Source: Bifidobacterium mizhiense (GTDB taxonomy: Bacteria; Actinomycetota; Actinomycetes; Actinomycetales; Bifidobacteriaceae). Taken from it: a DNA stretch of 64,000 nt. Every line of letters starts with the position of its first letter. Position 1 is the first letter of the stretch. A model generated the notes under the pieces. That model did not search any database, was not told the DNA's origin, and was given only the letters and a program-made list of their open reading frames with translations. Below are positions 1-64,000 of this stretch, one piece after another. The translations under genes were made by a program, and so were the position numbers. The stretch spans positions 124,001 through 188,000 of the forward strand of contig NZ_BPWE01000002.1 in NCBI RefSeq assembly GCF_020884755.1, written 5' to 3'.

Positions 1-30
1 CTTCTTCTCGCTCATGCGTCGCTTGGCCAT
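1..30 (-). CDS. N-terminal fragment of an unknown protein
   Basis: Only the first ten codons are inside the window; they read MAKRRMSEKK from an ATG at 30-28. A purine-rich GGAGAAG lies just before the ATG, which supports this start. It follows the mutY stop codon by 30 bases on the same strand, so it may be co-transcribed with mutY. Too little is visible to name a family. Confidence 0.4.
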   Translation of the reverse strand, partial: MAKRRMSEKK

Positions 31-60
31 ACTTCTCCAGTCTAATCGTCAGGGCGGCCT

Positions 61-1053
61 TCACTGCGGCAGACTCAAGCGGCCGTCCTGGCCGATCTCC
101 AGAAGGCCGTCCTCGTCCAGGGAGGCGATACACCGATCAAGTCGGATTTCGTCGTCGCACAGGGATTTCAGGTCCTTCCTGGAGACGGGCGCGCCAGAAG
201 CCTGCCGCAGCGCCTGGAGGATGGATCCGCGAATCTGCCGATCGGTGCCTGCGAAGCGCTGCCGGGGCCTGGTTCTGCCTGCACCCAGACCGGGCAGACC
301 AGCCTTGAGGAAACGGCAGTGGCCGGCCAGAGGACAGATGTCACAAGCCGGCTTGCGGGCCACACAGACCGTGGCGCCCAGCTCCATAACGGCCTGATTC
401 CATCGGGCCGAGGGCGGCTCCCGCCAGGCTGCCGACCGGATCTGCGGGTCAGCCGTTCCCAAGCTGTCGTCACCGTTCACGTGATGATCAGAAACTTCTG
501 AATCTTCGTCCTCAGGCAGGACCTGCCAGGCCAACTGGCGCTCCTCTCGGCTGGCAGCACCCCCTTTGGATTCACGTCCCAGAAAGACCCTGGAGAGCAC
601 CCTGCGAATGTTGGTATCGATGACGACGATCCTCTCGCCGTAGGCAAAGCTCATGACAGCGCTGGCCGTATAGTCGCCGATGCCAGGCAGGGCCACCAGC
701 TGGTCGTAATCCCGGGGCAGCCGGTCTGCGTACTGACTGGCCACCTGCCGCGCACACTCCTGTAGGCGCAGGGCTCGGCGCGGGTAACCCAACCTGCCCC
801 AGGCCGTAATGACTTCAGCCTTGGGGGCGGCGGCCAGTGAGGCCGCATCCGGCCAGACATTCATCCAGGCCGTCCAGTAGGGCACCACCCGACTCATCTG
901 GGTCTGTTGGCTCATGACCTCGGAGACCAGGACCCCCCAGGGCGTGGTTCGCCCGAAGCGCCAGGGCAGGTCGCGGGCATATCGGCTCCACCAGTCGAAC
1001 AGCCGCAAACGTATGGGCTCCGTCTCCGCCAAGGTCGTCTCCGCACGCTCCAT
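61..1053 (-). CDS. mutY: A/G-specific adenine DNA glycosylase MutY
   Basis: Base-excision repair enzyme that removes adenine mispaired with 8-oxoguanine. The HhH-GPD core is visible: the SEVMSQQTQ motif with the catalytic Glu near residue 45, the helix-hairpin-helix ALPGIGDYTA near 121-130, and VIDTN with the catalytic Asp near 146. Four cysteines at 230, 237, 240 and 246 fit the C-x6-C-x2-C-x5-C iron-sulfur loop. At 330 residues it lacks room for the full C-terminal Nudix-like 8-oxoG recognition domain of E. coli MutY, as in many actinobacterial homologues. About 35 extra, acidic residues (about 180-215) sit between the HhH core and the cluster loop. The ATG at 1053 has only a weak ribosome binding site. 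Divergent from trmL. Confidence 0.92.
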   Translation of the reverse strand: MERAETTLAETEPIRLRLFDWWSRYARDLPWRFGRTTPWGVLVSEVMSQQTQMSRVVPYWTAWMNVWPDAASLAAAPKAEVITAWGRLGYPRRALRLQECARQVASQYADRLPRDYDQLVALPGIGDYTASAVMSFAYGERIVVIDTNIRRVLSRVFLGRESKGGAASREERQLAWQVLPEDEDSEVSDHHVNGDDSLGTADPQIRSAAWREPPSARWNQAVMELGATVCVARKPACDICPLAGHCRFLKAGLPGLGAGRTRPRQRFAGTDRQIRGSILQALRQASGAPVSRKDLKSLCDDEIRLDRCIASLDEDGLLEIGQDGRLSLPQ

Positions 1054-1153
1054 GGGTCACACCGCCCTTCACCATCCGATTCCGCCTCATTCAACCGCCG
1101 TATTCTGCCTGACGGTGCCGACCGGCACTGCCTGGCCTGTCGTTTGGCGACGG

Positions 1154-1159
1154 TAGGTT
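1154..1159 (+). promoter_or_regulatory. Candidate -10 box for leaderless trmL mRNA
   Basis: TAGGTT matches the actinobacterial TANNNT -10 pattern and ends six bases before the ATG at 1166, so transcription would start at or next to the first base of the start codon. No convincing -35 is seen. See the separate finding on six such sites. Confidence 0.4.
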
Positions 1160-1165
1160 GGCCTC

Positions 1166-1819
1166 ATGAACAGGCAGGAACAGGAGCGGTCCGGCGACCC
1201 CTCGAAGGCCGTCGAGAGCATGTACGAGTACGGATACCGCAAATCGAATTATGGTCCCGACGAGCTGGTCACTGACGCCCACGGCAACCCGATCTCCGTG
1301 GTGGATGCCATGATGAAGGCCGATCAGGCCAGCCGGGTCAAGACCTCCACGCCCCACCTGTGCTACTACTCGCCGCGGATCCCCGGCAACACCGGCTCGG
1401 CCATCCGCCTATGCGCCGTGACCGGCACCATCCTGCACCTGATAGAGCCCCTGGGCTTCAACCTCAAAGACACCAAGCTGCGCCGGGCCGGCCTGGACTA
1501 CCATGACATGGCCCATGTGGTCCTGCACCCGGACTTCGACGACCTGGTCCGCTCCATGCCCGACAGCCGAATCATCGCCTTCACCGCCCACGCCGACAAG
1601 CTCTACACCGAGGTCAGCTACCGGCCGGACGACATCCTCCTGTTCGGCCCCGAACCGGGCGACATCCCCGACCCCATGGAGATCATGGCCGGCCCTCACG
1701 TGGCCGAACAGGTCAGGCTGCCCATGCGGCCCAGCCTGCGCAGCCTGAACCTGACCAACTGCGCCTCCATCGCCATCTACGAGGCCTGGCGGCAACTGGG
1801 ATTCCAAGGCGGTCGCTGA
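1166..1819 (+). CDS. trmL: tRNA (cytidine/uridine-2'-O-)-methyltransferase, SpoU/TrmL family
   Basis: SPOUT-class enzyme expected to 2'-O-methylate the wobble nucleotide (position 34) of certain leucine tRNAs with S-adenosylmethionine. The three family motifs are present in order: SPRIPGNTG near residues 69-77, IEPLGF with LRRAGLDYH near 93-113, and the knotted C-terminal part with GPEPGDIP and RSLNLTNCASIAIYEAWRQ. TrmL is normally about 155 residues; this protein has roughly 60 extra residues at its N-terminus before the SPOUT fold, with no recognised domain. A TAGGTT hexamer ends exactly six bases before the ATG and there is no good Shine-Dalgarno, so the mRNA may be leaderless. Convergent with the PFL gene, stop codons 15 bases apart. 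Confidence 0.9.
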   Translation: MNRQEQERSGDPSKAVESMYEYGYRKSNYGPDELVTDAHGNPISVVDAMMKADQASRVKTSTPHLCYYSPRIPGNTGSAIRLCAVTGTILHLIEPLGFNLKDTKLRRAGLDYHDMAHVVLHPDFDDLVRSMPDSRIIAFTAHADKLYTEVSYRPDDILLFGPEPGDIPDPMEIMAGPHVAEQVRLPMRPSLRSLNLTNCASIAIYEAWRQLGFQGGR

Positions 1820-1834
1820 ACCCTGCGAGCACAC

Positions 1835-3199
1835 TCAGTTCTTGAAGCTGTGAATGGGTGCCGGGATGTGTCCGCCTCGATTGACGAAGTCCGCGCAGGA
1901 ACGGGTATTGACCGGCACGACCGGCCCGCCGCCCATGAGTCCGCCGAACTCGGCCCACTCGCCCACCTGCTTACCGATGACAGGAATGACCCTGACTGCA
2001 GTGGTCTTCTGATTGATCATGCCGATGGCCGCCTCGTCGGCGATCAGGCCGGAGATGGACTCGGCAGAGGTGTCCCCGGGAATGGGGATCATGTCCAACC
2101 CCACCGAGCAGACGCAGGTCATGGCCTCAAGCTTCTCCAGGGTCAGGCTCCCCTCTTGTGCAGCCTGAATCATGGCGGCGTCTTCAGACACGGGAATAAA
2201 GGCCCCGGACAGCCCGCCGACCGAGCTGGAAGCCATGATGCCGCCCTTCTTGACCTGATCGTTAAGGATGGCCAGGGCCGCAGTGGTCCCGGGGGCGCCC
2301 ACCTGCTCCAGGCCCATGGTCTGCAGGACCTCCCCCACTGAGTCTCCGACCGCCGGGGTGGGCGCCAGGGACAGGTCGATGATCCCGAAGGGCACATCCA
2401 GGCGGCGGCTGGCCTCCTGGGCCACCAGCTGCCCCACGCGGGTGATCTTGAAGGCCGTACGTTTGATGGTCTCACAGAGCTGCCCGAAGTCTGCTCCCTT
2501 GGCTGATTCAAGGGCAGTCTTGACCACGCCGGGCCCGGAGACCCCCACGTTGATGACGGCCGACCCCTGGCTGACCCCGTGGAAGCCACCGGCCATGAAG
2601 GGGTTGTCGTCCGGAGCGTTGCAGAAGACCACCAGTTTGGTGCAGCCGGAGCTGTCTGAGTCGGCGGTGCTCTCGGCAGTGGCCTTGACGACCCGCCCCA
2701 TCAGGGCCACGGCATCCATATCGATGCCTGTTCTGGTGGAACCCACGTTGACACTGGCGCAGACCCGTTCCGTCTGGCTCAGCGCCCTGGGCAGGGACTT
2801 GATCAGCAGCCGCTCGGCCGGAGTCATGCCCTTGCCAACCAGGGCCGAATAGCCACCGATCAGGTTGACTCCGACCTCCTGGGCCGAACGATCCAGTGCC
2901 TTGGCCACGGCTACATAGTCTTCCACCGTGTGGCAGGCGCCGGCGGCCACCAGGGAGATAGGAGTGACGGTGATGCGCTTGTTGACGATGGGAATGCCGT
3001 ACTCACGGGCGATGGCATCGCCTGTGGACACCAGGTCGCCGGCCAGGGAGACGATCTTGCGATGGATGTTCCGACAGAGCATGTCCACATCACCGCTCAC
3101 ACAATCCAGCAGGCTGATGCCCATGGTGATGGTGCGCACGTCCAGGCGCTCCCGGTCGATCATGTCGTTGGTCTCCAGGACCTCGTCACGTGTGATCAT
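1835..3199 (-). CDS. PFL (DUF711/UPF0210) family protein
   Basis: A 454-residue member of the conserved UPF0210/DUF711 family, distantly related to the pyruvate formate-lyase-like fold in structural classifications; the biochemical role is not established. The start ATG at 3199 is supported by GAGGAGG five bases upstream. Family features seen are the [13 protein letters not shown] stretch near residue 23, Gly-rich segments such as [12 protein letters not shown] near 195, and the C-terminal [15 protein letters not shown]. It follows the small ACT-domain gene by ten bases on the same strand. That pairing recurs widely in bacteria and archaea, which suggests the ACT protein is its amino-acid-binding regulatory partner (inference). 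Confidence 0.88.
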
Positions 3200-3209
3200 G
3201 GCCGCCTCC

Positions 3210-3482
3210 TCAGACCCGGTGCATCCTGGTGAAGATCTCCTCGCGCTGGCAGCGGATGGAGACCCCGATCTCTTCTCCCAGGGATTCCATCCGCTGGCTC
3301 AGCGCGTCAAAATCATCCTTACAGGCAGTGCAGTCCACGATCATCATCATGGTAAAGAAGCCATCCAGAATGGTCTGCGAAATATCCAGTACATTGACCC
3401 CCTGCTGGGAGAGGTCTGTACAGACCTTGCCGATGATGCCGATGGCATCCTTGCCCACCACCGTGATGATCGCCTTGTCCAT
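3210..3482 (-). CDS. ACT domain-containing protein (UPF0237)
   Basis: A 90-residue stand-alone ACT domain, a small alpha/beta ligand-binding fold that usually binds amino acids. The sequence starts [20 protein letters not shown], with the Gly-rich turn DAIGIIGKV expected in ACT domains, followed by a C-terminal beta strand around [12 protein letters not shown] chose the ATG at 3482 rather than an upstream in-frame start at 3497 because GAGGAGG lies six bases before it. It is the first gene of a two-gene unit with the downstream PFL gene. It may sense an amino acid or related metabolite, but the ligand cannot be told from sequence. Confidence 0.88.
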
Positions 3483-3531
3483 GACCGTCCTCCTCATCCA
3501 CCTCGCCCTTGACTGGACCCCTGAAAACCGG

Positions 3532-3576
3532 GACCCCGCTCCCCCAGCTTAGAGGAGCGCCGGGAGAAGCGGGGTC
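3532..3576 (-). terminator. Terminator after galK
   Basis: A perfect nine-base inverted repeat, GACCCCGCT (3532-3540) and AGCGGGGTC (3568-3576), encloses a loop that itself can pair. On the minus strand it is followed a few bases later by TTTTC. It lies between the galK stop and the ACT gene start and separates those transcription units. Confidence 0.6.
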
Positions 3577-3597
3577 GTAGAGGTCTGCAGTCTGAAT

Positions 3598-4860
3598 TCA
3601 GGATTCGCGCGCGGCCGCCGATGATGGCAGGGCGATCAGGGCTCTGGGGGCCTTGAATCCCTTGGAGGCGAATCGTTCGGCTATCTCACGGGCAAGATCG
3701 GAGCCCTTGCCGGCATCAGCCAGGGCGATGATGGATCCGCCGAACCCGCCGCCGGTCATGCGAGCCCCATAGGCCCCGCCCTGACGTGCCGCATCCACGG
3801 CCTCATCCAACTCCGGGCAGGTGACCTCGTAGTCGTCCCTCAGGGAGTCATGGGAGGCGTTGAACAGGCGGCCGGCTAGGACGTAATCGCCCCTGCCAAA
3901 GGCCTCGATAAAGCGGTCCACCCGTCCTATCTCGCTGACCACGTGGCGTACCCGCCTACGCATGGTCTCATCGGGCAGCTGCTCCATCAGGGCAGCCAGG
4001 GCGGATGGGGGATCAGCAGCGCCATTGACCTGGTCTGCCGCCTGGCGCAGGTTGGCCACTCCCAGCAGATGTGCAGCCTGTTCGCAGGTGGCCCGCCGCT
4101 GATCGTATTGGCCGTCGTTGAGCTGGTGCTGGGCCCTGGTGTCGACCACCAACAGCTCCAGGCCCGCAGCCCGTAAATCGAAAGGAACCTGACGCACGTT
4201 GCTCATGGCATCCAGTTCTGGCCGGCAGTCCAGACGCAGGGCGCAGCCGGATCGACAGCGCATGGAGGCGCTCTGATCCATGCCGCCTGTGGAGGCGCCT
4301 GCCATATCGTTCTCAGCAGTGATGGCGGCCTGGATCAGCCTGACCCGACCAGCCTCGTCGCCGCCCAGCCCCAGACCGAACAGGTCATCCAGGGCCAGTG
4401 CCACGGCACAGGTCATGGCCGCCGAGGAGCTCAATCCGGACCCCACGGGCACACAGGAAGCCAGGGCCAGGTCGAACCCTTGAACCTGAGGGAAGCCATC
4501 CCGCTGCAGGGCCCAGGCCACACCTACCGGATAAGCCGCCCATCCGCTCACTCCCCGGGCCTGAAGACCATCCAGATCAGCCTGGACCGGATGCTCCGGA
4601 TCCATGGTGGAGACCAGACGAACCTGGCTGTCCGTCCTGGGGCTGACGGCCACATAGGTACGGTGAGGCAGGGCGATGGGCAGGCAGAGCCCGGCGTTGT
4701 AATCCGTGTGCTCACCGATCAGGTTGACCCGGCCCGGGGCGCTCCAGACGCCCTGGGGATCCCCGCCATAGACCTTTTGGAAGAGCTCCCGGGCCTTGGT
4801 GGCCCCCTGGCCGTCCGCACCCTGGGTCCAGGCCTGCATGAATTCCACTGTCGTCGTCAT
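3598..4860 (-). CDS. galK: Galactokinase
   Basis: GHMP-family kinase that phosphorylates alpha-D-galactose to galactose 1-phosphate, the first step of the Leloir pathway. Motif 1 (GRVNLIGEHTDYN) is at residues 43-55, the ATP-binding GSGLSSSAAM motif is near 140, and the third motif GGGFGGSIIAL is near 365. Length (420) is normal. The ATG at 4860 overlaps the galT stop as ATGA, and GGAGAG lies six bases upstream, so translation of the two genes is probably coupled. In this organism it could also handle galactose released by the GH42 enzyme at 40,086-42,236. Confidence 0.96.
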   Translation of the reverse strand: MTTTVEFMQAWTQGADGQGATKARELFQKVYGGDPQGVWSAPGRVNLIGEHTDYNAGLCLPIALPHRTYVAVSPRTDSQVRLVSTMDPEHPVQADLDGLQARGVSGWAAYPVGVAWALQRDGFPQVQGFDLALASCVPVGSGLSSSAAMTCAVALALDDLFGLGLGGDEAGRVRLIQAAITAENDMAGASTGGMDQSASMRCRSGCALRLDCRPELDAMSNVRQVPFDLRAAGLELLVVDTRAQHQLNDGQYDQRRATCEQAAHLLGVANLRQAADQVNGAADPPSALAALMEQLPDETMRRRVRHVVSEIGRVDRFIEAFGRGDYVLAGRLFNASHDSLRDDYEVTCPELDEAVDAARQGGAYGARMTGGGFGGSIIALADAGKGSDLAREIAERFASKGFKAPRALIALPSSAAARES

Positions 4861-6140
4861 TGATTCTCTCCATTCTCCAGGTCCAGGGGCCCCAGCTGGC
4901 GGAAACGGTCGGCGATCCGCTCAGGGGTGGTGTCCGACACCCAGGCAGCCATGCCTGACTCGGATCCGGCAAGATACTTGATTTTGTCCACGGCCCGACG
5001 GAAGGAGAAGAACTGCAGGTTGAGCCGGTAGTCCTCCCGCCGCGGATCGTGCAGCGGTGCCTGGTGCCAGGCGGCGATGTAGGGCAGATCCATCCCCTTG
5101 CCGTCGCCCTTGTCGAAGAAGGCGTTGCCCCTCTTGAGCAGGGTGGAATACATGACGGCCAGGTCCCAGCGCTCCTGGTCGTTGAGCTGGTCCAGGCTCA
5201 GGATCCCGTCGCGGACGGGGGCCACGTGGACTTCCAGGGGCCAGCGGGCGGCCGCAGGCACATAGGCCACCCAGGTGGCGTTGCGGAAGACCACCCGCCG
5301 TCCGGAGTCCAGCTCGGCCTTGAGGATATCCGCCAGGAGGTTGCCGCCGGTGCGTTCCCGGTAGTCGGCGCACTGCCTCAACTCCTGCTCCAGCCGGGGG
5401 GCGATGAAGGGGTAGCAGTAAATCTGTCCATGGGGATGGGCCAGGGAGACGCCGATCTCCTGGCCGTGGTTCTCGAAGGGGAAGATCTGTTCGATGCCCT
5501 CCATGGTCGAGATCTCAGCAGTCCGGAAGGCCCAGGCCTCCACCACCGTCCGCAGACGGGAAACCGGCAGATCGGCAGGCAACGCGTGCTCATCAGGGTC
5601 GAAGCAGACCACCTCGCAGCGCCCGTTGGCCTCGCGCACCGGCCAGAGGGGGTTGCCGTCCACCAGGGAGGGCTGGTCGGCCGGCTGCGTATTGGGTACC
5701 TGCATCATGGAGGGGAAGCGATTCTCGAAGACCGCCACGTTGTAGTCCACATCGGGGATCTCCCCATCCTGATAGGGATCCCCGGGCTTTCTGGCTGCCA
5801 GGGGGTTGCCCTTGGCGGTGGCCTGCGGACCGGCGGTGATGGGCCGGTTCATCCGGGCCGTGGCCATGGGAATCCAGTCGCCGGTCAGAGGGTCCCGGCG
5901 CATCTGCGGCGGCTGGAAGGGCACCGTCCTGCCCTCCTGATCCTGATGGGGGGCGAACCGGTCGGTCAGCGGACGAGGATCGTCCAGACGCCTGGTCCTG
6001 CGGCCGGAGACATATTCAGGATCATCGTCCAGATAGAAGAACCGGCGCCCGTCGGCCAGCCTGGTGGGGGTGATGCGGATATGCTCCCTGGCATACTCGC
6101 CGGGAACATACCGCTGAGGGACATACTGCTCTGACTTCAT
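4857..6140 (-). CDS. galT: Galactose-1-phosphate uridylyltransferase
   Basis: Transfers UMP between UDP-glucose and galactose 1-phosphate, completing the Leloir route with galK. The active-site HPHGQIY motif is at residues 235-241 with the nucleophilic histidine, and the substrate-binding FENRFPSM is at 138-145. The 427-residue length, with an N-terminal stretch containing RRTRRLDDPRPL, is longer than the about 350-residue E. coli GalT and fits the actinobacterial form. The ATG at 6140 has AAGGAG four bases upstream. The gene lies 82 bases downstream of a DeoR-type regulator on the same strand; a direct repeat in that gap may be the regulator's operator. Confidence 0.95.
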   Translation of the reverse strand: MKSEQYVPQRYVPGEYAREHIRITPTRLADGRRFFYLDDDPEYVSGRRTRRLDDPRPLTDRFAPHQDQEGRTVPFQPPQMRRDPLTGDWIPMATARMNRPITAGPQATAKGNPLAARKPGDPYQDGEIPDVDYNVAVFENRFPSMMQVPNTQPADQPSLVDGNPLWPVREANGRCEVVCFDPDEHALPADLPVSRLRTVVEAWAFRTAEISTMEGIEQIFPFENHGQEIGVSLAHPHGQIYCYPFIAPRLEQELRQCADYRERTGGNLLADILKAELDSGRRVVFRNATWVAYVPAAARWPLEVHVAPVRDGILSLDQLNDQERWDLAVMYSTLLKRGNAFFDKGDGKGMDLPYIAAWHQAPLHDPRREDYRLNLQFFSFRRAVDKIKYLAGSESGMAAWVSDTTPERIADRFRQLGPLDLENGENQ

Positions 6141-6175
6141 GCTGCTCCTTCATCGTCCGTGATGATTGACAATCC

Positions 6176-6197
6176 ATGGCAACCAGCTATGGCAACC
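6176..6197. promoter_or_regulatory. Tandem direct repeat in the galT leader, candidate operator
   Basis: ATGGCAACC occurs twice, at 6176-6184 and 6189-6197, starting 13 bases apart between the regulator gene and galT. DeoR-family repressors often bind direct or loosely repeated sequences near the promoter they control, so this is a candidate operator. No strong galT promoter is seen, and read-through from the regulator gene is also possible. Confidence 0.35.
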
Positions 6198-6222
6198 CGC
6201 GCACCCCAGTGTGACCGGCCGT

Positions 6223-7056
6223 TCATTGAGTCTGATCCTCAGACCCATCGGTGGGTTGAGCCTGGCCTTCCTCGGGGTTGACCGGCACCAACACCAGCCG
6301 CTTGACCAGGGAGCGGGTGGCCTCGGCCGACTCCTGGTCCAGCTGGTCGTCGGTGATGACGGTGTCCACCTGGTCGAAGGAGGCGAACAGGGACAGGGAG
6401 GTGCAGCTCCACTTGGTATGGTCGGTCAGGATGATGGTCCGGTCGGCGATGTCCATCAGCGCCATATCGGTGGCCGCCTCCAGGGAGTTGGGCATCAGGA
6501 AGCCGCGTGGGATGGAGACCGAGTGGGTCCCCAGAAAGACCGTGTTGACCCGCAGGGAGGCGATGACCTTATCCGCAATGGGGCCTACCAGTGAGTTGGA
6601 CCGGGTGATGACGCCGCCGGTGACGATGACCTCCACGTCCTTGCTCTCCATGGCCTGAACCAGCTCGGCCACGGGGATGGAATTGGTCAGCAGGGTCACG
6701 CCGGCACACTGACGGCTCTCCAGGAGGTGCTGGGCGAAGACATAGGCCGTGGTTCCGCCGCCGATGGCGATGACGTCGCCCGGGGAGACATAGTCGATGG
6801 CGTGACGGGCGATGGTGTCCTTGAGGCCCATGTCCATCTGCGACTTGACCGAGAAGAGCGGCTCAGCCAGCAGCGAGCTGGTGGTGACGGCCCCTCCGTG
6901 GACCCTCTTGAGCAGGCCCTTGTCCGCCAGGTCGGCAATGTCCCGACGGATGGTCATGGCGGAAACGCCCAGCTCCTTGGAGAGGGCGGTGATACGGACT
7001 GCGCCACGAGTACGCAACCGGTTCAATATCAGGTGTTGGCGTTGTGACGATATCAT
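6223..7056 (-). CDS. DeoR/GlpR-family transcriptional regulator of the gal genes
   Basis: A 277-residue sugar-phosphate-sensing regulator. The N-terminal winged helix is clear (ITALSKELGVSAMTIRRDI with KRVHGGAV close behind) and is followed by the DeoR C-terminal sensor domain with AIGGGTTAYVFAQHL and the VFLGTHSVS stretch, which in this family binds a phosphorylated sugar. I place the start at the ATG at 7056. In-frame codons continue upstream to 7173, but a well-formed promoter ends six bases before this ATG. The position upstream of galT and galK implies control of galactose use. No effector can be assigned. Confidence 0.88.
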   Translation of the reverse strand: MISSQRQHLILNRLRTRGAVRITALSKELGVSAMTIRRDIADLADKGLLKRVHGGAVTTSSLLAEPLFSVKSQMDMGLKDTIARHAIDYVSPGDVIAIGGGTTAYVFAQHLLESRQCAGVTLLTNSIPVAELVQAMESKDVEVIVTGGVITRSNSLVGPIADKVIASLRVNTVFLGTHSVSIPRGFLMPNSLEAATDMALMDIADRTIILTDHTKWSCTSLSLFASFDQVDTVITDDQLDQESAEATRSLVKRLVLVPVNPEEGQAQPTDGSEDQTQ

Positions 7057-7062
7057 TCGAAC

Positions 7063-7092
7063 ATTATCGCACACATTCGCCCAAATTGGCAA
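7063..7092 (-). promoter_or_regulatory. Promoter of the DeoR gene, predicted leaderless
   Basis: On the minus strand TTGCCA (7092-7087) and GATAAT (7068-7063) are 18 bases apart, both close to the sigma-70-type consensus. GATAAT ends six bases before the ATG at 7056, so the start point of transcription should fall on or beside the start codon. No Shine-Dalgarno is present, which agrees with a leaderless mRNA. Confidence 0.65.
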
Positions 7093-7293
7093 GCCGACCA
7101 TAGGACTGTGGTCGCGGTCCAAAAACAGGGGCGAACAATCGATGTTTCTTCGATACCCCGACCATTCTTCCATATGCCAGAGGCCTGCCGCAGCTATTGC
7201 AGCAACCTGTCAACCAAGGCACATTCTGTCTTCAAGTCGCCCACAAGGGCCTGCGGGGTCGCCTGAGAAAGCGAACACGATGGCGATGCAATG

Positions 7294-8037
7294 TCAGTTT
7301 CGATGGGTCAACCGTTCAAGTCCCCACAGGGTCACCTGTACCATGGCCTCCAGTACGATCCCGGCATCCATCTTCGAGCTGCCGCGAACCCGCTCCACGA
7401 AGACTATAGGCACTTCGACGACGCTCAGACCCATGGCCTGGACCCGACGCAGCATATCCACCTGGAAGACGTAGCCGCTGGAGCGGACCCTTCGCAGGTC
7501 GATCCGCCTGAGTACATCCGCTCGATAGACCCGTAGGCCGGCGGTCATGTCACGCACTGAGGATCCCAGGGCGGTGCGGGCATACCAGGATCCCATACGC
7601 GAGATCAGGTCCCGATACCAGGGCCAATGTTGGGTGCGGCCTCCGCGCACCCGGCGCGAGCCGATGACCAGATCCGGATGCGCCTCGCCTCGGGCCACCG
7701 CCAGCATCCTGGCCAGATCCTGGGGTCGATGGGAGCCATCCATGTCCATCTCGCAGATCAGGCCATAGCCATGCCCCAAAGCCCAGCGGAAACCCTGCAC
7801 GTAGGCAGGGCCCAACCCGCGGCGGTCATGCCGATGGAGGACGTGCACGCGAGGGTCGCGCTTAGCCATGTCCTCGGCCTTGGCGCCGGTGCCGTCCGGC
7901 GAGTTGTCGTCGACGACCAGAACATCGACTTCCGGGCAGCAGGCCAGCAGCTGTGGAAGGGTCACTCCGATATTGTCAGCCTCTTGATACGTAGGCATGA
8001 CCACAACGGTCCCTGCTCCACCACGAACAGCGTCCAT
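7294..8037 (-). CDS. Polyprenol-phosphate mannosyltransferase-like GT2 enzyme
   Basis: Glycosyltransferase family 2 protein of 247 residues resembling dolichol/polyprenol-phosphate mannose synthase (Ppm1/DPM1 catalytic domain), which makes the lipid-linked mannose donor used outside the membrane. Visible motifs are VVMPTYQEADNI near residue 12, VDDNSPDGT near 42, the metal-binding EMDMDGSHRPQDL near 95, and a conserved SRMGSWYAR segment in the middle. There is no transmembrane domain, so it would act on the inner membrane face. It follows the flavin oxidoreductase gene by eight bases. The 200 bases downstream to the DeoR promoter hold nothing I recognise. Confidence 0.85.
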   Translation of the reverse strand: MDAVRGGAGTVVVMPTYQEADNIGVTLPQLLACCPEVDVLVVDDNSPDGTGAKAEDMAKRDPRVHVLHRHDRRGLGPAYVQGFRWALGHGYGLICEMDMDGSHRPQDLARMLAVARGEAHPDLVIGSRRVRGGRTQHWPWYRDLISRMGSWYARTALGSSVRDMTAGLRVYRADVLRRIDLRRVRSSGYVFQVDMLRRVQAMGLSVVEVPIVFVERVRGSSKMDAGIVLEAMVQVTLWGLERLTHRN

Positions 8038-8045
8038 GGCCGCTC

Positions 8046-9407
8046 TCAGCGTGCGATGCCGTAGGCCCCGCGCCGGTAAGGCTCAGGGTAGGGGGCCTGT
8101 TGAGCGGACAGCCCCAGTTTGTAGGCGGCCCTGAGCGGCCAGTAGGGGTCGCGCAGACTGGCTCGACCGATCTCGACCGCATCGGCCAGACCCTTGCGTA
8201 CGATCCGGTCAGCCTGCCTGGGCTTGGTGATCAGCCCCACCGCTGTGGTGGGAATCAGCACCTGGCTGCGCACCTGGTAGGAGAAGGGCACCTGGTAGTT
8301 GGGAGCGGCTGGGATCTTCACGCCTGGCACCAGACCCCCGGTGGAAACGTCAATCAGATCCACCCCGTGCAGCTTGAGCACCTTGGCGGTGCGGATGGTC
8401 TCGTCCAGACCCCATCCGCCAGTGGCCCAGTCGGTGGCGGACATGCGCACCAGCAGGGGCATGCCCGAGGGAATGACCTCGCGCACGACATCGGTCACCT
8501 GGATCAGCAGGCGCATTCTGCCGGACAGGCCACCCCCGTACTCGTCGCTGCGTCGGTTGATCAGGGGATCCAGGAATTGGGAGAGCAGGTAGCCGTGGGC
8601 GGCGTGCAGCTCCACTCCCAGGAAGCCGGCTTGAACGGCTCGCACGGCAGCGGAACGGAAGTCAGCCACAATGGAGGCTATCTGCGCCCGCGAGAGCTGA
8701 ACCGGGACCGCCATCCTCCCGAAGGCGATGGGGCTGGGGCCCACGGGCTGCCAGCCTCCTTCGGCCACGGGCACGGTGGCGTTGATATAGCCCATGGAGG
8801 AACACCCGGAGGAGCCCTTGCGCCCCGAATGATTGAGCTGGACGATGGGGACGGCTCCAGCGGCCTTGACATCCCGGACGATGCCCTGCCAGGCCCTGGT
8901 CTGCTCGTCATCCCATAGCCCCACATCGCAGGGAGAGATCCGCCCCTGGGGATTTACAGCCGTGGCCTCCCCGATGACGACCCCGAAGCCGCCTAGGGCC
9001 CTGGATACATAGTGCTGATAGTGGAAGTTGGTAGGAACCCCGTCATGCCGCAGGGACGAATAGGTGTCCATGGGAGGCATCCAGATCCTATTGCGGATGT
9101 GCTGGTCGCGCAGTTCCATGGGCTGGAAGAGCGCAGGCAGAGCCGTCTCCCGCCTTTTTCCTGATTTTGATTTCCTGGCCTTTTTGACTCTTTTGGCCTT
9201 CTTGTCCTTCTTGGACGATTTGATCCCCTTGGCAGCCTTGCCAGTCTTCTTCTTGCCGTCGGCGGCATCCGGCTCAAAGGGCCAGATCGGTTTGGAAACA
9301 TCCAACCTGCCGGAGCCGCTCACCGGCCCCGGCATCACCTGATCCTCATGAACCCGGCCGTCGGCCCGAGGGGCCTTGTCATCCAGCTCTGAATATTCCT
9401 GGACCAT
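8046..9407 (-). CDS. NADH:flavin oxidoreductase (old yellow enzyme family) with Lys-rich N-terminal extension
   Basis: FMN-dependent ene-reductase-type TIM barrel. The enzyme core begins at LFQPMELRDQHIRNRIWMPPMDTYSS and contains the family motifs QLNHSGRKGSS, FLGVELHAAHGYLLSQFLDPLINRR with the His-x2-His-type substrate pair, and a C-terminal FMN-phosphate region before VEIGRASLRDPYWPL. About 95 residues precede the core: an acidic/polar start and a dense run of lysines around KKDKKAKRVKKARKSK. The ATG at 9407 has AGGCAGGA four bases upstream; in-frame starts at 9482 and 9521 lack a comparable site and would lengthen the tail. Substrate unknown. Confidence 0.85.
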   Translation of the reverse strand: MVQEYSELDDKAPRADGRVHEDQVMPGPVSGSGRLDVSKPIWPFEPDAADGKKKTGKAAKGIKSSKKDKKAKRVKKARKSKSGKRRETALPALFQPMELRDQHIRNRIWMPPMDTYSSLRHDGVPTNFHYQHYVSRALGGFGVVIGEATAVNPQGRISPCDVGLWDDEQTRAWQGIVRDVKAAGAVPIVQLNHSGRKGSSGCSSMGYINATVPVAEGGWQPVGPSPIAFGRMAVPVQLSRAQIASIVADFRSAAVRAVQAGFLGVELHAAHGYLLSQFLDPLINRRSDEYGGGLSGRMRLLIQVTDVVREVIPSGMPLLVRMSATDWATGGWGLDETIRTAKVLKLHGVDLIDVSTGGLVPGVKIPAAPNYQVPFSYQVRSQVLIPTTAVGLITKPRQADRIVRKGLADAVEIGRASLRDPYWPLRAAYKLGLSAQQAPYPEPYRRGAYGIAR

Positions 9408-9541
9408 CTGTTCCTGCCTCTCCCGGCGGACGGCCGTACCCCTCGTGGTCCCGCCCGTCGACGAATCCCTAATGGTCTCCATTGTAAGCACAGCCTCGCT
9501 CGGGTCACAGCCGGAACCCATCAAGCGGATCAGGCCAGGTA

Positions 9542-11812
9542 CTAGTCAGCCGCTTGCACGCTCTGAGTCGCTTCCGAAGTGAGCTCCTCGCTCTCCGGCT
9601 CCTGCACGCCTACACCACGGGTCATCTGACGCTGCTGCATCGGAGCCGACTGCTGAGGCTGGACCCCGCCGGTAAAGCGAGCGTCGGGGTTGCCGTAGGA
9701 ATTATCGGGCTGAATGTTGGCAGCGGCCAGGTAGGTGTTCATGAACTCCTTCCATGCCGGGGTGGCGATGTACATGCCGTACCAAGTGCCCATGGACCGT
9801 CCGTTGATGACCTTGCCATTGAAGGAGACCTGACCCTCGGCATTGCCCACAGTGACGAAGGAGGCCACCTGGGGCACGAACCCGCCGGTCAGCATGTACT
9901 TGTCCTCATGGGTGCCCGTCTTGGCGAAGGTCTTGCGGCCCCCGTCCAGCTGGGTCACGGCCGCCTCGCCTCCGGGCTGGACCACGCCCTGGTTGAGGGC
10001 ATAGGCGGTGGTCTCGGCGATGCCCGGGTCGATGGCCTGATGGCAGTTGGCCTTGGGCACCTTGATGGACCGCTTGTTCTTATCGATCACCTTGGTCATG
10101 GCGATAGGGCTGCAGGCCACGCCCTTGGCGGCGATGGTGGCGTAGACGTTGGCCATGGTCAGCGGGGAGGCCTGGACCGATCCGATGGTCATGGGCGGCT
10201 GGAAGCTGTTGTCTGAGTGGATGTCCATCTGGTCCTTGGGCGAATTGTGGTAGCCCATGTCCTTGGCTGTATCCGCTATGCTGCACAGGCCAATCTGCTG
10301 GGCCATGGAGGCCTGGGTGGTGTTGTGCGAGCGGATCAGGCCCTGCAGGGGGCTCTCCGGCGAAGTGGTGCCGCCGCCCGAGTTCTCAACGTGCCAGCTG
10401 CCAGTGCCGAATCCATAGGAGGTACCGTCAGCCGTCTTGCAGGCGAAGGCGGTCTGCGGATAGCTGGTAGAGGTGCGCAGGGGCTGGTTGATGGACTTGC
10501 CGGCCTTCATCCAGGCCACCAGATTGATGGGTTTCCAGGTGGAGCCCACGGGGAAACCCCAGCCGCCGCCGTCCTGCTGGTCCACTGCATAGTTGATGGC
10601 CGTGCGGGTGCCACCGCCAGAGTTCTGGGTGGCGTCGTAAATGCGGTTGATACCGAAGCCCAAAACCTCGCCGGTACCCGGGCGAATGGCCGCCATCGTG
10701 ACTTCGAAGCCGGTCGGATCATCCACGGGGATGGTGTCGCGGGCCGCCTTCATGGCTGCGGCGTTGGCATTGACGTCCATGGTGGTGTAGATGTCCAGGC
10801 CGCCCTCCTTGAGGAGTTTGTTGCGATCCTCCTGGCTCTTGCCGAACTCCTTGGAGTTGAGGATCTGCTTGGTCACGTAGTCACAGAAGAAGGCCGCGTC
10901 CCCGGCCGCCTGGCAGCCGGCGTCCGCAGACTGCACATGCAGCATCTGATCCAGCGGCTTGGCCTTGTTCTCCTCATACTGACGCTGGCTGATGTAGTTC
11001 TCCTGCCTCATCAGATCCAGGACGATGTTCCGCTGCTCCTGAGCGGCCTTGATATTGACGGTTGGGTCGAAGCGTGCGGGATTCTTGGTCACGGCGGCGA
11101 TGGTGGCCGACTCGCCCGGATCCAGCTCCTTGGCCGACTTGCTGAAATAGCGCCTGGCCGCCGACTCAACCCCGTAGACGTTGGTTCCGAACTGGGCGAT
11201 ATTCAAGTATCCTTGAAGAATCTCGGCCTTGGAGTACTTCTTCTCCATCTGCACCGCTATCAGCATCTCCCGCATCTTGCGGGCTATGGTCTCCTCCTGG
11301 GCGTGATACTCAGCGATGGGGTCGTTGTTTTCCTCGGCCTGGTTCATGAGCACGTTCTTGACGTACTGCTGGGTCAGGGAGGAACCGCCCTGGGTGTCAC
11401 CCTGCTTGATGTAGGTCTGGATGAAGGCCCTGAGCACGCCCTGGGTATCCACGCCCGCATGCTCGAAGAAACGACGGTCCTCACGGGCCACCACGGCCTT
11501 CTGCATGTAGTCGGAGACATCCTTGATGGGTACCACAATCCGGTTTTGCGCGTAGAAGGTGGCGATGACGGTATGCCCGTCGGAGGCGTAAAGGCGGGAC
11601 TGCTGGGGCAGATCGTTGACGTTGAAGTCGATGTTCTCCGTCTTCAGAGCAGGCATCAGATTCTTGGAGACGGCGTTGATGCCGAAGACTGCGGGGAACA
11701 GAAAACCAGAGACGACCACGCCACCTGCGACGCAGAAGATGAGGTAAGCCAGCAGCAGCGTGAAAAAGCGCCTGACCGACATGGATTTCTTTTGTTCGGG
11801 CATGGTCTCCAT
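9542..11812 (-). CDS. Bifunctional class A penicillin-binding protein
   Basis: Cell-wall synthase combining GT51 glycosyltransferase and transpeptidase activity, anchored by one N-terminal membrane helix (about residues 15-42). The glycosyltransferase motif EDRRFFEHAGVDTQG is at 111-125, with GGSSLTQQYVKN at 142-153. The transpeptidase has the serine motif STWK at 425-428, SHN at 496-498 and KTGT at 632-635. A short Ser/Gln/Glu-rich C-terminal tail follows. Length 756 is normal for the family. An in-frame ATG at 11803 is an alternative start. The next gene upstream is the Crp/Fnr regulator, 32 bases away on the same strand. Confidence 0.94.
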   Translation of the reverse strand: METMPEQKKSMSVRRFFTLLLAYLIFCVAGGVVVSGFLFPAVFGINAVSKNLMPALKTENIDFNVNDLPQQSRLYASDGHTVIATFYAQNRIVVPIKDVSDYMQKAVVAREDRRFFEHAGVDTQGVLRAFIQTYIKQGDTQGGSSLTQQYVKNVLMNQAEENNDPIAEYHAQEETIARKMREMLIAVQMEKKYSKAEILQGYLNIAQFGTNVYGVESAARRYFSKSAKELDPGESATIAAVTKNPARFDPTVNIKAAQEQRNIVLDLMRQENYISQRQYEENKAKPLDQMLHVQSADAGCQAAGDAAFFCDYVTKQILNSKEFGKSQEDRNKLLKEGGLDIYTTMDVNANAAAMKAARDTIPVDDPTGFEVTMAAIRPGTGEVLGFGINRIYDATQNSGGGTRTAINYAVDQQDGGGWGFPVGSTWKPINLVAWMKAGKSINQPLRTSTSYPQTAFACKTADGTSYGFGTGSWHVENSGGGTTSPESPLQGLIRSHNTTQASMAQQIGLCSIADTAKDMGYHNSPKDQMDIHSDNSFQPPMTIGSVQASPLTMANVYATIAAKGVACSPIAMTKVIDKNKRSIKVPKANCHQAIDPGIAETTAYALNQGVVQPGGEAAVTQLDGGRKTFAKTGTHEDKYMLTGGFVPQVASFVTVGNAEGQVSFNGKVINGRSMGTWYGMYIATPAWKEFMNTYLAAANIQPDNSYGNPDARFTGGVQPQQSAPMQQRQMTRGVGVQEPESEELTSEATQSVQAAD

Positions 11813-11844
11813 CCTAGGCCGTTGGCTCTACCGGACAGCGGCGT

Positions 11845-12564
11845 TCACATGCGTGAGCGTCGAATCAGCGGTCCTGGCTGGAAAATGATGATGGTGCGGC
11901 CCTTGCGAGAGATCCATCCCCGGTTGGAGAAGTCCATCAGGGCCTTGTTGACGGTCTCCCGTGAGGCACCGACCAGCTGGGCCAGCTCCTCCTGGGTCAG
12001 ATCGTAAGGGACCATCAGCCCTTGCTCGAAGGGTTCACCAAAGCGTGTGGCCAGATCCAGCAGGGTCTTGGCCAGACGGGCCGGCACGTCCAGGAAGACC
12101 AGGTCGGAGATGCGCTCGTTGTCGGTCCGCAGGCGGTGGGCCAACACCTGAAGCATGTCCACAGCCACCTTGGGATGCTGATTGAGCCAGTCAAAGAGGG
12201 CATCGTGATCCAGAGCAGCCACCTTGGTCTTATTGACCATGACCACAGCCGAGGCGGTACGCGGCCCGCCGGAGGGGTCAAAGACGGGAATCTCGCCCAG
12301 GATCTCCCCACGTCCATGGATACTGAGCAGCTGGATGCGGCGGTCGGGCGACTGGCGAACCAGCTTGACCCTGCCCTCCTCCAGCAGATACATCCGGTGG
12401 TCGGTGTCCCCCTGCCGGAAGACCGTGGACCCCTTGGCATAAGTGGACTCGTGCATGGTGTCCAAAAGCTGGTCGGCATCCTGCCTGGGCACCTGTTTGA
12501 ATAGGGCGGTCTGCCTGAGGGCGTTCCCGTCATCGGGAATCTCGTTGGGCTTGTGAACCGCCAT
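11845..12564 (-). CDS. Crp/Fnr-family transcriptional regulator
   Basis: Cyclic-nucleotide-binding-domain regulator of 239 residues from the ATG at 12564, chosen because AAAGGAG lies eight bases upstream; the frame stays open to 12675. The N-terminal beta-roll has GSTVFRQGDTDHRMYLLEEG and the phosphate-binding cassette GEILGEIP...PRTASAV, which resembles the cAMP-binding version. The long dimerisation helix is followed by a C-terminal winged helix (LTQEELAQLVGASRETVNKAL). It resembles actinobacterial GlxR/Crp proteins and lacks the Fnr cysteines, so a cyclic-nucleotide-type sensor is more likely than an oxygen sensor. The regulon cannot be read from this window. Confidence 0.9.
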   Translation of the reverse strand: MAVHKPNEIPDDGNALRQTALFKQVPRQDADQLLDTMHESTYAKGSTVFRQGDTDHRMYLLEEGRVKLVRQSPDRRIQLLSIHGRGEILGEIPVFDPSGGPRTASAVVMVNKTKVAALDHDALFDWLNQHPKVAVDMLQVLAHRLRTDNERISDLVFLDVPARLAKTLLDLATRFGEPFEQGLMVPYDLTQEELAQLVGASRETVNKALMDFSNRGWISRKGRTIIIFQPGPLIRRSRM

Positions 12565-12687
12565 ACTCCGCACTCCTTTTCGCCATGTCTGGCGGGTCTG
12601 CACCGACTCACGCATGGTTGATGACCTCACGCCGGGTTCGACGCGACTGAGCACGATTATACCCACACACATCAACCCCCTCGCCTG

Positions 12688-13899
12688 TCATGCAATCTGG
12701 GCGGTCCACTCCCCACGGCCGTAGCGCTGCTGGGCCAGGGTGCGGGCCCGTTGCTCAACCTCGGGCGCAGGACTTGATATGCGAAGATCCGACACCAGGG
12801 AGGGCAGGGTGTCCAGAAGGGCATCGATCAGAGATTGACGGGTCAGACTGGTCTGCCTGTCGATGGGATCCACCCGGCTTTTGACCGAGTTCACGGCCTT
12901 GTCGTGGAATTTCGCCGGGTCCACGTTGAGTACCTGGGCCATCAGATCGGCATCCACCGAGTAGGAAAGGGTGGTGTGGTGGAGCAGTCCGCCCGGTCCG
13001 CGGGAGCCTGCCGGCAGTCTGCGCTGGGCGGCGCCCCCCATCTTGCCCCGCGGGGAGGCGATGTCATTCATGCCCTGCCAGCCCGCCTGAATCCCTTGCA
13101 TGCGCAGACCACGAATCAGCCAATAGTCGCAGATCCGGTAGGAGTCGATCAGGTCGGTCCCCTTGACGAAGTCCAGGGGCAGATAGAGGGAATAGGTGAT
13201 GGCCCGGTCGGGCTGGATGACCATGGTGCCACCGCCGGTACAGCGGCGAACCAGGGTAAAGCCCAGACTGCGCGCCCGCTCCACGTGGACCTCCCGGCTC
13301 AGGGACTGGAAGCGTCCCAGGATCACCGCTGGCGCCGCCCAGTTCCAGATGCGCAGGGTGGGTGGCAGCTGGCCCTGGGCCACGGCATCATTGAGAGCCT
13401 GATCCATGGCCATCTGCATGGCCGGCTGACGTGGACGGTCCCTGATCAGGTCCAGCTTCAGGCCAGACCAACGGCGGCGGCATTCGACCTCGTCCGGCTG
13501 CGACTGTTGAAAAGACGCCTGGTCGGGCTCCTCGTGCCTGTGGATGACCAGCCCAGACGGCAGGGCGCGCTCCAGTGCAGTCACTAGGGTCCATGGGGAC
13601 ACGCCGACAACCCGTTGGCCATCCCCTTCTGCCATGATCCTGCCCAGCCGCTTCAGAGCCAGACCAGGATCCAAGGGCAGCGGGATACGGCAAATTGCGG
13701 ATTCCAGCCGGGATACCGGCCCATGATCATCCTCGGATTCACGGGAGGAGGTCGGGGCCGGCTCCGTAAAGAAGTCGCCGTCAATCCTGCAGGAAGTGAT
13801 GACTGGACGGGAGTCTGGCCCCTGGCCCAAGGCCAGGGTTACGGCCGCAAGTTTACCGCCCATCTGCTTGCCGACGCCGCGCAGAAGGGCCGGATTCAA
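12688..13899 (-). CDS. Lipoate-protein ligase with N-terminal LplB-like domain fused to LplA
   Basis: Predicted to activate lipoate with ATP and attach it to a lysine of an acceptor domain. The catalytic LplA/biotin-ligase fold has [12 protein letters not shown] (residues about 216-227) and a later [10 protein letters not shown] lysine motif. Before it, the first about 50 residues contain [15 protein letters not shown] and IDGDFFTEP, the hallmark of the small accessory domain that is C-terminal in E. coli LplA and separate (LplB) in archaea, so the domain order is permuted. The open frame runs to 14226, but upstream of 13914 it only shadows the TM2 gene. I favour the TTG at 13899, which overlaps the TM2 stop and has GGGAG eight bases upstream; GTG at 13914 is the alternative. 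Confidence 0.82.
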
Positions 13900-14864
13900 T
13901 CCGTCAACTCCCACCCGCGAGCGTCGCGATGCCAGAAGGAGCCGGTTGAGGATGACAGAATCAGGATACCTTCGATCAGCCCCCATATTATGGCGATGGT
14001 CGGCCCAATGAAGAAGAAGAGGAACCCGATCAGGGTGAGCATGAGCTGAGCCACACCCCGGCCGGTTCTGCCCAGGTAGAAGTTGCCCACGCCGAAGCAG
14101 CCCAGAAAGATGCTGAGCAGTCCGGCTGCCAGCTTGCTGTGCGGAGTGGGTGATATTGGATAGGGACTCCTGCCGCTGGGCATAGCCCCGGGATACCCGC
14201 CCTGGGGCATGCCCGGGTAGGGCCAAGGCATAGGAGCCTGCGGCGGATACTGCCCGCCAGGATACTGATTGCCTGGATACTGGCCAGTTGGGTATCGATT
14301 GCCCGGGTACCCACTCGGTGGGTACTGGCCAGACGGGTACTGGCCGGGATAGCCCGGTCCCGGTTGATAGGGACTTGGAGGATTCTGGCCCCCAGGATAC
14401 TGGCCACCGGAATACTGCCCAGCAGGATACTGCTGACCGGTCGGATACTGCTGACCAGCTGGATACCCGGCCGTCGGATACTGACTGGGCCGATAGGGCC
14501 CTGCCTGATACGCCCCAGGATATTGTTCGCCCTCCTGAGAGGCAAACGGGTATCCGGCATTGCCCCTCTGCCCTGTCGGATACCCATCATGGGGATACTG
14601 ACTGGCGGGAAACTGCCCGGTCTGATAGGGGCTCTGGTTCCCCCCGCCGACATCATGGCCAGCTGGATAGCCCGAATCCTGCTGCTGCCCGTCGACTGCA
14701 TCTGGACCTGACTGGCCCGGCTGGGCTGCTCTGGCATCGGTGTCTCCCCCGGCAGGTTCCTGATGCTCGGGCGGAACCTGTGGGAACGGGGAGGGACCGA
14801 AGCCGGGATTCCCTGTCGGCATATCGCTGGACTGCCGGTCATCCGGCTGGGGGGCGTTATCCAT
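13896..14864 (-). CDS. TM2-domain membrane protein with Tyr-Pro-Gly-Gln repeat region
   Basis: A 322-residue protein with a long disordered N-terminal half and a C-terminal TM2 domain. The N-terminal part is built of YPxGQ/YPGGQ-type pentads and hexads. The TM2 domain starts at [29 protein letters not shown] and has two hydrophobic helices separated by a short turn, then a charged tail. The function of bacterial TM2 proteins is not established. The ATG at 14864 is preferred because GGAGG is eight bases upstream; another ATG is six bases before it. Its stop overlaps the TTG proposed for the lipoate ligase, suggesting coupled translation. Confidence 0.82.
14157..14672 (-). repeat. In-frame YPxGQ tandem repeat region
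   Basis: This part of the TM2 gene encodes over twenty degenerate units of the type YP-x-G-Q-(Q/Y). At the DNA level GGATACTG-like units recur every 15 to 18 bases on the plus strand. Such regions change length by slippage or recombination, so copy number may differ among strains. Confidence 0.75.
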
Positions 14865-14900
14865 AGTCATGCCCTCCAGTCTAGCCGCCATCCGGCCCGA

Positions 14901-15944
14901 TCACAGACGGCTTAGGATATCCCTGCCGATCTGCTCCGTGCTCCGCTGGGTGGAGCCGGAGCGTTCGATGTCATCCTCCACGGCCCGTTCGATGCTGGCC
15001 GCCTCGTCCTCAAAGCCCAGATGATCCAGGAGCATCCCGGCCGAGAGAATGGCGGCCGTGGGGTTGGCGATCCCCTTGCCGGCGATGTCAGGGGCGGACC
15101 CGTGGATGGGCTCGAACATGGATGGGTAGGTGCCCGAGGCGTTGATGCAGCCGGAGGCCGAGTAGCCCACGCCTCCCACCACAGCCCCCGCCTCGTCCGT
15201 AAGGATGTCGCCGAAGAGGTTGTCGGTCACGATCACGTCGAAACGGCTGGGCTCGGTCACCAGGAATATGGTGGAGGCATCGATGTGCAGGTACTCGCGC
15301 TCCACATCGGGGTACTCCTGACCCACCTGGTCGACCAGCCGCTGCCACATGTCTCCCGCGTTGGTCAGCACGTTCTTCTTATGAACCAGAGTCAGGCGAC
15401 GGCGACGCTTCATAGCCAGCTGGAAGGCGTAGCGGATGACCCGTTCCGCCCCGTATGCCGTGTTGATGGAGACTTCGGTGGCCACCTCCTGGGGAGTGCC
15501 CCGGCGAATGGAGCCGCCGGCCCCGGCGTAGAGCCCCTCGGTGCCCTCACGCACGACCACGAAGTCGATGTCACCCGGATTGGCCAGGGGCGACACCACG
15601 CCCTTGTAGAGCTTGGATGGACGGAGGTTGACATACTGATCCAGCTCGAAACGCATTTTCAGCAACAGTCCCCGCTCCAGGATGCCGGCCTTGATACGGG
15701 GGTCGCCGATGGCCCCAAGGAGGATGGCGTCCTGCTGCTTGAGCCGGTCCAGATCCTCGTCGGGCAGAACGGCTCCATCACGCAGGTAGCGCTCAGCGCC
15801 CAGGTCGAAGTCCTCATAGCGGATATCAGCCTTGCCTCGGGTCACCTTCTCCAGCACAGCCTGAGCCTGGGGAACGATCTCCTTGCCGATGCCGTCACCG
15901 GCAATGACCGCAATGTGATATGTTTTCTGCTTGCTATTTGTCAT
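14901..15944 (-). CDS. leuB: 3-isopropylmalate dehydrogenase
   Basis: NAD-dependent oxidative decarboxylase of leucine biosynthesis, converting 3-isopropylmalate to 2-oxoisocaproate. The 347-residue protein has the N-terminal nucleotide-fold [16 protein letters not shown], the substrate-binding [19 protein letters not shown], and the metal/cofactor region [15 protein letters not shown] followed by [21 protein letters not shown]. The ATG at 15944 has no Shine-Dalgarno, but a TATGCT hexamer ends six bases before it, suggesting a leaderless mRNA. No other leu genes are nearby, as is usual when leuB is separate from leuCD and leuA. Confidence 0.96.
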
Positions 15945-15950
15945 ACCACG

Positions 15951-15956
15951 AGCATA
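15951..15956 (-). promoter_or_regulatory. Candidate -10 box for leaderless leuB mRNA
   Basis: TATGCT on the minus strand ends exactly six bases before the leuB ATG. A matching -35 is not evident. Confidence 0.4.
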
Positions 15957-16010
15957 ACGAGCCTGCCAAGGCCCTTTCCCGACCCCGACCGAATCCCGGA
16001 CAGGCCAGGT

Positions 16011-18434
16011 TCAGCAGCTTTGAGGGACCATGATGGACAGGCACCAGGCATTCTCGAAGGCCAGCTCCTCCCACTGCCGGTAACGTCCGCTGATGCCTCC
16101 GTGGCCTGCCTGGACCTCGATTCTGATCAGCGCATCGGCCCCCACCTGCGGCTCCTGCAGCCTGGCCACCCACTTGAGCGGCTCCACGTAGAGCACCCGG
16201 GTGTCGTTCATGGATGTGGTCACCAGGATGGCAGGGAAGTGGTCGCTGCCGAAGAGCCGGCGCCTGCTATCAGCGTCAGGCACGTTCTCGTAGGGCGAGT
16301 AGGAGCGCATATACCGGTAGACCTGCTGATCATGCAGGGGGTCTCCCCACTCGTCCCATTCGGTCACGGTCAGCGGCAGGTCCGGGTCCAGGATGCTGGT
16401 CAGCGCATCCACGAAGGGCACATCCGCCTCGATGCCGGCATAGAGCTGAGGGGCCATGTTGGCCACGGCCCCCATCAACAGCCCGCCGGCCGACCCGCCG
16501 TTGGCCACCGTATGACGCGGATCCGCCCAGCCCTGGGCCTGCAGGGCGGCAGTCACGTCGATGAAGTCCAGGAAGGTGTTGACCTTGTGCAGCCGGCGGC
16601 CCTGCTCGTACCAGGCGCGGCCCATCTCCCCGCCGCCGCGCACATGGGGAACAGCGTAGAGCACGCCTCGGTCCAGCAGGCTGAGCCTGCCGGTGGAGAA
16701 GCCCGGATCCTGGCTGATCTCGTAGGCTCCATACCCGGTGATGAACATGGGTGCAGAACTGTCCGGATCATGGTCTGGCCAGGGACGGCGCTCGGGATGG
16801 TCGGGGGCCTGGATGACCGTGTCATCAGCCCCGGTCCTCCCGCAGGCATCCAGCCCCGGATGCATCCCCCGCCGCCAGACCAGGGAGACCGGCACCAGAG
16901 CGCCATCCCTGACACGGACCAGAACCCGACGCTCGGCATAGCGCTCAGGCCGGAAATCACCCAGCACCCGGGCCCGCTTGAGCAATCGGTCCACACCCCG
17001 GACCGGATCCAGCTCCCGCAGCTCGGCCGGGGTCCCATAGCTGCCTCGGATGTAGCGCAGCCCTGGGGCCTGGTAGGAGGGGTTGTCTGTGGGGCCGATG
17101 CTGTAGAGACGGTCAATACCGTCCATGGCCTGATCGGGCAGGACCTCGCGGAAACGCCAGGGCCGACCCGCCCGCAGATCTTCAAGTGCTTGGTCCTTGG
17201 CAATAACAGCCATGTGAGGCAGGCTGTCAGCCCGGTAGGTCAGGACCACGAAGCTGCGGTGGATGCCCAGTCCCTCGATGCCCAGCCCGCGAGCGCCTTG
17301 AAGAATGTCGGGATTGCCCGGATCCCGAAAGGGCTTCTCGGGCGGCAGGGATGCCAGGTCTCCGGAGCGCTCGCAGCCGTAGGGGCTGCCCTGAGCCAGC
17401 CGCACCCCTTCTCCCAGACGGAAAGGCGGACGGTGGCTGCGCAGATCGATCAGATCCACCTCGAAGTTGGGGTTGTTGACATTGTGGTAGACCACAGCCA
17501 CCGGCAGGTCCTCCCCTGCCGGACCGGCATCTTCGAATCTGGCCAGGCTGATGTCGTACTCGACCCCCTCCTTGCGGGGGATCAAGGGCACAAACTCGCC
17601 CTGCGGATCCTTCAGGTCCAGCATGAGCACCTCGCTGGTGGTCTTGGACCCGGTGGCAATCAGCATGGCGGATTCGTCGTAGCTGAGGCCCAGCCCCACC
17701 CAGAAACGCTCGTCGCCCTCCTGGTAGACCAGGACATCCTGGTCGGCCGAAGTGCCCACCTTATGCCGCCAGACCGTGTCCGGACGCCAGGCCTTGTCCA
17801 GGCCGGTGTAGAAGACCCATCGGCCGTCGGGGGTCAGCACTGCCCCGGAGGAGACCTGGTCGATCCGATCAGGCAGGTCTCGGCCTTGGGAAAGATCCCG
17901 GATGCGCAGGTCGTAACGCTCGTTGCCCCTGGTGTCCAGTCCGTAGAGCATCCATCGACCGTCGGCGCTCAGATCCAGGCAACCCAGGGAGAAAAAGTCG
18001 TGGCCTTCAGCCTCGGCGTTGGCGTCGAAGATGACCTCCTCGCCCGGCATGGACCCGGGCGCCGATGAAGTCTGAACCGTTGGAGGATCCCAGTCATCCT
18101 GGCCGCGCACCGGCAGACGGCACTGCACCCCGTACTCCTGGCCCTTGAGCGTCCGGGAGAAGTACCAGTAGCCGTGCATCCGTGTTGGCACCGACATGTC
18201 GGTCTGCTGCACCCGGTCGGTGAACTCCTTGAGCAGGGTGGCCCGCAGACCCTTCTGGCCGGCCAGCCGTTCCTGGCAGTAGCTGTTCTGGTCGCGCACA
18301 TAGGCCTTGGTGGCAGGATCCTCCCGGTTGCGCATCCACTCGTAGGGATCTTCGAAGTGATCCCCATGGAAGCATCGATCAGCGGGACGGCGTTGTGCAC
18401 GAGGAGGCGCGGGATTGACGGCCGAAAAACTCAT
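16011..18434 (-). CDS. ptrB: Prolyl oligopeptidase-family serine peptidase (oligopeptidase B-like)
   Basis: An 807-residue S9-family peptidase, probably oligopeptidase B, which cleaves short peptides after basic residues. The first about 470 residues form the beta-propeller that gates substrate size. The C-terminal alpha/beta hydrolase carries the nucleophile in NGGSAGGLLMG (near 646) and the catalytic histidine in QAGHGGISGRYRQWEE (near 780). No signal peptide, so cytoplasmic. It is somewhat longer than E. coli PtrB (about 690), mainly by insertions around the propeller/hydrolase junction. A consensus TATAAT ends six bases before the ATG, inside the end of the upstream app1-like gene, predicting leaderless transcription. 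Confidence 0.92.
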   Translation of the reverse strand: MSFSAVNPAPPRAQRRPADRCFHGDHFEDPYEWMRNREDPATKAYVRDQNSYCQERLAGQKGLRATLLKEFTDRVQQTDMSVPTRMHGYWYFSRTLKGQEYGVQCRLPVRGQDDWDPPTVQTSSAPGSMPGEEVIFDANAEAEGHDFFSLGCLDLSADGRWMLYGLDTRGNERYDLRIRDLSQGRDLPDRIDQVSSGAVLTPDGRWVFYTGLDKAWRPDTVWRHKVGTSADQDVLVYQEGDERFWVGLGLSYDESAMLIATGSKTTSEVLMLDLKDPQGEFVPLIPRKEGVEYDISLARFEDAGPAGEDLPVAVVYHNVNNPNFEVDLIDLRSHRPPFRLGEGVRLAQGSPYGCERSGDLASLPPEKPFRDPGNPDILQGARGLGIEGLGIHRSFVVLTYRADSLPHMAVIAKDQALEDLRAGRPWRFREVLPDQAMDGIDRLYSIGPTDNPSYQAPGLRYIRGSYGTPAELRELDPVRGVDRLLKRARVLGDFRPERYAERRVLVRVRDGALVPVSLVWRRGMHPGLDACGRTGADDTVIQAPDHPERRPWPDHDPDSSAPMFITGYGAYEISQDPGFSTGRLSLLDRGVLYAVPHVRGGGEMGRAWYEQGRRLHKVNTFLDFIDVTAALQAQGWADPRHTVANGGSAGGLLMGAVANMAPQLYAGIEADVPFVDALTSILDPDLPLTVTEWDEWGDPLHDQQVYRYMRSYSPYENVPDADSRRRLFGSDHFPAILVTTSMNDTRVLYVEPLKWVARLQEPQVGADALIRIEVQAGHGGISGRYRQWEELAFENAWCLSIMVPQSC

Positions 18435-18440
18435 GGGGCG

Positions 18441-18446
18441 ATTATA
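18441..18446 (-). promoter_or_regulatory. Consensus -10 box for leaderless ptrB mRNA
   Basis: TATAAT on the minus strand is separated from the ATG at 18434 by exactly six bases, overlapping the 3' end of the preceding coding region. No Shine-Dalgarno is present; the -35 is weak. Confidence 0.55.
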
Positions 18447-19632
18447 TTCTGGCGCGACGACGCAGATAGGGCAGCAGGGTTCGCATCAGGTTGGCGCCCG
18501 TGGTCCCGTAGAAGACCGGCACCTGCGTCACCGGCATCGGCTGGGTGGCCGTGCGCTTGAACAAGGATCCCAACCCGGTCTCCTGGGGGCTCAGCTGGCG
18601 GATGCCGATGGCCGAGACCCGGTCCGGATATTGGCGCACCACCTGGGCGAAGGTGGCGGGGTCGCTCTGCCCGTCATCGCCCATGAGCACGAAGCGCATC
18701 CGAGGGAAGTCGGCCATGAGCTGGTGGATGAACTCCATCTTGTGCTGCACGATGGAGGGCACGAAGGTCTTGGGCCTGGGATCCAGATCCCGCAGCAGCA
18801 GGGGGCCGGCCGGAAAGCCGTGGTCGCGAATGAAGCCGCGTATGGACCCTTCCACATTCCAGGGCGAGGCCGACAGGTAGAAAAAGGGCATCCGGGGATC
18901 CAGGTCGCGGATGCGGTTGTAGAGCACGGCCATGCCCGGCACCGAGGACCTGCGGTGCGGATTTGACAGGAGCAGGTTCCAAGCAGCCTTCCAATGATTG
19001 GGCACCTGGCTGATCATGATGGTGTCGTCCACGTCGGATATGACGCCAACCGGCGTTTGGCCTGGCACGATGTACAGCGGCGCGTCCACAGGCCTGCGGC
19101 CCCGCACCTGGTAGGAGACCCGGTGCACGCCTGGGGTCAGCCGATGCTCGGCCACCAGATCCAGGTAGCCCGATCGGTCGGAGAAGACCGCATCCGCGCT
19201 CAGGCTGCGGCTGGGATCGACGGCATCGTAGACCGAGGAATCGCCCACCTGAACCCTCCCGATGGCGGTGCTGTCGATGGCCAGCCTGACCCTGGTCCGG
19301 GGCGCGGGTACGGTCAGCAGACCGCGAATGCCTCGGATGGCCGGATCCTCGCGTCTGCGGCCGTCAGTCAGGATAGTGCGACAAATCAGCCGGGAGTATG
19401 ACTCGGTACCATAACCCACATAGGGTTGGACGTCGGCCGACCAGCCCATGCGGCCGGTCATATTGATGGACAGCCCCACCCAGAGGTCGAAAGCGCCCGT
19501 TACCAGATGCCTCAGCAGACGCACCGGAGCAGGTCTGCTCTCGATGCCCTCCCCAGGCGCGGCTGAATCGAAGGTGGTGCTGACCGATCGGACCCGCAGG
19601 GGCCCTCCGTCACGGCCGGATCGCCTGGTCAT
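18442..19632 (-). CDS. App1-type phosphatidate phosphatase domain protein (DUF2183)
   Basis: A 396-residue protein with a HAD-like catalytic domain of the App1 family. The DxDxT nucleophile motif is in GVISDVDDTIM near residue 195, and later motifs FYLSASPWNVEGS and RFVLMGDDGQSDPATFAQVV supply the other catalytic residues. Yeast App1 dephosphorylates phosphatidic acid; bacterial members are uncharacterised, so the substrate here is inferred. The N-terminal third resembles the family's usual lead-in and has no obvious membrane helix. The ATG at 19632 lacks a good ribosome binding site but lies ten bases after the gcvH stop, so it may depend on translation of gcvH. Confidence 0.8.
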   Translation of the reverse strand: MTRRSGRDGGPLRVRSVSTTFDSAAPGEGIESRPAPVRLLRHLVTGAFDLWVGLSINMTGRMGWSADVQPYVGYGTESYSRLICRTILTDGRRREDPAIRGIRGLLTVPAPRTRVRLAIDSTAIGRVQVGDSSVYDAVDPSRSLSADAVFSDRSGYLDLVAEHRLTPGVHRVSYQVRGRRPVDAPLYIVPGQTPVGVISDVDDTIMISQVPNHWKAAWNLLLSNPHRRSSVPGMAVLYNRIRDLDPRMPFFYLSASPWNVEGSIRGFIRDHGFPAGPLLLRDLDPRPKTFVPSIVQHKMEFIHQLMADFPRMRFVLMGDDGQSDPATFAQVVRQYPDRVSAIGIRQLSPQETGLGSLFKRTATQPMPVTQVPVFYGTTGANLMRTLLPYLRRRARI

Positions 19633-19642
19633 GCCCAAACCG

Positions 19643-20056
19643 TCAGTTCAGGCTCTTCAGCAGCTGACCGTACTCCTCGGCGCTCATCAGATCGGGCTCG
19701 TCATCCTCCAGGTCGATCTTGGCTATCCAGCCCTCCCCATATGGGTCTGAATTGATGACCTCAGGATCGTCCGAGGCCGCCCTGTTGACGTAGGCGATGG
19801 TGCCCGCCACTGGGCAGACCACCGGCTCCACCGCCTTGGAGGACTCAAGCTCGATGACCTCGTCGCCGGCATCGACGTGGGTGCCGGTCTCAGGCAGATC
19901 CAAAAATACCAGGTCTCCCAACTGATCCGCCGCATACTCGGTCACGCCCATAGGCGCAGGAGACTGACTGGGGTCGATCCAGACGTGATCCTGGGAATAC
20001 CGCAGGTGGTCGGGCACGTCCAAACGGGAGGTTCCATCACTGTGTTCATCGCTCAT
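19643..20056 (-). CDS. gcvH: Glycine cleavage system H protein-like lipoyl carrier
   Basis: A 137-residue lipoyl-domain protein. The lipoylation site is the lysine in ELESSKAVEPV near residue 70, in the hairpin of a biotinyl/lipoyl fold, and the C-terminal WIAKIDLED is typical of GcvH. In the glycine cleavage system it shuttles methylamine between the P, T and L proteins, but none of those genes is in this window. The nearest functional partner seen is the lipoate ligase at 12688-13899. It may serve another lipoyl-dependent process. TAGGCT ends six bases before the ATG, again predicting a leaderless start. Confidence 0.9.
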   Translation of the reverse strand: MSDEHSDGTSRLDVPDHLRYSQDHVWIDPSQSPAPMGVTEYAADQLGDLVFLDLPETGTHVDAGDEVIELESSKAVEPVVCPVAGTIAYVNRAASDDPEVINSDPYGEGWIAKIDLEDDEPDLMSAEEYGQLLKSLN

Positions 20057-20062
20057 GGTTCC

Positions 20063-20068
20063 AGCCTA
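20063..20068 (-). promoter_or_regulatory. Candidate -10 box for leaderless gcvH mRNA
   Basis: TAGGCT on the minus strand lies six bases before the gcvH ATG. The six intervening bases (GGAACC) are identical to those before the Nudix gene at 24326. Confidence 0.4.
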
Positions 20069-20095
20069 CTCGACCGTCTGCCGCGACAGGTGCAT

Positions 20096-21700
20096 CTACC
20101 GGGCCGGACCCGGCGGAACCTGCCCCTCCACCTTGACCATGGTCCCGGCCGGGGCGTTGTCGTAGATCCACTTGGCATCCTGCTCGTACATATTGATGCA
20201 GCCGTGGGATCCGTAGTGGGTGGGGTCGCCCTTGGCGATGCCCCCGTAGTTCCAGTCGGCCGTGTGGAAGCCCTCGCTGCCGTTGTAGTAGGAGACCCAT
20301 CTGACATTGGGCGAGACGTAGCCGGGGCCGCGCATGGTCTGGACAGTGTAACGCACATTGATGAAGAAGGTGCCTGTATCTGACCAGTCGCCGTCGTAGG
20401 GGCTGCCCGAGCAGATGGGGAAGGTCTTGACCTCGGTGGTGCCATGGTAGGCGGTGGCGGTCTGATCGCTCAGGTTGACCCGGATCCAGATGTCGCCGTC
20501 AGGCACGTCATAGCGGGCCACACGCGTCTGCTCTTTATGCGGGGTGACCTCGGCACGCGCCTGGACAGGGTTCGTGTCACCCTGGACCAGGGCCTTGACG
20601 ACCAGATCAGCTGTGGCGGGTACATCCGAAACCCGAACCCCGTCCACACCCTTGGTGGTCTCGGCTACCACTTCGCCCTTGGTGTTCTTGACGTTGACGG
20701 CGGTGACCATATCCCGATCCAGATGCCGGGCCAGCTCCTGGTCCAGATACTGCTGGATGGCCTGCCGATCGAAGCCCAGCTCCATGGTCCCCTTGCCGAG
20801 GTCTGTCACCGGCTTGACCCAGGTGGCCACGGTGGCGGCCGGAACAGTCATGACATCGTCATCGGTCCCCTTGATGACCAGATCCTTGGCCAGCCGTTGA
20901 TTGGCTTGAGCAGCCACCTGATTGGCGGTATCCAGACTGATGGGCATGCCCACGTCCTTGTAGACCAGCCCAACGGCCAGCCGCCTGCCGGGCTTGTCTA
21001 TCAGGGAGGAGACAGCATTTTGCACACGGCCCAGCTCGGGCCCCTTGCCGCCACGCCCCTCCTGGGCCCTGAAAGCGTGAGCGCCGGAATCAAAGACGAT
21101 AGTGGAGGGAACGGAACGGTCCTGGCGGTCGATGAAGTGCTCGGTCAGATACTTATTCATGGCCAGTTGGTCCTGCTCGGCCACCAAGGGTACAGATTCG
21201 CTATGGAAAGGGTTGAGCCGGGAAATACCTGCGGAGCCCTTGGCAGTCATGACCCTTGTGACCGTGGCATCCTGATCCACGCTCACACCCAAATCCTTGA
21301 GCCCAGCCCGCGCGGAGGCCCCTTCGCCTTTAAGCTCCACCTGGGAGTCACGCACCTGCTGTTTGACGATCTGACGGACTTGGTCGCTGGTCCGGCCCAT
21401 CATCATCTTTCCGCCCAAGGTGACGCCGGGAGCCACCCGATCACGGAAGAAGGCACGGGCGCCGAACCAGCACCCTACCAGAAGCAACACAGCCAGAAGT
21501 AGCAGGGCGAGGATGGTACGCCCCCGATGACGGCTCGACTGGGCTTCGTGGGCGGGACCTGCGCCCAGTGCCCGATTCGCTTGCTTATCAGCGGACAGGT
21601 CCACAGGGTCGGGCCCGTCGCCCGTCGTCGGCGGCATGGTCACAGTTTCGGCCTGGTCGACGTCCGAGATACGAGGCTCTTCTTGCCCCTCCATGGCCAT
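20096..21700 (-). CDS. L,D-transpeptidase (YkuD) with repeated peptidoglycan-binding-type domains
   Basis: Membrane-anchored wall enzyme of 534 residues that forms 3-3-type cross-links or attaches other groups to meso-DAP/Lys peptides. After an acidic cytoplasmic tail of about 70 residues there is one membrane helix (ILALLLLAVLLLVGCWFGARAF), then a long extracellular region with two copies of a VTRVM/VPAATVATWV-type domain (PG_binding_4-like). The C-terminal YkuD domain has YGSHGCINMYEQDAKWIYD containing catalytic His and Cys. The ATG at 21700 is preferred because AAAGG is six bases upstream. Confidence 0.9.
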   Translation of the reverse strand: MAMEGQEEPRISDVDQAETVTMPPTTGDGPDPVDLSADKQANRALGAGPAHEAQSSRHRGRTILALLLLAVLLLVGCWFGARAFFRDRVAPGVTLGGKMMMGRTSDQVRQIVKQQVRDSQVELKGEGASARAGLKDLGVSVDQDATVTRVMTAKGSAGISRLNPFHSESVPLVAEQDQLAMNKYLTEHFIDRQDRSVPSTIVFDSGAHAFRAQEGRGGKGPELGRVQNAVSSLIDKPGRRLAVGLVYKDVGMPISLDTANQVAAQANQRLAKDLVIKGTDDDVMTVPAATVATWVKPVTDLGKGTMELGFDRQAIQQYLDQELARHLDRDMVTAVNVKNTKGEVVAETTKGVDGVRVSDVPATADLVVKALVQGDTNPVQARAEVTPHKEQTRVARYDVPDGDIWIRVNLSDQTATAYHGTTEVKTFPICSGSPYDGDWSDTGTFFINVRYTVQTMRGPGYVSPNVRWVSYYNGSEGFHTADWNYGGIAKGDPTHYGSHGCINMYEQDAKWIYDNAPAGTMVKVEGQVPPGPAR

Positions 21701-21781
21701 AGCACACCTTTCGCTGCTTACAGTTCCCTGCAATATCTTACGACAGGACCAGGTCCGAAAGCACGGGACTTCCCAAATGGG

Positions 21782-22819
21782 TCAGAGCTCGCTGCCATAC
21801 CACTGTGCAATCATGTGCCTAGCTACACTAGCCGCCTGTGGTATGCGCAACTGGCCCGAGGCCAGAGCAGCGCCGAATTCCTCCCGCGTGAACCAGTCGG
21901 CGGCATCGGTCTCCTGACCATCCACCCGGATGTCCGTATTCATGGATCTGGCTCTGAAGGCCACCATAAGGGAGGATGGGAAGGGCCAGGGCTGGGAGCC
22001 CAGGTACCGCATCTCACCCAGGTTCAGGCCCACCTCCTCCAGGGTCTCCCGCCGGACTGCATGCTCCAGATTCTCCCCGGCCTCGACGAATCCAGCAGTG
22101 ACTGAACGAAAACCGGGAGCCCACTGCCGATTGTGCTGGAGCAGAAGCCGATCGTGGCTGTCCACCACGGCCATGATCACTGCGGGCTCGATGCGGGGAA
22201 AGAGCGTGTGCCTGTCTCCCGATGCACTCCCCTGGCAGATCTGAGCCCATCCAGCCTGGCTGGGATGGACCGGAGCACCGCAGCGGGGGCAGAAGGCCTG
22301 GCGTCCATGCCACACGGACAGGGCGACCGCGCAGGTTGCCAGGCCCACCTGCCGCGGACGGCCATGAGGAGCATACTCGCGCAGGGCCAGCCAATCGAAG
22401 CGCTGGTCAGCGGCCTGAGCCAGGTCACGAAGAGGACCTTGGACAGACTGACCGGTGCAGGCAAGATCCAGATCCAGGGCCAGCCAGGCCTGACGGTCGG
22501 CCTTCCCCAGATAGTAGCAGGGCGGCTCAAACTGGCCCGTCGAGCCTGCCAGAGGACCCCTCAAGTAGGCAGCGGGCAGGGTAGCCAGACGGATGCTGGC
22601 CCCGGTGCGACCAGCCAAGGCCCCCTTGCCCCTAGGCACGGCCACCTTCCCGCCCCGAACCAGGATGACACTGGTACCCTCCTGGTCCAGCAGACGGTCA
22701 AGCAACCCGGGCTGTTGCCGTGATGCCGTGTCATAGTCCACATCCCCCTGGGCCAAAGGCAAAAAGGGCAGGGGCCCGGTAAGGGCCAGCGGGGAAAAAA
22801 CCGTTTCAGGATCGCTCAT
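21782..22819 (-). CDS. nudC: NAD+ diphosphatase / NADH pyrophosphatase
   Basis: Nudix hydrolase of 345 residues that cuts NAD(H) to NMN(H) and AMP and in some bacteria removes NAD caps from RNA. The Nudix box GFVEAGENLEHAVRRETLEEVG is near residues 241-262, with SQPWPFPSSLMVAF, the NudC-specific sequence just beyond it. The zinc-ribbon region has CPRCG near 185, but the second cysteine pair is reduced to a single visible cysteine (WAQICQG), so zinc binding may be altered. GGGAGG lies five bases before the ATG, which overlaps the upstream hydrolase stop as ATGA. Confidence 0.92.
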   Translation of the reverse strand: MSDPETVFSPLALTGPLPFLPLAQGDVDYDTASRQQPGLLDRLLDQEGTSVILVRGGKVAVPRGKGALAGRTGASIRLATLPAAYLRGPLAGSTGQFEPPCYYLGKADRQAWLALDLDLACTGQSVQGPLRDLAQAADQRFDWLALREYAPHGRPRQVGLATCAVALSVWHGRQAFCPRCGAPVHPSQAGWAQICQGSASGDRHTLFPRIEPAVIMAVVDSHDRLLLQHNRQWAPGFRSVTAGFVEAGENLEHAVRRETLEEVGLNLGEMRYLGSQPWPFPSSLMVAFRARSMNTDIRVDGQETDAADWFTREEFGAALASGQLRIPQAASVARHMIAQWYGSEL

Positions 22820-23673
22820 GCTTGCCTCCCTACGCGTTGAACCAGGTCCAGCAGGGCAGCGGCCACCTGGTCTGGATGCTCGACGGCGCTGAAGTGGCCA
22901 CAGTCGTCGATGGCGGTAAAAGTGACATCGGTTCCGGCCTGACGCATGGCCTGAGCCAGAGGCTCCATGGTGCGTGGAGGGCTAGAGGGATCGCAGCGGC
23001 CGCTGACCAGGGCCGCAGGCACTCTGATGCGGCCGACCAGATCACTCTGATCCGGGCGGCCTGCGGCCATCCGTTCACGCCAGGCGATGCCCCGGGGGTC
23101 CTGGGACTGTATCCATTCGGTCATGGTCTGTACAAAAGCGGGCGAACGCTTGACTGTGGAATCGCCCTCCTGGGGCCTGGCGAAGTGCATGACCGGATCC
23201 AGTGTCCCCTCCACCTCGCAGGTTCTGGCGATCTGCAGCCGGTTGGCTCGGGAGGACGGGCGGTCAGCCTTCATGGTGGTATCGCACAGGGCCAGCCCAG
23301 CCACCATCTGAGGGTAAAGCCTGGCTACGGCCTCGACCAGGTAGCCTCCCATGGAAAGTCCGACCCAGATGGCCTTCTGCGCCCCCGTGGCGGCGACCAT
23401 GTCTACAAAGGCCTGAGCCATGGCATCCAGGGCACCAGGCAGGGCGCCATCAGAGTCAGCTGGACCACAGGACGCCGGCTCAGGCAGGGGACAATCGCCT
23501 GCCCCGGGCATATCCGGAGCATAGACAGGGAAGGGGGCCGTACCCGCACGATCCGCCTGGTCGATCAGCGAGGCCGCACACCGATCCCACATGCGATGGT
23601 CCACGGGGAAGGCATGGACCAGCACCAAGGGGAGCCCCTCCCCCTGTCGATATACGGTATTGGCAATGGTCAT
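22816..23673 (-). CDS. Alpha/beta hydrolase
   Basis: A 285-residue alpha/beta-hydrolase-fold protein with the oxyanion sequence LVLVHAFPVDHRMWD near residue 15, the nucleophile elbow VGLSMGGYLVEA, and the catalytic histidine in DDCGHFSAVEHPDQV near the end. No signal peptide. The start ATG at 23673 has TTGGAGG five bases upstream; the open frame continues to 23802 but that part overlaps the preceding gene. It sits between a Nudix-family gene and nudC, with tight spacing and an ATGA overlap, so the three probably form one operon. Substrate unknown. Confidence 0.87.
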   Translation of the reverse strand: MTIANTVYRQGEGLPLVLVHAFPVDHRMWDRCAASLIDQADRAGTAPFPVYAPDMPGAGDCPLPEPASCGPADSDGALPGALDAMAQAFVDMVAATGAQKAIWVGLSMGGYLVEAVARLYPQMVAGLALCDTTMKADRPSSRANRLQIARTCEVEGTLDPVMHFARPQEGDSTVKRSPAFVQTMTEWIQSQDPRGIAWRERMAAGRPDQSDLVGRIRVPAALVSGRCDPSSPPRTMEPLAQAMRQAGTDVTFTAIDDCGHFSAVEHPDQVAAALLDLVQRVGRQA

Positions 23674-23696
23674 GCCCGCCTCCAAGGATTCACGGC

Positions 23697-24326
23697 TCAC
23701 AGCGCACCGGCCCATGTCAGGGCGCTCATCAGCACCTTGCCGTGCCCACCAGGCATCTGGCTTATGAAGGACTCCAGCATGTCGCCCTTGGGCTCGATCC
23801 ATTCCACATCCAGGGTCTCATCCTGGGGTTTGCAGTCCCCGGCCACCGGCACCAGATAGCACAGAGCAATGGCATGCTGGCGCGGATCGTAATACTCCGA
23901 GACCCCTGGCGTAGGGAAGAACTCAGCCACGGTGAAGGGCTGGGGGCTGGCAGGCAGCACAGGCAGGGCCAGCTGGCCCAGATCCTTGGCGATGTTCCTG
24001 GCCAGAGCCTCCCTGATGGTCTCGTGGTAAAGAATCCGCCCGGTGATCAGGGTGCGCTCGATGTTGCCCTGATCATCCACACGCAGAAGGGTACCCACCT
24101 GGGTGACGGCGCTCATCTCATCCACGCGAACCGGCACTACCTCCACATAGGGCATGGGCAGACAGCGCCGCGCACGGTCGATGGCGTCTCGATCCAGCCA
24201 TCCAGGGGGATTCGAACCCGAAAAGCCTCGGTTGAAGTCCTCCGGGGTGATGTGTGAGAAGGCACCACGGTCGCGATCGGCATCGAAGTCGTCATCGTCA
24301 GGAATCTCGTCGTTCAGCACTGGCAT
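23697..24326 (-). CDS. DUF4916 Nudix-family protein
   Basis: A 209-residue actinobacterial Nudix-related protein. It has an acidic N-terminus, a degenerate Nudix box around RILYHETIREALARNIAKDLGQ, and the segment AEFFPTPGVSEYYDPRQHAIALCYLVPV typical of DUF4916 proteins. The canonical GX5EX7REUXEEXGU is not intact, so hydrolase activity is uncertain. The start at 24326 is chosen because GATAAT ends six bases before the ATG; the frame stays open to 24476. It would be the first gene of the operon with the alpha/beta hydrolase and nudC. Confidence 0.78.
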   Translation of the reverse strand: MPVLNDEIPDDDDFDADRDRGAFSHITPEDFNRGFSGSNPPGWLDRDAIDRARRCLPMPYVEVVPVRVDEMSAVTQVGTLLRVDDQGNIERTLITGRILYHETIREALARNIAKDLGQLALPVLPASPQPFTVAEFFPTPGVSEYYDPRQHAIALCYLVPVAGDCKPQDETLDVEWIEPKGDMLESFISQMPGGHGKVLMSALTWAGAL

Positions 24327-24332
24327 GGTTCC

Positions 24333-24338
24333 ATTATC
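24333..24338 (-). promoter_or_regulatory. Candidate -10 box for leaderless Nudix operon mRNA
   Basis: GATAAT on the minus strand, six bases before the ATG at 24326, with the same GGAACC spacer as gcvH. A clear -35 was not found. Confidence 0.45.
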
Positions 24339-24497
24339 CGTACCAGGCTTGACCGCCCACAGGACCCCGCCGGACATCTCCACCCAGAGCATATTCGGGC
24401 GCTTTCTCCAGCCTTGATGGAATGCTGAGGATTGAAAGCGGTTGCTAAGCACGGGAGCTTCCCGCGCGTCAGTCAAACTACTTCAAGGAGCGTTATC

Positions 24498-24842
24498 ATG
24501 GCCACCACGACTATTACTTCGGATAACTTCGAGCAAACCATCAAGGACAACGACCTGGTGCTGATTGACTTCTGGGCCACCTGGTGCGGACCCTGCAAGG
24601 CCTTCGGCCCCATCTTCGAGAAGGCTTCGCAGGCCAACACCGACATCGTCTTCGGCAAGGTGGACATCGACCAGAATCAGGATCTGGCCGCAGCCGCCGA
24701 CATCCAGGCGGTGCCTACGCTGATGATCACCAAGCAGGGGCAGATCATCTTCAAGCAGGCCGGCGCGCTCAGGTCTTCGGACCTGGACGACCTGATCGAC
24801 CAGGCACGCAAGGCCGATGTGTCAACCCCGGCGCGGGTTTGA
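24498..24842 (+). CDS. trxA: Thioredoxin
   Basis: Small cytoplasmic disulfide reductase of 114 residues. The redox-active WCGPCK follows DFWATWCGPCKAFGPIFEK near residue 30, and the cis-proline region VPTLMITKQGQ near 75 is intact. The ATG at 24498 has AAGGAG seven bases upstream. It is divergent from the Nudix operon and ends 150 bases before the G5-domain gene on the same strand. Confidence 0.95.
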   Translation: MATTTITSDNFEQTIKDNDLVLIDFWATWCGPCKAFGPIFEKASQANTDIVFGKVDIDQNQDLAAAADIQAVPTLMITKQGQIIFKQAGALRSSDLDDLIDQARKADVSTPARV

Positions 24843-24941
24843 GTCAGTCGAGTTGGTTCCGGGACCACTTTGCACTAAAGTAATGATGTGTTTGTCCAGT
24901 GACCCTTTCGGCACTGCCGGAAGCGTGCGGTCGATAGGAAC

Positions 24942-24959
24942 TGACCAGTCGACTGATCA
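24942..24959. promoter_or_regulatory. 18-base near-perfect palindrome upstream of the G5-domain gene
   Basis: TGACCAGTCGACTGATCA is symmetric at 16 of 18 positions (perfect core CAGTCGACTG) and lies 32 bases before the ATG at 24992. It is a plausible binding site for a dimeric regulator. No regulator is assigned. Confidence 0.35.
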
Positions 24960-24991
24960 CTGAGGATCTGTCGGTCCAACAGAGGAGAGTA

Positions 24992-25999
24992 ATGGCGAAC
25001 CACCGTAGAGGGCGGATGAGTGCGGTCAAGGCTCTGACCAAGCGTCAGTGGCTGCGATTGGCTGCCGGTGTCACCGTCCTCGGCATGGTTATTGGCGCGG
25101 GCTTCGTCTCGCGCGACTTCTATACATCCACTGAGAGCTCGGCCAAGTCAGGCGTAACTTCCTACTCCGCTACCCAGAATCTGGGTACAGTGTCCCGTGG
25201 GAGCACCAGACAGGCTATCCGCAATGGTGCGGGCGGCGCCAACTCCGATACCTCCTACGTGAATGTGCAGATCAACGGAAAGAACAAGGTGGTGCTGGGC
25301 AACGGCTTCACCAATGTCAAATCGGTCCTGGAGGCCGGAGACATCACCCTGCAGCCGGGCGACCAGATTACCCCCTCACTGACCAGCCGGGTCAGTGAGA
25401 AGACCGTCATCCGCATCGACCGGGCCAACGCCCAGGTCAAGACGGACGAATCGCCCATCCCCTTCAACACCATCGAGGAGAAGACCGACTCCCTGCCGTC
25501 AGGCACCACCAAGGTCAAGACCGAGGGACAGAACGGTGTCATGGAGACCACCAGCCTGGTCACCGCAGCCGGCAACAAGCACCTGACCAGCAACATCTTC
25601 GCATCCTTCGTCAAGACCGTCCCCGTGGACAAGGTGATCCTGGTGGGCACCGGCGGTGGCACCCCTGCACAGTCCGGCTCGACCACCACCACGACCCCTG
25701 TAGGCGAAGCCCAGAGCATCGCCCATGATCTGGTCACCTCCCGAGGCTGGGGCGAAGACCAGTTCACCTGCCTGGTGCAGCTGTGGAACAAGGAGTCCGG
25801 CTGGCGGACCAACGCAGCCAACCCCTCAGGCGCCTATGGTATTCCCCAGGCATTGCCCGGCAGCAAGATGGCCTCGGCCGGCCCCAATTGGCAGACCGAT
25901 GCCCACACCCAGATCGTCTGGGGACTGGGCTACATCCAGGGCCGTTACGGGAATCCCTGTGGCGCGTGGGCCCAATCCCAGTCGTCCAACTGGTACTGA
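24992..25999 (+). CDS. Secreted G5-domain protein with transglycosylase-like C-terminus
   Basis: A 335-residue extracellular wall protein. One membrane helix or signal anchor at about 21-40 is followed by a DUF348/YabE-type ubiquitin-like domain (about 88-145), a G5 domain ending in VDKVILVGT (about 150-220), a Thr-rich linker, and a lysozyme-like domain (240-335) with the likely catalytic Glu in WNKESGW (268) and GAYGIPQALPGSKMASAG. The overall plan resembles resuscitation-promoting factors, but the C-terminus is closer to aggregation-promoting-factor/lytic transglycosylase domains. GAGGAG lies four bases before the ATG. A perfect terminator follows. Confidence 0.88.
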   Translation: MANHRRGRMSAVKALTKRQWLRLAAGVTVLGMVIGAGFVSRDFYTSTESSAKSGVTSYSATQNLGTVSRGSTRQAIRNGAGGANSDTSYVNVQINGKNKVVLGNGFTNVKSVLEAGDITLQPGDQITPSLTSRVSEKTVIRIDRANAQVKTDESPIPFNTIEEKTDSLPSGTTKVKTEGQNGVMETTSLVTAAGNKHLTSNIFASFVKTVPVDKVILVGTGGGTPAQSGSTTTTTPVGEAQSIAHDLVTSRGWGEDQFTCLVQLWNKESGWRTNAANPSGAYGIPQALPGSKMASAGPNWQTDAHTQIVWGLGYIQGRYGNPCGAWAQSQSSNWY

Positions 26000-26025
26000 T
26001 CCCTTTCTCATAAAACTCAATCAAG

Positions 26026-26068
26026 AACTTCCGGCAGGCTGGTTCGGCTTGCCGGAAGTTTCTTTTTG
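26026..26068 (+). terminator. Rho-independent terminator after the G5-domain gene
   Basis: An 11-base perfect stem, AACTTCCGGCA (26026-26036) with TGCCGGAAGTT (26050-26060), is followed by TCTTTTTG on the plus strand. Confidence 0.9.
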
Positions 26069-26146
26069 TATATACCAAAACAACCAGTCCCGATTTCCTG
26101 CCGACTATCCGACCGTCAAGGCAGAAGGAAAGGCATCACCGAGGAC

Positions 26147-26174
26147 TTGGTATTCCAGAGCCATATGATATAAG
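26147..26174 (+). promoter_or_regulatory. Candidate promoter of the RCC1 surface-protein gene
   Basis: TTGGTA (26147-26152) and TATAAG (26169-26174) are 16 bases apart, about 100 bases upstream of the ATG at 26272. The 26,069-26,271 stretch is otherwise an untranslated leader with no hairpin I can defend. Confidence 0.4.
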
Positions 26175-26271
26175 CTGACTTTGATTGAAACGTCATGCAC
26201 GCTGGCCATGGGGATTGAGCTGGGGATGCAGATGCCACGTTGCATGCGCCGTTGCTTTCAAAGGGGACTGT

Positions 26272-29200
26272 ATGCAATCGTCATATAGGAATCGTGCATG
26301 CTGCGTAGCTTCTCTTGCAGCCATTATCGCCTCAGTGTTGATATTGGGAAACCTCTCGGGGATTGACCTGGCGCAGGCGGATGCAACCGCATCCCCGACA
26401 GCATCGCAAAGCACGGAAAATGAAGCTGAGGGGGTGACCCCTACTATACCTAGCTCAACCCAAGCTCCCCCTAATGCTCCAACGCCAACAGTAACTCAAA
26501 AGCTGGATTCCCCTATCCAAACAACACCTTCTCCCGCCTTTCCATCCCCCACTTCACTAGGCTCAGCAAGCCCTGCTCCTTCCACCCGATCGACAAGCCC
26601 CTGCCTAAATAATCAATGTTCGGTCACTTTTGACACGGCACAAGCTGACACAACGACCCCTGACACTCAGACCGTCCCTTCGGAAGGCCAGGCGAAACGT
26701 CCGACCGATCCCACCAGGCACGGGTACCTCTTTGACGGCTGGTTTATTGGCCAGGTAGCCTACGACTTCAACCAGCCCGTCACCAGCAACCTGAAGCTGA
26801 CCGCAAAATGGACAACCGGCGATGGCCATTGGTCCCTGGCACCTGCACATGGAGCTATATCGGGGGGCACCACCGTGACGGTAACTCCTCCGGCAACCCG
26901 GGGCATCAAATTCTCACAGATCACGTCAGGATCCACCCAGTCACTGGCCCTAGGCTCGGACGGCAACATCTATTCCTGGGGCAAAAACGCTTATGGTCAA
27001 CAGGGCGACGGCACAAACATCGATCACCAAGCCCCAATAAAAGTAGCCAAACCAGCCAATGTACCAGCAGGATTCATTTTCACGAAGGTAGACGCTGGTG
27101 ATCATTCAGCCCTTGCCATGGGTTCGGATGGCAACCTCTACACTTGGGGATTCAACGCTTCTGGACAGCTGGGCGATGGAACTACCGAAAACCGCAGCAG
27201 ACCTGCTCCGGTGAAAAAGCCGGATGGGGCCGCGCCTGGATTTACCTGGAAGCAGGCAAACACCAGGTGGGACCACACTGTGGCCTTGGGATCAGACGGC
27301 AATCTCTATGCATGGGGACTGAACTCATATGGACAACTCGGCAATACCAGCGTTCCGAGAGGCCCTAACAATCCAGCTGCATATAGCACTAAACCCGTCC
27401 CCGTCAGTAAGCCGGCGGGAATCACCCTTACCCGGGCGACCACGGGACGATACAGCTGCTTGGCCATGGGATCCGACGGAAAACTGTATGCCTGGGGATG
27501 GAACAGTTATGGGCGCCTGGGAGACGGCACCACAACAGATCGTTTGACGCCAACCCAAGTCCTTCAGCCCAATGGGGTCACGTTCTCGCAATTCAGCGTA
27601 GGAGCCGACTACAGTTTCGCCATCACTACGAATGGGGATCTTTACGGTTGGGGATGGAATGACAGCGGGCGCCTGGGAGACGGCACCACAACAGACAGGC
27701 ATGTACCTACGCTCATACCGCGCCCCGATGGGACACCTGCAGGATTCACCTGGAAGCAGGTCATGGGCAGGGACTACCACAGCATGGGCATCGGTTCAGA
27801 TGGCAATCTTTATATTTGGGGCGTCAACCGGTACGGCGAGCTGGGCTTTCCGGACGTACCCACCGGTGAGACCAGCACCGTCATCAGACCGCGGCCTGTG
27901 CAAAAACCGAAACCCTCAGTGGCCGGACAGGAAACCAGCTGGGTTCAGCTCTACGCTGGATGGGAGCAATCCTTAGCCCTAGGGTCAGACGGAAACCTGT
28001 ATACCTGGGGGTGGAACTGCGGGGGCCAACTAGGTGATCCGACCATTCCCACAGGTTACGACAACAGCAAAGCCAAGAGGCTGACACCAGGTCTGGCGGC
28101 CTTCCCGCTTACACCGGATCTTACTGCGGTCAAATTCGACCAAACACTGGGCAGCAATCTCAAAAAAGCAGGTACAAACTGGCAGGTGGTGACACCAGCT
28201 CATAGGAAGGGTCGAGTGGATACGGCCATCACCTGGAATCTCTATGGTCCGCAACCCGATGACATCCTGGATTACACCTATGACCCGCCCACCTATGTCA
28301 TTACTTTCGATAAGGCCGACGGCAGCCAGCCCAGCAGTCAGTCAGTCATCGAAGACCAGACGGCTTCCAGACCGGATCAAGACCCGATCCGACCTGGCTT
28401 CCTATTTGATGGCTGGTTCAACGGCGATGCGGCCTACGACTTTTCTTCCCCCGTCAAGGGTCCCATGAAACTGACAGCCCACTGGACGGCAGGCACCGGG
28501 CAATGGACCACCTCTCCCAAGCAGGGTCCTGACAGCGGTCAGACCAAGGTGACCCTGGTACCACCTGCAGTGCGGGGCATCAGGTTCAGCCAGGTCAGCG
28601 CCGGCGATGATCATTCATTGGCTCTCGGATCGGATGGAAACGTCTATTCCTGGGGTGCCAATAAATACGGACAGCTTGGCGATGGGACCACAACGGACCG
28701 CTTAACCCCGGTTCAGATTCCCAAGCCGACAGGCGTGAACCGATTCACACAGGTCAGTGCAGGAAAAGCCTTCTCATTGGCCTTGGATGACCAGGGCCAC
28801 GTCTGGGCATGGGGTCTTAACAGCTCCGGACAGCTGGGCAACAATACTGTTGCTACCAATGGCTCATCTGCATACAGCTCCAGCCCGATTCACGTGCAAG
28901 CCCCAAGCGGGATGACGGCGACAAACTTCACTCTCACTGGCATCAGTGCAGGAATCACTCATGTCCTCGCAGTAGACGGGCAGGGCAGAGCCTGGAGCTG
29001 GGGGTCCAATGAGTTCGGCAAACTGGGTGTCTCCCCTGACACTGTGGCGATGACAGGGATCACCACCAGACCCGTCCAGGTCACAACCCCGCAAGGCGAA
29101 ACGACGGGATTCCGCTATGCACAGGTCAGTGCGGGAGGCTCACATTCTCTGGCAACTGACACCCAGGGCCGTGCCTGGGGCTGGGGATCAAACCAGAACG

Positions 29201-30114
29201 GTGACCTGGGCAATACGAGCGATGTGGCGCTTAATGGCTACACCTTCACACCTGTCCAGGCCAAGCCGGGCACCAACCCGACAGGCGGCTTCAAGCCTGT
29301 TCAGATCATTGCCGGCAACGGCCGCTCCTCCGCCCTTGATGATCTGGGACGTCTATGGACCTGGGGCGGGAACAGCAATGGAGAGCTCGGCCTGGGCGAC
29401 ACCACCACAAGGACTGCCCCATCTCTGGTAGCCATGCCTGCAAACGTCAACACGTTCACGCAGTTGACAGGCAGCAGAGTTAGCGGCAATTCGCTGGCTC
29501 TGGACCAGAATGGAAACATCTGGGGCTGGGGTCAAAACTCAACAGGTATGCTGGGCACTGGAAGCACGGGCAGCCTGAACAAGCCTACAAAGATGGGCAA
29601 TCCATCAGGCATTGACCACTTCGTCAAGGTCAGCGCCGGCACTGGCCACACCCTGGCCATCGCCTCCAACGGCAGCACATTGGGGTGGGGAAACAACAGC
29701 CAAGGAAGGCTGGGAAACAACGCGACACAAACAACTTATTCTCCTGTCAACGTGCTCTTCCCCTTCAGACTCGGCACCCCGTCCGCAGTACAATTCGGAG
29801 GCACCTCAGGAACCAGCCTAAGCTCCACGGGGCAGAAGGACGGCGCCTGGACTGTGCTTACGCCGAACCACCAGGCCGGCGACACGACTGTCAGCATCGC
29901 TTGGACACTCAATGGGGCTCCACAACCCAACGATGAGACCAATGCCTTCCGTTTCATCCACTATGGCATCCTCCCCCTGACCGGAGAGGCAGGCATCCTA
30001 GTGACCATCCTAACCGGCTTGCTGGCCGCAGTCGCTGGCCTGGCCGCCAACCGGCAACGCCTTGAAGCACAAAGCACACAAGGCAGAAAAGCAGCCGCTC
30101 GGCACAAGCACTGA
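26272..30114 (+). CDS. LPXTG cell-wall-anchored protein with two seven-repeat RCC1 propellers
   Basis: A 1280-residue surface protein from the ATG at 26272 (AAGGGG upstream). Signal peptide 1-37; Ser/Thr/Pro stalk to about 110; InlB B-repeat-like domain 116-183; RCC1 repeats 211-611; a second B-repeat-like domain 674-739; RCC1 repeats 770-1166; LPLTG at 1234-1238, membrane helix and basic tail. Each RCC1 block has seven units of the form SLALGSDGNxYxWG, enough for one seven-bladed propeller. Segments flanking each block look like the two halves of an IPT/TIG domain: GGTTVTVTPP before, and AVKFD with VVTPAHRKGRVDTAITW after. It should be attached by a housekeeping sortase and bind a surface or host/plant ligand (inference). 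Its A/T content is higher than its neighbours', especially near the 5' end. Confidence 0.88.
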   Translation: MQSSYRNRACCVASLAAIIASVLILGNLSGIDLAQADATASPTASQSTENEAEGVTPTIPSSTQAPPNAPTPTVTQKLDSPIQTTPSPAFPSPTSLGSASPAPSTRSTSPCLNNQCSVTFDTAQADTTTPDTQTVPSEGQAKRPTDPTRHGYLFDGWFIGQVAYDFNQPVTSNLKLTAKWTTGDGHWSLAPAHGAISGGTTVTVTPPATRGIKFSQITSGSTQSLALGSDGNIYSWGKNAYGQQGDGTNIDHQAPIKVAKPANVPAGFIFTKVDAGDHSALAMGSDGNLYTWGFNASGQLGDGTTENRSRPAPVKKPDGAAPGFTWKQANTRWDHTVALGSDGNLYAWGLNSYGQLGNTSVPRGPNNPAAYSTKPVPVSKPAGITLTRATTGRYSCLAMGSDGKLYAWGWNSYGRLGDGTTTDRLTPTQVLQPNGVTFSQFSVGADYSFAITTNGDLYGWGWNDSGRLGDGTTTDRHVPTLIPRPDGTPAGFTWKQVMGRDYHSMGIGSDGNLYIWGVNRYGELGFPDVPTGETSTVIRPRPVQKPKPSVAGQETSWVQLYAGWEQSLALGSDGNLYTWGWNCGGQLGDPTIPTGYDNSKAKRLTPGLAAFPLTPDLTAVKFDQTLGSNLKKAGTNWQVVTPAHRKGRVDTAITWNLYGPQPDDILDYTYDPPTYVITFDKADGSQPSSQSVIEDQTASRPDQDPIRPGFLFDGWFNGDAAYDFSSPVKGPMKLTAHWTAGTGQWTTSPKQGPDSGQTKVTLVPPAVRGIRFSQVSAGDDHSLALGSDGNVYSWGANKYGQLGDGTTTDRLTPVQIPKPTGVNRFTQVSAGKAFSLALDDQGHVWAWGLNSSGQLGNNTVATNGSSAYSSSPIHVQAPSGMTATNFTLTGISAGITHVLAVDGQGRAWSWGSNEFGKLGVSPDTVAMTGITTRPVQVTTPQGETTGFRYAQVSAGGSHSLATDTQGRAWGWGSNQNGDLGNTSDVALNGYTFTPVQAKPGTNPTGGFKPVQIIAGNGRSSALDDLGRLWTWGGNSNGELGLGDTTTRTAPSLVAMPANVNTFTQLTGSRVSGNSLALDQNGNIWGWGQNSTGMLGTGSTGSLNKPTKMGNPSGIDHFVKVSAGTGHTLAIASNGSTLGWGNNSQGRLGNNATQTTYSPVNVLFPFRLGTPSAVQFGGTSGTSLSSTGQKDGAWTVLTPNHQAGDTTVSIAWTLNGAPQPNDETNAFRFIHYGILPLTGEAGILVTILTGLLAAVAGLAANRQRLEAQSTQGRKAAARHKH

Positions 30115-30127
30115 CAGGCATAAACGA

Positions 30128-30163
30128 GCAGGGCCCCGCCACTAAAAGATGTCGGGGCCCTGC
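30128..30163. terminator. Bidirectional terminator between convergent genes
   Basis: An 11-base perfect inverted repeat, GCAGGGCCCCG (30128-30138) and CGGGGCCCTGC (30153-30163), with a 14-base loop, sits between the convergent RCC1 and NCS2 genes. The plus-strand side lacks a strong T tract; the minus side continues CGTTTAT. Confidence 0.7.
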
Positions 30164-30307
30164 TGCGGTCTCTGTGCCTGATTCGCTCTATATATGCACC
30201 CTCAAACAGTCAGGTCAACCTGACAACAGCATGACGACGAACCGCACTGCTGAGCAACAGCTCTGAAGAATGATGCTTGTGGATGGCTCGTAATTCTAAA
30301 ACCTGGC

Positions 30308-31708
30308 TTAGAGTACAGCCTGGAGCACGAAGTCCAGGATGAAGAGGGCAGAGACCGCCCAGATGATGGGGTGGACCTCCTTGCCCTTGCGCTTGCAGAC
30401 CATGGTCAGGCAGTAGGTGATGAAGCCGGCGGCCACACCATAGGAGATGGAGTAGGCAAAGCCCATGAAGATGGCCGTGAAGAAGGCCGGAATGGCCTCA
30501 GACAGCTCGCCCCACTCAATCTCGGCGAAGGAACTCATCATCATGCAGCCCACAATGACCAGGACGGGCGCAGTGGCCGCCGAAGGCACGGCCGAGATCA
30601 AGGGAGCGAAGACGGCGCTGAGCGCGAAGCAGGCGGCGATGACCACCGAGGTCAGGCCGGTTCGGCCACCAGCTGCGATGCCCGCTGCGGACTCCACATA
30701 GGTGGTGGTGTTGGAGGTGCCGAAGAGGGCGCCGATGGAGGTCGCCGTGGCATCGGCGAACAGAGCCTTATCCATCTTGGAGCTGAAGCCTCGGCCGTTT
30801 TCCAGAGCCTGCTCGTCCTCGGCTGAGAAGATGCCTGAGCGCCGGCCGGTGCCCACAAAGGTGCCGATGGTGTCGAAAGTGTCCGACAGGGAGAAGGCGA
30901 AGATAGTCACCAGAACCACTGGCAGCTTGGCCGGGTCGGAGAAGAGCGCAGGGAATCCATCCTGACTGAAAATGGCCAGGAAGGTCTGCGGCAACTGTGA
31001 CCAGGCCTGACCCAGATCGACCGACTTGGCCATGCTGGTGACCCCCATGGGAATGCCCAGGAGCGTGACCACGATGATGGCGATGACAAAGGCGCCCTTG
31101 TTGATGAAGGCCAGGTGACCCTTGAACTTGAAGATCAGCAGGAAGACGGTCAGCAGCAAGCCGATGACGAAGAGAATGACCCCAGGGGTGTTGAAGGTGG
31201 TCAGCCCAGGGTTGGCGCCGGCCGCCGAGGTCTTGTCAGGGGTGAACTTGATGATGCCCACATTGAGCAGACCCACATAGGCGATGAAGACGCCAATGCC
31301 GCCACCGATGGCGTGCTGAAGCAGAGGCGGAATGGCCTGGATGATCATCTTGCGGAGCTTGGTTGCCGTGACCAGGATGTTGATCAGGCCACACAGGAAG
31401 ACCATGCACATGGTCTGTTGCCAGGTGAAGCCCAGCCCCTTGACCACGGTGAAGGTGAAGAAGGCATCCAATCCGACTCCTGGCGCCACGCCGTAGGGCA
31501 CGTTGGCCACCAGCCCCATGATCAGGGTGCCGATGATGGCAGCGATCAAGGTGGCGAGAAAGACGGCGCCCCAAGGCATGCCCGCTGTAGAAAGCACCGA
31601 GGGATTCACCACGATGATGTAGGCCATAGCGAAGAAGGTGGTGATGCCCGCTACCACTTCTGTAGAGACTGTGGTATTATTATCCGAAAGCCGAAATAGC
31701 TTATGCAT
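30308..31708 (-). CDS. NCS2-family purine (hypoxanthine/guanine-type) permease
   Basis: Integral membrane importer of 466 residues with about 12-14 hydrophobic segments, in the AzgA/PbuG-like branch of the nucleobase:cation symporter-2 family. Motifs seen include EVVAGITTFFAMAYIIVVNPSVLS at 17-40, GVAPGVGLDAFFTFTVV near 72, and SDTFDTIGTFVGTGRRSG near 285. The last is typical of the AzgA group, which transports adenine, guanine or hypoxanthine. AAGGA lies seven bases before the ATG at 31708. The 206-base upstream region is shared with the divergent small gene; I looked for a purine riboswitch there and did not see one. Confidence 0.9.
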   Translation of the reverse strand: MHKLFRLSDNNTTVSTEVVAGITTFFAMAYIIVVNPSVLSTAGMPWGAVFLATLIAAIIGTLIMGLVANVPYGVAPGVGLDAFFTFTVVKGLGFTWQQTMCMVFLCGLINILVTATKLRKMIIQAIPPLLQHAIGGGIGVFIAYVGLLNVGIIKFTPDKTSAAGANPGLTTFNTPGVILFVIGLLLTVFLLIFKFKGHLAFINKGAFVIAIIVVTLLGIPMGVTSMAKSVDLGQAWSQLPQTFLAIFSQDGFPALFSDPAKLPVVLVTIFAFSLSDTFDTIGTFVGTGRRSGIFSAEDEQALENGRGFSSKMDKALFADATATSIGALFGTSNTTTYVESAAGIAAGGRTGLTSVVIAACFALSAVFAPLISAVPSAATAPVLVIVGCMMMSSFAEIEWGELSEAIPAFFTAIFMGFAYSISYGVAAGFITYCLTMVCKRKGKEVHPIIWAVSALFILDFVLQAVL

Positions 31709-31832
31709 ATTCGATTCCTTATTGTCTTATTTGGCGATGAGACAAGGAAAGAATATCACGAGCTCTCGGCTTTTTCTGTTACAAGTCCCCCCTATTGAGT
31801 TCCAATACCGCCGCAGAACTGTCCGCTCACCT

Positions 31833-31838
31833 ATAATC
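31833..31838 (+). promoter_or_regulatory. Consensus -10 box upstream of the 71-residue gene
   Basis: TATAAT on the plus strand lies 77 bases before the ATG at 31915. A matching -35 is not seen. Confidence 0.35.
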
Positions 31839-31914
31839 GGCATACCGGCAGGGCCCTGAAGCCTTCCTTACCTGGGGATGAGTTGAAGGGCACTGCGCTT
31901 TCTAGGAGGGGCAT

Positions 31915-32130
31915 ATGGCCAGGAACAATCACTGGGACCAGGACGATCAGAAGCAGTATCAGCACGTGCATGACAGCGAAGTCGATCGTGGACAGGATGA
32001 ACGCACTGCCGAGCGGATTGCAGCCGCCACAGTCAACAAACAACGCACCCGCGAGGGCCGCACCCTGCGCCAGGAGCAGGAGCGTCACGACCAGGGCAAA
32101 GACGACAAGAAAGACGACAAGAAAGACTGA
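31915..32130 (+). CDS. Small charged protein of the actinobacterial 'plasmid stabilisation' type
   Basis: A 71-residue, very hydrophilic protein rich in Gln, Asp, Lys and Arg. The core QKQYQHVHDSEVDRGQ with AERIAAATVNKQRTREG matches the short proteins of Actinobacteria often labelled 'plasmid stabilisation protein', whose typical core is ERQYEHIKEG...AEEIAARTVNKERAR. I know of no demonstrated function, and the label is probably historical. The tail is (KDD)n-like. AGGAGG lies five bases before the ATG. It ends five bases before the convergent AEC gene. I see no partner toxin or antitoxin. Confidence 0.75.
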   Translation: MARNNHWDQDDQKQYQHVHDSEVDRGQDERTAERIAAATVNKQRTREGRTLRQEQERHDQGKDDKKDDKKD

Positions 32131-32134
32131 ATCC

Positions 32135-33121
32135 TCAGAGGGCGCCCATCAGCAAGTGCGCCAAAACCATGAGGACCGCACCGATTACCGCAGTCAGCGC
32201 CAGGGTGAATCCCGCCAGACGGGCGTTGCCAAGAACCTTGTCAGTGAACATGGTAGCGAAAACCGCCGTGGGAGCCAGACAACACAAGGCCACAGCCTGA
32301 CGGATCAAGGGTTCGAAGGGTAGCAAATACCATGCGGCCGTCGCGAACAGGATGCCGAAGGGCAGTCGCCAGGCCAGAATCTGCAGTACGGACTTAATAT
32401 CATCCCGTCCTCCTGGCAAGTCCATGAGCATGCCCACCATAAGCATGGAGCAGAAGGCGTTGGCCGCCGAGAATGGCCGGGTGATCTGAGCCGACCAGTC
32501 CGGCAGCGAGATTCCGGCCAGCGTGAAGCCCACCATGACCATATAGGTGTCGAAAGAGGGCGAGCTCAGGAAGCCCTTGGCTATGGAGACGGCTGCGGCC
32601 TTGCGATGGAGTTTGCGCGCATCAGGGTCATCCAGCTTGACCGGTTCCCCCGCATCGGGATCCAGGGACTGGCCGGGTCGAATATGCAGAAGCCCCTGGG
32701 TCATGACGTTGGTCCCCGCAGAGACCATGATCGAGTTGCCGATGTCGAACATGGCGGCGGGAACCAGAGCCGCTGTGCCGAGCAGCGACTGAAGCATGGG
32801 GAAACAGAAGCACCCGATGTTGAAACCCGATCCGTTGAGCATAAGAAAAGCCCGCTGAGCCGTAGGCCGATGCCTGCTGGTCAGGAAAATGGCCAGGGGC
32901 GGAATCAGCGAGGCCACGAAGGCAAAGGCCGAGACCAGAAGCAGGCTGGGATCGTGAGGATTGGTGGCGAAGGAGTAGATGATGGCCCCGGGCAGGACCA
33001 GGTCGAACACCACGGTCTGCAGCACCCGATAGTCCAGCGGACGAAAGAGTCCAAAACGCTTGAACAGGTAGCCCACCAGGATGATGCCCAAGAGGGTGGC
33101 CGGTTCCAGCAGTACTCCCAT
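32135..33121 (-). CDS. AEC (auxin efflux carrier) family transporter
   Basis: A 328-residue membrane protein with about ten hydrophobic helices arranged as two five-helix halves, as in the AEC/MleP carrier family, which moves organic acids such as malate in bacteria. The N-terminal PATLLGIILVGYLFKRFGLF and C-terminal CLAPTAVFATMFTDKVLGNARLAGFTLALT fit. A cytoplasmic loop of about 40 residues lies in the middle. AAGGAG is seven bases before the ATG. It follows pstB by 68 bases and might be partly co-transcribed, although no functional link is evident. Substrate unknown. Confidence 0.85.
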   Translation of the reverse strand: MGVLLEPATLLGIILVGYLFKRFGLFRPLDYRVLQTVVFDLVLPGAIIYSFATNPHDPSLLLVSAFAFVASLIPPLAIFLTSRHRPTAQRAFLMLNGSGFNIGCFCFPMLQSLLGTAALVPAAMFDIGNSIMVSAGTNVMTQGLLHIRPGQSLDPDAGEPVKLDDPDARKLHRKAAAVSIAKGFLSSPSFDTYMVMVGFTLAGISLPDWSAQITRPFSAANAFCSMLMVGMLMDLPGGRDDIKSVLQILAWRLPFGILFATAAWYLLPFEPLIRQAVALCCLAPTAVFATMFTDKVLGNARLAGFTLALTAVIGAVLMVLAHLLMGAL

Positions 33122-33189
33122 GCCCTCGCTCCTTCCGTGGATGCCGGAACCATGATACCTGACGGGCGGGGGCGCAGACCGGTTCTGTC

Positions 33190-33969
33190 TCAGCCGAAGC
33201 GACCGGAGATGTAGCGCTCGGTGTCCGGCTCGTGCGGGTTGGAAAAGATGGTAGTGGTGTCGTCCATCTCCACCAAGTGACCAGGCTGACCCACCGCCTT
33301 GAGATTGAAGAAGGCTGTATAGTCCGAGACCCTGGCGGCCTGCTGCATGTTATGGGTGACGATGACGATGGTGTAATCCCGCTTGAGCTCGTTGATCAGA
33401 TCCTCCACAGCCAGGGTGGAGATAGGATCCAGGGCCGAGCAGGGTTCGTCCATGAGCAGGACCTGGGGGTGGACGGCCACGGCACGGGCAATGCAGAGTC
33501 GCTGCTGCTGACCGCCCGAAAGCCCAACCCCTGGCTTGTCCAGGCGATCCTTGACCTCGTTCCAAAGGTTGGCCCCGCGCAGGGCCCACTCCACCAGATC
33601 GTCGGCGTCAGACTTGGCGATGTGCTTCTTGTTGAGCCGTATGCCGGCCAGGACGTTCTCCCGGATGGACATGGTCGGGAAGGGGTTGGCCCTCTGGAAG
33701 ACCATGCCCACGTCCCGCCGGACCTCGACCGGATCCACGTCCGGTCCGTAAAGGTCTCGACCCTCCAGTAGCACCTGCCCGCTGACATGCGCCCCCGGAG
33801 TGATCTCGTGCATGCGGTCCAAGGTGCGCAGGACCGTGGACTTGCCACAGCCGGAGGGACCGATGAAGGCGGTGACCTTGTTGGCCTGAATGCGCATGTT
33901 CACGTCTTGGACGGCCAGGAAGTCGCCGTAGTAGACGTTCAAATGGTTGATGTCTATGCGTTGGCCCAT
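33190..33969 (-). CDS. pstB: Phosphate ABC transporter ATP-binding protein
   Basis: The 259-residue ATPase of the high-affinity phosphate importer PstSCAB. Walker [10 protein letters not shown] is near residue 37, the signature [14 protein letters not shown] near 148, Walker [14 protein letters not shown] near 168, and the switch histidine in IVTHNMQQA. The ATG at 33969 is chosen because GGAGG lies seven bases upstream; the open frame extends to 34068 inside pstA. It starts 31 bases after the pstA stop. Confidence 0.97.
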
Positions 33970-34000
33970 GTTCCGGCCTCCGTTCCTCTCATGGCGGCGC

Positions 34001-34981
34001 TCAACGGGCCCGCCCAACAGCAAAGATGCGTGAAACCAGCCGCCCCAGCAGGTTGAGCAGCAGGACAATAAGGATCAGCACCAGGGCCGCCGCCCAGGCC
34101 CGCTGCATGTGGACGTCGGTCAGGCATCCCGGGTCAGCGCCCGGTCCGCAGACGGCCAGCCCCTGGGAATACTCGTTGTAGACGAAGACCGGCAGAGTGG
34201 TCATCCTTCCGGAGAAGAGGTTGGGGTTAGTGGTGGCGATGAAGCCCGAGGCTATCAGCAGTGGCGCCGTTTCCCCGATGACCCGTGCCACGGCCAGAAT
34301 AGTGCCCGAAACGATTCCGGGCAGGGCCGTGCGCAGAACAATGCTGGTGATGGTCCGCTGCTTGGTCACCCCCAGGGCATAGGCCGCCTCACGCAGGTCG
34401 TTGGGAACCACGGCCAGCATATCCTCGGAGGTCTTGACCACCGTGGGCAGCATGAGCAAGGAGAGGGCCACTGAACCGGCCAATCCGTTGACGGTACCCG
34501 GTCCGACCACCATGGCAAACATGGAGAAGGCAAAGAGGCCGGCCACGATGGAGGGAATCCCACTCATCACGTCCACCATGAGACTGATGGCCTTGGCCAG
34601 GCGACCTCCATGGGCGTACTCAACCAGGTAGACCGCGCACATGACACCCACCGGAATGGATATGACCATGGATCCAAGGGTGATCTCCAGGGTGCCGATT
34701 ACCGCGTGCAGAATACCGCCATAGCCCCCGGTCGGCGTGGGGTTGCCCCCTACCACACCGCTCATGTTGTGAGTGAGGAAGTCCGGCGTCAGCCGTCGCA
34801 CACCCTTGGACAGGCTGACCCAGAGCACCGAAACCAACGGAATCAGGGCGACCAGGAAGGAGAGCCCGATCAGGACGGTCATCAGCCGGTCCTTGCGCTT
34901 GCGGGCCCGTATGGAGGACCTGGTTGGCCTGAAACGATCAAAATCGATAACCGGCCCACGATCAGTGCGGTTTGCCATCAT
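34001..34981 (-). CDS. pstA: Phosphate ABC transporter permease PstA
   Basis: A 326-residue inner-membrane subunit with about six helices after a basic cytoplasmic N-terminus. The EAA-type loop [25 protein letters not shown], which contacts PstB, is near residues 195-220. The start ATG overlaps the pstC stop as ATGA and has AAAGG seven bases upstream, so the two permease genes are translationally coupled. Confidence 0.96.
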
Positions 34982-35931
34982 GCACCCGCCTTTGCTGTGA
35001 TCCTACGCGCCAGATAATTGACGATAAAGGTGATAATGAAGAGGACCAGACCGGTGGCCACAAGGAGGGCCACACCCTGGGAGTCCGCCTCAGGGAACTG
35101 GGCAGCGATGTTGGCGGCGATGGTTTGGCTTTTTGAAGCCTGGAGCAGCCGCAAGGAGTAGCTGAAGCCGGGCGAGAGGATCATCAGCACCGCCATGGTC
35201 TCGCCCAGGGCGCGTCCCAGCCCCAGCATGGAGGCCGAAATGATGCCCGAGCGGCCGAAGGGCAGAACCGCAAGGCGGATCATCTCCCACTTGGTGGCGC
35301 CCAAGGCCAAGGCGGCCTCCTGCTGCAGTCGAGGGGCCTGGACCAGGATGTCGCGGGTGACCGAGGTGATGATGGGCAGAATCATGACCGCCAACACCAG
35401 GGCCACGGTGGCCACGGACCGGGCCGGTGCTGCAACGGGTCCGGAAAAGAGCGGAATCCAACCCAAATGAACGGACAACCAACGCCAGAAGCCGGTGATA
35501 TTGGGAACCAGGACCAGAGCCCCCCAGAGCCCGTAGATCACCGAGGGCACGGCGGCCAACAGGTCAATCACCGTGCTGAGCAGCGTGGACAGGCGGGCGG
35601 GAGCGTAGTAGCCGATGAAGAGGGCGATGCCCAGGGAGACAGGAAAGGCCAAGAGCAGGGCCAGGCCGGCAATCAGAATGGTGCCGAAAACCAACGGGCC
35701 CACATAGCCCAGGAAACTGCTCGCCCTTCCACCGCTCAGGGAGAGGATGGCCTGGGTGCGGGAATCCGGGTCCCCAGTGAAGGCTGGAAAGGCCCGCAGG
35801 ATCAGAAAGAGAGTGACCGCAGCCAGGGCCAACAGGATCAGGATGCCCGCCCCGGTGGCACAGACCTTGAAAATCCTATCCACCCGCTTGGCCTTGTTCA
35901 GGGTTGCGGTCCCGTCAGGTTGCTCGCTCAT
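34978..35931 (-). CDS. pstC: Phosphate ABC transporter permease PstC
   Basis: A 317-residue inner-membrane subunit from the ATG at 35931, which overlaps the pstS stop as ATGA; the frame stays open to 36057 inside pstS. The EAA-type loop RDILVQAPRLQQEAALALGATKWEM lies near residues 205-230 before the last membrane helices. Together with pstA it forms the channel through which PstS-delivered phosphate enters the cell. Confidence 0.96.
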   Translation of the reverse strand: MSEQPDGTATLNKAKRVDRIFKVCATGAGILILLALAAVTLFLILRAFPAFTGDPDSRTQAILSLSGGRASSFLGYVGPLVFGTILIAGLALLLAFPVSLGIALFIGYYAPARLSTLLSTVIDLLAAVPSVIYGLWGALVLVPNITGFWRWLSVHLGWIPLFSGPVAAPARSVATVALVLAVMILPIITSVTRDILVQAPRLQQEAALALGATKWEMIRLAVLPFGRSGIISASMLGLGRALGETMAVLMILSPGFSYSLRLLQASKSQTIAANIAAQFPEADSQGVALLVATGLVLFIITFIVNYLARRITAKAGA

Positions 35932-37076
35932 GCCTTCCCCCCGATGGTCTCCACCGAAGCCATGGCCTGACCGCGCAGCCCCTGCCCCAGCTCGGCGCTG
36001 CCCGCGTTGGCCGCAGCCATGCGCTGGCCCTGCTCGCTCAGCAGATAGGTCAGCCAAGCCTTGGCGAACCGAGCCTTGGATCCGTCTGAATCATCTCGAT
36101 AGGCGGTGCAGACCACGTTGTAAGAGACCAGGACGATGGGATAGGTATGCTCCCGGCTGGTGCGATGGTCCACAGCCAGAACCACCCGTCCAGGCTGGCT
36201 GGCCTGGGGATCCCGCTGGGCCAGATCGAGCAGGTTGGCCGTGGTCTTGGCCGTAGGCGGCTGCCAGGTCTTCCCCACTTGGACGGCCACCGTACCCAGC
36301 CCGGTGGTCTGGGCTGCGTCCGCATAGCCAAAGGTGCCCTTCGCCTGGTTCATGGTCATGACCACTCCGGCAGTGCCCTTGGCGCCCTGCCCCAGGTCGT
36401 TGGGCCAATTCTCGCCCGCTGGGTAAGGCCAGGCGGACCCGGCCGTGTCGTGCAGGTAGTTCAGGAAGCTTTTTGTGGTGCCGGACTTGTCCGAACGATG
36501 AATCACGGTGATGTCCAGGTCAGGCAGATTGGCTCCCGGGTTGAGGGCCGCTATGCGCGGATCCCGCCAATTGGTGACCTTTCCGGAGAAGATCATGGCG
36601 ATCAGAGCCGGATCCATCCGCAGATGGCCGCCTGAACCCTTCGGCCACAGATCAGGAAGATTGTAGGCCACGGCGATAGGAGTGGCGTAAACGGGCAGGT
36701 CAAAGGCCGTACCGGAACCGCAGACCTTACGCGAGCGCTCAAGCTGCTCTGTTGTCAGCGGCGCATCGGTTCCGGCCCAGATGGTCGAACCCGAAAGGAA
36801 GGCGTTGACACCAGCACCGGAACCTGCCGGATCATAGGAAATACGCGCCCCTGGATGCTGCTTGCGGAAGCCGGCTATCCAGGCCTCGTCGGCGCTCTGC
36901 TGGGAGGACGCGCCGGATCCGGCGAACTCGCCCTGGAACAGCGTCTGATTTGCGGTGTTGCCTGTTGTGCTGCTTGCAATGGGGACGTTGTCACCGCAGG
37001 CCGCTAGGGGAATAATCATTGCCAGGGACATGAGGAGGGCCGGAAATCTACCACGACCATGACCATGTGCGTGCAT
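35928..37076 (-). CDS. pstS: Phosphate-binding lipoprotein PstS
   Basis: A 382-residue extracellular phosphate receptor. A signal peptide ends in a lipobox LAAC with the modified cysteine at 27. The mature protein shows the PstS pattern: GSGASSQQSADEAWIAGF near 55, the SYDPAGSGAGV phosphate loop, and IHRSDKSGTTKSFLNYL near 190. It is the first gene of the pstSCAB operon, with ATGA overlaps to pstC and from pstC to pstA. I looked for tandem Pho-type repeats upstream and found none I could defend. Confidence 0.95.
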   Translation of the reverse strand: MHAHGHGRGRFPALLMSLAMIIPLAACGDNVPIASSTTGNTANQTLFQGEFAGSGASSQQSADEAWIAGFRKQHPGARISYDPAGSGAGVNAFLSGSTIWAGTDAPLTTEQLERSRKVCGSGTAFDLPVYATPIAVAYNLPDLWPKGSGGHLRMDPALIAMIFSGKVTNWRDPRIAALNPGANLPDLDITVIHRSDKSGTTKSFLNYLHDTAGSAWPYPAGENWPNDLGQGAKGTAGVVMTMNQAKGTFGYADAAQTTGLGTVAVQVGKTWQPPTAKTTANLLDLAQRDPQASQPGRVVLAVDHRTSREHTYPIVLVSYNVVCTAYRDDSDGSKARFAKAWLTYLLSEQGQRMAAANAGSAELGQGLRGQAMASVETIGGKA

Positions 37077-37405
37077 GCTACCTACCTTGACCGCCGTTTC
37101 ATTTCAAACGTCCGTCCTTATCAGCCCGTGTTGGACTTTCCCGTATTCACATTAGCGAAGCCCGCCTCACACAGCATACTGGAAACGCTGGCCGTCGGAC
37201 AAACTCGTCACATCCGCGTCAGCCATGTGGAAAAAACCAATCACAATCCACAGCCGGGTATATCATAAGGTCATTGTCAGACGCTTAGCTCTCTTGTTCT
37301 TTTTCATAGTGTCACCGGTATCGGTATGCCCTGATTTGCTTTCTAGGACGGCACCGCAGGGAGCGGTATGCGCAGTGAGGACTAACCCGAAGGAAGTGGT
37401 GGTGC
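37077..37405. other. Divergent intergenic region between pstS and the MFS gene
   Basis: This 329-base stretch has no gene. It should carry the pstS promoter (minus) and that of the MFS exporter (plus). An eight-base sequence, CGGTATGC, occurs twice on the plus strand at 37322-37329 and 37364-37371, just before the exporter start, and could be an operator pair. No strong -35/-10 pair stands out. The centre is relatively A/T rich. Confidence 0.5.
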
Positions 37406-38977
37406 ATGAGGAAGCAGGAGCTCGCCAAGCAAGGGCGGACCCTCAGCAAGGATGGAGCCTTCGTCAACGGAAAGCTCACCCATGAAGCCTTCCTGTCGCT
37501 GGCCATCCTGACCGTCATCACCTTCCTGGGCAACTTCACCCAATTGCAGCTGGCTTCGGCCCTGCCCACCATTGTGGACGAGTTCCACATCACCCTGACC
37601 ACCGGCCAGTGGCTGACCTCGGTATTCCAGCTGGTCATGGGCGTCATGGTGCCGTTGACCGGCTTTCTGACCAAACGCTTCTCCACCAGGCAGATCGTCA
37701 TCACCTCCATGGCCGTCTTCACCCTGGGATCCCTGCTCAGCTGGCAGTCGCAGACCTTTGCCCTGGTCCTGCTGGGCCGCATCCTGGAGGCCGTAGGCAC
37801 GGGAACCATGTGGCCCGTCCTGCAGATCACCGTCTTCTCCATCTATCCGTTGGCCAAGCGCGGTATGGCCATGGGCACTGTGGGCTTGGCCATGAGTGTG
37901 GCCCCGGCCATCGGCCCCACCCTGGGCGGCTGGCAGACCGACGCCAACGGCTGGCGCTCCATCTTCCTGACCCTGAGCATCTGCGGGGCCGTGGCGCTGC
38001 TCCTGTCCATCTTCGGCCTGCGCAACTTCGGCCAGCGCGATACCAGCGTCAAGGCGGACTTCTTCTCGGTGGCCCTGTCCATCTTCGGATTCGGCGGCCT
38101 CATGTTCGGCTTCACCAACATCGAGAACTTCCCCATCACCTCCTTCATGACCTGGCCTTTCATGTTGGTAGGCCTGATCGGGATCATCTGGTTCGTACTT
38201 CGCCAGCTCCACCACGACAAGCCCCTGCTGGACCTGCATGTGCTGCGGATCAAGAACTTCACCGTAGGCACCATCATCGCCTCCATGTCCTTCTTCGCCT
38301 TCAGCTCGGTCACCGTCATCCTGCCCATGTACATCCAGACTGACCGCGGCTTCTCGGCCACCATGAGCGGTCTGGTCATGCTGCCAGGAGCCATAGGCAC
38401 CGCCATCGCCCAGTTCTTCGGCGGTCGGCTGCTGGATCGCTGGGGCGCACGGCCCGTGGCCATGACGGGCTGCTCGGTTCTGCTGCTGGGCACCATCGCC
38501 ATGAGCATGATCGGCGCCAACACCTGGATCGGCCTGGTCTCCATCTGCCAGTTCATCCGCCAGATCGGCATGGGCTTCACCCTGATGCCCTTGACCACTT
38601 GGTCCCTGAACAACCTGGCTCCCAAGGATGTTTCAGCTGGTTCGGCCGTTACCAACACGGCCCGTCAGATTGCCGGCGCTGTCGGCGCACCCATCCTGGT
38701 CATTCTCATGGAGACCATCACCGCCCTGCGTCACAACGCCATGGGCGGTGGTCACTCCACCCAGATCGCAGCCAACATCTTCGGCGTACAGTGGGCCCTG
38801 CGCATCTCGGCATTGATCTGCCTGGGCATGGTTCTGCTGGTCTACTTCGGCGTTCGTGGAAACGGCGCCGGCTCCGGCCGTCAGATGACCCGCATGCTCC
38901 TGCGCCACATGCACATCATCCACACCGACACACCTGCCGTCACTGCCTCCCCCGCCGACTCCAAGGCCCAGGACTGA
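37406..38977 (+). CDS. MFS drug-type exporter, DHA2 (14-helix) family
   Basis: A 523-residue drug:H+ antiporter-2-type transporter with about 14 hydrophobic segments. The motif-A loop GFLTKRFSTRQIV is near residue 87, and motif C-like GLAMSVAPAIGPTLGGWQT is near 160, typical of drug exporters. The protein ends in a hydrophilic tail with RHMHIIHTDTPAV. GAAGGAAG lies about nine bases before the ATG. Its stop codon abuts that of the convergent LacI gene with no base between. A role in bile, antibiotic or metabolite efflux is plausible but the substrate cannot be inferred. Confidence 0.88.
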   Translation: MRKQELAKQGRTLSKDGAFVNGKLTHEAFLSLAILTVITFLGNFTQLQLASALPTIVDEFHITLTTGQWLTSVFQLVMGVMVPLTGFLTKRFSTRQIVITSMAVFTLGSLLSWQSQTFALVLLGRILEAVGTGTMWPVLQITVFSIYPLAKRGMAMGTVGLAMSVAPAIGPTLGGWQTDANGWRSIFLTLSICGAVALLLSIFGLRNFGQRDTSVKADFFSVALSIFGFGGLMFGFTNIENFPITSFMTWPFMLVGLIGIIWFVLRQLHHDKPLLDLHVLRIKNFTVGTIIASMSFFAFSSVTVILPMYIQTDRGFSATMSGLVMLPGAIGTAIAQFFGGRLLDRWGARPVAMTGCSVLLLGTIAMSMIGANTWIGLVSICQFIRQIGMGFTLMPLTTWSLNNLAPKDVSAGSAVTNTARQIAGAVGAPILVILMETITALRHNAMGGGHSTQIAANIFGVQWALRISALICLGMVLLVYFGVRGNGAGSGRQMTRMLLRHMHIIHTDTPAVTASPADSKAQD

Positions 38978-40036
38978 TCACCGAGTGGTTTTGCGGGCTA
39001 TGACCTGCGATCCTATGACAAGATCCTGGGGAGCCGTAGCTCTGCCTCCGATACGTCCCAGGACGCGGTCGACGCAGGTTCGCGAGATCCATCCCAAGCA
39101 GGAATCCATGGTAGTAAGCGGAGTCTGCAGATAAGCCGACTCTTCGATATTGTCAAACCCGATAATCTGGACCTGGTCGGGTACGGCTCTGCCGTAAGCA
39201 GTCAGAGCCGAGAGTGCGCCGATAGCCAGCTGATCATTGAGAGCAACCACCCCATCGAAGGGCACCCCCGTCTCTAATATCCTCTGCATGGTCAGGTACC
39301 CACTGCCCAAGGTCCAGTCATAACCGGTAACCCCCAGAAGCCGATCATCCAGCTGCAGTCCCCTGGCATGGACCGCCTTAAGCACACCTTTCATCCTTAA
39401 TTCGGCATTGCCTTCGATTGCAGCCTCCAACTGATTCTGGTCGAGCGGCGCATGCAGACCAACAACCGCCAGCGAGCGCACCGATCGATCAAACAGGTAC
39501 TCCGCGGCCATGCGAGCTGCTTCGGCATCATCGACCATGACATGATCCGCCACTCCATGGGTAGTGCGAGCTCCTACACAAACCAAGGGGTAGCGCACAT
39601 CCAGGTCCTCCACGGCGAACCGCTCAAGCTCCGACATAGAAAGGATTATGCCGTCACTGATGGTGCTGTTAAAGGATGCCAAAATCTCATGCGCACCCTT
39701 GGCAGACCCCTCGGCATAGGTGCTGACATAGACTGCATAGTCCCGCAGGCGGGCGCTGTCGATGACCCTATTAGCCAATTCGGCCAAGTAGGGAGGTGTC
39801 AACGAAGGCACAGCCAGCGTAATGATACCGGTTTTGTTCCGGTGCAAATTACGGGCCGCGGCATTGACCTTGTATCCCGATTCGTCAATCACCTGCTGCA
39901 CACGCGCACGGGTCGCCTTGGACATACGGCCATTGCCGTTGATCACATTGGACGCGGTCTTCAGCGAAACACCCGCCTTGCTGGCCACCTCGCGCAAGGT
40001 GATCCGCTTACCTGGACGTCCTTCATCCGTAGCCAT
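38978..40036 (-). CDS. LacI-family repressor of the galactan/galacto-oligosaccharide locus
   Basis: A 352-residue LacI/GalR regulator. The N-terminal helix-turn-helix is ITLREVASKAGVSLKTASNVINGNGRMS, with the hinge NAAARNLHRNKTGII, and the periplasmic-binding-protein-like effector domain ends in DNIEESAYLQTPLTTMDSCLGWISR. The ATG at 40036 has AGGGGG five bases upstream; a GTG at 40042 is in frame but less likely. It is the last gene of the locus after GH42, probably in the same transcript, and is the best candidate to bind the paired palindromes at 45649 and 47761. The inducer is likely a short galacto-oligosaccharide or galactose (inference). Confidence 0.9.
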   Translation of the reverse strand: MATDEGRPGKRITLREVASKAGVSLKTASNVINGNGRMSKATRARVQQVIDESGYKVNAAARNLHRNKTGIITLAVPSLTPPYLAELANRVIDSARLRDYAVYVSTYAEGSAKGAHEILASFNSTISDGIILSMSELERFAVEDLDVRYPLVCVGARTTHGVADHVMVDDAEAARMAAEYLFDRSVRSLAVVGLHAPLDQNQLEAAIEGNAELRMKGVLKAVHARGLQLDDRLLGVTGYDWTLGSGYLTMQRILETGVPFDGVVALNDQLAIGALSALTAYGRAVPDQVQIIGFDNIEESAYLQTPLTTMDSCLGWISRTCVDRVLGRIGGRATAPQDLVIGSQVIARKTTR

Positions 40037-40085
40037 AGGCACCCCCTAGAATGCAACAACCTCCAAGGCACTATGGCGATCAGAT

Positions 40086-42236
40086 CTACTGACGGGTGAC
40101 CACCACACCATGCACTCCTATAGTGTACCGATTACCGGATAAACCACCTCCACTGCACTGGGTCGCTCGTTGCACCACCAAGGCCTCGCCCATGGTAGAC
40201 ACATCTCTGACAACTGTCGATCCCCGATTGAAATAGAAATGATACCGACCCCGTGGCCCGGATCTGATCAGGTGCACCAACCTCGGGTCACCATCACCTC
40301 CGTTATGCAGCCCTACCCCTGTTGGGCCAGTGAGAAAATCAGGAGGAAAGATCCGATTGATCACCGAAACCAGCGATTCCTTGGCAAAGCCCGTCCCTAG
40401 ATAGAGAACGCGGCCCTGACCATATCCATGAATAGTCACCGCAGGCTTTCCAACCATGTCGAGATCATAGGAACGACGCCCCTGATAACGAGCCAGCACC
40501 TTCACCGAATCCTCTATGTACAAGGGCTCGTTGACCCATATATTGCCCTCAATGCCCTCTGATACCAGGATGGATCCACCGCCTTGGTCACTGGTACCCA
40601 AGGCGATCATCTCCTGGGAAGCGATACCTGTCAAATCACGCAAAACCGCAGGATATCCGCCCAGGCCGACGTGCATATGGTCGTCCATAATGCCACTGGC
40701 GAAGTCCACCACCAGCCGGCCACCCCTGCTCACATAATCGCGCAAACGGCCGGCTTGCTCCTGATCCAGCAGAATCAGAGCCGGCAACACCACCACGTCA
40801 TAGCGCTCCCATTGCCCTCTCAGTGGCATTACGTCCGCCCTGTATCCGGCATCAAGCAGAGCCTGATACCAGGTATAAACCTGCTGCCAATGATCTACAG
40901 AACAATCGGGCAGAGTCGAATCAGCCATAGACCACTGGCAGTCGGCATCAAAAAGCAGGGCAATGGACGAGGGTTCCAATTGGGTCCCGGCCAGTCCGCT
41001 CCGGGAAAGTCCGCGCAAAATGCCTCCCAAATCGGCAACCTGTGCATAAATCGCCGAATCCGGCCCTGCGTGGGGGATCATGGCCGAGTGGAAGGCCTCT
41101 GCACCGAAGGCGGACTGCCGCCATTGGAAGAAGTTGATCGCATCCGCCCCCATAGCTACGTGGGCCAGAGCGTCCCGGATCAGTTCGCCTTGACGCTTGG
41201 AGGCGTTGAAATTGCGCCAGTTGACGGCTGATGTGGAATGCTCCATCAGACACCAAGGATGACCTTGGGCATAGGCATCCACCAGTGAATCCGAGCAGAG
41301 CAGCTCATCCAAGTGTCCGGGTCCATGGGCGAAATAGTGGTCATTGGCCACGAAATCGACCTGATGGGACCAACGCTCATAATCAAGGACGCATTGGTCT
41401 GTCGAGACCATGAAGTTGGTAGTCAGCGGTTTATCAGGGGTGAGCTCCTGCAGCTGATCACGTTCGGCACAGAAAAAATCCATCAGCGCATCTGAGCAGA
41501 ATCTACGGAAATCCAGACGCAGCGACGGATTGATGAAGGCATCACGCACGCCAGCATGTTCAGGCAGGGGAACCTGATCGAAGTTCTGCAGACGCTGGGA
41601 CCAGAAATCGTTGCCCCAGGCCCGGTTCAGCTCCTCGATGCTGCCATAGCGCCGGCGACACCAGCCTTGGAAGGCCTTCAAGGCATCCTGCGAGTAGTCG
41701 GCTGCGTTGTTCCATCCATATTCATTGCCTACATGCCAGGCAACCACAGTCGGATTGTCGCGGAAGTGCTCTCCCATGACCCTGCAAAGGCGAAGGGCAT
41801 AGCGTCGAAAAACAGGCGAGGTAGGCCTCCAGGATTGTCGAGCCCCCGGATGGACCAGGGTTCCATCCGCCTCCACGGGCAACACCTCAGGATGTGCCTG
41901 GTAAAGCCAGTATGGGGCCGTGGCCGTAGCCGAAGCCATGTCTACGGCGATACCGGCTTCTCCTAGCAAGGTCACCACCCGATCCAGCCATCCGAAATCC
42001 CAGACTCCGTCACTGGGCTCCAGACGTGCCCACGAGAAAATGCCCAGTGTCACCATGGTGACGCCGGCCCGTTTCATCAGCGCAACATCTTCGGTCCATA
42101 CCTGCTCTGGCCATTGGTCCGGGTTGTAATCCCCGCCGAACCAGATTCCTCCCGAATGACCGTTGGGCTCCTTCGGCCATCGGTAAGGTCTATGTGGTTG
42201 GGGCTGCCGACGGTCATGATGGTCCGTTTTGCTCAT
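40086..42236 (-). CDS. GH42 beta-galactosidase
   Basis: A 716-residue cytoplasmic glycoside hydrolase family 42 enzyme that releases galactose from beta-galactosides. The TIM barrel opens with FGGDYNPDQWPEQVW. The acid/base Glu is at 172 in WHVGNEYG and the nucleophile Glu at 332 in CLMEHSTSAVNW. The trimerisation and C-terminal beta domains are present. No signal peptide, so it works on imported oligosaccharides. The frame continues to 42326, but the ATG at 42236 begins 25 bases after the permease stop; its ribosome binding site is weak. Position between an ABC importer and a LacI regulator, with a surface GH43, points to beta-1,6 or beta-1,3-galacto-oligosaccharides rather than lactose (inference). 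Confidence 0.92.
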   Translation of the reverse strand: MSKTDHHDRRQPQPHRPYRWPKEPNGHSGGIWFGGDYNPDQWPEQVWTEDVALMKRAGVTMVTLGIFSWARLEPSDGVWDFGWLDRVVTLLGEAGIAVDMASATATAPYWLYQAHPEVLPVEADGTLVHPGARQSWRPTSPVFRRYALRLCRVMGEHFRDNPTVVAWHVGNEYGWNNAADYSQDALKAFQGWCRRRYGSIEELNRAWGNDFWSQRLQNFDQVPLPEHAGVRDAFINPSLRLDFRRFCSDALMDFFCAERDQLQELTPDKPLTTNFMVSTDQCVLDYERWSHQVDFVANDHYFAHGPGHLDELLCSDSLVDAYAQGHPWCLMEHSTSAVNWRNFNASKRQGELIRDALAHVAMGADAINFFQWRQSAFGAEAFHSAMIPHAGPDSAIYAQVADLGGILRGLSRSGLAGTQLEPSSIALLFDADCQWSMADSTLPDCSVDHWQQVYTWYQALLDAGYRADVMPLRGQWERYDVVVLPALILLDQEQAGRLRDYVSRGGRLVVDFASGIMDDHMHVGLGGYPAVLRDLTGIASQEMIALGTSDQGGGSILVSEGIEGNIWVNEPLYIEDSVKVLARYQGRRSYDLDMVGKPAVTIHGYGQGRVLYLGTGFAKESLVSVINRIFPPDFLTGPTGVGLHNGGDGDPRLVHLIRSGPRGRYHFYFNRGSTVVRDVSTMGEALVVQRATQCSGGGLSGNRYTIGVHGVVVTRQ

Positions 42237-42261
42237 GCCTAATCCCGTCTGCGTGTTTCTG

Positions 42262-43230
42262 CTATTCCTTGACAGCACCAGCAGCCAAGCCGGATTGCCA
42301 GTATTTCTGCAGCAGCAGGAAGGCAACGATGATGGGAATGATGGTGACCAGGCTGCCCGTCACCACCAGGTTCTGAATGGCATGGGCACCAGCTGTCGAT
42401 GCCTGATCCTTCCAATTGTTGAGCCCGATTGTCAGCGGATACCAATTGGAATCCTTGAGCATGATCAAGGGCAGGAAGTAGTTGTTCCAAGTGGCCACAA
42501 TAGTGAAAAGCGCCGTGGTTACGATGCCGGGGGCCAGCAGAGGCAGACTGACCTGCCAGAAAGTACGGAACTCCCCGGCCCCGTCGACTCGGGCAGCCTC
42601 CAGCAGCTCAGTAGGCACCGCCTGGTCGGAAAAGATCCACATCAGGTACAGGCCGAAGGGCGAGATCAGACTGGGGATGATCATAGCCCAAGGCGTATCG
42701 GTCAGTCCGATCTTGGCGAAGAGCAGGAACTGAGGCACAGCCAGAGCAATACCCGGCACGCTGATGGCTCCGATGACTACTGCGAAGACCAGGCGACGGC
42801 CAGGAAAGCGGAACTTGGCCAGGGCATATCCACCCAGTACTGCCAGCAAGGTGGCGCCACCGGCTCCCACAACCACGTAAAGCAGGGTGTTGAGCAGCCA
42901 GCGCCCGAAGATCCCGCCCTCATAGGTGAACACTTCGCGCAGGTTGTCCCAGAGGGCGAACTTGTGCCCAAAGGCCAAGCCGAAGGTGCCAATGAAGTCC
43001 GACTGGGTCTTTGTGGCATTGATGACCAGCCAGATCAGGGGAAACAGGCAATAGAGCGCGAAGATTCCCGCAACCAGGGTCAACAGCCAGCTGCGCCGCG
43101 GATTGTCCGGATTGGAGAATCCCGTTCGAGCTGCCCTTCGACGTTCCGCGCGCTCATCACGTGCGACGCGCCGAGCACGCATACGCTCAGCCTTGGCCCC
43201 GTCGGTAGTCCTCGAATCAACCGTGCTCAT
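42262..43230 (-). CDS. Sugar ABC transporter permease (MalG type)
   Basis: A 322-residue inner-membrane permease with a basic cytoplasmic N-terminus and about six helices. The EAA loop TELLEAARVDGAGEFRTFWQVSLPLLAPG near residues 210-238 would contact the ATPase. No ATPase gene is present in the locus, so a shared MsiK-type ATPase elsewhere is likely. The start overlaps the stop of the MalF-type gene as ATGA. Confidence 0.93.
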   Translation of the reverse strand: MSTVDSRTTDGAKAERMRARRVARDERAERRRAARTGFSNPDNPRRSWLLTLVAGIFALYCLFPLIWLVINATKTQSDFIGTFGLAFGHKFALWDNLREVFTYEGGIFGRWLLNTLLYVVVGAGGATLLAVLGGYALAKFRFPGRRLVFAVVIGAISVPGIALAVPQFLLFAKIGLTDTPWAMIIPSLISPFGLYLMWIFSDQAVPTELLEAARVDGAGEFRTFWQVSLPLLAPGIVTTALFTIVATWNNYFLPLIMLKDSNWYPLTIGLNNWKDQASTAGAHAIQNLVVTGSLVTIIPIIVAFLLLQKYWQSGLAAGAVKE

Positions 43231-44189
43231 TGCATCTGCTCCTTCATTCCCCTGAGCTGGACGGCGTAGGCAGCGACCATGGTAATGATGGCCATGACGA
43301 TGGCCAAGGCCGCCGCGTAATTGCTCTGACCGCCCATGAAGCTCAGGTTGTAGGCATACATATTGGGGGTGTAATAGGTGGTGATCGCATTGCCTGGAAC
43401 CATGGTCTGCAGGACCGAGGGCTCATTGAAGAGCTGGAAACTGCCGATGATGCTGAAGATGACCGTGATGACCAGGGAGCTCTTGAGTTCAGGAACCTTG
43501 ATGCTGCGCACGATCTGCCACTCCGAGGCCCCGTCGATGGCCGCTGCCTCATAGAGCGAGTGCGGCACAGTCGACAGCGAGGAATAGAAAATCAGCATGT
43601 TGTAGCCCGTGAACTCCCAGGTATTGATGTTGCCGATGGCGGCCAGAAGCACGCTGGGCTGCAGAACATCGATATGCGTGCCCAGCCATTGATTCAAGGA
43701 ACCCACCATTCCGTACTTGGTGCCGTAGATGAACCCCCACATCAGAGCCGCCACCACAGCAGGCACCGCATAGGGCAAGAAGGTGGTGATTCTGAAGAAG
43801 CGCGTGCCGTGCAGCTTGAGCGAGTCCAGGGCCAGCGCCATCAATGCCGCCAGAAGGAGCATGATGGGCACCTGAACCACAGTGAAGAGCGCCACACGGC
43901 CAACTGATGACCAGAACTGCCCGTCCTTGATCAGCCTGGCGTAATTGGCCAGACCCACAAAGACGTTCCCTCCGATCATGCGCTTCTCATACAGACTCAG
44001 GTAGATGGCATAGAGCACCGGCAGGACGAAAACGAATACGAAGACCAGGACAAAGGGTCCCATGAACTTCCATCCACGCCAGTCGGGCCTGTGAGGCCGC
44101 TCCCCAGTGCGACTCTCGCTGGTTCCGCCAGGGCCTTGAGCCCGCGCGGGGGCCGGAACCCGCACAGTCGAACTTTCGACTTCACTCAT
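43227..44189 (-). CDS. Sugar ABC transporter permease (MalF type)
   Basis: A 320-residue inner-membrane permease with a polar N-terminus and about six helices. The EAA loop PHSLYEAAAIDGASEWQIVRSIKVPELKS lies in the second half. The ATG at 44189 is chosen for AAGGAG seven bases upstream; the frame is open to 44231. Pairs with the MalG-type permease downstream and receives substrate from the binding protein encoded 64 bases upstream. Confidence 0.93.
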   Translation of the reverse strand: MSEVESSTVRVPAPARAQGPGGTSESRTGERPHRPDWRGWKFMGPFVLVFVFVFVLPVLYAIYLSLYEKRMIGGNVFVGLANYARLIKDGQFWSSVGRVALFTVVQVPIMLLLAALMALALDSLKLHGTRFFRITTFLPYAVPAVVAALMWGFIYGTKYGMVGSLNQWLGTHIDVLQPSVLLAAIGNINTWEFTGYNMLIFYSSLSTVPHSLYEAAAIDGASEWQIVRSIKVPELKSSLVITVIFSIIGSFQLFNEPSVLQTMVPGNAITTYYTPNMYAYNLSFMGGQSNYAAALAIVMAIITMVAAYAVQLRGMKEQMQ

Positions 44190-44253
44190 GATGCCTCTCC
44201 TTCTTTCCTGTCGCTGCCCGGAGACGGCCATGGTCAGCCGCCTCCATAATCAC

Positions 44254-45579
44254 TCACTTATTGACCTGATACCCCTGCTGGTTGCCGTGATCCACTAGCT
44301 TCTGCTGATAGTCCTCAAAAGCCTTCTCCAGTGTGGTCTGCTTCATGTAGGCCTTGCCGATGGAATCTCCATAGGTCGACTGGGCGAAGGGGTTGTAGGG
44401 CAGGTACTGGAATTTGGAGACTTTGAGGTTGGCTGCCTCGGTCAGCACCTTGTTGACTTCCTGACCTCCGAAGTACTCGTTCTTCTTGCTGGTGAATTCA
44501 GTCGAGCTCAGGATGCGTTTCAGCGAGGGGAAGCTGCCCTGGTCGGCCATGACCTGAGCTCCCTTGCCGTGCGTCAGGTATTCTGCGAACTTCCAGGCGG
44601 CCGCCTTGTTCTTGGCTTTCTTGGGCACGACAAGAGCCGAACCGCCGTCTTCTGCGGACACGCTGTCTCCCTCTTTCCACTGAGGCAGAGGCGCGACCCT
44701 CCAGTTGCCCTTCTGGTCGGGTGCACCGGACTCCAAATTGGTGGGCATCCAGGCACCGATGGTCAGCGAGGCCACCGATCCATCGTTAAGCGCCCTGTTC
44801 CAGTCATCGGACCAGTTGGCGGTCTTGGTATCGAGCAGGTCTTCATCGATCAGCTTCTGCTGAAAGTCGATATACCGCTTCATGCCGGCATCCTTGGTCA
44901 TGTTGATGGTGATCTTGTCACCATCGACCTTCCATGGGTGGGCCCCAGCCTGCCAAGCCTGTGCGGTGAATGGCTGATAGGCGTTCTTGTCGCCGGCGTT
45001 GTTGGTGATGTAAGAGCCCACAGCTCGGATCTTCTTGGCGTCCTGGTAGTACTCATCCCAGGTCTTTGGGGGCTCGGGAATACCAGCCTTGTCGAAGACC
45101 GCCTTGTTGTAGAAGAAAACCTCGGGACCGGCATCAATGGGCAGAGCATAGGGCTTGCCGTCATACTGGACTTTGTTCCAGGGTCCCGGAGCGAAGTCAT
45201 CAGCAAACTTATCCGCCCCATACCCTGACAGGTCTTCCAAGTTGTCTTCAATCGCGAACTGCTGGACGGTAGGATCCTCCAGCATGGTGACATCGGGGAT
45301 GCCCTTGCCTGCAGCGACTGCGTTGGACAAGGCCACCTGAGTGTCACCAGCAGTGCCGGTGTTGTTGTACTTCACAGTGATGCCGGGGTTGGCCTTTTCA
45401 AAAGCAGCAATGGTCTCCTTGATACCATTGCCCCAGCCCCAAAAGATTATGCGCCCAGAGGCCTTGCTGGTGTCCGCTGGCTTCGATGTTGATCCAGACC
45501 CGCTGCTTCCACAGGCAGCGAACGAGGCCAAGGCGACCACGGTGACGCCCATGGTCAGGATTTTCCTTGCAGAATTCAT
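44254..45579 (-). CDS. Extracellular sugar-binding lipoprotein of ABC transporter
   Basis: A 441-residue cluster-B-type solute-binding lipoprotein. The signal peptide ends in ASFAAC with the lipidated cysteine at 23, followed by a Ser/Gly linker. The mature part starts IIFWGWGNGIKETIAAFEKANPGITVKYNN and has the usual two-lobe pattern. The ATG at 45579 has AAAGG six bases upstream. It heads the operon containing both permeases, GH42 and LacI, with its own promoter inside the end of the GH43 gene. Context suggests binding of short beta-galactosides, comparable to the beta-1,6-galactobiose receptor known from Bifidobacterium animalis; the specificity is inferred. Confidence 0.88.
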   Translation of the reverse strand: MNSARKILTMGVTVVALASFAACGSSGSGSTSKPADTSKASGRIIFWGWGNGIKETIAAFEKANPGITVKYNNTGTAGDTQVALSNAVAAGKGIPDVTMLEDPTVQQFAIEDNLEDLSGYGADKFADDFAPGPWNKVQYDGKPYALPIDAGPEVFFYNKAVFDKAGIPEPPKTWDEYYQDAKKIRAVGSYITNNAGDKNAYQPFTAQAWQAGAHPWKVDGDKITINMTKDAGMKRYIDFQQKLIDEDLLDTKTANWSDDWNRALNDGSVASLTIGAWMPTNLESGAPDQKGNWRVAPLPQWKEGDSVSAEDGGSALVVPKKAKNKAAAWKFAEYLTHGKGAQVMADQGSFPSLKRILSSTEFTSKKNEYFGGQEVNKVLTEAANLKVSKFQYLPYNPFAQSTYGDSIGKAYMKQTTLEKAFEDYQQKLVDHGNQQGYQVNK

Positions 45580-45648
45580 GATGAACCTTTCGATGTTTGT
45601 AAAAACCACGTCCTTGATAAGGTTTTGACGCCCTGCTCCTTCCGACTG

Positions 45649-45668
45649 TTGATACAACTGTGTACCAA
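45649..45668. promoter_or_regulatory. LacI-type operator before the binding-protein operon
   Basis: TTGATACAACTGTGTACCAA has arms TTGATACA and TGTACCAA around ACTG. It differs at one base from the perfect palindrome at 47761-47780, lies ten bases downstream of the -10 box and so would overlap the start of transcription. Confidence 0.8.
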
Positions 45669-45678
45669 CGTGTTATTC

Positions 45679-45706
45679 AGTATAAGCCGTAGCTTTGAAT
45701 TGTCAA
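45679..45706 (-). promoter_or_regulatory. Promoter of the binding-protein operon
   Basis: On the minus strand TTGACA (45706-45701) and TATACT (45684-45679) are 16 bases apart, both near consensus. The -35 overlaps the GH43 stop codon, so the transport/GH42 operon can be transcribed independently of GH43. Confidence 0.75.
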
Positions 45707-47697
45707 TTCTGTTCAATGAGACGCCGCCGACCGTAGACGGCCACGACCATGAACAGAATGCCCGCCGCCAGGCAGCTCGCTACGAGAGTTGGAGCACGGC
45801 CGATAGCGCTGCCTGTTGCAGCCAGAGTGGAGGATAGACCGCCGCTGCCAGCGACAGGACGGACAGGCAGGGATTTGTCTGGCTCCACAGAACCGGACGC
45901 GGACCCTCCAGGGCCTGCCGGCGTACCATTTCCGTCGTGATCGACCAGGTCATTGGTCTCATCGCCCTTTTCAGGCACACCTGTCAGGGACACGTCATCC
46001 ACATGCAGGGTCTGGCCCAAACTGCCGGAGGCTTCAATAGTGATTTTGGTATGCCCGCCTAGCAGATCGACCGGCAAGGAGGCCTGCTTCCAGTCTGTGC
46101 CGGTAGAGGCAGCCAGGTCAATCTCCGAGGTCTTCCCGCCGGATTCAATCGCGATCCTGGCATGATCCATGCCTTTAGGGTTCGCATAGGAGAGTTTCAG
46201 AAGGAAACGGCCGGCGTGCAGGGGAACGTGCCCTGGTTCATCAAAATCCTGGATAATGGAGGCAGTGCGGGATCGTCCGGGCGCGAATTGCAGATCATAG
46301 TCGCCCACTCGCCCATAGGCATCGGCTACGTTGTTCACGGCATCTGGATTGACCCGCCGCCATCCGGCGATATCGGCAATCACGTTACCGTCCTTATCCC
46401 GATACCCCTGTTCACCCACCGAAACCCTGTCCGCTTCGAAGGAACCGTTGAGCACATAGTCATTGGCATCGTCAACCGACCAAAGGCCGGTGCCAGCATC
46501 CAGCTTCCACCGACTCATGGAATTGAAGCGAGGCGTACCGGAATCATCAAAACTCAGCGGATTCCACTGGTTGTATCCAAGCCCATTACCCGCAAAGTCA
46601 GCCCATCGATCGCCGCAGTGAATGACGGTCTCTGCTCGGCTGCCGTGCAAGGTGTAGTAAAAACCGGTCTGAGTGATGTGTCCGAAATCCGCTCGGCTGC
46701 CATCCATGATCACCGTCTGATTGACGGGCTGATATGGGCCAAACAGATGATCTGCTACCTGAAAATGAATTCGGGATGCATCCCACCCGAATAGATCGGA
46801 ACCAGCCAAATAATACCGGCCAGCGTGCTTGAAGAGCGCATTGCCTTCACGTCCGAAGCCCTGGTAGAGCTTGGTAGGTTCAAGCAAATCCACCTGACCC
46901 CCTCTGGCGCCTATTCTGGCTGCCCAGACACTGCCCCGGCCACGGCCATAGGAGTAAATCAGATAACCTGTGCCATCCTCATCCTGGAAGACGCTCTGGT
47001 CACCGGTATTGCTGGTGCCCAGCCCGTAATCGCGCATGTCGATACGCCTCTGGGCTTTGAACGGTCCAGCAGGCGAATTGGCCGTAGCGATCATCACCTT
47101 TTTGTCGAAATTGCGACCCGTTGCATCAGTAGGCATTTCATGCTGGATAAGCATGGCATAAGTGTGCAACTCAGGGACATAAGCAACTCCCATTCTGCAT
47201 ACCCAACCCGCACTACGGCCACCAAAGTCACTGGAGAATGCATCAGCCTGCGCCCTGTCCAACGCCACGCCTTGATACTGCCAATCGGTCAGATTCGCGG
47301 ATTTATAGGCATCCACCGAAATGAAATCATTGCCAGTGAGCGCATGGGTTGGGTCCTGTCGATAAGCTTCAGCCTGGGAAAAGTGAACACCGTACCAAAA
47401 ATGAGAGACCTTCCCCGTCGCGGGATCCGGGAAATCGAAAATTCCTCCGCCCTGCATATACATTGGATTACCGTCAGCGTCATCCCAAAAACGGTCATTG
47501 ACGATCAGCCCGCTTCCGCCTGCAGAATCGGACTTTTGCCCTGCTCCTTGAGCAGCAGCCGCCTTTGGCGCTCCAAAGGACAAGCCCAGAATCATCGCTA
47601 GAACGATAAGAAGAACGGCCAATCTGTGCCTTGCCAGCGTATGATCCCGAATACGGTTTCCGTTTCCGGGTATATCCGAGCCGATATTCTCATTCAT
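45703..47697 (-). CDS. Wall-anchored GH43 enzyme, probable exo-beta-1,3-galactanase (subfamily 24)
   Basis: A 664-residue secreted glycoside hydrolase. Signal peptide about 1-48; five-bladed GH43 catalytic domain about 65-410, with GNPMYMQGGGIFDF near its start, matching the HGGG-type opening of galactan 1,3-beta-galactosidases, and DQSVFQDEDGTGYLIYS in the middle. A jelly-roll carbohydrate-binding-like module (YVLNGSFEADR to HVDDVSLTGVP) follows, then a Gly/Ser/Pro linker and a sorting signal LAATG with membrane helix and basic tail. Subfamily 24 members remove galactose units, with their side chains, from the beta-1,3-galactan backbone of type II arabinogalactan. The ATG at 47697 has GAGAGG six bases upstream. 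Subfamily assignment is from pattern recognition, not a search. Confidence 0.78.
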   Translation of the reverse strand: MNENIGSDIPGNGNRIRDHTLARHRLAVLLIVLAMILGLSFGAPKAAAAQGAGQKSDSAGGSGLIVNDRFWDDADGNPMYMQGGGIFDFPDPATGKVSHFWYGVHFSQAEAYRQDPTHALTGNDFISVDAYKSANLTDWQYQGVALDRAQADAFSSDFGGRSAGWVCRMGVAYVPELHTYAMLIQHEMPTDATGRNFDKKVMIATANSPAGPFKAQRRIDMRDYGLGTSNTGDQSVFQDEDGTGYLIYSYGRGRGSVWAARIGARGGQVDLLEPTKLYQGFGREGNALFKHAGRYYLAGSDLFGWDASRIHFQVADHLFGPYQPVNQTVIMDGSRADFGHITQTGFYYTLHGSRAETVIHCGDRWADFAGNGLGYNQWNPLSFDDSGTPRFNSMSRWKLDAGTGLWSVDDANDYVLNGSFEADRVSVGEQGYRDKDGNVIADIAGWRRVNPDAVNNVADAYGRVGDYDLQFAPGRSRTASIIQDFDEPGHVPLHAGRFLLKLSYANPKGMDHARIAIESGGKTSEIDLAASTGTDWKQASLPVDLLGGHTKITIEASGSLGQTLHVDDVSLTGVPEKGDETNDLVDHDGNGTPAGPGGSASGSVEPDKSLPVRPVAGSGGLSSTLAATGSAIGRAPTLVASCLAAGILFMVVAVYGRRRLIEQN

Positions 47698-47760
47698 AGT
47701 CAACCTCTCTGTTGCTGATGGTTGCGGTCATAGACCCTGATCAAATCGAAATCTATGCAG

Positions 47761-47780
47761 TTGATACAACTGTGTATCAA
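47761..47780. promoter_or_regulatory. LacI-type operator before the GH43 gene
   Basis: TTGATACAACTGTGTATCAA is a perfect inverted repeat (TTGATACA and TGTATCAA around ACTG), six bases after the -10 box of the GH43 promoter. Its near-twin at 45649-45668 shows that the hydrolase and import operon share a regulator. Confidence 0.85.
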
Positions 47781-47786
47781 ACTGCA

Positions 47787-47815
47787 ATAATACTAACACA
47801 ACCTAAACGATCCAA
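47787..47815 (-). promoter_or_regulatory. Promoter of the GH43 gene
   Basis: On the minus strand TTGGAT (47815-47810) and TATTAT (47792-47787) are 17 bases apart, followed directly by the operator palindrome. Confidence 0.7.
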
Positions 47816-47902
47816 CTCAATGCAGAAGTCGGACTATAGAGCTCCTATGCGAATAAACACTTACCTAGCGTTCAATTCTGCCTATCCTCCAAAAGCCGGC
47901 GA

Positions 47903-48700
47903 TCAGCGATCCTGCGGAAGAGGTTGACCTGGGCAGGTATGCAGAACAGCCAGCATGGCCTGTTTTTCCGAGCTGGTGACACTCAGGGAGTATTTGTCCT
48001 TGACTCCTATCTGACGGGCCACATACGAGCACTGATAGTCCTTGTTCTCGGGCAGCCAGTAGTCGGCCGAGGCGCTCCCCTTGGCCTGGTTGGCCGGGCC
48101 GTCCACAGCAAGCAGATTGTAGGGGTCGTTGCCAAAACGATAGCGGCGGGCCGTGTCCCACTTGCTGGCTCCTGACCGCCAGGCATTCTCCAGAGCGACC
48201 ACGTGGTCGATCTGCACGGCCGAGCTGGTTTTCGGCCCTCTGACGAATTCGATGGTTCGCCCGGTATAGGGATCCTGCAGACGACCGCTGGCCACCTTGC
48301 ACCCGCCGGGAGTAGTGGTACGCAGGTCAGTCAGGTCGCGGGTCAACACATCCTCGCGCACATTGCAGCCGTTGCCATCCTCATCGGTCTCCTTGAAGCC
48401 GAAGGACTCACGCCGGTACTGGCGACCAGGGCGGGAATGATCGTCCACTGTCAGACTCTGCAGGGTCTGGGCCGCATCGCCGGTTGCCGTATATCGGCCG
48501 GTCAGCCGTCCGACTCCACCGTTGACCCTTGGCAATATCAGGCCGATGGTGATGCCTAGGACCACAGCCACCACCAGAAGAATCAGCACCCGTTCCGTGA
48601 GCGATTCACGACGGAAGCGGGCCGGTGCGGGATTGCGCCAGACAGAACCATACCGGCTGCGGCCTCGATACCGATATCTTCTGCGTCTCGGACCGGTCAT
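47903..48700 (-). CDS. Membrane-anchored HNH-type endonuclease (DUF1524/GmrSD C-terminal-like)
   Basis: A 265-residue protein with a basic N-terminus, one membrane helix (about 36-55) and an extracytoplasmic nuclease-like domain. The core motif VQIDHVVALENAWRSGASKWD near 165-185 and the later NLLAVDGPANQAKGSASADYWLP match the HNH fold of DUF1524 proteins, with the metal-binding DH and the Asn/Lys of the third strand. Secreted members are common in Actinobacteria and may degrade external DNA. AGGAGG is 12 bases before the ATG, rather far. It lies downstream of the divergent-looking GH43 control region but on the same strand; no functional link is evident. Confidence 0.85.
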   Translation of the reverse strand: MTGPRRRRYRYRGRSRYGSVWRNPAPARFRRESLTERVLILLVVAVVLGITIGLILPRVNGGVGRLTGRYTATGDAAQTLQSLTVDDHSRPGRQYRRESFGFKETDEDGNGCNVREDVLTRDLTDLRTTTPGGCKVASGRLQDPYTGRTIEFVRGPKTSSAVQIDHVVALENAWRSGASKWDTARRYRFGNDPYNLLAVDGPANQAKGSASADYWLPENKDYQCSYVARQIGVKDKYSLSVTSSEKQAMLAVLHTCPGQPLPQDR

Positions 48701-48754
48701 CTACCGCCGATACCTCCTATGTCGACTGCTTGCATGAATCATCCATCATAGCGG

Positions 48755-49603
48755 TCAGGCATAGGCGTAGGTCATCGGGTCGTGTCCTGCACGCACCGAG
48801 GAGTCCATGGCATCGATGGCGGCATGCTCCTCAGGTGTCAGGCTGAAGCCGAACAGATCCAGGTTCTCCGCCTGCCTTTCCCGGTGAACAGACTTGGGGA
48901 TGATGATGGTCCCGTTCTCGATGTGCCAGCGCAGCACCACCTGGGCCGGCGTGACCCCGTGGGCCTGGGCGATTTGCTCCAGCCTTCCGCCGCCGGCTGT
49001 AAGGTCTGCGCCACGCGCCAATGGCGAGTATGCCTGGACGGCTATGCCATGCTCCTTGCAGAAGGCCGTTACCGTGCGCTGCTGCCAGCTGGGGTGCAGC
49101 TCGATCTGATCCACGGCAGGGTACTCCCCCATCTCCCGGTACAGCCGTTCCAGATGCTCGGGTAGGAAGTTGCAGACTCCTAGGGTCCGCACCCGCCCCT
49201 GGTCGCGCAACCGATGGAAAGCCCGCCAAACCTGGTCGGCCCGCCAATCAAACGGCGTGGGCCAATGGATCATATACATGTCGACATAGTCGGTGCCCAG
49301 CAGAGCCAGCTGGCGGTCGAAAGCCCGCAGAGCGCTGTCATAACCTTGTTCGGAATCACGCAGCTTAGTAGTCAGCCACAGGTTGTCACGCTCAGGTCCG
49401 CTCTGGCAACCGAAGGCTTTGAGGCCACGGCCCACGCCTCCTTCATTGCGGTAGCCCGCTGCCGTATCGATGTGGCGATAACCCAGTTCCAAGGCAGATT
49501 GCACTACTCCAGCGGTTTGATCATCGTCGATCCTGAGCACGCCCAGACCCACCTGCGGAATGCGATTGCCGTCAGACAATAGAATGTCAGGAACTGCTGT
49601 CAT
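48755..49603 (-). CDS. Aldo/keto reductase
   Basis: A 282-residue NADPH-dependent oxidoreductase of the AKR5-like group (2,5-diketo-gluconate reductase type). The catalytic tetrad is visible: Asp in HIDTAAGYRNEGG, Tyr in the same motif, Lys in LTTKLRDSE and His in MYMIHWPTP. The coenzyme site SVHRERQAENLDLFGF near the C-terminus fits. The ATG at 49603 has AAGG eight bases upstream; the frame is open to 49648. Substrate not predictable. Confidence 0.92.
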   Translation of the reverse strand: MTAVPDILLSDGNRIPQVGLGVLRIDDDQTAGVVQSALELGYRHIDTAAGYRNEGGVGRGLKAFGCQSGPERDNLWLTTKLRDSEQGYDSALRAFDRQLALLGTDYVDMYMIHWPTPFDWRADQVWRAFHRLRDQGRVRTLGVCNFLPEHLERLYREMGEYPAVDQIELHPSWQQRTVTAFCKEHGIAVQAYSPLARGADLTAGGGRLEQIAQAHGVTPAQVVLRWHIENGTIIIPKSVHRERQAENLDLFGFSLTPEEHAAIDAMDSSVRAGHDPMTYAYA

Positions 49604-49732
49604 GGTCCACACCTTCCCAGGATGTAGCCCAGCCGTCTGCCGGGCCATGCTCGCTCCATTCTAGAGCCAGGCAAAAGCCCGGTTGAAACAGAACAGTCCT
49701 ATGTGGTCAAACCTGCCCGCTCATGCACCGGC

Positions 49733-51235
49733 TTAGATTTTGCTGATGCTGAAGAAGTACAGCACGTGGGTATCGAACCAATGGTAGCCAAGGTCGAATA
49801 CGGGCAGCAGGCTGATCTTCATCATCATGCCGACCGTGCCCCAGGCGAAGAAGAGGCCGAGCACAGCCAACAGCCACATGAAGGCGCTGCAGATTCGTCG
49901 GGTTTTGATCAACCGGCGACGGCGTGTGGCTTCTGAACGGGTCTCCTGCTCATGGCTGACCATGATCGTGGCCAGCGGCTCCCCCATGGTCCCCGGTCCC
50001 GTCGCTCGAGATTCCAGATGCTCCATTTGCTCCAGCTCGTGACGGCAGTTGCGCCGGCGACGTGAAAGCAGGTACCAACCCACCAGGCAGGCCAGGAACA
50101 GGGCCAGAAGTACCCAGACCATGTAAATGGGCGCCCCCTCAGGCTGGGTAGGAGGCACGTCGTCGCCGATATAGTGACCACGCACTATCAGTCGGTGGGA
50201 GTTGACGCCATAGGGATAGCAGGTCAGCAGGGTCACATAGTTGGAATTCTGGACTGGCTGCAGTGCACTGACATCGGTAGGCAAGATGATCTTAATCTGG
50301 TCCACCTTGTAGCTCATATGCCGTTTGAGGACACGTATCTGGAAGACATCACCCTTGCGCAGCTGGGTCAGGTTGTCGAACAGCATGTAGCCGACTTCGC
50401 CGGTGTGCCCCGTAATGACGGAGTGGATGGTTCTGTTGTCGGTAGGCACGTGGGTCGTGGCGATGTGCCCCGTGCCATCCTTGAGCACAACATCGCTGGT
50501 GCCGTGCCGCACGGGCAGCTTGACATTGATCTTGGGGATCTCCACATAGGCCATCATGCCTTTGCCGTCTACATTGAGGATTTTGTAGTAGCGACCCAGT
50601 GGTTCCTTGACTTCCTTGTACTTGAAGGGGTCCCTCAGCGTAGGCTTGCCTAATTCCTCGTCGTACTTCTTGGCATCACGCCACATGGCTCTGCGCTGTG
50701 CAGGTGAAAGTGCATCCACGATCTGGTCGTAGTTGTCGACTGCGGTGGAATCCTTGGAATAGTTTACATATGCCGCCAATAGCGGGTAGAGGAAGATTGC
50801 CAGACCAATCATGAAGGCCAAGGTCTCCAGGAGGCCGAACCCCCGCCCTGACTTGCGAGCCTTACCACCGTTCTTGGCCTGTTTGGAGGCTGCCGCAGCT
50901 GCCTGACCAGCGTTGCCTTGTTGACTTGTTTCCTGGGAATGATGTCCTGAAACTACAATTATGGGAGCCGACGTTGTAGCTTGGCCTGAAACAGACACTG
51001 GAGCTGCTATTGTATCTAAATCATCCGATGCTGAAGCTCCTCTATCCTCAGGTGTTGCCGAAGGCGGATAGGAGGGTGGTATATCGGAACTTGGAGCATA
51101 GGCAGGCGGCATATCTGCTTGCCCAGCAGGTATGTCTGACGAGGTTGATTCTGTCGGAATGGACTCGTATGCAACATCACCGTTGCCGGCGGTATGAACT
51201 GGGCTCATAGTAGCGGAGTCAGTGTTCTGGTCCAT
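49733..51235 (-). CDS. Class C (pilus) sortase with long N-terminal extension
   Basis: A 500-residue transpeptidase that would polymerise the adjacent pilins. The catalytic triad is at His277 (VITGHTG), Cys339 (TLLTCYPYG) and Arg348 (NSHRLIVRG). The lid motif DPF is at 202-204, as in class C sortases, and a first membrane helix spans about 135-157. Unusual features are about 130 residues of Pro/Ser/Ala-rich sequence before that helix and about 100 residues beyond the core, with two further membrane segments (about 370-390 and 450-480). Class C sortases are usually about 300 residues. AGGAAGG lies six bases before the ATG. It is separated from the minor pilin gene by a terminator. Confidence 0.92.
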   Translation of the reverse strand: MDQNTDSATMSPVHTAGNGDVAYESIPTESTSSDIPAGQADMPPAYAPSSDIPPSYPPSATPEDRGASASDDLDTIAAPVSVSGQATTSAPIIVVSGHHSQETSQQGNAGQAAAAASKQAKNGGKARKSGRGFGLLETLAFMIGLAIFLYPLLAAYVNYSKDSTAVDNYDQIVDALSPAQRRAMWRDAKKYDEELGKPTLRDPFKYKEVKEPLGRYYKILNVDGKGMMAYVEIPKINVKLPVRHGTSDVVLKDGTGHIATTHVPTDNRTIHSVITGHTGEVGYMLFDNLTQLRKGDVFQIRVLKRHMSYKVDQIKIILPTDVSALQPVQNSNYVTLLTCYPYGVNSHRLIVRGHYIGDDVPPTQPEGAPIYMVWVLLALFLACLVGWYLLSRRRRNCRHELEQMEHLESRATGPGTMGEPLATIMVSHEQETRSEATRRRRLIKTRRICSAFMWLLAVLGLFFAWGTVGMMMKISLLPVFDLGYHWFDTHVLYFFSISKI

Positions 51236-51294
51236 CTATAGCCTTCCTCGCACAGCACTTCAAATAGTCCCGTTACTACCTTTTGACATACAAA

Positions 51295-51325
51295 GACCGG
51301 CGGCACCTATATGATACCGCCGGTC
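51295..51325 (-). terminator. Terminator between minor pilin and sortase genes
   Basis: A nine-base perfect stem, GACCGGCGG (51295-51303) with CCGCCGGTC (51317-51325), is followed on the minus strand by TTTGTATG. It would lower sortase expression relative to the pilins, or require a separate promoter. Confidence 0.75.
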
Positions 51326-51393
51326 CTTAGGCATCCTCACAAATGCCTACGATGCCATTTGCTAGCATCACACCGACATGGGCAGGAGAATAC

Positions 51394-52221
51394 CTAGTGT
51401 TCATCCCTGTTCCAGGAATGTGCGACTACCGCCAAGTAGAGGCCCATCATGGCCAAGATCATAAGCAGAATGCCAGGCGCTACCATGGATACGCCGGTAG
51501 CGGCAAGCTTGCCTGGTCCTGGTCGCACTACTGGCACGACCTGAGGCACGTCCACAAGCTTGGGGCTTATTGTCACATCATAAAGCGGATGGACTTCACC
51601 CTGTTCGCGGTAAAGCGGCAACTGCACGACCACTGGGTCGGCTTTTACCTTTGCATTCTTGGGTGTGGCCACCAGAGTGACCAGCCAATACGAGGCATGG
51701 AAATAGTCACCGTCGAAAACAGCAGGACTTCCGCCTGTCAGACTGGGTACATCTGAATCGAGTTGAGCTCCTGTAAGCCAAACACCTTGAGATTTTGCTT
51801 CTGATGAGTTGGTTATGGTGCCTCCCTGATCAGAGACACCGTAGTATTCAGCGGGTTGCGCCTTGTCCTTGAAAGCATCTGGGTTGGCTGCCACCTCATT
51901 GCTGATGGCCGCTTGTGCCTTATCAGCGCCAGGATTATGGTCTAATGCCTCCACCCGGCTCTTCAGAGTACTGGCATCCAGCCTCAGGGCACGAAACACA
52001 TACCCTGCTCCAGCCGATACAGGAGCACTCGGCAGGATGTCATTCTGACCTCCTTGACCTGAATGCCCTCTCTTGAGTTGCACCGTCAGGGTCGGGTTGA
52101 CCGTCTCCGCCTCTGCCGCCGGCGTCATATCGAAAGCGGTAAGGCCTAAACAGGCCAAGGCCGCAATCAGACAGGGCAGAACCCGGTGGGTGAGGCATTT
52201 CGGCAAGGCAATTCCCTTCAT
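51394..52221 (-). CDS. Minor pilin / fimbrial adhesin-type surface protein with LAATG anchor
   Basis: A 275-residue secreted protein: signal peptide (about 1-38), an extracellular part with TLTVQLKRGHSGQGGQNDILPSAPVSAGAGYVFRALRL, and a sorting signal KLAATG followed by a membrane helix and short polar tail. The N-terminal strand pattern resembles the basal or minor subunits in Actinobacterial pilus clusters (SpaB/FimB type), where it precedes the sortase gene. I see no collagen-binding or von Willebrand domain. The variant LAATG matches the GH43 sorting signal in this window. Confidence 0.8.
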   Translation of the reverse strand: MKGIALPKCLTHRVLPCLIAALACLGLTAFDMTPAAEAETVNPTLTVQLKRGHSGQGGQNDILPSAPVSAGAGYVFRALRLDASTLKSRVEALDHNPGADKAQAAISNEVAANPDAFKDKAQPAEYYGVSDQGGTITNSSEAKSQGVWLTGAQLDSDVPSLTGGSPAVFDGDYFHASYWLVTLVATPKNAKVKADPVVVQLPLYREQGEVHPLYDVTISPKLVDVPQVVPVVRPGPGKLAATGVSMVAPGILLMILAMMGLYLAVVAHSWNRDEH

Positions 52222-52342
52222 AAACCTTCCCTTCCGGCCGCCTTTCGACGACGTAATTGCGTCAGATCCGCTGGTCCAAATGAATCAAAACCAACGTCCC
52301 AACATACTCGGACTGAAGAAGATCTCAACGGTCCGTATGAAA

Positions 52343-52376
52343 ATGGCGGACGATTCACGGAGGAACCGTCCGCCAT
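52343..52376 (-). terminator. Terminator between major and minor pilin genes
   Basis: A ten-base perfect stem, ATGGCGGACG (52343-52352) with CGTCCGCCAT (52367-52376), is followed on the minus strand by TTTTCAT. A partial terminator here would give more major than minor pilin mRNA. Confidence 0.8.
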
Positions 52377-52414
52377 CGGGTCACCTCACATGATTCTTGA
52401 TGTGACCGTGATCA

Positions 52415-54406
52415 TCAGGCCCGGGCGGCGTTATTGCGCCGACTACGGGCGTAAAGGGCACCACCCATGATCAGGGCACCGACAACCAACAGCAGCAGGA
52501 TGCCACGACCACCAGTCAGAGGCAGGGCCAATGGTGAATCACCATCAGTAGTCGCATAATGCATCAGATAAGTTTCGACTGGCACATTATTAAACTTTAT
52601 CGCCGAACCGCCAGCATCGGTAATCTGTTGAGGAGTCCTTCCGAACTTGGCAAAATGCAACTCACTGTACGTGGGCTGAACCGTAGCATGGGGACCATAC
52701 TGCTGTGCAATTTCCTGCTCAGTCTTACCCGCATCCCCAAATGTCACCTTCTGGAAGGGGACACCAGGACTACGCCAGCCATTGGGGGTCTTGGTTTCTA
52801 CCAGCCACCAATTACCTTGCAGTACTTTCTTACTCCCATCAGCAGCTTTCGCTGTATCACCAAATATGGGCAAACCAGCGAATGCTACCACACCATTGTT
52901 GTTAGCCGTAGCCTTATAGAGTTCGACGTTTGTCGGCTTAGTCGCGTCATCGGCAGTATAGAAGTTGCCATCAGAACCGAGATACTTGTCGGGTTCCGTT
53001 TGATCCTTAACCAGACGGAACTCGGACCCTGGCAGAGCCGCATACTTTGATGCTTCATTCTTCACATTACCGAAGGCAACGACTCCGTTGATCACATTCG
53101 TATGTTCAGGAATAGGATCTAGACGGTTACCGCTTGTATCAAAGTTTTCGCTGAAATCTGAAGCTGCATCGTTGGCAACACCATCCGTGCCAGTAGAATC
53201 ACCATCTCCAGTGACCTTGGCATTATAGGTGATGACAATCGAGAAGGATGGAGCATCGAAGCCCTTTACCTTGTCAAGACTAGTGAAGAACTTAAAAACA
53301 TAGTAAGAGACATTGCTAGTAGGTGCATCGTTAGTAAACATCTTCTTACCAGAAACCAAGCTTTCAGGATTTTCTGTTGGAGTTGACTCCGTATAATCCG
53401 TATCCTTGACCAGTGGTACGTCTTTAGGAGAACCGGTATCGGAACGGAGCACAACAGTGAAATCACCGTCCAGTCGCAATGAGCTAGACATACGGTCGGC
53501 AATGATAACATCGTTTCCTTCGCCCTTTAACTCTGTCACGTCAAGTTTACCATCGTTAGATTTCGCGTCGCCCTTGTAGAGCTTCTGTGAAAGCTTGTAA
53601 TTGATGGTATCGCCGGCAACGGCAGTCCGCTGAGTCTTTACGTCGCCATTTGAACCCGTAATAGACTGCACAGTCTTGGAGAACTGAGTGGAGTTTAAGT
53701 TCTTCGGATACAGATGCAGATTATAAATGTATCCTTGAACCTTGTTTGCAGTATTCGTGTCGTCCGTGAGCGAAGTGGCTGCATAAGGCAGGCCAAAGAA
53801 AGATGGCGCCGCATCTTGGTACTTCAACGCATCAAGCTTGTTCGGATTGTCCGGGTTGAAAGCCCATGACTTAGCGCGATTTTCCTGCAGAATGTACCAA
53901 TGGTTGGCACCTCCTGGGAAGGCGGCTTCTGCCGTGCCTTTAGCCGGCATACCGCCGTCCTCAGCAGCCGGATACCACTTATTGATTACACCTTGGCCGT
54001 CGGTCACACCGACATAGTTTTTCTGAACAGTGTACGTAGTATTATTCATTGGATCAATGTCAGCCAAATTATCTGTGGCAGACTTGACCTCCATGACATT
54101 AAACGTAACGTCCTTTGCAGGAACCATGTCAGCGTTCGCATTTATTTTTGCAGCATCCACAGAGGAACCCGTGGGGTTATACCCCGGGATAAGCGACAGG
54201 TACTTGGTAACTGTCAGCTTAGGACTCACTGTTGATTGCAGCGGACCCGGCCTGAAGTCATCTTCGGCATTATATCCATAGTCAGTAGCGGCCGAAGCCT
54301 GGGTGGCTGGCAAAACGACCATGCCCGCCAGGAGCGTCGCTCCGGCAACCGCCAAGCCTAAAAGCTTAGGGAGCCTTATCCCTTCATTATCTCGTTGCAT
54401 GTGCAT
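52415..54406 (-). CDS. Major pilin subunit with LPLTG anchor
   Basis: A 663-residue pilus shaft protein. Signal peptide about 1-39. The pilin motif YPKN, whose lysine is joined to the next subunit by the sortase, is at 233-236. The E-box NWWLVETKTPNGW has its Glu at 537. The sorting signal LPLTG is at 628-632, followed by a membrane helix and Arg-rich tail. Two or more CNA-B-like domains are expected between these. The ATG at 54406 has AAGGGA eight bases upstream. Base composition is clearly richer in A/T than flanking genes, consistent with horizontal transfer or diversifying selection. Confidence 0.92.
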   Translation of the reverse strand: MHMQRDNEGIRLPKLLGLAVAGATLLAGMVVLPATQASAATDYGYNAEDDFRPGPLQSTVSPKLTVTKYLSLIPGYNPTGSSVDAAKINANADMVPAKDVTFNVMEVKSATDNLADIDPMNNTTYTVQKNYVGVTDGQGVINKWYPAAEDGGMPAKGTAEAAFPGGANHWYILQENRAKSWAFNPDNPNKLDALKYQDAAPSFFGLPYAATSLTDDTNTANKVQGYIYNLHLYPKNLNSTQFSKTVQSITGSNGDVKTQRTAVAGDTINYKLSQKLYKGDAKSNDGKLDVTELKGEGNDVIIADRMSSSLRLDGDFTVVLRSDTGSPKDVPLVKDTDYTESTPTENPESLVSGKKMFTNDAPTSNVSYYVFKFFTSLDKVKGFDAPSFSIVITYNAKVTGDGDSTGTDGVANDAASDFSENFDTSGNRLDPIPEHTNVINGVVAFGNVKNEASKYAALPGSEFRLVKDQTEPDKYLGSDGNFYTADDATKPTNVELYKATANNNGVVAFAGLPIFGDTAKAADGSKKVLQGNWWLVETKTPNGWRSPGVPFQKVTFGDAGKTEQEIAQQYGPHATVQPTYSELHFAKFGRTPQQITDAGGSAIKFNNVPVETYLMHYATTDGDSPLALPLTGGRGILLLLVVGALIMGGALYARSRRNNAARA

Positions 54407-54593
54407 GCACGCATTCCCTTCTTTGTTAATAGGCACAGGATGGCCAGGCACATCTTCGCCTCCCCAACCGATCACTTCCCCGACTCAGGGGGGTGGGCAA
54501 TATGTCAACTTTGGGACATGCCACTGTTCCCATTGCCTAATCATCACTGTACCGACAAAGTAGGGACAACGCAAACCGACAAGCCGAATGTCA

Positions 54594-54626
54594 AAGGCCC
54601 CGCCACATGTGCAGTGGCAGGGCCTT
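54594..54626 (-). terminator. Terminator of the araBDA operon
   Basis: Stem AAGGCCCCGCCAC (54594-54606) pairs with GTGGCAGGGCCTT (54614-54626) with one mismatch and a seven-base loop, 24 bases after the araA stop. On the minus strand it is followed by TGACATT. The rest of 54,407-54,593 should hold the pilus promoter, which I could not pinpoint. Confidence 0.75.
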
Positions 54627-54649
54627 GCAACCTTTTCTGAAACAGGCGA

Positions 54650-56164
54650 TCAGTGCCGGTTGTCCAGCCGATGGTAGAGCTCGGCGGCTCGCAGATCGGC
54701 CTCAAAACGGCGCGGTTCGGTGTTCTCGTCGATGACAGCGAGCTCCACGCCGGCCATCCGGGCGAAGTCCTCCCAGGCTTCGCGACCCACGGTGGTGGTC
54801 ATGCAGGTATGGTGGGCCGCGCCGGCGCGCAGCCAGCACTCAGCCGAGACCTTGAGCGAGGGCCGGGGCTTCCAGAGGGCACGTGCCACAGGCAGCTGGG
54901 CCAGGGACCCGCCGGGCTCGACCACATCCACCACGTTCATGACCAGGCGGAAGCGTTCGCGTACATCCGCCAGGGAGACCACCACAGCATCGGTGCAGGG
55001 GGTGGCCGTGAAGACCAGACGCACCGGATCCTCCCTGTCGCCGATGGACAGGGGGTGGATCTCCAGGCGGGGCCGCCCCTCGGTCAGCAGCGTGGGCGAG
55101 ACCTCCAGCATGTGGGCGCCCATGATCTCCTCATGGCCAGGCACGAAGTTGTAGGAGTAGTCCTCCATGAGCGAGCAGCCGCCCTTGAGCCCGTAGCCCA
55201 TGACGTTGCCGATCCGGATCAGAACGGAGGTCTTCCAGTCACCCTCTGCCGAGAATCCGTACCCATCAGCCATCAGCCGCTGGGCTCCCACGCCGGGTAG
55301 CTGACGCAGGCCACCCAGATCCTGGAAGTTGTCAACAGCGGCAGTGGCGCCCACCTCTTCCATCATGGCCCGCATGCCGAGTTCCTCACGAGCGGCCACC
55401 ACCAGGGAGTCGTACCGGGAGTCCAGAAGTTCGGGAGCCACCTCATAGCTGCGCTTGTAGTCCTCGATCAGATCCTTGACCTGAACGTCGGTGACGGCAT
55501 TCACATGCTCGACCAGCTCGTTGACCGGCCAGGTGTTGACAGAGACGCCGAAGACCCGCTCAGCCTCGGTCTTGTCGCCCTCGGTGACGGCAACGTCGCG
55601 CATGTTGTCGCCCCAGCGGCAGACCTTCATGTTGTTGGCGGCATCCCAGCCGGCGCAGGCGCGTGCCCAGACGCCGATCTTGTCGGCAACCTCGGGGTCG
55701 GTGTAATGGCCGACCACGATCTTGCGCGGAATTCCCAGCCTGGTCAGGATGTAGCCGAACTCACGGTCGCCGTGAGCCGACTGGTTCAGGTTCATGAAGT
55801 CCATGTCGATGGTGTCCCAGGGGATCTCCACATGGTGCTGAGTGTTCAGCTGCAGGAGCGGCTTGCGCAGCTTCTCCAGACCCCTGATCCACATCTTGGC
55901 CGGGCTGAAGGTGTGCATCCAGGCCACCACGCCGATGCAGGCCGGGTTCGACGAGGCATCGACCATGAAGTTCAGGATGGAATCCGAATCCTTCAGCGTG
56001 GGCTTCAAGACCAGCTTGACCGGGATCCGACCCGAGTCATTGAGGGACTTGGCGATGTCCGCCGCTTGGACGCCCACCTGGCGCAGGGTCTCCTCGCCGT
56101 AGAGGTCCTGCGAACCAACGGCGAACCAAAGCTCCTTGCCCTCGAAGGGATTTTTCATGCTCAT
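54650..56164 (-). CDS. araA: L-arabinose isomerase
   Basis: Converts L-arabinose to L-ribulose, the first step of arabinose use. The 504-residue protein begins [24 protein letters not shown] and contains [15 protein letters not shown] near 81 and the metal-site region [15 protein letters not shown] near 302. The C-terminal [10 protein letters not shown] holds a metal-ligand histidine. AAAGGAG lies eight bases before the ATG. It is the last gene of araB-araD-araA. Confidence 0.97.
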
Positions 56165-56195
56165 ACTTCTTGCTCCTTTGCTTATGCTTTCCAGC

Positions 56196-56888
56196 TCAGT
56201 GCTGGCCGTAGACGTGCTGGTACCGGTCGTTGAGCTTGGCTATGTCGGCCGGATCAATGGGTTTGGGCGTGCCGATCTGTTCAGCTGCCCAGACCGTGTG
56301 GGCCACCTCCTCGGTCATGGCCGCCGCCTTGACCGCTGCCTCGGCATCGGCTCCCACAGTGAAGGGCCCATGGTTGCGCATGAGCACAGCTGGGCAGCCC
56401 GGGTGATCCTTGAGGGTGTCAACCACGCCCTTGCCGATGGCCTCGGAGCCAATCAGCTCGAAGGGGCCCACCGGCACGGGGCCGCCGAACTCGTCGCCCA
56501 TCATGGTCAGCACGCAGGGAATGTCCCTGCCGGTGGCCGCCCAGGCGGTGGCATAGGTGGAATGGGTGTGAACCACGCCGTAGACCTCGGGCATGTGCCG
56601 GTAGATATAGGCGTGGGATAGCGTGTCCGAAGAGGGAGCCTCGGTACCGTCAACCACATTGCCATCCAGATCGGTGACCACCATGGAGCCAGGGGTCAGA
56701 TGCTCATAACGCACCCCCGAGGGCTTGATGACCATCAGATCGGCAGAGTGCAGGCGCTGCGAGACGTTGCCTGCCGTCCAGACCACCAGATTCCACCTGG
56801 TCAGCTGCGCATGCAAGGTGGCCACCTGCTCACGCACCAGTTTCACCTCGTCGCGCACCTCGGGCGAATAATCAGCCAAGGACACCAT
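56196..56888 (-). CDS. araD: L-ribulose-5-phosphate 4-epimerase
   Basis: Zinc-dependent epimerase that makes D-xylulose 5-phosphate, which in bifidobacteria enters the phosphoketolase (bifid) pathway. The class II aldolase fold is shown by GNVSQRL near 43, the [12 protein letters not shown] zinc histidines near 95, and [12 protein letters not shown] near 165. The start is the ATG at 56888 because AAAAGGAG is six bases upstream; an in-frame TTG six bases earlier is unlikely. 230 residues is normal. Confidence 0.96.
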
Positions 56889-56952
56889 CTGCAACTCCTT
56901 TTCCCGGCCTGATCCTGCTGATCCGGCCGCTTGACGTTTTCAGCTCCGGGCC

Positions 56953-58566
56953 TCATCCCTGTAGGGGGATGGTCTTCACGGCCGCCTGCTCGATGGGCAG
57001 GCCCTTGGTGAAGCGGTCGAAGAAGGTTCTGAAGCCCTTCACATCAGCCGGATCCGGCTGCTCTGTTGTGGACTGGACACCCGCAAAGACATTGGCATCC
57101 AGGTAGTCGGCCAGGGTCTGGTCGGCATGGCCCAGATAGTCGGCCAGGACGGCCATGCCCCAGGCGCCCCCTTCCACAGCTGTGGACATGACCTTGATGG
57201 GGGCATTGAAGGCGGCGGCCAGGATCCGCTGGGCTACCTTGGGCGTGGCGAAAATGCCGCCATGCCCGACCATGGTGTCCACCTGGACATGCTCCTGGCG
57301 GGTCATCACATCCATGCCGATGGTGACCGGCGAGAAGGCCGAAAAGAGCTGGGCACGCATGAAGTTGGCCAGGGTCATTCGTCCCTCGGGGCCGCGGGCA
57401 AAGACGGGCCGGCCCTCCTCCAGTCCAGCCAGGAATTCCCCGGAATAGAAGCAGTAGTTGATCAACCCGCCGGCGTCCTTATCTCCCTGGAGCGCCTGGT
57501 TGAACAGGGTGGCGTAAAGCGCATTCCCCTTCAGGTCCAGACCGGCGGCCTTGGCGAAGTCGCCGAACAGTCCCACCCAGGCGTTCAGGTCCGAGGTGAA
57601 GTTGTTGGCATGGCTCATGCCGGCCGGATCCCCAGCCGGTGTGGTGACCGGATCCACCTCGGGGTGGAAGTCACGCAGGGGATGCTCCAGAACCACCATG
57701 GCGAAGATGGATGTGCCCGCAGACACATTGCCGGTGCGGGGGCGAACTGCGTTGGTCGCCACCATGCCGGTTCCCGCGTCGCCCTCGGGCGGAGCCATGG
57801 GCACGCCGGGCTGCAGCTGACCACTGGGATCGAGCAAGGCGGCCCCTTCTGCGGTCAGTGCCCCCGCATCGCTGCCGGCGGTCAATGGCTCGGGCAGTAG
57901 GTCGTGAATGTCCCAGGGCTGGGCCTGGACTCGGGGTAGTCGGGAGAAGATGCCCAGCAGGCCCTGGTCGAACTCCTTGCGGGAGGAGTCAATGGGGAAC
58001 ATGCCCGAGGCATCGCCGATGCCGATGACCTTGCGACCGGAGAGCCTCCAGTGCATGTAGCCAGCCAGGGTGGTGATGTAAGCCACCTTGGGCACATGCT
58101 CTTCGCCGTTCAGAATGGCCTGGTAGAGGTGGGCGATGGACCAGCGCTCGGGAATATTGATCCTGAAGGCCTGCGACAACTCCTCATGGGCCTGGCGGGT
58201 GTTGGTGTTGCGCCAGGTGCGGAAAGGCACCAGCAGCTGGCCATCCTTGTCGAAGGCCAGGTAGCCGTGCATCATGGCCGAGATCCCCATGGCGCCGATC
58301 TTGGTCAGCGTCACCCCGTACTGGCGACGGACATCCTCGGCCATGGCCGCATAGGCCGCCTGCAGACCCTGGTGGATCTGGTCCATGGAGTAGGTCCAGA
58401 GGCCGTCCTCCAACCGGTTCTCCCACTCAACATCCCCGGTGGCCAGTGTCCGGTAGTCATGGTCGATCAGCACAGCCTTAATGCGGGTGGAGCCGAATTC
58501 GATGCCCAGACTGGTCGCGCCCTCCTTTAATTCGCTCACGATGACGCCTTGTTCGCCAACAACCAT
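56953..58566 (-). CDS. araB: Ribulokinase (FGGY family)
   Basis: Phosphorylates L-ribulose to L-ribulose 5-phosphate with ATP. The 537-residue protein has the N-terminal phosphate loop LGIEFGSTRIKAVLID, the middle PEGDAGTGMVATNAVRPRTGNVSAGTS, and C-terminal VEGGAWGMAVLA. The ATG at 58566 is chosen because AAAGGAG lies five bases upstream; the frame is open to 58635. It is the first gene of the araBDA operon, with promoter and operator directly upstream. Confidence 0.95.
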   Translation of the reverse strand: MVVGEQGVIVSELKEGATSLGIEFGSTRIKAVLIDHDYRTLATGDVEWENRLEDGLWTYSMDQIHQGLQAAYAAMAEDVRRQYGVTLTKIGAMGISAMMHGYLAFDKDGQLLVPFRTWRNTNTRQAHEELSQAFRINIPERWSIAHLYQAILNGEEHVPKVAYITTLAGYMHWRLSGRKVIGIGDASGMFPIDSSRKEFDQGLLGIFSRLPRVQAQPWDIHDLLPEPLTAGSDAGALTAEGAALLDPSGQLQPGVPMAPPEGDAGTGMVATNAVRPRTGNVSAGTSIFAMVVLEHPLRDFHPEVDPVTTPAGDPAGMSHANNFTSDLNAWVGLFGDFAKAAGLDLKGNALYATLFNQALQGDKDAGGLINYCFYSGEFLAGLEEGRPVFARGPEGRMTLANFMRAQLFSAFSPVTIGMDVMTRQEHVQVDTMVGHGGIFATPKVAQRILAAAFNAPIKVMSTAVEGGAWGMAVLADYLGHADQTLADYLDANVFAGVQSTTEQPDPADVKGFRTFFDRFTKGLPIEQAAVKTIPLQG

Positions 58567-58585
58567 GTCTGCTCCTTTGCCTGAT

Positions 58586-58601
58586 ATGTTAACGCTCACA
58601 T
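58586..58601. promoter_or_regulatory. Candidate AraR-type operator before araB
   Basis: ATGTTAACGCTCACAT is symmetric at 12 of 16 positions around a central CG, the usual form of LacI-family operators (central CG flanked by TNA/TNA). It lies between the predicted -10 box and the araB ribosome binding site. Confidence 0.7.
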
Positions 58602-58613
58602 AGTCTGGTTCCG

Positions 58614-58642
58614 ATTGTAACTGAGTCCAGAGCATCAGGCAA
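58614..58642 (-). promoter_or_regulatory. Promoter of araBDA
   Basis: On the minus strand TTGCCT (58642-58637) and TACAAT (58619-58614) are 17 bases apart, followed by the operator. The -35 directly follows the terminator of the regulator gene. Confidence 0.7.
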
Positions 58643-58659
58643 GCCCGCGGGATGCGGGC
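58643..58659 (-). terminator. Short terminator hairpin after the arabinose regulator
   Basis: GCCCGC (58643-58648) pairs with GCGGGC (58654-58659) across a five-base loop, ten bases after the regulator stop. The following sequence is only moderately T-rich (CTTGCCT), so it may be leaky. Confidence 0.5.
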
Positions 58660-58668
58660 CGACAGTGG

Positions 58669-59790
58669 TCAGAGGCGCTTGATTGCGTAGCCCAGGGACC
58701 GACGCTGGATCACATCCGCCTGGATCAGTCCAACACCGTGGTGGGTGACCGGGAAGTCCACCGGCTGCCCCTGGTGAAGCAGGGCCAGGACCTGCCGCAT
58801 GGTGGCCACCCCCAGATCCTCAAAGCGGGGACGGACCGTGGCCAGCGGCGGAAACATGTTGTCTACCGTAGGTACGTCGTCGAAGCCCACCAGACTGATG
58901 TCACTGGGAATGCGGATGCCATGCTCCTGCAGTGACCGAGCCACGCCCACGGCCTGGTTGTCGTTGGCGGTGACCACGGCCGAGGGCAGGGAGGTGCCGC
59001 TCATGCCCCGCTGATCGATCAGGTGGTTCATCAGTGTGTAGGACTCCCCTGCCTCCCAGCTGCGGGCGTGGACCACGGCTGTTCGTATGCGGCAGCGAGC
59101 GCAGGCCACCTTCCAGGAGGCCAGCCGGGTGGCTGCATCCCGCCACTGTGCAGGTCCGGCCATGTAGAGCACCCGCCTATGGCCCCGGGAGGCCAGCAGC
59201 CGGGCCAGGCGCTGCACGGCACCCCACTGGTCGATTCCGGTCAGGGCTATCTGACCGTCGCCCCGCCGGCGGCTCAGGGCCTCTTCGACACTGGTGATGC
59301 CATGAGTGGAAGTGACGATGACCCGGGGCTGGCTCACCTCAACCTGGCAGGCGGCCTGGAACATGGTGTCGGTGGGGGTCAGAAAGATGAAGGCGTCCAC
59401 ATTCTGCTCCAGGAAGGTGCCGCAGAGCTCCTGGAATCCGGCAAGGGTGCAGGCTGATTCGTCCACCATCATGACCGACATGAACAGTCCATGGGAACGG
59501 GCCACGGTCTCGATGGCCGTAATTGACGAAACAGGCCCGAAGAGACTGACTCCGCCGGCCACCAGTCCGATGGTCCGGCTGCGGCTGGATGCCAGGGCCC
59601 GCGCAGAGTTGCTGGGACGGTAGCCCAGCTTCCTGATGGCCTGCTGAACCTTGATCCGCGTGGCCGGCGAGACGTCCTTGGAGTTGTTGATGACCCTGGA
59701 CACAGTCTGGTGGGAGACCCCGGCCAGCCGGGCAACCTCGAACATGGAGGGGCGCTTGGACCGTGACCTGCCCCCGCTGCCTGCGGGCAT
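58669..59790 (-). CDS. LacI-family regulator, probable repressor of araBDA
   Basis: A 373-residue LacI/GalR protein. The helix-turn-helix is SMFEVARLAGVSHQTVSRVINNSKDVS and the hinge RPSNSARALASSRSRTIGLV; the effector domain ends VGFDDVPTVDNMFPPLATVRP. The frame is open to 60162, but the upstream part overlaps rnhB on the same strand in another frame. I take the ATG at 59790, with AAGG four bases before it. Two 11-base direct repeats of CGATAGCCGTR lie just upstream (59803-59824). Location directly before araB and the operator there make arabinose control likely; the effector is inferred. Confidence 0.88.
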   Translation of the reverse strand: MPAGSGGRSRSKRPSMFEVARLAGVSHQTVSRVINNSKDVSPATRIKVQQAIRKLGYRPSNSARALASSRSRTIGLVAGGVSLFGPVSSITAIETVARSHGLFMSVMMVDESACTLAGFQELCGTFLEQNVDAFIFLTPTDTMFQAACQVEVSQPRVIVTSTHGITSVEEALSRRRGDGQIALTGIDQWGAVQRLARLLASRGHRRVLYMAGPAQWRDAATRLASWKVACARCRIRTAVVHARSWEAGESYTLMNHLIDQRGMSGTSLPSAVVTANDNQAVGVARSLQEHGIRIPSDISLVGFDDVPTVDNMFPPLATVRPRFEDLGVATMRQVLALLHQGQPVDFPVTHHGVGLIQADVIQRRSLGYAIKRL

Positions 59791-59839
59791 GTGACCTTCT
59801 TCCGATAGCCGTACGATAGCCGTGTCGACCGTTCCGATA

Positions 59840-60547
59840 TTAGCCCCTGCCGGGACCGGACGAGGGCAAATGCCAGCTGACCCGGTGCAGACGGCTGGGT
59901 CCCAGACGGCGAATGGCCTCCAGGTGCGCAGGCGACCCATAGCCCTTGTTGTGCTCCCACTGGTATGGGGCCAGGGCAGGGTCAGAGGCGGCCAACCGGA
60001 CCATAAGCTGGTCACGGGTGACCTTGGCGATGACCGCCGCGCAGGCCACACTGGCACAGTGGGCATCACCCTTGACCTGGGTGGAAACCTTGGGCAGAAC
60101 CGGGAGGTCGGGGGCGTCAAAGCTGTCGGCGGCCGGGGTGATGTAGTCATTGGGGCCGTCAAGGATGGCAGCCAGACGGCGGCCGGGCCCTAGGTCCATC
60201 CCATGCTCCAATTCGGCCAGCGCGCGCAGGGCGGCGATGCCCAGGGCGTGAACGATGCCCCACTGGTCGATCTCATGATTGGAGCAGGCCCCCACCGCCC
60301 AGCCGGCAGCCCAGTCCTCCAGGTCACGGTACATGGCCAGTCGACGCGCAGGGGTCAGCATCTTGGAATCAGCCACCCCGTCAGGGACCTTCAAATGGTG
60401 CAGGTCAGCGGAACGGACCGCCACCACGCCGACCATGGCCGGACCCGCCAGGGCTCCACGGCCGACCTCATCCAGGCCCAGCACATACTCAGCCCCCTGG
60501 TCAGCCAAGGCAGCCTCGGTGGCCAGGGTCGGCAGGATCCGCCTCAC
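59840..60547 (-). CDS. rnhB: Ribonuclease HII
   Basis: Removes RNA from RNA/DNA hybrids and misincorporated ribonucleotides. The active-site motif GLDEVGRGALAGP, with catalytic Asp and Glu, is near 24-36, and further acidic residues lie in AILDGPNDY and CAAVIAKVTRDQLM. The start is a GTG at 60547, seven bases after the lepB stop with no clear Shine-Dalgarno, suggesting reinitiation. 235 residues is typical. Confidence 0.95.
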   Translation of the reverse strand: MRRILPTLATEAALADQGAEYVLGLDEVGRGALAGPAMVGVVAVRSADLHHLKVPDGVADSKMLTPARRLAMYRDLEDWAAGWAVGACSNHEIDQWGIVHALGIAALRALAELEHGMDLGPGRRLAAILDGPNDYITPAADSFDAPDLPVLPKVSTQVKGDAHCASVACAAVIAKVTRDQLMVRLAASDPALAPYQWEHNKGYGSPAHLEAIRRLGPSRLHRVSWHLPSSGPGRG

Positions 60548-60554
60548 AGCCGGT

Positions 60555-61319
60555 TCAGTCCTGGGTAGGCTCGGGCACAGCGTCGAAGACCTTGTGCTGG
60601 TTGTTGAGCAGCTTCCAGCTGCCCACCGGGTAGTAGGTCAGCAGTGCAGTGCCCTTGATGTTGTCCATGGGGACCAGGCCATTGTGGCCGTCGTCCTTGT
60701 GCAGACGGGAATCGGCGGAGTTGGAACGGTTGTCGCCCATGACGAAGACGTACCCAGGGTCCACCTTGACCTTGAAGGCAAAGGAGCTGGGCTCCACTCC
60801 TGGGCGCAGGTAGGAACTCTCATCCAAGGCGACGCCGTTGACGGTGACTGGGGCGCCATGACCCTTGCAGGCCACCGTGTCGCCGGGCATGCCGATCAGG
60901 CGCTTTACCAGGTGACTGCCGCGGAAGCTCGGAGTGGACTCTTCGCCTAGCCAGTTAGCAGGGTCAGTAAAGACCACCACATCCCCTCGACGGGGGGCCA
61001 TCATGGACCTGGTCAGCCGGTGAGTGGTCAGGATTCTGTCTCCGACACCAAGGGTGTTCTCCATGGAGCCAGAGGGGATGACGTAGATGCTGAACAAAAA
61101 TATGCGCAGGACGGCGACGACAGCCAAGAGAGCAACCAGCTCGAACAGAAACTCGGGCAGGAAACCGCGTTCGCCCAGACGCGGGTGGCTGCCCTTGGTG
61201 GAGCCGCGTCCGCCAGGGCGGTCAAAGGCATGGCGGGGCGGCACCGGGGCTGAGGTGGCCTGTCTGCCGTCCGGATACCAAAGTCCCGACGAGGTCGCTT
61301 CCTCATCCCGAAAGGCCAT
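60555..61319 (-). CDS. lepB: Signal peptidase I
   Basis: Membrane serine protease that removes signal peptides from exported proteins. A hydrophilic N-terminus of about 50 residues precedes one membrane helix (ELVALLAVVAVLRIFLFSIYVI). The catalytic Ser is in IPSGSMENTLGVGD and the general-base Lys in GSHLVKRLIGMPGD, with the box E GDNRSNSADSR after. 254 residues from the ATG at 61319, which has AAGGAG five bases upstream. A strong terminator lies between it and rplS. Confidence 0.95.
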   Translation of the reverse strand: MAFRDEEATSSGLWYPDGRQATSAPVPPRHAFDRPGGRGSTKGSHPRLGERGFLPEFLFELVALLAVVAVLRIFLFSIYVIPSGSMENTLGVGDRILTTHRLTRSMMAPRRGDVVVFTDPANWLGEESTPSFRGSHLVKRLIGMPGDTVACKGHGAPVTVNGVALDESSYLRPGVEPSSFAFKVKVDPGYVFVMGDNRSNSADSRLHKDDGHNGLVPMDNIKGTALLTYYPVGSWKLLNNQHKVFDAVPEPTQD

Positions 61320-61396
61320 ATCCACTCCTTGTCATCCGCCGGAACCCACACGCAAAAAGGTTCCGCATGCCTCATAGCGTACACACCCAAGCATGG

Positions 61397-61424
61397 AAAA
61401 ACCCGGGAGCATTACATCCCGGGT
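61397..61424 (-). terminator. Rho-independent terminator after rplS
   Basis: Stem ACCCGGGA (61401-61408) with TCCCGGGT (61417-61424), eight-base loop, followed on the minus strand by a run of T. It is 40 bases after the rplS stop and before lepB. Confidence 0.92.
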
Positions 61425-61464
61425 GTTAGCGGCCAGGCCTGGGCTGGGTCGCCCTGGCTGAATC

Positions 61465-61836
61465 CTACTTGTTGGACTCGGCCTTGTTGTCGCGACGCTC
61501 GACAATGCGGGCGGCCTTGCCGTGCAGACCACGCAGGTAGTAGAGCTTGGCGCGGCGGACACGGCCGTGGCGCAGCACCTTGATGGAATCAATCTGCGGG
61601 GAGTGCAGAGGGAAGCGACGCTCGACGCCCACGCCGAAGCTGACCTTGCGCACCAGGATGGTCTCGCGCACGCCGGAGCCCTGACGAGCGATCACCACGC
61701 CCGTGAAAGCCTGGATACGAGAGTTGTTGCCCTCAGTGATGTTGACGTTGACCTCGACGGTATCGCCGGGGCGGAAGTCTGGGATCTGCTCCGCAGGCTT
61801 CATGTGGCTGGCGTCAAATTCCTGAATCGCGTTCAT
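61465..61836 (-). CDS. rplS: 50S ribosomal protein L19
   Basis: Ribosomal protein at the 30S-50S interface. 123 residues, with the L19 signatures [58 protein letters not shown] and [28 protein letters not shown] lies six bases before the ATG at 61836. It is transcribed with a long structured leader. Confidence 0.98.
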
Positions 61837-62010
61837 GCTGTTCCTCCATGGCCGCCGCACATCGACCCATGACATGGACCGCAACCACCAAAGGAGGCGA
61901 TCCTGACGGAACCCGACGGTCTGCCGTCGGGGGTGCCGATCCGCCGGAGCATCCGGCTGGACCTGAAAGGAAGGGAGCCCATGCGGCAGCTGCCCTTCCG
62001 GCAAACAACT
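61837..62010 (-). ncRNA. Structured leader of rplS, possible autoregulatory RNA
   Basis: About 175 bases lie between the predicted rplS promoter and its start. On the minus strand they can form CCCGACGG-CAGA-CCGTCGGG (61912-61931, eight perfect pairs) and a second hairpin GCCGGA-TGC-TCCGGC, with T-rich spacers. Ribosomal-protein leaders often bind the encoded protein; I cannot match this one to a named leader class. An extended -10 TGGTATATT sits at about 62018-62026. Confidence 0.4.
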
Positions 62011-62030
62011 GTCCAATAATATACCACCAA

Positions 62031-62050
62031 CCGGACCCGCTGGGGCCCGG
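62031..62050 (-). terminator. Terminator after pgi
   Basis: On the minus strand CCGGGCCC-CAGC-GGGTCCGG forms an eight-pair hairpin (one G-U), eight bases after the pgi stop, followed by TTGGTGGTATATTATT. It overlaps the probable rplS promoter. Confidence 0.65.
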
Positions 62051-62057
62051 CATGACA

Positions 62058-63755
62058 TCAGCGGCGGTGGGCCCTGTAGAAGGCGATCAGGGACTTGGTG
62101 GACTGGTCCTGCTCGGCCAGCGCCTGGTCATCCCGGGAGATGGCCGGGGTGATCTCGCGGGCCAGCTTCTTGCCCAGCTCAACACCCCACTGGTCGAAGG
62201 AATCAATGCCCCAGACCGTGCCCTCGGTCAGCGTGATGTGCTCGTAGAGGGCGATCAGCTCGCCCAGGGCGGCCGGAGTCAGCGCATCGCCGAAGATGGA
62301 GGTGGTGGGCCGGTTGCCGGTGAAGACCCGGGCCGGAACGATGGCCTCCGGAGTGCCCTCGGCGCGGACCTCGTCGGCGGTCTTGCCGAAGGCCAATGCC
62401 TTGGTCTGGGCCAGGAAGTTGGCCAGGAAGAGCTCATGGACGTCCTGGTCCCCGTCCTTGGCTGGATTGGGGGTGTTGGCGAAGGCGATGAAGTCGGCGG
62501 GGATCAGACGGGTGCCCTGGTGGATGAGCTGGTAGAAGGCGTGCTGGCCGTTGGTGCCGGGCTCCCCCCAGAAGATTTCGCCGGTCAGGCTGGTCACCGG
62601 CGTGCCGTCCCAGCGCACGGACTTGCCGTTGGACTCCATGGTCAGCTGCTGCAGATAGGCCGGGAAGCGGTGCAGATACTGGTCATAAGGCAGCACGGCG
62701 TGCGAGTGGGCGCCGAAGAAGTTGACATACCAGACGTTGAGCAGGCCCATCAAGGCCACCACGTTCCGATCCAGAGGAGTGGCGCGGAAGTAACGATCGA
62801 CGGTGTTGAAGCCCTTGAGGAACTCCTCGAAACGCTCGGGGCCGATGGTGATGGCCAGGGAGGTGCCCACGGCGGAATCCACCGAGTACCGGCCGCCGAC
62901 CCAGTTCCAGAAGCCGAAGACGTTGTCCGGATCGATGCCGAAGTCGCGCACCTTGTCCAGGGCGGTCGAAACGGCGATGAAGTGCCGACGGATGGCCTCG
63001 GCCGAGAGGTCCTCGCCGTCCTTGGACAGCAGGCCGCGCTCCCCCAGGCTCTTCAGGAGCCAGGCGCGGGCCTGGCGGGCGTTGGTCAGGGTCTCCAGGG
63101 TGGTGAAGGTCTTGGAGACGATGATGAAGAGCGTGGTCTCCGGATCCAGATCGCGCGTCTTCTCGGCCAGGTCGTTGGGATCGATGTTGGAGATGTAGCG
63201 GGCGCTGATGCCGGCATCCGCGTAGGGCTTCAGGGCCTCGTAAGCCATGACCGGGCCAAGGTCGGAGCCGCCGATGCCGATGTTGACCACGGTGGTGATC
63301 CGCTTGCCGGTCAGACCGGTCCAGCTGCCCGAGCGGACCTGGTCGGCAAAGGCATAGATGCGCTTGAGGGTGTCGCGGACGTCGCCGACAACATCCTGGC
63401 CGTCCACGATCAGCCGGCCGCGATCCTCCTCGGGACGGCGCAGGGCTGTGTGCAGGACGGCCCTGTCCTCGGTGTTGTTGATGTGCTCGCCGTTGAACAT
63501 GGCCTCGATCCGCTCCTCAAGGCCGACCTCGCGACCCAGCTGGGCCAGCAGTGACAGGGTCTCGGGCTGAATCAGGTTCTTGGACAGATCGATATAGAGA
63601 TCACCCAGCTCGAAGCTGAGCTTTTCGGTGCGCTGCGGATCCTTGGCGAACCATGCGCGCAGATCGATCCCCTGGCGCTGCATGTCGTCGAAGTGCTGGT
63701 GCAAGGCCGCCCAGGCCTTGGTGCTGGTAGCGTCCACTGGAGGATTGATGGCCAT
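62058..63755 (-). CDS. pgi: Glucose-6-phosphate isomerase
   Basis: Interconverts glucose 6-phosphate and fructose 6-phosphate, feeding the fructose-6-phosphate phosphoketolase route of bifidobacteria. The 565-residue protein has the two Prosite-type signatures [20 protein letters not shown] and [15 protein letters not shown], and [17 protein letters not shown] near the C-terminus. The ATG at 63755 ([11 protein letters not shown]) follows AAAGGA by 11 bases; the frame is open to 63827 but without a better start. Confidence 0.97.
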
Positions 63756-63884
63756 GGTTGTTCGGGTCCTTTCATGAGGTGATGCCCGGTCTACCGAGCA
63801 CCCGGTTCTGTAACCCAAACTACTCACAAAAGCAGACAGAAGACAACAAAATCAGTCAATCTGCTTGACCGAGCCGAATCGCTG

Positions 63885-64000
63885 TCAAAGTATGTCGTCA
63901 CAGCCGTACTGGGCCAACTTGGCCACCATGTCCTTGACTTCCTGACTGCGGGCCCGGGGGGCCACCAGGAGAGCATCGGGAGTGTCGACGACGATCATGT
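63885..64000 (-). CDS. C-terminal fragment of a probable mannose-1-phosphate guanylyltransferase
   Basis: Only the last 38 codons are in the window: IVVDTPDALLVAPRARSQEV followed by KDMVAKLAQYGCDDIL and TGA. This matches the conserved end of GDP-mannose pyrophosphorylases (the DALLVA strand before the final helix). GDP-mannose would supply the donor for the polyprenol-phosphate mannosyltransferase at 7294-8037. It precedes pgi by 129 bases on the same strand. Confidence 0.7.
   Translation of the reverse strand, partial: MIVVDTPDALLVAPRARSQEVKDMVAKLAQYGCDDIL

Follow-up and report, generated by a model that had tools for sequence, protein, structure and literature searches.

We show here that a gene in the 64,000-nucleotide stretch of Bifidobacterium mizhiense DNA analysed (hereafter the window) encodes a wall-anchored protein with two seven-bladed RCC1 propellers, each lying between segments that resemble the two halves of an IPT/TIG domain, and that the first of these propellers has been exchanged as a cassette among orthologues. 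Of these two results, the exchange at the window locus is firm, and the RCC1-in-TIG architecture is well supported at the level of the family but less so from the window protein alone. An earlier note on this DNA had interpreted the arrangement as a propeller inserted in a loop of a split TIG domain, an interpretation which our data support.

The open reading frame consists of two copies of one module, in the order List_Bact_rpt repeat, first TIG half, seven-bladed RCC1 propeller and second TIG half, followed by an LPLTG anchor (Table 1). Both the position of this two-module frame and the repeated module order were borne out, and the InlB-like repeat described in the earlier note before each propeller corresponds to PF09479/TIGR02543. 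A Pfam scan of the window protein gave 15 RCC1 (PF00415) stretches and two Flg_new/List_Bact_rpt repeats, and tandem RCC1 repeats together with a seven-bladed propeller place it among the RCC1 propeller proteins. The hallmarks of a sortase-anchored surface protein, namely a signal peptide, LPLTG, a hydrophobic stretch and a basic tail, could all be located, in line with the LPXTG anchor first proposed; the Gram_pos_anchor Pfam model scored 11.4 bits at LPLTG, under its cut-off of 20. Many paralogues (L009-L017) carry LPxAG (LPKAG, LPRAG, LPHAG) instead of LPXTG. The genes flanking the window gene are conserved at 8 orthologous loci; its upstream neighbour (window positions 24992-25999) resembles an Rpf/G5-type secreted cell-wall enzyme, as judged by reading its sequence without a domain scan.

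Table 1. Features of the RCC1 surface protein gene in the window (positions are those of the window)
Feature	Position	Strand	Basis
Gene for 1280-aa wall-anchored double RCC1-in-TIG protein	26272..30114	+	ORF; Shine-Dalgarno-like AAAGGGGA immediately 5' of ATG 26272; Pfam domains; conserved flanking genes
Putative signal peptide, about aa 1-37	26272..26382	+	Sequence: short basic N-terminus, hydrophobic stretch, A-x-A-like end
Ser/Thr/Pro-rich linker, aa 38-113	26383..26610	+	From sequence
List_Bact_rpt (Flg_new) repeat 1, aa 114-180	26611..26811	+	PF09479, TIGR02543
Putative TIG 1 first half, aa 184-210, WSLAPAHGAISGGTTVTVTPP	26821..26901	+	Sub-threshold match (12.7 bits) of joined module 1 to TIG profile positions 5-22; paralogues stronger
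RCC1 seven-bladed propeller 1, aa 211-612	26902..28107	+	PF00415; AlphaFold2 model, UVR8 superposition
Exchanged cassette (two deep alleles in the orthologue set), about aa 190-598	26839..28065	+	dS, quartet sites, breakpoint trace
Putative TIG 1 second half, aa 616-673	28117..28290	+	Member of alignment A3, E 1.8e-24 to A3 profile (built with the same sequence); paralogues match TIG 27-84
List_Bact_rpt repeat 2, aa 674-738	28291..28485	+	PF09479, second stretch
Putative TIG 2 first half, aa 742-768	28495..28575	+	Aligned with module 1 and paralogues; AlphaFold2 strands, pLDDT 75-86; own Pfam TIG match: none
RCC1 seven-bladed propeller 2, aa 769-1165	28576..29766	+	PF00415, PF25390; AlphaFold2 model, UVR8 superposition
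Putative TIG 2 second half, aa 1169-1232	29776..29967	+	A3 profile E 1.6e-23 (built with the same sequence); AlphaFold2 strands, pLDDT 64-86, last strand <50
LPLTG sortase signal, membrane stretch, basic tail	29971..30111	+	Sequence; weak Gram_pos_anchor match, aa 1234-1258

The N-terminal flank of each propeller follows the pattern W-x-[IL]-x-P-x2-G-x3-G-x-T-x-V-T-x-x-PP and the C-terminal flank the pattern V-x-F-[DG] ... [WS]-x-V-x-TP-x-H-x2-G-x-[VAT]-x-V-x-[VI]-x-W. These flanks were located on each side of both window propellers, as had been claimed, and bracket, with variations, the propellers of the further RCC1 genes that were read in this genome; given this recurrence, the pattern is not a product of chance. 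Pfam gave no TIG match in the intact window protein, nor did the NCBIfam whole-protein scan, indicating that a domain scan alone misses the split TIG. A search of the genome with the TIG profile (PF01833) yielded 19 matches, every one in RCC1 genes, of which 18 begin at profile position 27 or beyond and are located after the propeller (the second half), with the remaining one covering positions 6-22 and located before it (the first half). Several of these matches have E >0.1 and one alone reaches the curated cut-off, together with its in-frame neighbours; as the individual scores are mostly weak, it is the placement that carries weight and not any single score. The HMM comparison thus finds TIG similarity in both halves, and the parts of the profile that they cover are complementary (about 5-22 before the propeller, 27-84 after).

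When the propeller was cut out and the TIG halves were fused, 3 of 9 modules from this genome rose above the PF01833 cut-off of 20.9 bits (E 2e-6, 2.8e-5 and 5.2e-5), with most others sub-threshold, and the best of them (E 2e-6) gave one continuous TIG match over positions 6-74. Joined halves from other genomes exceeded the cut-off in four of six cases (E 1.5e-8, this one from another family, 1.7e-5, 6.1e-5 and 1.1e-4), L121 falling below it and L144 giving no match. Joined module 1 of the window reached 12.7 bits vs. the cut-off of 20.9, in its first half only, and joined module 2 gave no TIG match. The split TIG is therefore upheld at the sequence level by several joined paralogues and relatives of the same layout, which score above the cut-off, but not by the window halves, which are sub-threshold or unmatched; these may be assigned to TIG, more weakly, by way of the aligned paralogues and relatives. 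With scrambled letters in place of the first half, the score was 15-16 bits instead of 24-28, showing that both halves contribute. With the halves in swapped order, the total score was about the same as in the right order (right vs. swapped: 28.1 vs. 24.1, 23.6 vs. 24.0 and 24.5 vs. 25.0 bits) and was split over two separate stretches, so the HMM score does not establish that the halves are contiguous. A profile built from 12 joined sequences matched the IPT regions of Plexin-A1 (1.3e-5) and Plexin-A2 (2.9e-3), these being whole-sequence E-values with a weak best single domain in the top entry (i-E 0.13); a single joined sequence matched Plexin-A1 at 1.2e-4.

The swapped order scoring almost as high, and the second half often scoring alone, are what one would expect if the flanks were two separate small elements, i.e. 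a hairpin before the propeller and a partial Ig-like domain after it, that are TIG-like only and do not pack jointly. We regard this as unlikely, given that nearly every module read has the two halves flanking its propeller, that they cover complementary parts of one fold, and that they co-occur in other families, with the first half there at the mature N-terminus.

Modeling with AlphaFold2 bears on the same question. Model 1 (aa 114-676) comprises seven four-stranded blades, with a pLDDT of about 90 or higher over most of the propeller and flanks mostly of low confidence (below pLDDT 50-70), and superposes on UVR8 (4dnv) with a Z of 52.0 and an rmsd of 2.4 over 369 aligned residues; model 2 (aa 734-1232) has a mean pLDDT of 85, with strands predicted in its flanks (N flank pLDDT 75-86, C flank 64-86 bar the last strand), and its residues 35-430 superpose on UVR8 with a Z of 54.2 and an rmsd of 1.7 over 363 aligned residues. 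The seven RCC1 units per module counted in the earlier note accordingly appear as seven four-stranded blades in module 1 and as a closed propeller in both modules. Because the UVR8 superposition covers the propeller from first to last strand, the ring is closed without the flanks, and in both models the complete propeller lies outside them. It is conceivable, in view of the flanks directly adjoining the ring closure, that they serve as additional strands clamping the propeller ring shut, with no Ig domain at all; we deem this highly improbable, as the seven blades superpose on UVR8 end to end without the flanks and a non-RCC1 insert, described below, has the same kind of flanks. Structure searches with both models returned propellers only, with no TIG in the lists, as would be the case where a single large domain takes up the whole list. 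Returning to the split TIG domain, we surmise that its two halves would pack into one Ig sheet, and that the duplicated unit may form the rigid display scaffold envisaged in the earlier note.

The genome (2.09 Mb) harbors at least 150 RCC1 repeat matches and, in the regions read, about 25 RCC1 genes of the window type, many in tandem clusters; the host is a bee-gut Bifidobacterium, and relatives occur in Bifidobacterium, including B. asteroides and B. mellis. In about a dozen paralogues (four judged from their sequences, the rest by eye from the flanks), the first-module propeller is apparently without the RCC1 signature and the flanks are kept; L012:1703-5254, L016:1439-5053 and L017:3050-6577, for example, have no recognisable WG-x-N-x2-GQLG blades and both TIG flanks. 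Within the genus set, the TIG second-half profile is present in 22 of 27 genomes. Two genomes, G456 and G470 (1.9 and 2.3 Mb), have 62 and 68 matches to this profile, about double the number in the window's own genome. Used alone across the phylum, the second-half profile gave mostly matches without nearby RCC1 repeats, some spaced like ordinary tandem TIG domains, and among these loci a regex scan found a run of RCC1 blades in the window's own genome only; a profile combining the last blade with the second half had to be used, and its order-wide matches run on into the TIG half in a number of other families. Among the loci read, the succession of first half, propeller and second half was found at L142, L144, L146, L148 and L150, representing four families besides the window's, and also in Leucobacter (L022), so that the search for the split pattern elsewhere, proposed from the outset, places the RCC1-in-TIG layout in four or more additional families of this order. 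In a single-copy relative (L121, genome G460), the first TIG half is at the mature N-terminus and the List_Bact_rpt comes after the module and not before it, indicating that the split TIG goes with the propeller. In a sister genus (G014; L131 and L132), TIG halves surround, twice per protein and at the same loop, an unrelated domain, some 200-300 residues long and devoid of RCC1 repeats; the joined host TIG matches Pfam at E 1e-11, and the insert bears a weak likeness to the Sialidase N-terminal (concanavalin-like) domain (E 0.022) and may be LamG-like. RCC1 proteins on the viral contigs read had no TIG-like flanks.

To compare the locus among strains, orthologues with the same neighbour genes on both sides were examined segment by segment, with L018 and L165, identical over the segments compared, counted as one genome. 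Two deeply diverged alleles of propeller 1 (66% identity, dS about 1.6) were found, and these assort independently of the rest of the gene, which is 83-98% identical among orthologues. Between the window, L018 and L019 on one side and L020 and L021 on the other, dS is 1.56-1.73 in propeller 1 (three pairs computed), vs. 0.10-0.19 for the TIG 1 second half and 0.15-0.38 for propeller 2. In the comparison widened by four orthologues, L163 shares 95-98% nucleotide identity with the window and L162 in propeller 2, and in propeller 1 65-66% with these two and 95% with L164. Quartet sites group by allele in propeller 1 (278:2) and by background elsewhere (6:144), with a Fisher p of 3e-104 that is overstated as the sites are linked. 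The 5' breakpoint falls near aa 176-192, inside the first TIG half or immediately ahead of it, and the 3' breakpoint near aa 595-603, ahead of the second. The two alleles could in theory be hidden paralogues kept by differential loss and not exchanged blocks, considering that both are old (dS about 1.6) and that a search among the paralogue loci compared gave short 74-88% matches only and no donor; this is quite improbable, since at 8 of 8 loci orthology extends to the neighbouring genes, the framework and propeller 2, and the site patterns flip from 6:144 to 278:2 inside one gene. Whole-gene differential loss is insufficient for such a within-gene switch; block exchange is needed, though the block may have come from an ancient allele at this very locus.

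The exchange of the first propeller as a block suggests a plug-in system that varies the outward-facing part of the protein. Among other gene pairs of the main cluster, diverged propellers lie beside conserved segments in some and not in others, and in some pairs whole gene halves differ, implying that exchange is not always confined to the propeller. Propeller dN/dS is 0.10-0.18 over the whole segment, hence purifying selection dominates, with no sign of positive selection at the whole-segment level, and the position-wise differences between alleles revealed no clear single hypervariable face.

Taken as a whole, it seems fairly probable to us that the window protein is anchored in the wall and serves in binding, its propellers being exchangeable heads set in TIG sockets. 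Such a sortase-anchored protein would be built of modules, each with a List_Bact_rpt spacer and an Ig-like TIG socket, and an autonomous closed seven-bladed propeller would sit in the TIG loop between the strand GGTxVTxxPP and the strand VxF. With the first and last strands of the propeller predicted to be adjacent at ring closure, a single point could serve as entry and exit for both linkers. The variable head, presumably ligand-binding, would be the propeller, and the spacer/TIG framework, common to orthologues and about 25 paralogues, would supply the homology for recombination by which whole propellers may be swapped between strains while the socket stays. We infer homologous recombination as the mechanism of exchange, and also selection for variation; the likely function would be surface binding, with the bee gut, pollen glycans and neighbouring cells as candidate targets. 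Many paralogues and allele exchange might be expected of proteins that escape recognition, and a doubtful though appreciable chance remains with evasion or decoy (avoidance of phage or host defence) in place of adhesion. As for binding heads in TIG sockets, we are evenly divided on a broader proposition, that the TIG domain is a general plug-in socket of actinobacterial surface proteins, accepting RCC1 propellers, degenerate propellers and a LamG-like domain in the same loop, with the plug passed between strains of bee bifidobacteria as a cassette and alternative heads persisting over long periods at a single locus.

A closed propeller whose ends lie side by side, set into a single loop of an Ig-like socket, would be a design found in nature for exchanging binding heads while the bacterial scaffold stays fixed; a large surface-protein family of a bee-gut symbiont could thereby diversify with its anchoring framework left intact. 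The two propeller-1 alleles, in closely similar backgrounds, constitute a testable unit for what these proteins bind, and the propeller-in-TIG arrangement offers a scaffold for protein engineering.

RCC1 surface proteins of bifidobacteria are described in two papers, by Bottacini et al. in 2012 (PMC3447821) and Ellegaard et al. in 2015 (PMC4449606). In the portions available to us, the family is known from the Bifidobacterium asteroides group with 7-24 genes per genome, 19 RCC1 plus Listeria-Bacteroides copies are given for B. asteroides PRL2011 (PMC3447821, 2012), and recombination and diversification of RCC1 surface proteins were already proposed in 2015 (PMC4449606). The window protein, with its List_Bact_rpt before each RCC1 domain, C-terminal LPXTG and multigene family, is of the same type, for which RCC1 repeats, a Listeria-Bacteroides repeat before each, LPXTG and tandem clusters were described; those portions differ from our account in having neither TIG halves nor whole-propeller exchange at a socket. 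"TIG" is absent from the 2015 text (PMC4449606), and in the available part of the 2012 text (PMC3447821) two word-start matches to it do not refer to the domain; within the open-access literature, we found no paper joining TIG with RCC1, or TIG with insertion, that describes the arrangement. Of the arrangement, which the earlier note did not know as a described one, the combination of RCC1, Listeria-Bacteroides repeat and LPXTG was described in 2012 and 2015, but the split TIG is unmentioned in the available portions of either paper.

Among other known systems, the IPT/TIG domain (PF01833), e.g. that of plexins, is matched by both flanks in complementary parts, and the joined halves align with Plexin-A1, but here about 400 residues would separate the GGTxVTxx strand from the VxF strand. 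The window propellers share their fold with the seven-bladed RCC1/UVR8 propeller (PF00415, UVR8 4dnv) but would be extracellular, anchored to the wall and lodged within a host domain. Ligands outside the cell are bound by means of a propeller in the lectins CV39L and PLL, as may be the case in the window protein; these lectins belong, however, to another repeat family, and the fold match is weaker (CV39L Z 21.6, rmsd 4.5, 306 aligned).
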